DNA of 23,170 nt from a bacterium. GTDB lineage: Bacteria > JAHJDO01. Below the pieces are notes generated by a model. That model had not been told where the DNA came from and did no database searches. It saw only the letters and a list, made by a program, of their open reading frames with translations. How positions within the stretch are numbered: position 1 is the stretch's first letter; each line of letters begins with the position of its first letter. Of this stretch, positions 1 through 23,170 are shown in pieces. A program made the position numbers and the translations under genes. Location: positions 1 to 23,170 of the forward strand of contig JAUWOV010000019.1 in NCBI GenBank assembly GCA_030611945.1. The letters run 5' to 3'.

Positions 1-405
1 CAATGTAGAATATACAGGAGCGCCATCTTTTGTTGCCTGTATGCCTGGATTTGAGATACTTCCGGAAATTCTGGATATCTTCAGATTTGGTATAAGCTCG
101 CCGTTTTTATGAGAAAAACTGGTTTTCTCTACAGGATCCACTCCATCCAGATATATCTTTGTGTTTCGCTCTAATTGACCACTTTCTATAGATATTGTTT
201 TTGATTGATCAAACGAAATATTATTCCCTTCATCTTTAGCAAGTACTATATCTATTTTGGATATCTTACTGTCAATATCTGTTACTGTTATTTTAGATAT
301 ATTACCTGTCCATAAATCCTCAGAAAAACAAGTTCTGTCTGATACAACAACGATCATCCCGATGAATATCGCGACTAATATCCCAAAAACATTTTTATTT
401 AACAT
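1..405 (-). CDS. Secreted protein of unknown function, C-terminus outside window
   Basis: An open frame runs from an ATG at 405 to position 1 without a stop, giving 135 codons of a longer protein. The first 30 or so residues (MLNKNVFGILVAIFIGMIVV, then a short polar stretch) look like a signal peptide or N-terminal membrane anchor. The rest is polar and rich in Ile, Ser, Lys and Asp, consistent with a beta-rich extracytoplasmic domain. A GGAGG site lies 4 nt before the ATG. The start overlaps the end of the upstream secreted-protein gene by 11 bp, so it is the last visible gene of that operon. I do not recognise the family. The reading frame is supported by its length, RBS and signal peptide; function is unknown. 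Confidence 0.7.
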   Translation of the reverse strand, partial: MLNKNVFGILVAIFIGMIVVVSDRTCFSEDLWTGNISKITVTDIDSKISKIDIVLAKDEGNNISFDQSKTISIESGQLERNTKIYLDGVDPVEKTSFSHKNGELIPNLKISRISGSISNPGIQATKDGAPVYSTL

Positions 406-838
406 AAAACCTCCATCTGATTATAGAAGACGATTTAGTAAATTTATATTGTTTGAAATATTCCTGATACGGCTTGAAATACTTTCTGTCAGAAGACACA
501 TCTACAATTCTTCCATCACTGTCATAACTTAACAGGTATATTGTTCTATATCCCTGTTCCTTGTTAAGATTTTTCATACTCATGTTTACAACATACTTCT
601 TAGTCTCTTTCCATGTGCTGATAATTGTTAATTTTACATTAGGTCCTTTTAATTCTCCCGTGTGCATTTTCTCAAGTTCTTTATCTATATTTTTTACCAG
701 AGGCGGTCTCTCGAATATTTCTATTTCAGGAGCCGACATTCTGTTACTAGAAGGTGTGTTCTCTCCATAAACATATCCTGAGAATGTCAAAGCCAAAAAT
801 CCAGATAAAATCCAAAATTCAAATTTAGAACTTCTCAT
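395..838 (-). CDS. Small secreted protein of unknown function (147 aa)
   Basis: The protein begins with a basic N-terminus and a hydrophobic stretch (FWILSGFLALTFSGYVYG, about residues 8-25) typical of a Sec signal peptide, with likely cleavage after VYG. The mature part, about 120 residues, is polar with no motif I recognise; the end is Lys/Tyr-rich. The ATG (838-836) shares an ATGA with the stop of the 890-residue peptidase/acetyltransferase gene, and its 3' end overlaps the next secreted protein by 11 bp, so the three genes are almost certainly co-translated. The context suggests an extracytoplasmic partner of unknown role. The gene is well supported, the function is not. Confidence 0.75.
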   Translation of the reverse strand: MRSSKFEFWILSGFLALTFSGYVYGENTPSSNRMSAPEIEIFERPPLVKNIDKELEKMHTGELKGPNVKLTIISTWKETKKYVVNMSMKNLNKEQGYRTIYLLSYDSDGRIVDVSSDRKYFKPYQEYFKQYKFTKSSSIIRWRFYVK

Positions 839-3507
839 ATTGAATCACTTTTCTCATCCCAATCACTTTCTACGGTTGCTGAAACAACTCTTGGCCGGAT
901 ATTACAGGTTTTACATCCACCAAAATTCTTCATTTTCCCTTTAAGAAATTTCTCAATTACCGTTCGGCAGTCTTTCATTTTAAAGATTAAAACTTGAGCA
1001 TTCTCTATTTTGCCTTCTTTAACTAAACCTTTTGCCTTCATTGCTTTTAAGTATGCTCCCTTGTCTGTAATCGGACAGGCTCCATTCCGCCAGCCCCATG
1101 TACGGCACTTTACCATCTGTCCATCTGGAAGCTTTACCGGATGTTCCTCAGTTCTTTTTCCTAAGCATGGAGCATTATTGGTCATTTCAACTACATGGTG
1201 GAAAGTATTAGCGCTTGGAGCGCTTATTAAGATTATTTTTCCTTCTTCCTTTTCTAAAAGAGCTAAGGGAGAATTTTCCCCCATAGTAAGGACTTTATGG
1301 TGATTTTCTACAAATCTTTTTGCTTTATTGCCCCAGACAGCAAAAGCGTGGGTAGGATTCAAAGATCTGTAAACACCTTGCATCCTCCAGAAAGTATCAG
1401 GAACTATACCATTGGTGGTGGGTGTTTCTTTTGGGCTGTAATAACCGTTAACATCCTTGAGAAATGGAGCATCATGATTAAAAGACGGCATCATCAGAAC
1501 CCCTTTTTCAGTTACGCTATCCATTAAGGCTTTACAGACTGTTTCCGCGCCGCCTTCCACATAACCGATACTGGAAAGAGAACAATGAACCATAATTCGG
1601 TCGCCTTTTTTAATACCTAACTTTCTTAAGTCATTCCTAATATCTTCCTTTCTTAATCTAACTTTATAATGAATCTTTATGTAACCGTATTTATCTAAAA
1701 GAAGAAAATACCTGAGTAAATTTCTGGTTTCCTCTTGGCTCAATCTTTCTCTCAATTCATATCCAACCAGTTTGAAGATTTGATAAAGATCCTTTTTCCC
1801 ATCTGCCCAATTCAATGCCTCATCAGCTGCTTTGGGCTTTTTTACCCTCTGACTGAAAGGCACTTTAGCTAGAGAGAAAGGGAAACCTACGCTCTTTCTT
1901 TCTATAATCATATTTTTGGCTGCTTTTTCTTTGACAGTCATGGAAAGCACTGCCTCTTCTGCTATTTTACTCTTTTCTTCCTTAGCTATTTTTTTTATTT
2001 CTCTTTCAAAATCACCTGTCTTTTCTTTAGGATTTATTTTTTTCAGGGAAAGAAATCTCTTTTTCTGCCATGAGCATGAAAAGTCAAACCTTTCTCGTTT
2101 CTCCTTTGTAACTTCACCCATTAATTTTTTACTCTCTTCCAAAATCTTTATTTTTGCTTCTCTTAAGACAAGACCTTTCAGATAGTTCATCTCTTCTTTA
2201 TCCGCAGCAGCCAGAAAGTAGGCGTAAGAAGCTACCAGGGTGATTATCTTCCCTGCTAAGTTCCAGTCAATAATCCTGTCAAATGCGTCCATGGAATTAT
2301 GATGGTATTTTCCAGGATGTGTCCAGACAAAATTCGTAGGAATACCAATGGTCTTATCAGGCATATGAGTATCATCAGAAAAATTCCCTCTTTCTATCTG
2401 ACAGTGATAAGAAGAAAGATAGAATTTTGCCATGTTCTCAAGAAGGAAGTCTCCAAAAAAAGGCTGGCTGGCCGGGTTCATTTTTATATTAACAGGAAAA
2501 CCTGTTTTTTGAGGGTCGTTACCTATACTGTCCAGACTTACAGCCGCAATTATCTTCTCTCTTTTTCTTTTATCAGCGAAAAAATGAGCAAAGCCGTATC
2601 TTTCTGATGATGCTAAAAATCTAATTCCTCTCTTCAAAGGAGAAAGCTTCCCTTTCTTTATCAGGTTAGAGATAAGTCTGCTTATCTCAATTAAAGCCGC
2701 TCCTCCAATAGCGTCATCCCCTAAAAATGGTTCGTAGAGATGGGCTAAAAACAAGATTTCTCTATCTTCTTCTCCTGGAACGAGCCCGGTAATTTCTGCG
2801 ATTGAACCATTGTAAATCTTACTCTTTACTTTAGCCTCTACTTTCACTTTTTTCTCTCTGAGTAATTTTGCCAGATAATCCCCCTTACGCGGAGAAATAC
2901 AGAAGCAAAAAATCTTTTCATCCTCTATGGTATGGTACCACCCGGAACCTCCGCTCCAGCCATTTGCCCAGTAGGTACCGTCCGGCAGGTCCAGATACCC
3001 TTCTGAATAAGCGGAGACAATGCCTATGGCTCCTTTTTGGATCGCTTCTTTTTCTATTGCCTGAGGAGGAAAATATTGTGTAAAGACAACACTTCCTTTT
3101 ATATCTTCCCCTTTTTTCATCTTTTCCTCTGAAATTACCTCGGCAGTTATTCCTTCTTTGGGAGTTGCCCCGCAGCGATTGGCAACACAGAAAGGCTCTT
3201 CTTTATGGTTGGCTAAAAGCTTTAAGGGGACTTCTTTTGGTTCAACTATTTCCAGGGTAGCGCTTTCAACGTCAAAAGCCTGCGGCATAATATAGTCCAG
3301 ATATGTTGTTTCACCATCAGCGGGTAAATCCTTCTTTTCTACTCCTAAAGCCCCGGCTCTTTTAAGCTCCTGAGCAAGATAGAGAGCCGATTTCTGAAAA
3401 TCCTTATAGCAAAAGTGTCTTTCAAAATTATATATCTGAGTACTTGTTCTCTTCAAATTCTCCAGATCAAGTTCTCTTTCTACAATATCCAATATTCTAC
3501 GATACAT
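835..3507 (-). CDS. Fusion: M28-like aminopeptidase (DUF4910-type) + AAC(3)-family N-acetyltransferase
   Basis: This 890-residue protein has two recognisable halves. Residues about 1-450 resemble DUF4910/M28-type metallopeptidases. Candidate zinc ligands lie in family order: H256 (FLAHLYEPF), D264/D265 (GDDAIGGAALIE), E302 (ASSERYG), D326 (SLDSIG) and H402/H403 (KYHHNSMD); an inserted region at about 100-200 may be a PA-like lid. Residues about 450-615 are a Lys/Glu-rich linker. Residues about 616-850 match the AAC(3)/antibiotic N-acetyltransferase family: a start like LRKLGIKKGDRIMVHCSLSS, a RSLNPTHAFAVWG segment and a HHVVE motif (770-774). A tail carries CKTC (865-868). No signal peptide is seen, so it is probably cytoplasmic. 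The start has a strong RBS (AAGGAGG) and the stop overlaps the next gene as ATGA. The substrate is unknown; a role in making or modifying an amino-sugar or peptide is inference, and antibiotic resistance should not be assumed. Confidence 0.8.
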   Translation of the reverse strand: MYRRILDIVERELDLENLKRTSTQIYNFERHFCYKDFQKSALYLAQELKRAGALGVEKKDLPADGETTYLDYIMPQAFDVESATLEIVEPKEVPLKLLANHKEEPFCVANRCGATPKEGITAEVISEEKMKKGEDIKGSVVFTQYFPPQAIEKEAIQKGAIGIVSAYSEGYLDLPDGTYWANGWSGGSGWYHTIEDEKIFCFCISPRKGDYLAKLLREKKVKVEAKVKSKIYNGSIAEITGLVPGEEDREILFLAHLYEPFLGDDAIGGAALIEISRLISNLIKKGKLSPLKRGIRFLASSERYGFAHFFADKRKREKIIAAVSLDSIGNDPQKTGFPVNIKMNPASQPFFGDFLLENMAKFYLSSYHCQIERGNFSDDTHMPDKTIGIPTNFVWTHPGKYHHNSMDAFDRIIDWNLAGKIITLVASYAYFLAAADKEEMNYLKGLVLREAKIKILEESKKLMGEVTKEKRERFDFSCSWQKKRFLSLKKINPKEKTGDFEREIKKIAKEEKSKIAEEAVLSMTVKEKAAKNMIIERKSVGFPFSLAKVPFSQRVKKPKAADEALNWADGKKDLYQIFKLVGYELRERLSQEETRNLLRYFLLLDKYGYIKIHYKVRLRKEDIRNDLRKLGIKKGDRIMVHCSLSSIGYVEGGAETVCKALMDSVTEKGVLMMPSFNHDAPFLKDVNGYYSPKETPTTNGIVPDTFWRMQGVYRSLNPTHAFAVWGNKAKRFVENHHKVLTMGENSPLALLEKEEGKIILISAPSANTFHHVVEMTNNAPCLGKRTEEHPVKLPDGQMVKCRTWGWRNGACPITDKGAYLKAMKAKGLVKEGKIENAQVLIFKMKDCRTVIEKFLKGKMKNFGGCKTCNIRPRVVSATVESDWDEKSDSI

Positions 3508-3545
3508 ATTTGCTTCCTCCTTAACTAAAAAACTTAAGTTTCATA

Positions 3546-4568
3546 TCAGAAAAGTTCTTTTTGAGGAGCTTCCTTATTTGGCATAACGCCAAGGTGTTTA
3601 TACGCAAGTGTGGTTGCTTTTCTACCGCTTGGTGTACGTTTGATAAATCCCTGCTGTATGAGATATGGTTCATATATCTCTTCTATTGTATCCTGCTCTT
3701 CACCTGTGGCAACAGCAATCGTTCCTGCTCCTACAGGCCCTCCATTAAATTTATGAATAATCGTCTCAAGGATTTTTTTATCCATATCATCTAATCCGTA
3801 TTTATCTACCTCCAGCATAGCTAACGCCTTATCAGCAACCTCATTAGTAATCTTCCCATCCGCCTTCACTTCTGCATAATCTCTTACACGCCTGAGCAGT
3901 CTGTTGCTTATTCTTGGTGTGCCGCGTGACCTTTTTGCGATCTCCATAGCTCCTTCAGCTGTTATCTCAACACGAAGAATCTTTGCAGAACGAATGATAA
4001 TATCATATAGATCATCCTGTCCGTAAAACTCCAATCTGGACACGATACCAAATCTAGATCTCAGAGGGGAAGTAAGAAGCCCGGCGCGAGTTGTTGCTCC
4101 AATAAGTGTAAATGATGGAAGGTCCAGCTTTACTGACCTTGCGCTCGGTCCTTTGTCAATCATAATGTCTATCTTATAGTTCTCCATAGCCGGATATAGA
4201 TATTCTTCTACAACATGACTGAGACGATGAATCTCATCTATAAATATAACATCTCCATCTTCCAGATTCGTCAGAATTCCAGCTAAATCACCGGCTCTTT
4301 CAATAACCGGTCCGGAAGTAGTCCTGATATTTGCCCCCATGGTCTTTGCAATGATATTTGCAAGGGTTGTTTTACCTAGCCCAGGTGGACCATACAGGAG
4401 AACATGATCAAGTGATTCTTTCCTTTTCTGTGCGGCTTGAATACAAATTTGAAGGTGTTCCTTGATCTTATTTTGCCCAACGAAATCTTCAAATCTATCA
4501 GGTCGTAGAGTAATATCAAACTCTATATCTGTATCCTGCAGGTTTGGAGTTGTTATCTTGTTTTCCAT
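3546..4568 (-). CDS. ruvB: Holliday junction branch-migration ATPase RuvB
   Basis: RuvB is the hexameric AAA+ motor that, with RuvA, drives branch migration of Holliday junctions during recombination repair in the cytoplasm. The 340-residue length is normal. Visible motifs are the N-terminal [12 protein letters not shown], Walker A GPPGLGKT (60-67), Walker B VIFIDEIH (107-114), sensor-1 GATTRAG, arginine-finger region SPLRSRFG, and the C-terminal winged-helix segments GPVGAGTIA and [18 protein letters not shown]. It lies 50 bp after the MscS gene and 38 bp before the fusion gene, apart from ruvA, which is about 18 kb away at the other end of the window. No Shine-Dalgarno site precedes the ATG, but a promoter-like sequence sits directly before it. 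Identification is certain. Confidence 0.98.
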
Positions 4569-4576
4569 ATACTATA

Positions 4577-4605
4577 ACTATAATTGATTTATCAGGGAAA
4601 TACAA
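4577..4605 (-). promoter_or_regulatory. Candidate ruvB promoter placed to give a (near-)leaderless mRNA
   Basis: On the minus strand a -35-like TTGTAT (4605-4600) is followed after 17 bp by TATAGT (4582-4577), and TATAGT repeats directly after it. The ruvB ATG begins 8 nt after the first TATAGT. Transcription starting 7-8 nt past the -10 box would begin at or next to the ATG, which fits the missing RBS. It would let ruvB be expressed apart from the glnB-gdhA-mscS genes. AT-rich DNA produces such matches by chance, so this is only moderately supported. Confidence 0.4.
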
Positions 4606-4618
4606 GAAGATGTGGATT

Positions 4619-5686
4619 TTACGACTTCGGCTTTTCCGCATTCTCCAGATATATTGACTGTGTTGGGAAGGCAAATTCTATTTGATTCTCTTCAAACCGC
4701 TTTTTGATTTCCAGATTCATTTCCTCTGTCGCCTGAAGAAATTCTTGGTAAACTGTATATTTGCACCAGTGTATTACCAGTATGTTCAGAGAGTAATCCG
4801 CATATTCCTTAAAATATACCCAGTACTTCTCCGTTGAAGCATGATCCTTTAAAACGCTTCTTAATATTTCTAACGCTTTTTCCAACTTCTCATAACTTGT
4901 GTTATATGTAACACCTATTTTGTACATATTCTTTATAAATGGACGCTTTTGAATATTATTGATTACGGACTCTGCAACTTTACCATTTGGCACTATAACC
5001 AGTGTGCCATCTAGTGTCCTTATCTTTGTACTGCGTAGTCCGATAGACTCAACCGGACCATCGTGACCCTCAAGCTGAACTCTGTCGCCAATCTGAAATG
5101 GCTTATCAATAAAAATCGTTATTGCGCCAAAAAAATTAGAAATACTATCCTTTGCTGCAAGCGCGATTGCAACACCTCCAATTCCCATACTGAGAAGAAT
5201 GGATTTAATATCATAATGCAGATTGTCCAGAATTACCGCAACCGTTATTATCCAGATAAAAATCTTCCCTACCTTTTGAAGAATAGGCAGTAATTGGTCA
5301 TCAAGCTTGGATTCTGTCTTTTCAACATAAGGAGCCAAATAATCAACAAAAATATCAACCGCCTTAACAAGAAAATAGGCGACATTAACAGCAATTGCTA
5401 TTTTAAAAACCTGCTCAGCTCCCCTTTTTGCAATCTGAGGAATATTAAGAATTTCTACGATTACTACTATTCCGATTGTATATAACAGGAACGACAGAGG
5501 ACCTCGCAGAGAATCTACGGCTTTACCCATGGTACGCAGCTTAAAATTCTTGAATTTGTTAATTACCATTACATTCAATACCCTGTTTGCAATACCTGCA
5601 GCTAGTAAAACGCCAAAACAAAGAATATAATTGGATACCGAATTGCCCATAAACTGAACTTTAAATAAATTCATTAAACTCAACAT
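4619..5686 (-). CDS. MscS-family small-conductance mechanosensitive channel
   Basis: This 355-residue membrane protein belongs to the MscS family, heptameric inner-membrane channels that release solutes on hypo-osmotic shock. Hydrophobic segments lie at about 18-40, 62-83, 92-112, 142-160 and 162-190. The last is the Gly/Ala-rich pore helix (MGIGGVAIALAAKDSISNFF), followed by the hallmark beta-domain start (IDKPFQIGDRVQLEGHDGPV) and RSTKIRTLDGTLVIVPNG. The cytoplasmic alpha/beta domain ends near 345. It starts 3 bp after the glutamate dehydrogenase stop, with only a weak RBS, so translational coupling is likely. Co-transcription with glutamate metabolism is plausible, since glutamate is a major osmolyte, but that link is inference. 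Confidence 0.93.
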   Translation of the reverse strand: MLSLMNLFKVQFMGNSVSNYILCFGVLLAAGIANRVLNVMVINKFKNFKLRTMGKAVDSLRGPLSFLLYTIGIVVIVEILNIPQIAKRGAEQVFKIAIAVNVAYFLVKAVDIFVDYLAPYVEKTESKLDDQLLPILQKVGKIFIWIITVAVILDNLHYDIKSILLSMGIGGVAIALAAKDSISNFFGAITIFIDKPFQIGDRVQLEGHDGPVESIGLRSTKIRTLDGTLVIVPNGKVAESVINNIQKRPFIKNMYKIGVTYNTSYEKLEKALEILRSVLKDHASTEKYWVYFKEYADYSLNILVIHWCKYTVYQEFLQATEEMNLEIKKRFEENQIEFAFPTQSIYLENAEKPKS

Positions 5687-5689
5687 AAT

Positions 5690-6937
5690 CTACGGATATA
5701 ATCCTCTTATCTTTATAGCTTCTGCTACTCTGCCTACAGCAAGCATATATGCAGCCATTCTCATATCAACATTCTCTTTTTTCGATATTGCCAGAACATC
5801 GTAAAATGCCTTTGTCATAATATCTCTCAGCTTGAGATTAACTTCCCTCTTACTCCAGAAATAACTCTGCAACCCCTGTACCCATTCAAAATATGAAACA
5901 GTCACTCCTCCGGCATTTGCCAGAATGTCAGGAACTACATATATCCCTTTCTGTTTTAGAATATTATCTGCCCCGGGAGTTACTGGACCATTTGCGGCTT
6001 CAATAATGATCTTGGCTTTAATTTTTTCAGCATTATCCTCTTTTATCTGCCCTTCCAAAGCGGCAGGTATCAAAACATCACATTTTAATTCCAACAGATC
6101 CTTATTCTCAATAGGGTCTGCATCCTTATATTTAGCAACACTGCCTGTGTTAGCCAAATGCTCACCTAGCTTTTCTATATCTAATCCCTGAGGATTATAA
6201 ATACTCCCGTAAACGTCCCCAACACCTATAATCTTACAACCCTCTTTGTAAAGCAATTCTGCAGTTGCTCCTCCAACATTGCCGTATCCTTGAATAACGA
6301 TAGATGTATTCTCTATATCCATATTAAAATGCTTAAGTGTATTTAATGTTGTGTACGTCACGCCTCTTCCTGTGGCTTCTTCCCTCCCCTGAGAACCGCC
6401 TACGGATATTGGTTTTCCTGTTACCACACCGGGAACAACATATCCCTTATCCATGCTGTATGTGTCCATGATCCATGCCATGACCTGAGGATTTGTATTT
6501 ATATCAGGAGCAGGAATATCCTTTTCAGGTCCTATCATCATTATTATTTCAGAGGTATACCTCCTTGCAAGTCTTTCTATCTCCCCTATTGACATTTTTG
6601 ACGGCTCACAGATAACCCCACCCTTTGCTCCACCGTATGGTATACCAACAACAGCGCACTTCCATGTCATAAGCATTGCTAACGCTTTTACTTCATCCAG
6701 AGTAACATCCGGATGGAATCTAATTCCGCCTTTAGTCGGTCCGCGATGTGTATTATGCTGCACTCTATAACCGGTAAACACCTCAAAACTACCGTTATCC
6801 AATCTTACGGGAATAGAAACCGTTAACTCTCTTACACATTTACTGAGTCTCTTATGCGCTACTTCGTCCAGATTTATCTTTTTCGCCACATTATCAAGAA
6901 GCTCTAATGCGTTATGCCACAAATTAAACGACATCAT
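5690..6937 (-). CDS. gdhA: Glutamate dehydrogenase
   Basis: The enzyme interconverts glutamate and 2-oxoglutarate plus ammonium. The 415-residue length fits the smaller hexameric type. Visible motifs are GGIRFHP (70-76), the lysine in TWKCA (K93), the catalytic-lysine motif PYGGAKGGV (K105), PAPDINT, the dinucleotide fold GYGNVGG (217-223) and the late NAGGVTVSYFEW. An acidic residue after the second strand (IIGVGDVYG) suggests NAD rather than NADP, though this is inferred. A GGGGG site precedes the start; two adjacent ATGs (6937 and 6934) are possible. It lies 14 bp downstream of the PII gene, suggesting nitrogen-dependent expression or direct control by PII, and 3 bp upstream of the MscS gene. 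Confidence 0.96.
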   Translation of the reverse strand: MMSFNLWHNALELLDNVAKKINLDEVAHKRLSKCVRELTVSIPVRLDNGSFEVFTGYRVQHNTHRGPTKGGIRFHPDVTLDEVKALAMLMTWKCAVVGIPYGGAKGGVICEPSKMSIGEIERLARRYTSEIIMMIGPEKDIPAPDINTNPQVMAWIMDTYSMDKGYVVPGVVTGKPISVGGSQGREEATGRGVTYTTLNTLKHFNMDIENTSIVIQGYGNVGGATAELLYKEGCKIIGVGDVYGSIYNPQGLDIEKLGEHLANTGSVAKYKDADPIENKDLLELKCDVLIPAALEGQIKEDNAEKIKAKIIIEAANGPVTPGADNILKQKGIYVVPDILANAGGVTVSYFEWVQGLQSYFWSKREVNLKLRDIMTKAFYDVLAISKKENVDMRMAAYMLAVGRVAEAIKIRGLYP

Positions 6938-6951
6938 CCAACCCCCTTTAT

Positions 6952-7293
6952 TTATTCTATTGCGCTTCTTCCTCTTTCTCTGGTTCTAACACGCAGTACG
7001 TCCTCAACAGGTAATACAAATATCTTCCCTGCGCCAATCTGCCCTGTCTTTGCAAGCCTTTGTATTACATCAATTATATCCTCAACCCTTTCCTCTTCAG
7101 TAACAATCTCTATCTTTACTTTTGGCAAAAAATTAATAGACTCATTATTTTTAACATTTTTTAGGTGTCCCTTTTGTTTTCCACAACCACTTACTTCAGT
7201 GATTGTCATTCCATCAATTGCTATCTCTCTGAAACCTTCTTTTATCTCTTTTAATTTGAACGGCTGAACAATGCACTCTATTTTCTTTAACAT
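6952..7293 (-). CDS. PII-family nitrogen regulatory protein lacking the T-loop tyrosine
   Basis: PII proteins are cytoplasmic trimers that sense ATP/ADP and 2-oxoglutarate and bind nitrogen-assimilation targets. The 113-residue length and core motifs are normal: IVQPFKLKEIKEG, GMTITEVSGCGKQKGH, FLPKVKIEIV, GAGKIFVLPVEDVLRVRTRERG. The T-loop is unusual. Between KGH (41-43) and FLPKV it reads LKNVKNNESIN, 11 residues against 12 in E. coli GlnB, and has no tyrosine, so the residue uridylylated in enteric bacteria (Y51) is absent. The gene is the first of a line with gdhA 14 bp downstream, rather than the more common amtB or glnA, so GDH is a likely target by context. An AGGGGA RBS precedes the ATG by 9 nt. 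glnB versus glnK cannot be decided. Confidence 0.95.
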   Translation of the reverse strand: MLKKIECIVQPFKLKEIKEGFREIAIDGMTITEVSGCGKQKGHLKNVKNNESINFLPKVKIEIVTEEERVEDIIDVIQRLAKTGQIGAGKIFVLPVEDVLRVRTRERGRSAIE

Positions 7294-7323
7294 AACAACT
7301 TTCCCCTCTCTACATTTTTATGT

Positions 7324-7351
7324 ATGATATCAAATTTCTGGTTAATATCAA
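7324..7351 (-). promoter_or_regulatory. Candidate sigma-70-type promoter for the PII-gdhA operon
   Basis: In the 75-bp gap upstream of the PII gene the minus strand has TTGATA (7351-7346), a 16-bp spacer and TATCAT (7329-7324), each one base from consensus. This leaves a leader of about 25 nt carrying the AGGGGA RBS. No clear terminator for gatB was seen in the same gap, so read-through is possible. Confidence 0.5.
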
Positions 7352-7368
7352 AACTGTCTTAAAAGCTT

Positions 7369-8802
7369 TCAGGACAATTTTGATTTTAAGATTCTATTTA
7401 CAACCTGAGGATTTGCTTTTCCCTTTGTCTCTTTCATAATTTGACCTACGAGAAAACCTAATGCATTCTGCTTCCCGGACCTAAAGTCATTAACCGGTTT
7501 TGGATTTTGTTTAATAATTTTATCAATTATTGAAACCAGTTCCCTCTCGTCAGAAAGCTGAACCAGCCCTTTTTCTGACACAACCTGTTTTGCATCCTTT
7601 CCGGTACATACCATATCCTGAAAGACATCCTTAGCAATCTTCCCGCTTATTGTTCCGTTCTCAATTAAACCAAGCAATTCTCCCAATTGCTTCGGAGACA
7701 CATTAAGATCATTAATACTGATCTTCCTATCTTTACTGACTGCTAAAACATCGCCCGTTATCCAGTTTGCAATCATTTTACAATTCGGAAAATATTTTGA
7801 ACACTCTTCAAAATAATCCGCAACTCTTTTATCCATTGTAAGCACTTCCACATCATAATCAGAAAGTCCATACTCATTTTTTAATCTATCCCTGCGCGCT
7901 TGTGGAAGCTCAGGAAGACTTCGTCTCGTTTTACTCACCCATTCTTTGTCAACAATAATATTTACCAGATCAGGCTCCGGGAAATACCTATAATCATGTG
8001 CCTCTTCCTTACTCCTCATGGATTCTGTTCTATTAAGATCTGTGTTCCACAGGCGTGTCTCCTGAACTACTTTTTCTCCTTTACCAAGCAGCTTTTCCTG
8101 ACGTATGATTTCATACTCAAGAGCTTTCTGAACACCTTTAAACGAATTCATGTTTTTTAGTTCTGCCTTTGTTCCGAGTCCGCTTTCTCCCACAGATCTT
8201 ATTGAGATATTTGCATCACAGCGAAGACTGCCTTCCTCCATATTACAGTCAGAGATCTCCAGATATTCCAGTATTTGCTTTAAAGATACAAGATACTGAT
8301 ACGCTTCCTCAGGAGAGCTTATATCAGGCTCTGAGACAATCTCAAGCAAGGGCACACCAGCTCTATTCAAATCAACTCTGCTTCTTAAATCTTCTGAATT
8401 TTCAGAATGGATCAGTTTTCCAGCGTCTTCTTCCATGTGGACTCTGGTTATGCGTATTTTTTTTACCTTCCCATCAAGCTTAATCTGAATCCAGCCATTT
8501 TCCCCAAGAGGCATATCATACTGCGATATCTGATAACCTTTTGGAAGGTCAGGATAAAAATAGTTCTTCCTGTGGAATATACATCTCTCAACAACATTAC
8601 AATTAGTTGCTAATGCTGTCTCAATAGCGCGCTGAACTACATCCTTATTCAAAACAGGAAGCACACCCGGAAGCCCGAGACAAACAGGACATGTTTGTGT
8701 ATTTGGAGATGCGCCAAAATTCGTACTGCATCCACAGAATATTTTAGTCTTTGTTGAAAGCTGAACATGAACTTCCAGCCCAATTACCGGTTCGTAGTTC
8801 AT
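7369..8802 (-). CDS. gatB: Asp-tRNA(Asn)/Glu-tRNA(Gln) amidotransferase subunit B
   Basis: GatB binds and phosphorylates misacylated Glu-tRNA(Gln) or Asp-tRNA(Asn) so that ammonia released by GatA can amidate it. The 477-residue length is typical. Signature segments are [23 protein letters not shown] at the N-terminus with a zinc-type Cys set (CGC and CPVC, about residues 23-40), then [52 protein letters not shown] and [10 protein letters not shown]. The C-terminal tail contains the usual YqeY-like helical domain ending in [10 protein letters not shown]. The ATG overlaps the gatA stop as ATGA, so the two subunits are translationally coupled. Confidence 0.98.
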
Positions 8803-10262
8803 ATCGCTTTGCTCCTATGAAAATCTGTGCTTTGCTCAAAAGCATGCGCAACCTGCAAAATTTTTCCCTCATCAAAATAGTCGCCTATAAGCTGCAAACC
8901 CATTGGCAATCCATTCTTGTTAAGCCCGCACGGAAGAGATATGGCAGGCAAGCCTGCTAAATTAGTTGGTATTGTAAATATATCAGATAAATACATCTGC
9001 AGAGGATCATCTGTTTTTTCGCCTATCTTAAACGCAGGAGTGGGAGATGTCGGAGTAACTAAGATATCAAATTTCTTGAAAGCCTTATCAAAGTCCTGCT
9101 TGATAAGAGTCCTTACTTTCTGCGCCTTTAAGTAATATGCATCATAATAACCTGAGCTTAAGGTGTGGGTTCCAAGCATTATTCTGCGTTTTACTTCTGC
9201 GCCAAAACCCTCTTTTCTTGTGTTCTCATACATACCCAATAAGTCATTATCAACACCTTCCCCTTTTGCTCTGTATCCATATTTAACCCCATCATATCTT
9301 GCCAAATTCGCGCTCGCTTCTGCAGGAGCAATAATATAATATGTTGCAACAGCATACTCAGTATGTGGCAAAGATACCTCTTCAATAATAGCACCGAGTT
9401 TCTCTAATTTCTTTATTGCCCCTTTTACAGCCAGTTCTACATCTTTATCAATTCCCTCTATAAAATACTCCTTTGGAACTCCAATCTTAATATTCTTAAT
9501 ATCCTTATTGAGAAAGCTCATATAATCAGGTGAATCCATACGTAATGATGTTGAATCAAGAGGATCATATCCGCTTATTACTTCAAGAAGCGCGGCGCAA
9601 TCCCAAACATCCTTGGTTAAAGGACCTATTTGATCAAGAGATGAAGCAAAAGCCACAAGCCCGTACCTTGACACTCTGCCATAAGTAGGCTTCATACCAA
9701 CTATGCCGCAATGTGATGCAGGCTGGCGAATAGAACCACCGGTGTCAGAACCAATAGATAAAATTGCCTGATCAGACGCAACAGCTGCCGCAGACCCACC
9801 ACTGGAACCGCCGGGAATAGCATTTGTATCCCATGGATTTCGTGTAATTTTAAAACAAGAGGTCTCTGTAGATGAGCCCATAGCAAATTCATCCATGTTT
9901 GTCTTGCCAAGAAATACCAATCCATTCTCTCTTAACTTGTTTATTACTGTGGCATTATACGGAGGAACAAAATCATTAAGCATTTTGGATGCGCATGTAC
10001 ACAGAACATCTTTAACGCACATATTGTCTTTTATTGCAATCGGAATCCCTGTTAAAGGGGCAACGCCCCTTTTCTCCTTTATCCTTTTATCCGCTTCCTT
10101 TGCCTGTTCAATGGCTGTATCCTTTGTTAATGTGATATATGCTCCAATCTGTTTATCCGTTTTACCTATATGCTCATATACTGCTCTGGTAAGTTCCTCA
10201 GAACTCACATCTCTACTGATAAGCAACTTAGTAAGTTCATGAGCTGTTAGTGTATGTTTCAT
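8799..10262 (-). CDS. gatA: Asp-tRNA(Asn)/Glu-tRNA(Gln) amidotransferase subunit A
   Basis: GatA is the amidase-signature subunit that releases ammonia from glutamine for the GatCAB complex. The 487-residue length is normal. The Ser-cisSer-Lys triad regions are present: the lysine in [25 protein letters not shown], and [18 protein letters not shown], followed by [26 protein letters not shown]. An AAAGGA RBS lies 7 nt before the ATG. gatC, often directly upstream, is not found between this gene and the divergent PilZ region. gatB follows with an ATGA overlap. A short GC-rich inverted repeat (AAAGGGGC/GCCCCTTT, 10054-10072) lies within the codons for KRGVAPL. Confidence 0.98.
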
Positions 10263-10321
10263 TTACAGTTCCTTTCTAATAATTGATATTTTAATGTTTA
10301 CTTAAAAATAACTTTGGGGCT

Positions 10322-10350
10322 ATTATAAAATTAGTTTTGTCTAAAAGCAA
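10322..10350 (-). promoter_or_regulatory. Candidate gatA promoter
   Basis: On the minus strand TTGCTT (10350-10345) is followed after 17 bp by a perfect TATAAT (10327-10322), leaving a leader of about 50 nt before the gatA ATG. The -10 box is strong, the -35 match only three of six. The region 10263-10405 holds nothing else I can support: no gatC and no clear structured RNA. Confidence 0.45.
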
Positions 10351-10405
10351 ACATATCTCTTAAACCATTTGGCCCTAAAACCTACATAGAAGTCTAAAAA
10401 AAGAG

Positions 10406-10434
10406 TAGAAAGGAGCAGCCTCCGCTGGTATAAT
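10406..10434 (+). promoter_or_regulatory. Candidate promoter for the small ORF-PilZ unit
   Basis: On the plus strand TAGAAA (10406-10411) is followed after 17 bp by a perfect TATAAT (10429-10434). The expected transcript start is near 10441, just before a 15-bp palindrome, and it would read through the small ORF into the PilZ gene. It diverges from the gatA promoter. Confidence 0.45.
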
Positions 10435-10449
10435 GGCTTAAACAAACCA

Positions 10450-10464
10450 TCACCCAATGGGTGA
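10450..10464. promoter_or_regulatory. Perfect 15-bp palindrome, candidate operator
   Basis: The sequence TCACCCAATGGGTGA is a perfect inverted repeat with 7-bp arms and a single central base. It starts about 16 bp after the TATAAT box and 16 bp before the small ORF, roughly where a repressor dimer would block initiation. It could instead be a short mRNA hairpin. No regulator is encoded next to it. Confidence 0.4.
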
Positions 10465-10479
10465 AAAGTGAAGATAAAA

Positions 10480-10614
10480 ATGCTATTAACAAAAAAGATG
10501 TCGCAAGTCAGATTAAAAAGAACTAAAGAAGGGGTAACGTGGAAGATGGGGGTTGACATGACAGATAAAAAGACATATGTTACGTTTGTGGAAGAGGTTG
10601 GAGAAAGAAAATGA
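10480..10614 (+). CDS. Small basic protein (about 44 aa) coupled to PilZ gene
   Basis: An open frame of 44 codons starts at ATG 10480 and ends with TGA at 10612-10614, sharing an ATGA with the PilZ start. The predicted peptide is polar and charged (MLLTKKMSQVRLKRTKEGV at its start, FVEEVGERK at its end), with no signal peptide or membrane segment. A later start at ATG 10498 (38 aa) is possible, as is ATG 10555 (MTDKKTYVTF, 19 aa), which alone has a strong RBS-like GGGGG 5 nt upstream. The main support is the exact overlap with PilZ, a preceding promoter-like site and the lack of another explanation for this stretch. Function is unknown; it could be a leader peptide that couples translation. 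Confidence 0.45.
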   Translation: MLLTKKMSQVRLKRTKEGVTWKMGVDMTDKKTYVTFVEEVGERK

Positions 10615-10973
10615 TTACGGATAGAAGGAAGTATCAAAGATTCAATGTTGATCTTCCTGTTTTATATAGAAAAAGAGCGTGTTTTATACTATATGATGGT
10701 GGAAAGGGCAGAGCTAAAAGCATCAGTAGTGGCGGCGCGCTTGTATTCACAGAAGAGGACATTCCTGTCTTGACGTCTCTTAAGGTAACAATACGTCTTA
10801 TAAATTTTAAAAAAGAAATTAAAGCTGTTGCAGAAGTAGTAAAATCAGAGCCAGCATGGTCCGGGTGTAAGCTGAATTTAAAATTCACTAAGATCAGCGA
10901 AAAAGATAAAAAGATACTCAACAAAGACTATCTCGTAAAAGAGCCTTCCAAAATCCTTGATAACGCGAAATAG
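10611..10973 (+). CDS. PilZ-domain protein (probable c-di-GMP-binding family)
   Basis: This 120-residue single-domain protein has the PilZ layout: an N-terminal RxxxR motif (RKYQR, residues 6-10), strands through about residue 35, then the second motif region KSISSGGALVF (36-46). The canonical (D/N)xSxxG is present as SxSxxG (S37, S39, G42), so the first position is changed and c-di-GMP binding may be weaker. The remainder (LKVTIRLINFKKEIKAVAEVV, then GCKLNLKFTKIS) fits the family's beta barrel. Such proteins link c-di-GMP to motility, secretion or exopolysaccharide. The start overlaps the 44-residue ORF by ATGA. It converges with bioF; the two stop codons are directly adjacent. Confidence 0.82.
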   Translation: MITDRRKYQRFNVDLPVLYRKRACFILYDGGKGRAKSISSGGALVFTEEDIPVLTSLKVTIRLINFKKEIKAVAEVVKSEPAWSGCKLNLKFTKISEKDKKILNKDYLVKEPSKILDNAK

Positions 10974-12161
10974 TTACTGAATAATACTGAACTTCTTATC
11001 AGCTTTCTTGATTGTTTCTATTGTATAACTAAGTTCTTCTTTGCTATGAACTGCTGTAATTGAAAACCTTATCCTCGCCGTGTTCTGAGGAACAGTTGGA
11101 GGTCTAACAGCTATGGCAGAGATTCCGTTCTGAGCTAAGAATTTACTGAGTTGTACAGCTTTCCCATTTCCACCAACTATCAACGGTATTATCTGTGTCT
11201 TTGTGTCCAAAATATTAAATCCTTCTTTTCGCAACTGGTTTCTGAAATAACCGGCATTCTTATTTAATGTTTTTATTCGCGTATTATCTCTTTCAAGAAT
11301 TGATATACCAGCTATAACGGACCCTATAACAGATGGAGGCAGAGCTGTTGTAAAAATGAAACTTCGCGCCCTGTTAATCAAAAGCTCCTTGAGCTTTCCG
11401 GACCCTGCTACATATGCTCCGAAGCCTCCAAGAGCTTTTCCAAATGTGCCCATATGAATATCCACGTCTTCTTCAGGAATGCCGAAATATTCCGCACTTC
11501 CCCGTCCTGTTCTTCCCAATACACCTGTTGCGTGCGCATCATCAACCATCACAATACAATTGTATTGCTTTGCCAGCTTTACAATCTCAGGTAAAGGCGC
11601 TATGTCTCCATCCATACTAAAGAGAGAGTCAGTAACAATCAAACGCCTGCCATATTTCCCCGTATCCTTAAGAACTCGTTCCAGCCCCACTACATCCTTG
11701 TGAGGATATCTTATAAGTTTTGCTCTGCTTAATATACAACCATCTACAAGACTTGCGTGATTATACTTATTCGCAAATATAACATCCTGTCTTCCCATTA
11801 AAGCAGAGATCACACCTATATTAGCCATGTAACCGGAACTAAATATAAGAGCTGCTTCTGTTCGCTTGAATCCCGCTATTCTTTTTTCCAATTCCTCATT
11901 AAGAGCCAAATTTCCACACATAAGACGCGACGCAGTGCTGCTGCAACCATACTTCTCTACAGCATCGCATGCAGCTTTCTTTAGAATAGGATCACCTGCT
12001 AAACCAAGATAATTGTTGGACGAAAAATTAATCAGTTCCTTTCCGTCAAGAACCAGTTTTGAAGATTTAAACTGAGAACATGTTTTTAATGTGCGATATA
12101 ACCCTTTTTTCTTTAGGTCATTAAGCGCTTCATCAATAAAATTTAATTTATTCATTTTCAT
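10974..12161 (-). CDS. bioF: 8-amino-7-oxononanoate synthase (BioF-type alpha-oxoamine synthase)
   Basis: This PLP enzyme of the alpha-oxoamine synthase family most likely condenses pimeloyl-thioester with alanine in biotin synthesis. The 395-residue length fits. Key features are NFSSNNYLGLAG (45-56), GCSSTASRLMCGN (72-84), FSSGYMANIGV, the histidine in NKYNHASLVDG, VTDSLFSMDGD, the PLP aspartate and histidine in VDDAHATG (D207, H210), and the Schiff-base lysine in TFGKALGG (K242). The family also includes 2-amino-3-ketobutyrate CoA ligase, which sequence alone does not exclude, but the bioB gene just upstream favours BioF. Two ATGs (12161 and 12155) are possible starts; the RBS is weak (GTGG), and a 12-bp-stem hairpin ends 8 nt before the start. 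Confidence 0.92.
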   Translation of the reverse strand: MKMNKLNFIDEALNDLKKKGLYRTLKTCSQFKSSKLVLDGKELINFSSNNYLGLAGDPILKKAACDAVEKYGCSSTASRLMCGNLALNEELEKRIAGFKRTEAALIFSSGYMANIGVISALMGRQDVIFANKYNHASLVDGCILSRAKLIRYPHKDVVGLERVLKDTGKYGRRLIVTDSLFSMDGDIAPLPEIVKLAKQYNCIVMVDDAHATGVLGRTGRGSAEYFGIPEEDVDIHMGTFGKALGGFGAYVAGSGKLKELLINRARSFIFTTALPPSVIGSVIAGISILERDNTRIKTLNKNAGYFRNQLRKEGFNILDTKTQIIPLIVGGNGKAVQLSKFLAQNGISAIAVRPPTVPQNTARIRFSITAVHSKEELSYTIETIKKADKKFSIIQ

Positions 12162-12168
12162 TAACCAC

Positions 12169-12196
12169 GTAGAGACTCAAGATTTTGAGTCTCTAC
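12169..12196. repeat. 28-bp perfect palindrome at the bioB/bioF junction
   Basis: Arms GTAGAGACTCAA and TTGAGTCTCTAC pair perfectly around a GATT loop. On the minus strand it encodes the last codons of BioB (about RDSKS) and its stop, and it ends 8 nt before the bioF ATG. No T-run follows in the bioF direction, so it is not a typical terminator. It resembles a dispersed GTAGAGAC..GTCTCTAC palindrome type and may modulate bioF translation or mRNA stability. Only one copy is seen in this window. Confidence 0.85.
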
Positions 12197-13160
12197 CGAG
12201 CCCTAAATCTTTTATCATTTCCAAATCATCCTTTATGTTTTTTCCCTTTGTAGTCAGGTAATCGCCAAGAATCATACCATTCGCTCCTGCAAGGAACATC
12301 ATTGGCTGAAGACTCCGCAATACAACTTCCCTACCCCCACAGACAATAATATCCTTTCTTGGAAAAATAATCCGGAAGATAGCTATTGTTTTTAGTGCTT
12401 CCAAAGGCTCCAGCAGAGGCATGTTCTCAAGCCTGGTATTCTTAACAGGATTCAGGAAATTTATGGGAATAGAGTCAGGATCTAATTTTTTTAATGTCAG
12501 AGCTAATTCTATCCTTTGCTGGGGTAATTCTCCCATACCAAATATGCCGCCGCAGCAGGTAACTAATCCTACTTCCTGAGCTGCTCTGATTGTATCTATA
12601 TTTTCTTGATAAGGGCGAGTTGTGCAAATCTCAGGAAAAAAACTTTGGGATGTCTCAAGATTATGATGATATCTATCCAGACCAGCGTCCTTTAATTCTC
12701 TTAAAAAATCTTTACCCAAAACCCCAAGAGACGCACAGCTTTCCAGAGGAGTTTCACTCTTGATCTTTCTTATAGCTTTTTTTATTTGTCCCAGTTCCCC
12801 TTTAGAGTTTATCTTTTTACCACTGGTCACTATAGAAAACTTTGCTGCGCCGTTATCTACAGCATCCATTGCTGATTTAACTATTACTTCCGTATCTAAC
12901 AGGGGATATTTAAGAATTTTTGTCTTGTGATAGTCCGACTGCCCGCAAAAAGCGCAGTCCTGATCACACATACCTGATTTTGCATTTACAATAGAGCAGA
13001 ACTTTACTTTCTTTCCTTTAAATTTTCTGCGTATTTTATCTGCTGCGAATATAAGGTCTATCAGGTTGTCCTCTATTTTGAGAAGGCTATAAATTTCAGC
13101 ATCATCAGGCTGTATGCCGTTTAAAACCTTATCTTCTATTGCTTTTAATATCTCTGTCAT
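12177..13160 (-). CDS. bioB: Biotin synthase
   Basis: Biotin synthase is a radical SAM enzyme that inserts sulfur into dethiobiotin. The 327-residue length is normal. The [4Fe-4S]/SAM motif is C65xxxC69xxC72 in SGMCDQDCAFCGQS, preceded by CSIVNA. Further family segments are YHHNLETS, the cysteine pair in LVTCCGGIFGMGE, IPINFLNP, IVCGGREVVLRSLQ and the C-terminal AGANGMILGDYLTTKG. The start overlaps the PHP gene stop as ATGA. The GGGGGA end of a repeat element lies 6 nt before this ATG and is the likely RBS. The last codons lie in the 28-bp palindrome. Only bioB and bioF of the biotin genes are in the window. Confidence 0.95.
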   Translation of the reverse strand: MTEILKAIEDKVLNGIQPDDAEIYSLLKIEDNLIDLIFAADKIRRKFKGKKVKFCSIVNAKSGMCDQDCAFCGQSDYHKTKILKYPLLDTEVIVKSAMDAVDNGAAKFSIVTSGKKINSKGELGQIKKAIRKIKSETPLESCASLGVLGKDFLRELKDAGLDRYHHNLETSQSFFPEICTTRPYQENIDTIRAAQEVGLVTCCGGIFGMGELPQQRIELALTLKKLDPDSIPINFLNPVKNTRLENMPLLEPLEALKTIAIFRIIFPRKDIIVCGGREVVLRSLQPMMFLAGANGMILGDYLTTKGKNIKDDLEMIKDLGLGRDSKS

Positions 13161-14020
13161 TCAACATCCCCCTGAATCCCCCTTCGAAGGGGGAATAGTT
13201 TTGCCGCAGGCGAAACTAGGGGGATGTATTCCCTTCGTCGTTTATTGAATCTGACTATTTCCATGTATCCTGCTTTTTTTATTAATGAAATTGCCTTGTC
13301 AAAATCCCTACCTACATGCTCAGGTTTATGCGCGTCAGAGCCTAATGTAACAGGCACATTATGCTCATAACAAATCTTAAGGAACTTCTCCTGTGGATAT
13401 ATTTCTTCTACAGGCTTGTATAATCCGGAAGTATTAACCTCAATACATACGTCTGCATGTTTTAAGGTGCTTGCTGTTTGTTCATAAGTATTGGTTAAAT
13501 CTTTATCAGGTCTGTATCCGAATTTTTTTATAACATCTACGTGAGAAATACAGTCAAATAGTTTTGATTTGGCAGCTTCTTCAACCAGACTGAAATAGTC
13601 TTTGTACACTTTATACAAATCCTGATTTTCAAATCTTGATTTATGATCTGGATGATCAATCATCCAATCACCCAGAAAATGCACAGATCCATACAGATAG
13701 TCAAAATCATACTTATTGATGGTATTCATTATACTTTCCATTTTTCCAGGCAAATAATCAATCTCACACCCAAGTTTTATTGAAATACTCTCCTTAAACT
13801 CTCTCTGCAGTCTTTGTACCTGCTCCACATATATTGGAAATTCATCAATGGACATAGCAAGCCTTCTTGCAAATTCCTTATCCTCAAGGTGCAGAATCGG
13901 GAAATGCTCATTAAACCCTATCTCTCCCAGCCCTTTTTTAATAGCTTCCCCGATATATTCTTCCATCTCTCCCTCTGCATGACCGCACATTCTGGTATGG
14001 ATATGGTAATCAATAAGCAT
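13157..14020 (-). CDS. PHP-family phosphatase, histidinol-phosphatase-like, with repeat-derived C-terminus
   Basis: The protein belongs to the PHP metal-dependent phosphoesterases and is closest in layout to HisJ/HisK-type histidinol-phosphatase, which dephosphorylates histidinol phosphate. Metal-ligand motifs are DYHIHTRMCGHAEG (H6, H8, H14), GFNEHFPI, GSVHFLGDW, CISHVDVIKKFG and TLGSDAHKPEHVG. A GGGGGG site 6 nt before the ATG supports the start. Residues 265-287 (from YIPLVSPAAKLF onward) are encoded by a 64-bp repeat inserted at the 3' end; without it the protein would end near FNKRRRE at 264 residues. The stop overlaps bioB. No other histidine genes are nearby, so the substrate is uncertain; a role in biotin supply is not indicated. 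Confidence 0.85.
   Translation of the reverse strand: MLIDYHIHTRMCGHAEGEMEEYIGEAIKKGLGEIGFNEHFPILHLEDKEFARRLAMSIDEFPIYVEQVQRLQREFKESISIKLGCEIDYLPGKMESIMNTINKYDFDYLYGSVHFLGDWMIDHPDHKSRFENQDLYKVYKDYFSLVEEAAKSKLFDCISHVDVIKKFGYRPDKDLTNTYEQTASTLKHADVCIEVNTSGLYKPVEEIYPQEKFLKICYEHNVPVTLGSDAHKPEHVGRDFDKAISLIKKAGYMEIVRFNKRRREYIPLVSPAAKLFPLRRGIQGDVE
13164..13227 (-). repeat. 64-bp three-way-junction palindromic element, copy 1 (inside PHP gene end)
   Basis: Read on the minus strand it begins ACATCCCCCT and ends AGGGGGATGT (terminal inverted repeats). Inside are two further hairpins: TAGTTTCGCC/GGCAAAACTA with a TGC loop, and TTCCCCCTTCGAAGGGGGA. It is about 93% identical to the copy at 17905-17969, which lies in the opposite genomic orientation. 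ATTC occurs at 13159-13162 and again at 13228-13231, a 69-bp period that looks like a 4-bp target-site duplication. No protein is encoded on it alone; it is MITE- or REP-like. Confidence 0.88.
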
Positions 14021-14084
14021 TACAAACCCCCCATTTGTTTATGTCTTGAATTTTACCATACTGTTAGCACATGAGTAAATCACT

Positions 14085-14111
14085 TTGATTTTAAATAAAA
14101 TTTGATATAAT
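14085..14111 (+). promoter_or_regulatory. Candidate promoter giving a leaderless phosphohexomutase mRNA
   Basis: TTGATT (14085-14090), a 15-bp spacer and a perfect TATAAT (14106-14111) precede the ATG at 14118 by only 6 nt. An in-frame TGA at 14103-14105 excludes an upstream start, the next in-frame Met is far downstream, and no RBS is present. Transcription would therefore be expected to begin at or next to the A of the ATG. Confidence 0.5.
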
Positions 14112-14117
14112 TCAAAT

Positions 14118-16082
14118 ATGTTAGACAAAAAAACTGGTTTAGAGATCGGAAATCCGGACGTATTGCCCTTTTCTGATTTAAATAAAGTAGGGGCACACCC
14201 CGCTGTGCCCCGACTTATATCCAATATAAGAAAACGCAAAGAATTTGGGATTGCTTCAATATCAGGCATACGTCAGGTATTTGATACAACAAATGGAGAC
14301 AATAAACCCGATTTTTTTGAGGGCACATCCACAAGTATAACAGAAGCGGCTAAAGTATATATTGCAATCATAACAAAGAATTTCGCCGATCTTGTTAAAA
14401 ATCAATCATCTAAGAAAAAACCTGTTGTAGTTGTTGGCATAGATACGCGTCACACAGGACCTGCTATTGCAAATGTCGCAATAAGAACTCTCATCTGGTG
14501 TAATGTAGATGTAAAATATATATTTGTCTCTTCTATTACAAGAATTGCAGCCTATTCCAGAAAAATTGCCGACGGATTCTTGTATACAAGCGCAAGCCAC
14601 AATCCACGCGGATATAACGGCTTAAAACTGGGACTTTCCGATGGCAGGGTGTTATCCGCTGGACTTGCGCAATCATTTATTGAAAAATATGAATCTGAGT
14701 TGACCAATCCAGCTGTAATAAGAGACATCATAGTTGGACTCAACGATGTGTCTTCTCAGAGAATTGAGAATATATTTAAAAATATATCTGTTTTTGGAGA
14801 GGAATCAGAGAAAATTTATTCTGAACTTTGCGATTCTATTATAACAGGATCTAAAGATACTCAAGAAGTAAAGCGTATAAAAGATGATATCAAATCAAAA
14901 ATATCTTTTATGAAGCTATGGATTGGGCTTGACCCAAATGGCGGAGCGAGAAGAGACAAGGAATATCTGGAGTCATGGGGATTTAAAATTGTTCAGATAA
15001 ATTCAGAATATCGCAAAGATATGAATCATCAACTTGCTCCAACTTCTGATGCTACAAAACAAGCTCAAGAAGAGCTTAGCAGAATGATAACATCCGGGAA
15101 AAAGATTATTGCATTCTTTGTTTTTGATACTGACGGAGACAGAAAAAACTTAGTTCTGGTAGATAAAGATGGCTCTCCTTTTGTTCCGGGTGTTCAAAAG
15201 ATATTCGCGTTGGATGTATTGACATCCATTCTTGACATTGCGGATAAGGGGAAACTTGTTGATGGGAAATATGGTATTGTAGCTAATGACGCTTCTTCAT
15301 CTCTTATGGAGCGGATATGCAGCATTTTTAATATTGTATTGAAGAGAACAGACACAGGAGAAGCTGCTGTTGCCGGAGGAGGAGAGATACTTTCAAAGCA
15401 AGATATAGAAGTCCTTCTAATGGGAGAAGCAAGTAATGGAGGAACTTTCACGCTTGATTTTATGATAAGAGAACCTATTCATACAATCAGAACTATTATA
15501 AATCTTATAACGCGACCAAATCTTGTAAAAATACTGATGAAAAAAATTAACACATCAGATAACTACGATAATTGGCACTCCCCCCCAAACATACAAAGCA
15601 TTTTCTATAATATACTAAATACTCTTCCTCCATCTATTGACACAGATTTTTTTACTAAGGAAGGTGAATACAGAGCAAAACCTATTGATCAACGCAGATT
15701 TAAGCAAAGCTTTGATGATTATTTTCCTGCCAACTTATGGCCAAAAATTAAAAAAGAGCTGTCAGGTATATATGAAGGAGGATCCTTATCCTACGAATTT
15801 ACAAACTATGAAGGCACAGAAGAATTGAGAGGCAGAGGAAATAGAAAAACACAGATTGGAGGTTATAAGATTGAATTCTTTTTGCATGAGAAAAACCTAA
15901 AGCATTTGATTGGATGGATATGGTTTAGATTATCACTTACTGAAAAAGGCTTGATGCGAAGAGGAGTAAGTCTGTCTCATATTCAATCTGATCCTAGAAC
16001 AAAGCAATTGCTTGAGAAAAAATACAAGATAATTTACAACTTGTTTACTAATGCAATTAAAGAAATTGAAGCATTATTATGA
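14118..16082 (+). CDS. Divergent alpha-D-phosphohexomutase (phosphoglucomutase/phosphomannomutase superfamily)
   Basis: Members of this superfamily move phosphate between the 1 and 6 positions of hexose phosphates. The active-site elements are recognisable: phosphoserine loop YTSASHNP (S160), metal loop FDTDGDRKN (D337, D339, D341), sugar-specificity loop GEASNGG (436-442; usually GExSG), and a C-terminal phosphate loop RLSLTEKGLMR (604-614, in place of RxSGTEPxxR). At 654 residues it is longer than the usual 450-580, with extra sequence at the N-terminus and between about 200-260 and 480-590. The substrate is not predictable. Residues about 24-33 (VGAHPAVPR) are encoded by a palindromic repeat. 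It is the first gene of a plus-strand operon; its stop overlaps the next start as ATGA. The start appears to lack a leader. Confidence 0.88.
   Translation: MLDKKTGLEIGNPDVLPFSDLNKVGAHPAVPRLISNIRKRKEFGIASISGIRQVFDTTNGDNKPDFFEGTSTSITEAAKVYIAIITKNFADLVKNQSSKKKPVVVVGIDTRHTGPAIANVAIRTLIWCNVDVKYIFVSSITRIAAYSRKIADGFLYTSASHNPRGYNGLKLGLSDGRVLSAGLAQSFIEKYESELTNPAVIRDIIVGLNDVSSQRIENIFKNISVFGEESEKIYSELCDSIITGSKDTQEVKRIKDDIKSKISFMKLWIGLDPNGGARRDKEYLESWGFKIVQINSEYRKDMNHQLAPTSDATKQAQEELSRMITSGKKIIAFFVFDTDGDRKNLVLVDKDGSPFVPGVQKIFALDVLTSILDIADKGKLVDGKYGIVANDASSSLMERICSIFNIVLKRTDTGEAAVAGGGEILSKQDIEVLLMGEASNGGTFTLDFMIREPIHTIRTIINLITRPNLVKILMKKINTSDNYDNWHSPPNIQSIFYNILNTLPPSIDTDFFTKEGEYRAKPIDQRRFKQSFDDYFPANLWPKIKKELSGIYEGGSLSYEFTNYEGTEELRGRGNRKTQIGGYKIEFFLHEKNLKHLIGWIWFRLSLTEKGLMRRGVSLSHIQSDPRTKQLLEKKYKIIYNLFTNAIKEIEALL
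14187..14214 (+). repeat. 28-bp REP-like palindrome inside the phosphohexomutase gene
   Basis: GTAGGGGCACA and TGTGCCCCGAC pair at 10 of 11 positions around a short CCCCGC loop. It begins with GTAGGGG like the repeats at 17876-22240, but its stem sequence differs, so relation to that family is uncertain. It is translated in frame as part of the phosphohexomutase N-terminus. Confidence 0.6.
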
Positions 16083-16555
16083 AGCATTCATTAAAAGTGG
16101 GGTTTAGTTTTGGCGTAACTTCAGGAATAATTACAACACTTGGGTTAATGGTTGGTTTGCATTCCGGAACTCACTCGAAGGTTGTGATTATTGGCGGCGT
16201 ATTGACAATAGCAATAGCTGATGCGTTTTCAGATGCGCTTGGTATTCATATTTCTGAGGAGTTTGAAAATAAACATACCTCAAAGCAGATATGGACGGCG
16301 ACAATTGCCACTTTTTTATCTAAGTTTATTTTTGCCCTAACCTTTATTATTCCGCTTTTATTGTTTGAGCTTCCAACAGCAATCAGGATAAGCATAATTT
16401 GGGGCTTATCAATATTATGTCTTCTTAGTTATAGAATTGCCATGGAGCAGAAAACAAATCCATGGAAAGTGATTGCCGAGCATTTAGGTATAGCTTTGAT
16501 AGTTATAATCCTAACTCATTATCTTGGAGACTGGATAGCGTCACGATTTAGATGA
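16079..16555 (+). CDS. Small VIT1/CCC1-like membrane protein
   Basis: This 158-residue membrane protein resembles the VIT1/CCC1 family of iron/manganese transporters. The N-terminal segment VGFSFGVTSGIITTLGLMVGLHSG and the following IGGVLTIAIADAFSDALGIHISEEFE are the most diagnostic, with acidic residues in helix 2 that bind metal in the family. About five hydrophobic segments are visible (roughly 10-30, 35-55, 72-95, 100-120 and 133-152). It is shorter than typical full-length CCC1 proteins, which have a metal-binding cytoplasmic domain, so transport by this protein alone is uncertain. It overlaps the upstream gene (ATGA) and the following permease (16552-16555), giving tight coupling. Confidence 0.78.
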   Translation: MKHSLKVGFSFGVTSGIITTLGLMVGLHSGTHSKVVIIGGVLTIAIADAFSDALGIHISEEFENKHTSKQIWTATIATFLSKFIFALTFIIPLLLFELPTAIRISIIWGLSILCLLSYRIAMEQKTNPWKVIAEHLGIALIVIILTHYLGDWIASRFR

Positions 16556-17724
16556 AAGAAAGCAAAAAACTTTTATTGATGACTGCGGCATTTTTTGGGT
16601 GTTTTTATCTTCCTGTTGAGATGTTGCCGTTTAGAAATCCTGTATTTGAAGCACTGGCTTTGGTCAGATGGTATGCGCGAGAACATGTTTTGCTTTGTCT
16701 TGTGCCTGCGTTTTTTATTGCCGGTGCGATTTCTGCTTTTGTGAGCCAATCTTCTGTGATCAAATATTTCGGGGCAAAGGCAAACAAGTTTTTAGCTTAT
16801 AGCGTTGCTTCTGTTTCAGGAACAATTCTTGCTGTGTGTTCCTGCACTGTATTGCCTCTGTTTTCGGGAATATATAAACGCGGAGCAGGATTAGGTCCTG
16901 CCACAGCCTTTCTCTATTCAGGTCCTGCCATTAACGTATTAGCAATTATTATGACAGCTCGTATCTTGGGCTGGCAGTTAGGATTAGCAAGAGCTGTTGG
17001 AGCAATAGTTTTCAGCATAGTCGTTGGCTTTCTGATGCATCTTATATTTCTGAAGGAAGAAAGAGCAAGACATGCCAATGGCGCTTTTCAGTCCGGAGAA
17101 GAAAAAAAAGCTCGACCTCTCTGGAAAAATGCTTTCTATTTCGCGTCTATGGTATTTATTTTGGTATTTGCAAACTTGGGAAAACCGCAGGCAGGAGACA
17201 CAGGAATCTGGCCGTTAATTTTTAACTTCAAGTGGTATATAACGTCTGTCTTTTTAATTATACTTATTGGTATGATTGTGCGATGGTTTAATAAAAGCGA
17301 ACTCAAAGATTGGTCGCAGGCGTCATGGGGGTTTGCAAAACAGATTATGCCTTTGCTTTTAGCTGGTGTAATCGTAGCGGGTCTTCTTTTGGGAAGACCT
17401 GACCATGAGGGATTAATACCTTCATGGATAATTGCCAAAGCTGTTGGCGGTAATTCAGTTTTGGCCAATTTCTTTGCCTCCATAGTAGGGGCTTTTATGT
17501 ACTTTGCGACATTAACTGAAGTTCCAATTCTACAGGGTCTTATTGGAGCAGGTATGGGAAAGGGCCCAGCTTTAGCCTTGTTGTTAGCAGGTCCGGCATT
17601 GAGCTTGCCTAATATGCTTGTTATCAGAGGTGTTATTGGGACGAAAAAAACAGTCGTATACGTAGGGTTAGTAGTCATTATGGCTACGATAAGCGGGATT
17701 TTATTTGGATATATTGTAAGCTAA
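16552..17724 (+). CDS. COG0701-family permease (SO_0444/ArsP-like efflux transporter)
   Basis: This 390-residue inner-membrane protein has about eight to ten hydrophobic segments in two similar halves, as in COG0701 (DUF318) permeases. The strongest motif is VCSCTVLPLFSGIYKRGAGLG (C96, C98 onward), with GPAINVLAI and, in the second half, ATLTEVPILQGLIGAGMGKGPALALLLAGPALS. Related proteins are reported as exporters of organoarsenicals or of copper/zinc; the cysteine pair suggests a thiophilic metal or metalloid, but the substrate is inferred. Its ATG overlaps the VIT1-like gene stop. A thioredoxin-type gene follows 20 bp downstream, as is common for this permease group, but here it is broken. 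Confidence 0.87.
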   Translation: MKESKKLLLMTAAFFGCFYLPVEMLPFRNPVFEALALVRWYAREHVLLCLVPAFFIAGAISAFVSQSSVIKYFGAKANKFLAYSVASVSGTILAVCSCTVLPLFSGIYKRGAGLGPATAFLYSGPAINVLAIIMTARILGWQLGLARAVGAIVFSIVVGFLMHLIFLKEERARHANGAFQSGEEKKARPLWKNAFYFASMVFILVFANLGKPQAGDTGIWPLIFNFKWYITSVFLIILIGMIVRWFNKSELKDWSQASWGFAKQIMPLLLAGVIVAGLLLGRPDHEGLIPSWIIAKAVGGNSVLANFFASIVGAFMYFATLTEVPILQGLIGAGMGKGPALALLLAGPALSLPNMLVIRGVIGTKKTVVYVGLVVIMATISGILFGYIVS

Positions 17725-17744
17725 AATCAAGGAGGTCTGCAAAA

Positions 17745-17861
17745 ATGAAGATTGAAATATTAGGAACAGGCTGTCCAAAGTGTAAGAAATTGGTTGAACT
17801 GGCAGAAAAAGCTGTTAGTTGCTCTGCTTTTTCCCATTCTTGGCTGTGGGAGTTGTTATAG
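17745..17861 (+). pseudogene. Truncated thioredoxin-like (redox-active disulfide) gene
   Basis: A perfect RBS (AAGGAGG) precedes ATG 17745. The first 23-24 codons encode a small thioredoxin-like start with a CPKC redox motif (MKIEILGTGCPKCKKLVELA). The family is usually about 75-80 residues and continues after AEKAV. Here the frame changes to unrelated residues (SCSAFSHSWLWELL) and stops at residue 38. The sequence from the junction on reads as a lipoprotein leader in another frame, so the 3' part of the gene appears to have been lost by deletion. Confidence 0.75.
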
Positions 17862-17916
17862 TGGGAAAAAGCAAAGGGCGGAGGCAAGCCCCGCCCCTAC
17901 AATTACATCCACCTAG
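17806..17916 (+). pseudogene. Remnant of a lipoprotein gene start, fused to the thioredoxin fragment
   Basis: In the frame shifted by one base from the thioredoxin fragment, the DNA from 17806 reads KKLLVALLFPILGCGSCYSG: a basic start, a hydrophobic stretch and an ILGC lipobox-like site, as in a bacterial lipoprotein. Its ATG is missing because the thioredoxin sequence (GAAAAAGCTGTT) replaces it. About 22 codons later the frame enters a GTAGGGG-type repeat and ends at TAG 17914-17916. It was probably the next gene of the permease operon. What protein it was cannot be told. Confidence 0.5.
17876..17904 (-). repeat. GTAGGGG-family palindromic repeat, copy 1
   Basis: On the minus strand the element reads AATTGTAGGGGCGGGGC then TTGCCTCCGCCC, an imperfect hairpin. 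It matches the copy at 22208-22240 at 27 of 28 positions over the shared part. It directly abuts the 65-bp three-way-junction element at 17905, so two different repeat types are joined head to tail in the debris after the permease operon. Confidence 0.85.
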
Positions 17917-17969
17917 TTTCGCCTGTGGCAAAACTATTCCCCCTTTGAAGGGGGATTTTAGGGGGATGT
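17905..17969 (+). repeat. 65-bp three-way-junction palindromic element, copy 2
   Basis: The plus strand begins ACATCCACCT and ends AGGGGGATGT, with the same two internal hairpins as the copy at 13164-13227. It differs from that copy at a few positions and by one base in length; one change (ATCCCCC to ATCCACC) breaks a pair in the outer stem. No target duplication is clear here because it joins another repeat on the left. It lies 42 bp before the LysM/DUF4015 ATG. Confidence 0.88.
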
Positions 17970-18011
17970 TTGCATTTGACTTGCCTTATAAAAAATGATA
18001 GCTTCTTGCTA

Positions 18012-19286
18012 ATGTTTAAGATTTTATTTAGTATCTGGCTTTTATTTGGATTTTGGATTTTGCCATTATACGGTGCGTCATCATCCTTTATAAATCATAC
18101 TGTAAGAAAAGGAGAATCGTTACATAAAATTGCCAAGAAATATCTTCCCTTGAGCGACTTCTATACATTGTCCCCTTTTGTTAAGAAAATAAAGAAGATT
18201 AATGATGTTAACCAGACAAGTCTTAAGATAAATAAAAAAATTAGAATCCCTGTTGTCAGAACAAATCCTGTCAAGGCAAAAACAATCACAAAAGACAAAT
18301 CTTTTAACGCCAAAGGAATATATATAACCGGTAACACTGCAGGAACAGAAAGAATCCTGACGTTAGCAAAAAAATTGAAATCTTTCGGAGGAAACACCAT
18401 AGTTTTTGACGCAAAAGATGTTGATGGCGTAGTAACATACAAAAGCTCTGTGCGGCTCGCAAAGGAAATAGGCGCTACCGGAAAATCCCAGATAAAAGAC
18501 ATAAACAAGATGATATATCTTCTGCACAAAGATGGTATTCATGTTGTAGCAAGAATTGCGCTTTTTTGTGATGTAATCTTAGCTAAAAACCGCCCGGACT
18601 TAGCTATACAGAGCAAGTCTGGATCTGTGTGGAAACAAAAAGGGAAGATTAAATGGGTAGATCCTTCTCTTGAACCTGTCCGGAAATATAATCTTGATCT
18701 AGTCACGAAGCTGTGCGATTTGGGTGTTGATGAGATTCAGTTTGATTATCTCAGATTTCCCGCAATGGGGAATGTCAAGGATGCAAAGTATTCATTTGAT
18801 GAGACAAAGATAGAGAAACATACAATCATAACAAGTTTTCTGAAAAGAGCTTATGAATTAACTCGCAGAAAGAAGGTTTTATTATCTATAGATGTTTATG
18901 CAATCATGGCATGGCAACGAAAGGAAGATGAAGAGATCACAGGTCAGAGGATTCAAGACCTTGCAAAATATGCTGATATAATAAGTCCTATGCTGTATCC
19001 ATCTCATTTCTACGGCAGATTTGAAGGCAGGAAGAATCCTGCAGACCATCCATACTATTTTATTTCACAGGGTTGTAAAAAAACCGGAATTGCTACAGAG
19101 AAAACAGGTATTACTATAAGACCATGGCTTCAGGCATTTCCATATAAGGTAACCAAATCCAAGTGGAATAAAGATTATATTCTTGAACAGATAAAAGCTG
19201 CTAAAGAAGCTAATGCATGCGGATGGCTGTTATGGAGCGCAGGCAATAACTATAAAATTTCATGGAGAGCACTAAAGTCTCCTTGA
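18012..19286 (+). CDS. Secreted LysM protein with DUF4015-type glycoside-hydrolase-like domain
   Basis: From ATG 18012 the protein is 424 residues and begins with a signal peptide (MFKILFSIWLLFGFWILPLYG). The frame stays open upstream to a TTG at 17970, but that would precede the leader with unrelated residues at a repeat edge, so 18012 is preferred although no RBS is visible. Residues about 27-83 form a LysM-like domain (NHTVRKGESLHKIAKKYL ... NKKIRIPVV), which usually binds peptidoglycan. Residues about 100-420 match DUF4015, a predicted TIM-barrel glycoside hydrolase: KGIYITGNTAG, GGNTIVFDAKDVDG, VDEIQFDYLRFP, LSIDVYAIMAW, DIISPMLYPSHF, GWLLWSAGNNY. It probably acts on the cell wall or another polysaccharide; activity is unproven for the family as far as I know. 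It ends in a 15-bp convergent overlap with galK. Confidence 0.87.
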   Translation: MFKILFSIWLLFGFWILPLYGASSSFINHTVRKGESLHKIAKKYLPLSDFYTLSPFVKKIKKINDVNQTSLKINKKIRIPVVRTNPVKAKTITKDKSFNAKGIYITGNTAGTERILTLAKKLKSFGGNTIVFDAKDVDGVVTYKSSVRLAKEIGATGKSQIKDINKMIYLLHKDGIHVVARIALFCDVILAKNRPDLAIQSKSGSVWKQKGKIKWVDPSLEPVRKYNLDLVTKLCDLGVDEIQFDYLRFPAMGNVKDAKYSFDETKIEKHTIITSFLKRAYELTRRKKVLLSIDVYAIMAWQRKEDEEITGQRIQDLAKYADIISPMLYPSHFYGRFEGRKNPADHPYYFISQGCKKTGIATEKTGITIRPWLQAFPYKVTKSKWNKDYILEQIKAAKEANACGWLLWSAGNNYKISWRALKSP

Positions 19287-20432
19287 GCCATTCTCCGGAT
19301 TGCAGATATAAATCTGCGGTTTAATTCTTGTCCTTTTTTCATATTCTCTGCTTATGAGTGAACGGAAATTATTGATGTTCTTTTTCTTAACAATGTTCAC
19401 AGTGCAACCTCCAAAACCGCCGCCAGTCATTCTAGCCCCAATTACACCATTAATGCTTCTTGCAATATTCACCATTGTATCAAGCTCAAGACAGCTTACT
19501 TCATAATTTTTCTTCAGGCTCTCATGTGATTCATTCATTAACCTGCCGAACTCAAGTATGTCATTTCTGCCCAGAGCCTTTATGGCGTCTAATACACGTT
19601 TATTTTCATAAAGAACATGTTTGCATCTTTTCTGCGTGATCTCATCAAGCGAGCCTTTATACTTTTCAAATTCTTTCATAGATACATCTCTAAGCGTTTC
19701 TATTTGCGGAAGAGACCTTTTAAGACTGGATACTGCTCTTTCACATGTTGCTCTTCGCTTATTATATTCTGAACCGGCAAGTTCTCTTTTCACATTTGTA
19801 TTACAAACAACTACGTTAAATTCCCCCAACTTTAAAGGGATGTTTTCATAAGAAAGGTTCCTGCAATCAAGAAACAGCGCATGGTCTTTTTCCCCCAGCA
19901 TAGAAACAAACTGATCCATTATTCCGCAGTTCACCCCAACAAATTTGTTCTCTGCTTTCTGGCACAGTTTAATCATTTCTATAGAGGATATTTCCAGATC
20001 AAATAGTATTTTGAAAAAATAGACTGTCGCAACTTCAAGCGCAGCAGAAGAGCTAAGTCCTGCTCCTTCAGGGATATCTCCTCCAAAAACGATATCCGCG
20101 CCATTAATATCAGCGCTTGTCTCTAATAAAGACTTTATTACACCTGCAACATAATTTACCCATATCTTTTCTTTATTGAACTGAATAGAATCAAGATCAA
20201 ATTGAACATTCTGGTCATAATCTATTGAGTATACTCGTATAATTCTATCATTGCGTTTTTCTCCAGCCATATAAATATTTCTATCTATAGCAATAGGCAA
20301 AACAAATCCCCCGTTGTAGTCAGTGTGCTCGCCAATCAGATTAATCCGTCCGGGAGCAGAGACAGTGAGCAGGTTTTTTGATTCTCCGTCAAAGATATCT
20401 TTGTATACAGCAGTAATACGTTTTAGATTCAC
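19272..20432 (-). CDS. galK: Galactokinase
   Basis: Galactokinase phosphorylates galactose at C1 in the Leloir pathway. The 386-residue length is typical. GHMP-kinase motifs are SAPGRINLIGEHTDYNGGF (25-43, with the galactokinase signature), GGDIPEGAGLSSSAALE (ATP loop), the CGIMDQF segment and the C-terminal GARMTGGGFGGCTVN. The start is a GTG (20432-20430) sharing GTGA with the stop of the RAYT transposase gene; an AAGG site lies about 10 nt upstream, inside the transposase gene. No galT or galE is in the window. It overlaps the LysM/DUF4015 gene end to end by 15 bp. Confidence 0.96.
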   Translation of the reverse strand: MNLKRITAVYKDIFDGESKNLLTVSAPGRINLIGEHTDYNGGFVLPIAIDRNIYMAGEKRNDRIIRVYSIDYDQNVQFDLDSIQFNKEKIWVNYVAGVIKSLLETSADINGADIVFGGDIPEGAGLSSSAALEVATVYFFKILFDLEISSIEMIKLCQKAENKFVGVNCGIMDQFVSMLGEKDHALFLDCRNLSYENIPLKLGEFNVVVCNTNVKRELAGSEYNKRRATCERAVSSLKRSLPQIETLRDVSMKEFEKYKGSLDEITQKRCKHVLYENKRVLDAIKALGRNDILEFGRLMNESHESLKKNYEVSCLELDTMVNIARSINGVIGARMTGGGFGGCTVNIVKKKNINNFRSLISREYEKRTRIKPQIYICNPENGSRRL

Positions 20433-21124
20433 TTATATCTGCCTTCACGCAAAGAATGCATCTGCTGCGCAACAGTTTGCTCATGATTATCATTTTTGTA
20501 CATACCATAAAAAGGATAGTCTCTTACCTTGTAATTTTTAATATTGTTCTCATCATCCGCCCATGTTGCAGGATTATTTATAATGTATTCTCTGATTTCC
20601 TGCAATGATTTATCGTTTCGGATAATATGGTCATAATAATTACGTTGCCAAATTTTGCTTGATTTATTCAAATTATTTTGTGTTATAAAATTCAAATATT
20701 CATTTGCACATTTTGATTTGAATGAACAAATGATTTGTCCTAAATTCGTAGGGGATGGGCTTGCCTCATCCCGATTATTGATTATAATTATACCATGAAT
20801 ATGATTTGGCATGATAATAAATGCATCGATATCAATATTGTGGTATTGATTCGGAATATCAATCCATTGATTTTGAATGATTTGCCCGATTTTGGTTAAT
20901 TGTGTTTGGATAGGATTATTGTCACGGGCGGAGGCGAGCCCATCCCCTACAATATTTGAATTATTAATTTTTGCAAATATATTTTGGCTGTCTTTCAAAC
21001 AAATCGTTACAAAATAATATCCATTCTCTGAATAATCATATTCTTTTAATCTATTCTTTTTACGATTCGGCAATTCTTTCATTATGTTTTTTACCATAAC
21101 GTTAAAGCTCAGCTTTGACAACAT
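20429..21124 (-). CDS. RAYT-type transposase (REP-associated tyrosine transposase, Y1/HUH)
   Basis: The protein belongs to the Y1_Tnp/TnpA-REP group of single-strand HUH nucleases, associated with mobility of REP palindromes. Motifs are RLKEYDYSENGYYFVTICL (25-43), the HUH site MPNHIHGII (H108, H110), WQRNYYDHIIR (159-169) and the probable catalytic-tyrosine helix LQEIREYIINNPATW (Y180). Residues 58-68 (IVGDGLASARD) and 117-126 (RDEASPSPT) are encoded by two inverted copies of the GTAGGGG palindrome. Starts at 21124, 21097 (4 nt after the upstream stop) and 21082 are all possible; the last gives a family-like N-terminus MKELPNRKKNRL. No RBS decides. The 5' end overlaps the 323-residue gene; the stop overlaps galK. 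The frame is intact and may be functional. Confidence 0.9.
   Translation of the reverse strand: MLSKLSFNVMVKNIMKELPNRKKNRLKEYDYSENGYYFVTICLKDSQNIFAKINNSNIVGDGLASARDNNPIQTQLTKIGQIIQNQWIDIPNQYHNIDIDAFIIMPNHIHGIIIINNRDEASPSPTNLGQIICSFKSKCANEYLNFITQNNLNKSSKIWQRNYYDHIIRNDKSLQEIREYIINNPATWADDENNIKNYKVRDYPFYGMYKNDNHEQTVAQQMHSLREGRYK
20748..20775 (+). repeat. GTAGGGG-family palindromic repeat, copy 2 (inside RAYT gene)
   Basis: The plus strand reads GTAGGGGATGGGCTTGCC then TCATCCCGAT. It is inverted relative to the other three copies and encodes RAYT residues about 117-126, directly after the HUH motif. The hairpin pairs GGGATG-type arms around GGGCTTGCC. Confidence 0.85.
20921..20953 (-). repeat. 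GTAGGGG-family palindromic repeat, copy 3 (inside RAYT gene)
   Basis: The minus strand reads ATTGTAGGGGATGGGCTCG then CCTCCGCCCGTGAC. It encodes RAYT residues about 58-68. It matches the copy at 22208-22240 at 30 of 33 positions, including the flanking GTCAC that lies outside the core palindrome. Confidence 0.87.
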
Positions 21125-22070
21125 CTACGAGTTCTGATGCGAATCTTTTTAGCGCTTTGGGCGTTAGCTTTTTGGATCTGTCCAACCAATCGACAATTTC
21201 ATCCTTGTCGCGCCGGTTTTTCCAGCATGACAGAAGATATTGCGCTTCCCCATAGGCATTCAGATTCCGTCGTTTGTCCAGCAGAACACGAAACAATCGT
21301 TCCGCAACCGAGAACTGTTTCGCTTTGGTGAAAGCGCACGCAGCATTATTGATCCCAATGAAAACCGCTGTCGGTGATCTGTCTGCGTTCAGTTGGGACC
21401 AACTGCCCAACAAAGACCTCTCTGGAGTTGCACCTTCTATATCGCCTACTCGACCAAGCCAATCATTGATCTGTCTCTGAAGTGCTTCTCCTGTGCTGGC
21501 AACTCTATCGGACTCGCCCCTAGCGCTGTAATACTTAACGAGAAGAATTTTGAATGTTACTGCTGCGAAATCACGATTGCTCCATGTCCTGTCCTCGCTA
21601 AGAAGCTTCTCTATTGCATTCAGGGCAGTTTTAGCACGACTGAATTCCTGGAAGTGAGTATATGCACTTGCATTAGTCCTATGCGATTCGAAACGAATAT
21701 TTCGGTTCTCGATGACAAGTGGACATTGAATATTTGCGAATTCGTAGCATTTCCACCAAAAATCCAAAAAGCCACCTTCAATCAGGGTCAATGCTTGAGT
21801 CTCATCTGAAACGACCCAATGAAGACGGAGGGGGAAAAGACTGGTTTTGCTCCATTCATGGAACTCTGATTGATACTTGTATTGGCTTTTTGCGTCCCTC
21901 ATCATTGCATATCGGTCGCAGATATTCCAAAGAACCCACCCAGTATCGTCCACAGACAGATCCGCCTTTACTCGAAGGGATACAAGCAATTCAATAATGG
22001 ATTCTGGCTTGGCATGTTCCGCAATCAACTTGCCAAACATTTTCTTAACGTCATCGATCATTTTCTGCAA
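21102..22070 (-). CDS. Unrecognised protein, helical repeat-like (about 323 aa)
   Basis: I do not recognise this family. The protein is soluble, rich in Ala, Leu, Arg and Trp, and looks mostly helical, with TPR-like stretches (NNAACAFTKAKQFSVAERLF and TALNAIEKLLSEDRTWSNRD). No catalytic motif, signal peptide or membrane segment is seen. The frame is open to a TTG at 22103 and has an ATG at 22088, but a perfect AAGGAGG (22082-22076) lies 5 nt before a TTG at 22070, which I take as the start. The DNA is visibly richer in G+C than its neighbours, suggesting acquisition. The stop overlaps the longest form of the RAYT gene by 23 bp. It could be a regulatory scaffold or a fragment of a larger acquired system. 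Confidence 0.7.
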   Translation of the reverse strand: MQKMIDDVKKMFGKLIAEHAKPESIIELLVSLRVKADLSVDDTGWVLWNICDRYAMMRDAKSQYKYQSEFHEWSKTSLFPLRLHWVVSDETQALTLIEGGFLDFWWKCYEFANIQCPLVIENRNIRFESHRTNASAYTHFQEFSRAKTALNAIEKLLSEDRTWSNRDFAAVTFKILLVKYYSARGESDRVASTGEALQRQINDWLGRVGDIEGATPERSLLGSWSQLNADRSPTAVFIGINNAACAFTKAKQFSVAERLFRVLLDKRRNLNAYGEAQYLLSCWKNRRDKDEIVDWLDRSKKLTPKALKRFASELVDVVKAEL

Positions 22071-22207
22071 CGCTACCTCCTTTTGCATTCCTATCTTACC
22101 CAAAACAATTAATCATTGAACGTTTGCTGCTGCTTTGGTGTTACCATAGTTCAAATTATTTAAAACCTCAATAAAAATAGACAAATATATCTTTGGACAA
22201 GATCATA

Positions 22208-22240
22208 GTCACGGGCGGAGGCAAGCCCCACCCCTACAAT
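22208..22240 (-). repeat. GTAGGGG-family palindromic repeat, copy 4 (between ruvA and the unknown gene)
   Basis: The minus strand reads ATTGTAGGGGTGGGGCTTG then CCTCCGCCCGTGAC. It lies 37 bp downstream of the ruvA stop, in the 206-bp gap before the preferred start of the unrecognised gene. It shares the GTCAC flank with copy 3. It is the only intergenic copy not joined to another repeat. The rest of the gap is AT-rich and shows no clear terminator. Confidence 0.87.
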
Positions 22241-22276
22241 TTTAGATTTACGAGATTTGAATGTGTTCATATCAAT

Positions 22277-22876
22277 TCAAACAAACTTAAGGGACTTTCG
22301 TATAAGCGTTTCTATTTTTATATTTTCCTTTGTCTCAGCCAGCACCTTATCAACAGCTCTTTGAGCAATAGCGCGGGAATACCCCAATGAAACCAAGGCA
22401 GATATACTGTCATTGATTACGGAGCGTTCCTCAGGATCTTTGCCAATCAGATAAGATTTTTCTCTGTCTGTTAAAACACCTATTTTATCCTTGAGTTCTA
22501 CTATGATTCGCTGCGCGGTTTTTTTGCCTATACCCGGAATTGTGGTTAATATTCCAACATCTTCATCAATAACTGCAGCCTTAAATCTATCAACTTTTAT
22601 AGCAGATAAAATCCTTACAGCTACGCTTGGACCTATTCCCGATATGGAAATCAGTGTCTTGAAAAATTCTTTTTCATCTTCAGCTGCAAAACCATAAAGT
22701 TCTAACTTATCTTCTCTCACATAAAGATAGGTAAGAATCTTTTGTTTTTCGCCGATTTTACCAATTTGATTATATGTTGTCAGCGAAACGTGCATTTCAT
22801 AGCCAACTCCGCCAATATCTATAACAACAAAGGCTGGCGTTTTAACCGATAACTTTCCTTCTATATATCCTATCAC
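22277..22876 (-). CDS. ruvA: Holliday junction-binding protein RuvA
   Basis: RuvA binds four-way junctions as a tetramer and loads RuvB. The 199-residue length is normal. Domains are an N-terminal OB-fold (MIGYIEGKL ... VREDKLELYGFA, 1-64), two helix-hairpin-helix motifs (SISGIGPSVAVRIL at 77-90 and TIPGIGKKTAQRII at 112-125), and a C-terminal RuvB-binding helical domain (INDSISALVSLGYSRAIAQRAVDKV). The start is GTG with a GAGGAAG RBS. It begins 7 bp after the stop of a hypothetical gene. ruvB is not adjacent but lies some 18 kb away in the same orientation. Confidence 0.97.
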   Translation of the reverse strand: MIGYIEGKLSVKTPAFVVIDIGGVGYEMHVSLTTYNQIGKIGEKQKILTYLYVREDKLELYGFAAEDEKEFFKTLISISGIGPSVAVRILSAIKVDRFKAAVIDEDVGILTTIPGIGKKTAQRIIVELKDKIGVLTDREKSYLIGKDPEERSVINDSISALVSLGYSRAIAQRAVDKVLAETKENIKIETLIRKSLKFV

Positions 22877-22883
22877 TTCTTCC

Positions 22884-23170
22884 TCACCAGCGAATATCTC
22901 CTATATAAATTTCTTCCCAATCTACTTCCAGAAAAGGGCTTAATATTAGCGTGCCTAAACTTGGCATTTTTATCATCTCGTAATCGTATACTATCATATT
23001 ATAACCTGATATCCAAAAAAATTTCAAAAATCTGGGAAGTCCTGTTGAGGGAACGGTCAACACATCATTACCCCCCTGGGCAGAAAAAGACTGATCTAAT
23101 CTAATCGCAGTATCAAGGTCAATAGGAGGAATCATAAGCAAGCGCTTGTCCAGATTCGGCACCTTATCTT
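22884..23170 (-). CDS. Hypothetical protein upstream of ruvA, 5' end open at window edge
   Basis: The frame ends in TGA at 22884 and stays open to the right edge of the window. A GTG at 23162 could be a start, but no properly spaced RBS precedes it, so the gene probably continues beyond the window. The visible 92-95 residues are moderately hydrophobic (FLKFFWISGYNMIVYDYEM, then SLGTLILSPFLEVDWEEIYIGDI) with no motif I recognise; it does not look like the end of RuvC. The 7-bp gap to ruvA suggests co-transcription. Confidence 0.55.
   Translation of the reverse strand, partial: DKVPNLDKRLLMIPPIDLDTAIRLDQSFSAQGGNDVLTVPSTGLPRFLKFFWISGYNMIVYDYEMIKMPSLGTLILSPFLEVDWEEIYIGDIRW

Follow-up and report, generated by a model that had tools for sequence, protein, structure and literature searches.

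A gene for a predicted 231-amino acid REP-associated tyrosine transposase (RAYT, or TnpAREP) carries two copies of one REP palindrome in its own reading frame, inverted relative to each other and placed on either side of the segment that encodes the HUH motif. The gene lies in a 23,170-nucleotide stretch of bacterial DNA, to which we refer as the window. The copies are REPs inserted in frame, insertions recur at one of the two sites across the family, the two sites of a gene usually hold REPs of the same family, and paralogues in one genome hold different families. We regard insertion of the cognate REP into tolerated loops of a subclass 2.4 (group 4) RAYT as the probable explanation. Movement of the REP on single-stranded DNA, for which the RAYT is presumably responsible, would have left copies near and inside the gene, and the survivors would be insertions that kept the frame open in two loops away from the catalytic core. 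These copies may afterwards persist as filler of the loops, undergo drift and exchange sequence among themselves. By analogy with TnpAREP biochemistry, the protein presumably mobilizes or cuts the REP of sites 1 and 2, and we infer that the insertion is neutral for the enzyme.

The RAYT gene and its REP copies

The features of the locus, in window coordinates, are as follows.

20429 to 21124 (-): predicted RAYT/TnpAREP coding sequence, 231 amino acids (ORF, Pfam, NCBIfam, AlphaFold2 model)
20925 to 20950 (-): site-1 copy of the REP, which precedes the HUH motif and lies between the first strand and helix A; GTAGGGGATGGGCTCGCCTCCGCCCG, encoding VGDGLASAR
20795 to 20806 (-): HUH motif NHIH, residues 107 to 110, with H108 and H110 invariant in a 48-sequence alignment
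20748 to 20773 (+): site-2 copy of the REP, immediately following the HUH strand; GTAGGGGATGGGCTTGCCTCATCCCG, encoding RDEASPSPT
20585 to 20587 (-): codon of the predicted catalytic tyrosine Y180, in the YIINNP motif, a nearly invariant column of the same alignment
22212 to 22237 (-): flanking REP copy of the same family, upstream of the RAYT gene, from repeat and pattern searches
17875 to 17900 (-): flanking REP copy of the same family, on the downstream side of the RAYT gene, from the same searches

The reading frame is intact and includes both the HUH and the tyrosine motifs. Its product scores 83.8 bits against the NCBIfam profile REP_Tyr_transpos (NF047646), for which the cut-off is 80, and matches Pfam Y1_Tnp with an E-value of 1e-5. 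An AlphaFold2 model of the protein has a pLDDT of 80.9 overall and above 90 in the core. In Foldseek, the model matches IS200/IS605 transposases as well as the TnpAREP-REP complex 4er8 (E 5e-7). Besides the two histidines, W159 and Q160 are invariant among the 48 homologues. The Y1 core, HUH motif, catalytic tyrosine and REP-transposase profile expected of the RAYT family are all present, and the assignment to this family made in a preliminary description of the window, which was based on the DNA alone, is upheld by profile and model. A 333-amino acid ORF (21102 to 22103, minus strand) overlaps the start of the RAYT gene by 23 nucleotides. It has no match in Pfam or NCBIfam profiles and was not seen beside the orthologous RAYT gene of a sister genome (G004).

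The preliminary description reported two REP copies of opposite orientation in this one frame, encoding RDEASPSPT and IVGDGLASARD, and two more nearby. We recovered all four, at the positions listed above. It also anticipated that the palindrome would be repeated in the genome, and a pattern search that allowed up to three mismatches found 23 matches in the 1.66-Mb draft genome and none with a reversed control. All genome-wide REP counts given here come from such searches. With a GTAG tag at the foot of the palindrome and many genomic copies, the element has the hallmarks of GTAG REPs. By our own arithmetic, the chance of finding two copies inside one given 0.7-kb ORF is ~4e-5, with the ~21 others placed randomly.

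At site 1, the GTAG tag is at the 5' end of the copy on the coding strand, and the copy at site 2 is inverted relative to it. The tags therefore face outward on the coding strand (GTAG>...HUH...<CTAC), with REPs on both sides of the HUH-coding segment. On its own, the site-2 copy folds into a hairpin. The site-1 copy folds no better than shuffled sequences because its two arms are mismatched. The copy at 22212 and the site-1 copy have ~20 nucleotides of downstream flank in common (a 59-nucleotide repeat, D2), so one was probably copied with its flank.

The orthologue in G004 is 89% identical over the aligned core and has both insertions. Site 2 is identical in the two genomes over 36 nucleotides, and site 1 differs at 10 of 66. 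Over the core, dN/dS between these orthologues is 0.13, so the core is under purifying selection; for more distant relatives, synonymous sites are saturated. The left arm of site 1 in the genome of the window (G000) contains two adjacent bases characteristic of site 2 (AT instead of CG), and the right arm still has the other type. This AT variant was found in none of the dispersed copies from the genome-wide pattern search, and the left arm looks like the result of a partial conversion from site 2.

Insertion sites and REP families among homologues

We compared the two sites across many phyla, in 104 homologues. In most of these, site 1 is a six-residue turn, such as VDGEMQ. A GTAG REP is present there in 12 genes, always with GTAG forward and never in the reading frame that reads TAG as a stop. 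Site 2 is short in a few homologues (DEGQT, QEGGKSS) and otherwise long and variable, and it contains GTAGGGG or CCCCTAC in 73 of the 104, again from many phyla. The density of this motif is 12.6 per kb at site 2 versus 0.5 per kb in flanking DNA. A second sample, which was collected for the most part with an HUH-less query, partly overlaps the first in its genomes and includes a few duplicate loci, has REP DNA at site 2 in 26 of 38 cases.

As the preliminary description proposed, both segments are, on the evidence of the homologue alignment, REP insertions into variable loops with the frame kept. Homologues without a REP do not have the same residues at these positions, site 1 being the short turn in these proteins, and both sites map to lower-confidence loops of the predicted structure. 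The idea of a recent or singular accident fared less well, since the site-2 insertion is common to the clade and, in many phyla, characteristic of RAYTs of subclass 2.4.

The loop peptides differ among homologues (for example, VGAGLKPAPT, VGANGRSPLQ, RGGVTPPK and REGASPSPT), as they stem from different REPs and different reading frames, and the recurrence is therefore at the level of DNA. In the closest clade, REGASPSPT/RDEASPSPT is nearly fixed at site 2, as might be expected if the loop peptides were conserved for a role of the protein and the repeat DNA were incidental. We consider such a role extremely improbable. It is contradicted at the level of the family, where unrelated peptides derived from different REPs, frames and orientations fill the same place.

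Which REP is found inside a RAYT gene appears to depend on the gene. The genome of the window contains another RAYT (G000:C105), with 41% identity to the first. It carries a different REP family, GTAGGGGCACRGCGTGCYGTGCCC, at both sites and in the same inverted arrangement, and this family is dispersed at ~15 places in the genome. In six lineages in which both sites are tagged, sites 1 and 2 resemble each other more within genes than between genes (exact permutation, 1/720). A near copy of the internal REP was detected within ~3 kb of 32 of 75 RAYT genes, versus 4.6% when the flanks of other loci were used. Judging from these comparisons, the internal REP is usually of the family that surrounds the gene, in line with the cognate pairs presented in the main text of Quentin et al. 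2018 (PMC6006769), and the REP inside the RAYT gene of the window is most likely that RAYT's own substrate.

REPs are nevertheless not confined to RAYT genes, and we rejected that simpler statement. In the genome of the window, the same or similar REPs occur in frame in YD-repeat, membrane and histidine kinase genes and in the N-terminal part of a RecG-like gene (loci L005, L014, L017, L022 and L023), which we named from a reading of their translations.

These in-frame copies in other genes would fit an explanation by tolerance alone, according to which REPs land everywhere and persist in surface loops, with nothing special about the RAYT gene. Published intragenic REPs in many genes fit it as well. 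However, the motif occurs somewhere in 87 of 104 RAYT genes versus 29 of 275 neighbouring ORFs of at least 150 amino acids, and its density is 2.81 versus 0.136 per kb, a ~20-fold difference. This excess is more than simple loop tolerance would give, and proximity, preference in cis, or selection must be added to it. Two further observations are left unexplained by tolerance alone: paralogues in one genome hold different families at both sites, and site 1 is GTAG-forward in all 12 genes. We therefore find tolerance alone rather doubtful, and of the preliminary description's suggestion of simple tolerance we retain only that other genes also accept REPs in frame. Its statement that the transposase was entered by its own substrate would describe one part of a wider invasion that also reached several unrelated genes, RAYT genes nevertheless showing a strong enrichment.

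A function in RNA, which the preliminary description also raised, is a further reading. The internal REPs might be elements of cis-acting control, in which the inverted pair folds the mRNA (or the single-stranded gene) around the HUH segment and limits RAYT expression, through the fold alone or when bound by the RAYT. A 301-nucleotide segment of the coding strand has a predicted folding energy of -79.9 kcal/mol, compared with -54.5 +/- 4.7 kcal/mol for shuffled sequences (z -5.4); in this fold, the two sites pair with each other. Moreover, the left arm of site 1 in G000 matches site 2 perfectly, although its own hairpin is spoiled. However, good folding is expected whenever two GC-rich REPs lie inverted in an AT-rich gene, and the z-score is therefore not evidence of selection or regulation. 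The pairing has two mismatches in the sister G004, and only a minority of homologues (the 12 genes with the tag) have site 1 to pair with. Control in cis of this kind is thus decidedly unlikely, and insertion of cognate REPs into tolerated loops accounts better for what is observed.

Polarity and RAYT genes lacking the HUH segment

Pairs of inverted REPs also occur within site 2, where the order is GTAG...CTAC in 43 of 45 doublets. Dispersed REP doublets in a related genome (G059) have the same polarity as sites 1 and 2 have across the HUH segment. This genome, which contains locus L057, has ~90 matches to the family-A core, many of them in inverted doublets of two REP types ~57 to 69 bp apart. 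REPINs consist of two inverted REPs with a short spacer and are repeated as a unit. The site 1/site 2 pair, by contrast, is separated by ~150 bp of coding DNA, and pattern searches did not find the pair itself dispersed in the genome.

This polarity raises the prospect that the HUH segment is excisable, with the two REPs as its borders, and could be removed or moved by the RAYT or by recombination at the palindromes. Outward-facing tags are the polarity of REPIN doublets, and REPIN excision has already been reported in the literature. Two loci resemble products of such an event. In the genome of the window, G000:C88 (L162, 4332 to 4694) is an intact 121-amino acid RAYT frame from which the stretch running from site 1 through HUH to site 2 is missing, with one palindrome in its place. 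This palindrome, GTAGGGGCGAACGGCTGTTCGCCCCTAC, is a single double-foot REP and the sole copy of its family in the genome. In G264:C19 (L202, 142384 to 142951), a RAYT frame lacks the HUH segment and one REP is left. Just upstream of it is an HUH-coding fragment with the same REP on both sides, and three of the six palindromes of this REP family in G264 are at this locus.

These are two cases among 385 genomes searched, both in draft assemblies, where short palindromes can mislead. Their products lack the HUH motif and may reflect plain decay, and the G264 fragment lacks the strand that follows HUH, so that the move was not clean. HUH-less forms were not found among relatives of G264, or among plasmid or viral records and contigs. 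We therefore think it unlikely that the inverted REPs make the HUH segment excisable by the general route, and assign a similarly low likelihood to the specific form in which the RAYT removes its own catalytic segment. If that were true, the gene would encode a self-limiting or self-rearranging transposase that gives rise to an HUH-less protein with one REP. The two loci do suggest that REPs can be break points for loss of the catalytic segment, which does not imply a programmed event. Other candidates were discarded. G049:C98, considered as a loose HUH segment, is a decayed gene without GTAGGG tags, and short frames in G279, G349, G110, G195, G230, G071, G229 and G208 belong to RAYTs that have been frameshifted, truncated or duplicated; none is a clean HUH deletion.

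Relation to known systems

Quentin et al. 2018 described in-frame REP insertions in tnpAREP genes as unique to subclass 2.4. According to the main text (PMC6006769), the insertions generally lie in a peripheral loop, between HuH and Y. This subclass corresponds to RAYT group 4 of Bertels et al. 2017. Its features are the motifs NH[IFV]H, WQ and YIxNNP, a long variable insertion after the HUH strand, and GTAG REPs in frame in the transposase gene and flanking it. Our RAYT has NHIH, WQ (159 to 160) and YIINNP, and its motifs and post-HUH REP insertion agree with subclass 2.4/group 4. Given this precedent and agreement, a RAYT with internal REPs would belong to a known kind. Unlike the insertions described there, the RAYT in the window has a second REP before HUH, inverted to the first. 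Relative to the main text of that study, the site-1 insertion with REPIN polarity, the same-family sites, the paralogue-specific pairs and the HUH-less derivatives are new.

Intragenic REPs were also reported by Di Nocera et al. 2013 (PMC3733652), and these share the 5' GTAG tag, the palindromic stem and the in-frame insertion in genes. As targets, the main text lists repair, tRNA and other genes but no RAYT genes, and intragenic REPs of R. conorii are of the CGTC class (PMC3733652). Rickettsia palindromic elements, cited in the same paper, are likewise palindromic repeats in frame in protein genes, but have no link to RAYTs. REPINs (Bertels and Rainey 2011, PMC3116915) have two inverted REPs, with the polarity seen in the G059 doublets. 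However, they are extragenic with a short non-coding spacer, whereas here the "spacer" is ~150 bp that encode HUH.

These observations extend a published oddity, REPs inside the genes of their presumed spreaders, to a second loop, with two paralogues of one genome each carrying its own REP family at the same two places. If a RAYT gene has its presumed substrate in frame, the enzyme and this substrate could remain together during horizontal transfer. The pairing of REP and RAYT may also be readable from sequence alone, including in uncultured lineages.

The start of a Thioredoxin_3 gene lies at 17745 to 17861 of the window (MKIEILGTGCPKCKKLVELAEKAV, Pfam E 1.5e-6). It is cut short after ~25 codons by a palindromic stretch, and this stretch continues into the REP at 17875. 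Directly adjoining the same REP is one copy (17904 to 17964) of a 61-nucleotide inverted repeat, perhaps another dispersed element, whose partner at 13168 to 13228 is 90% complementary. A second occurrence of the sequence GGAACGGTCAACACATCATTACCCCCCTGGGCAGAA (23050 to 23085 in the window) directly adjoins a family-A REP on a different contig (L015).
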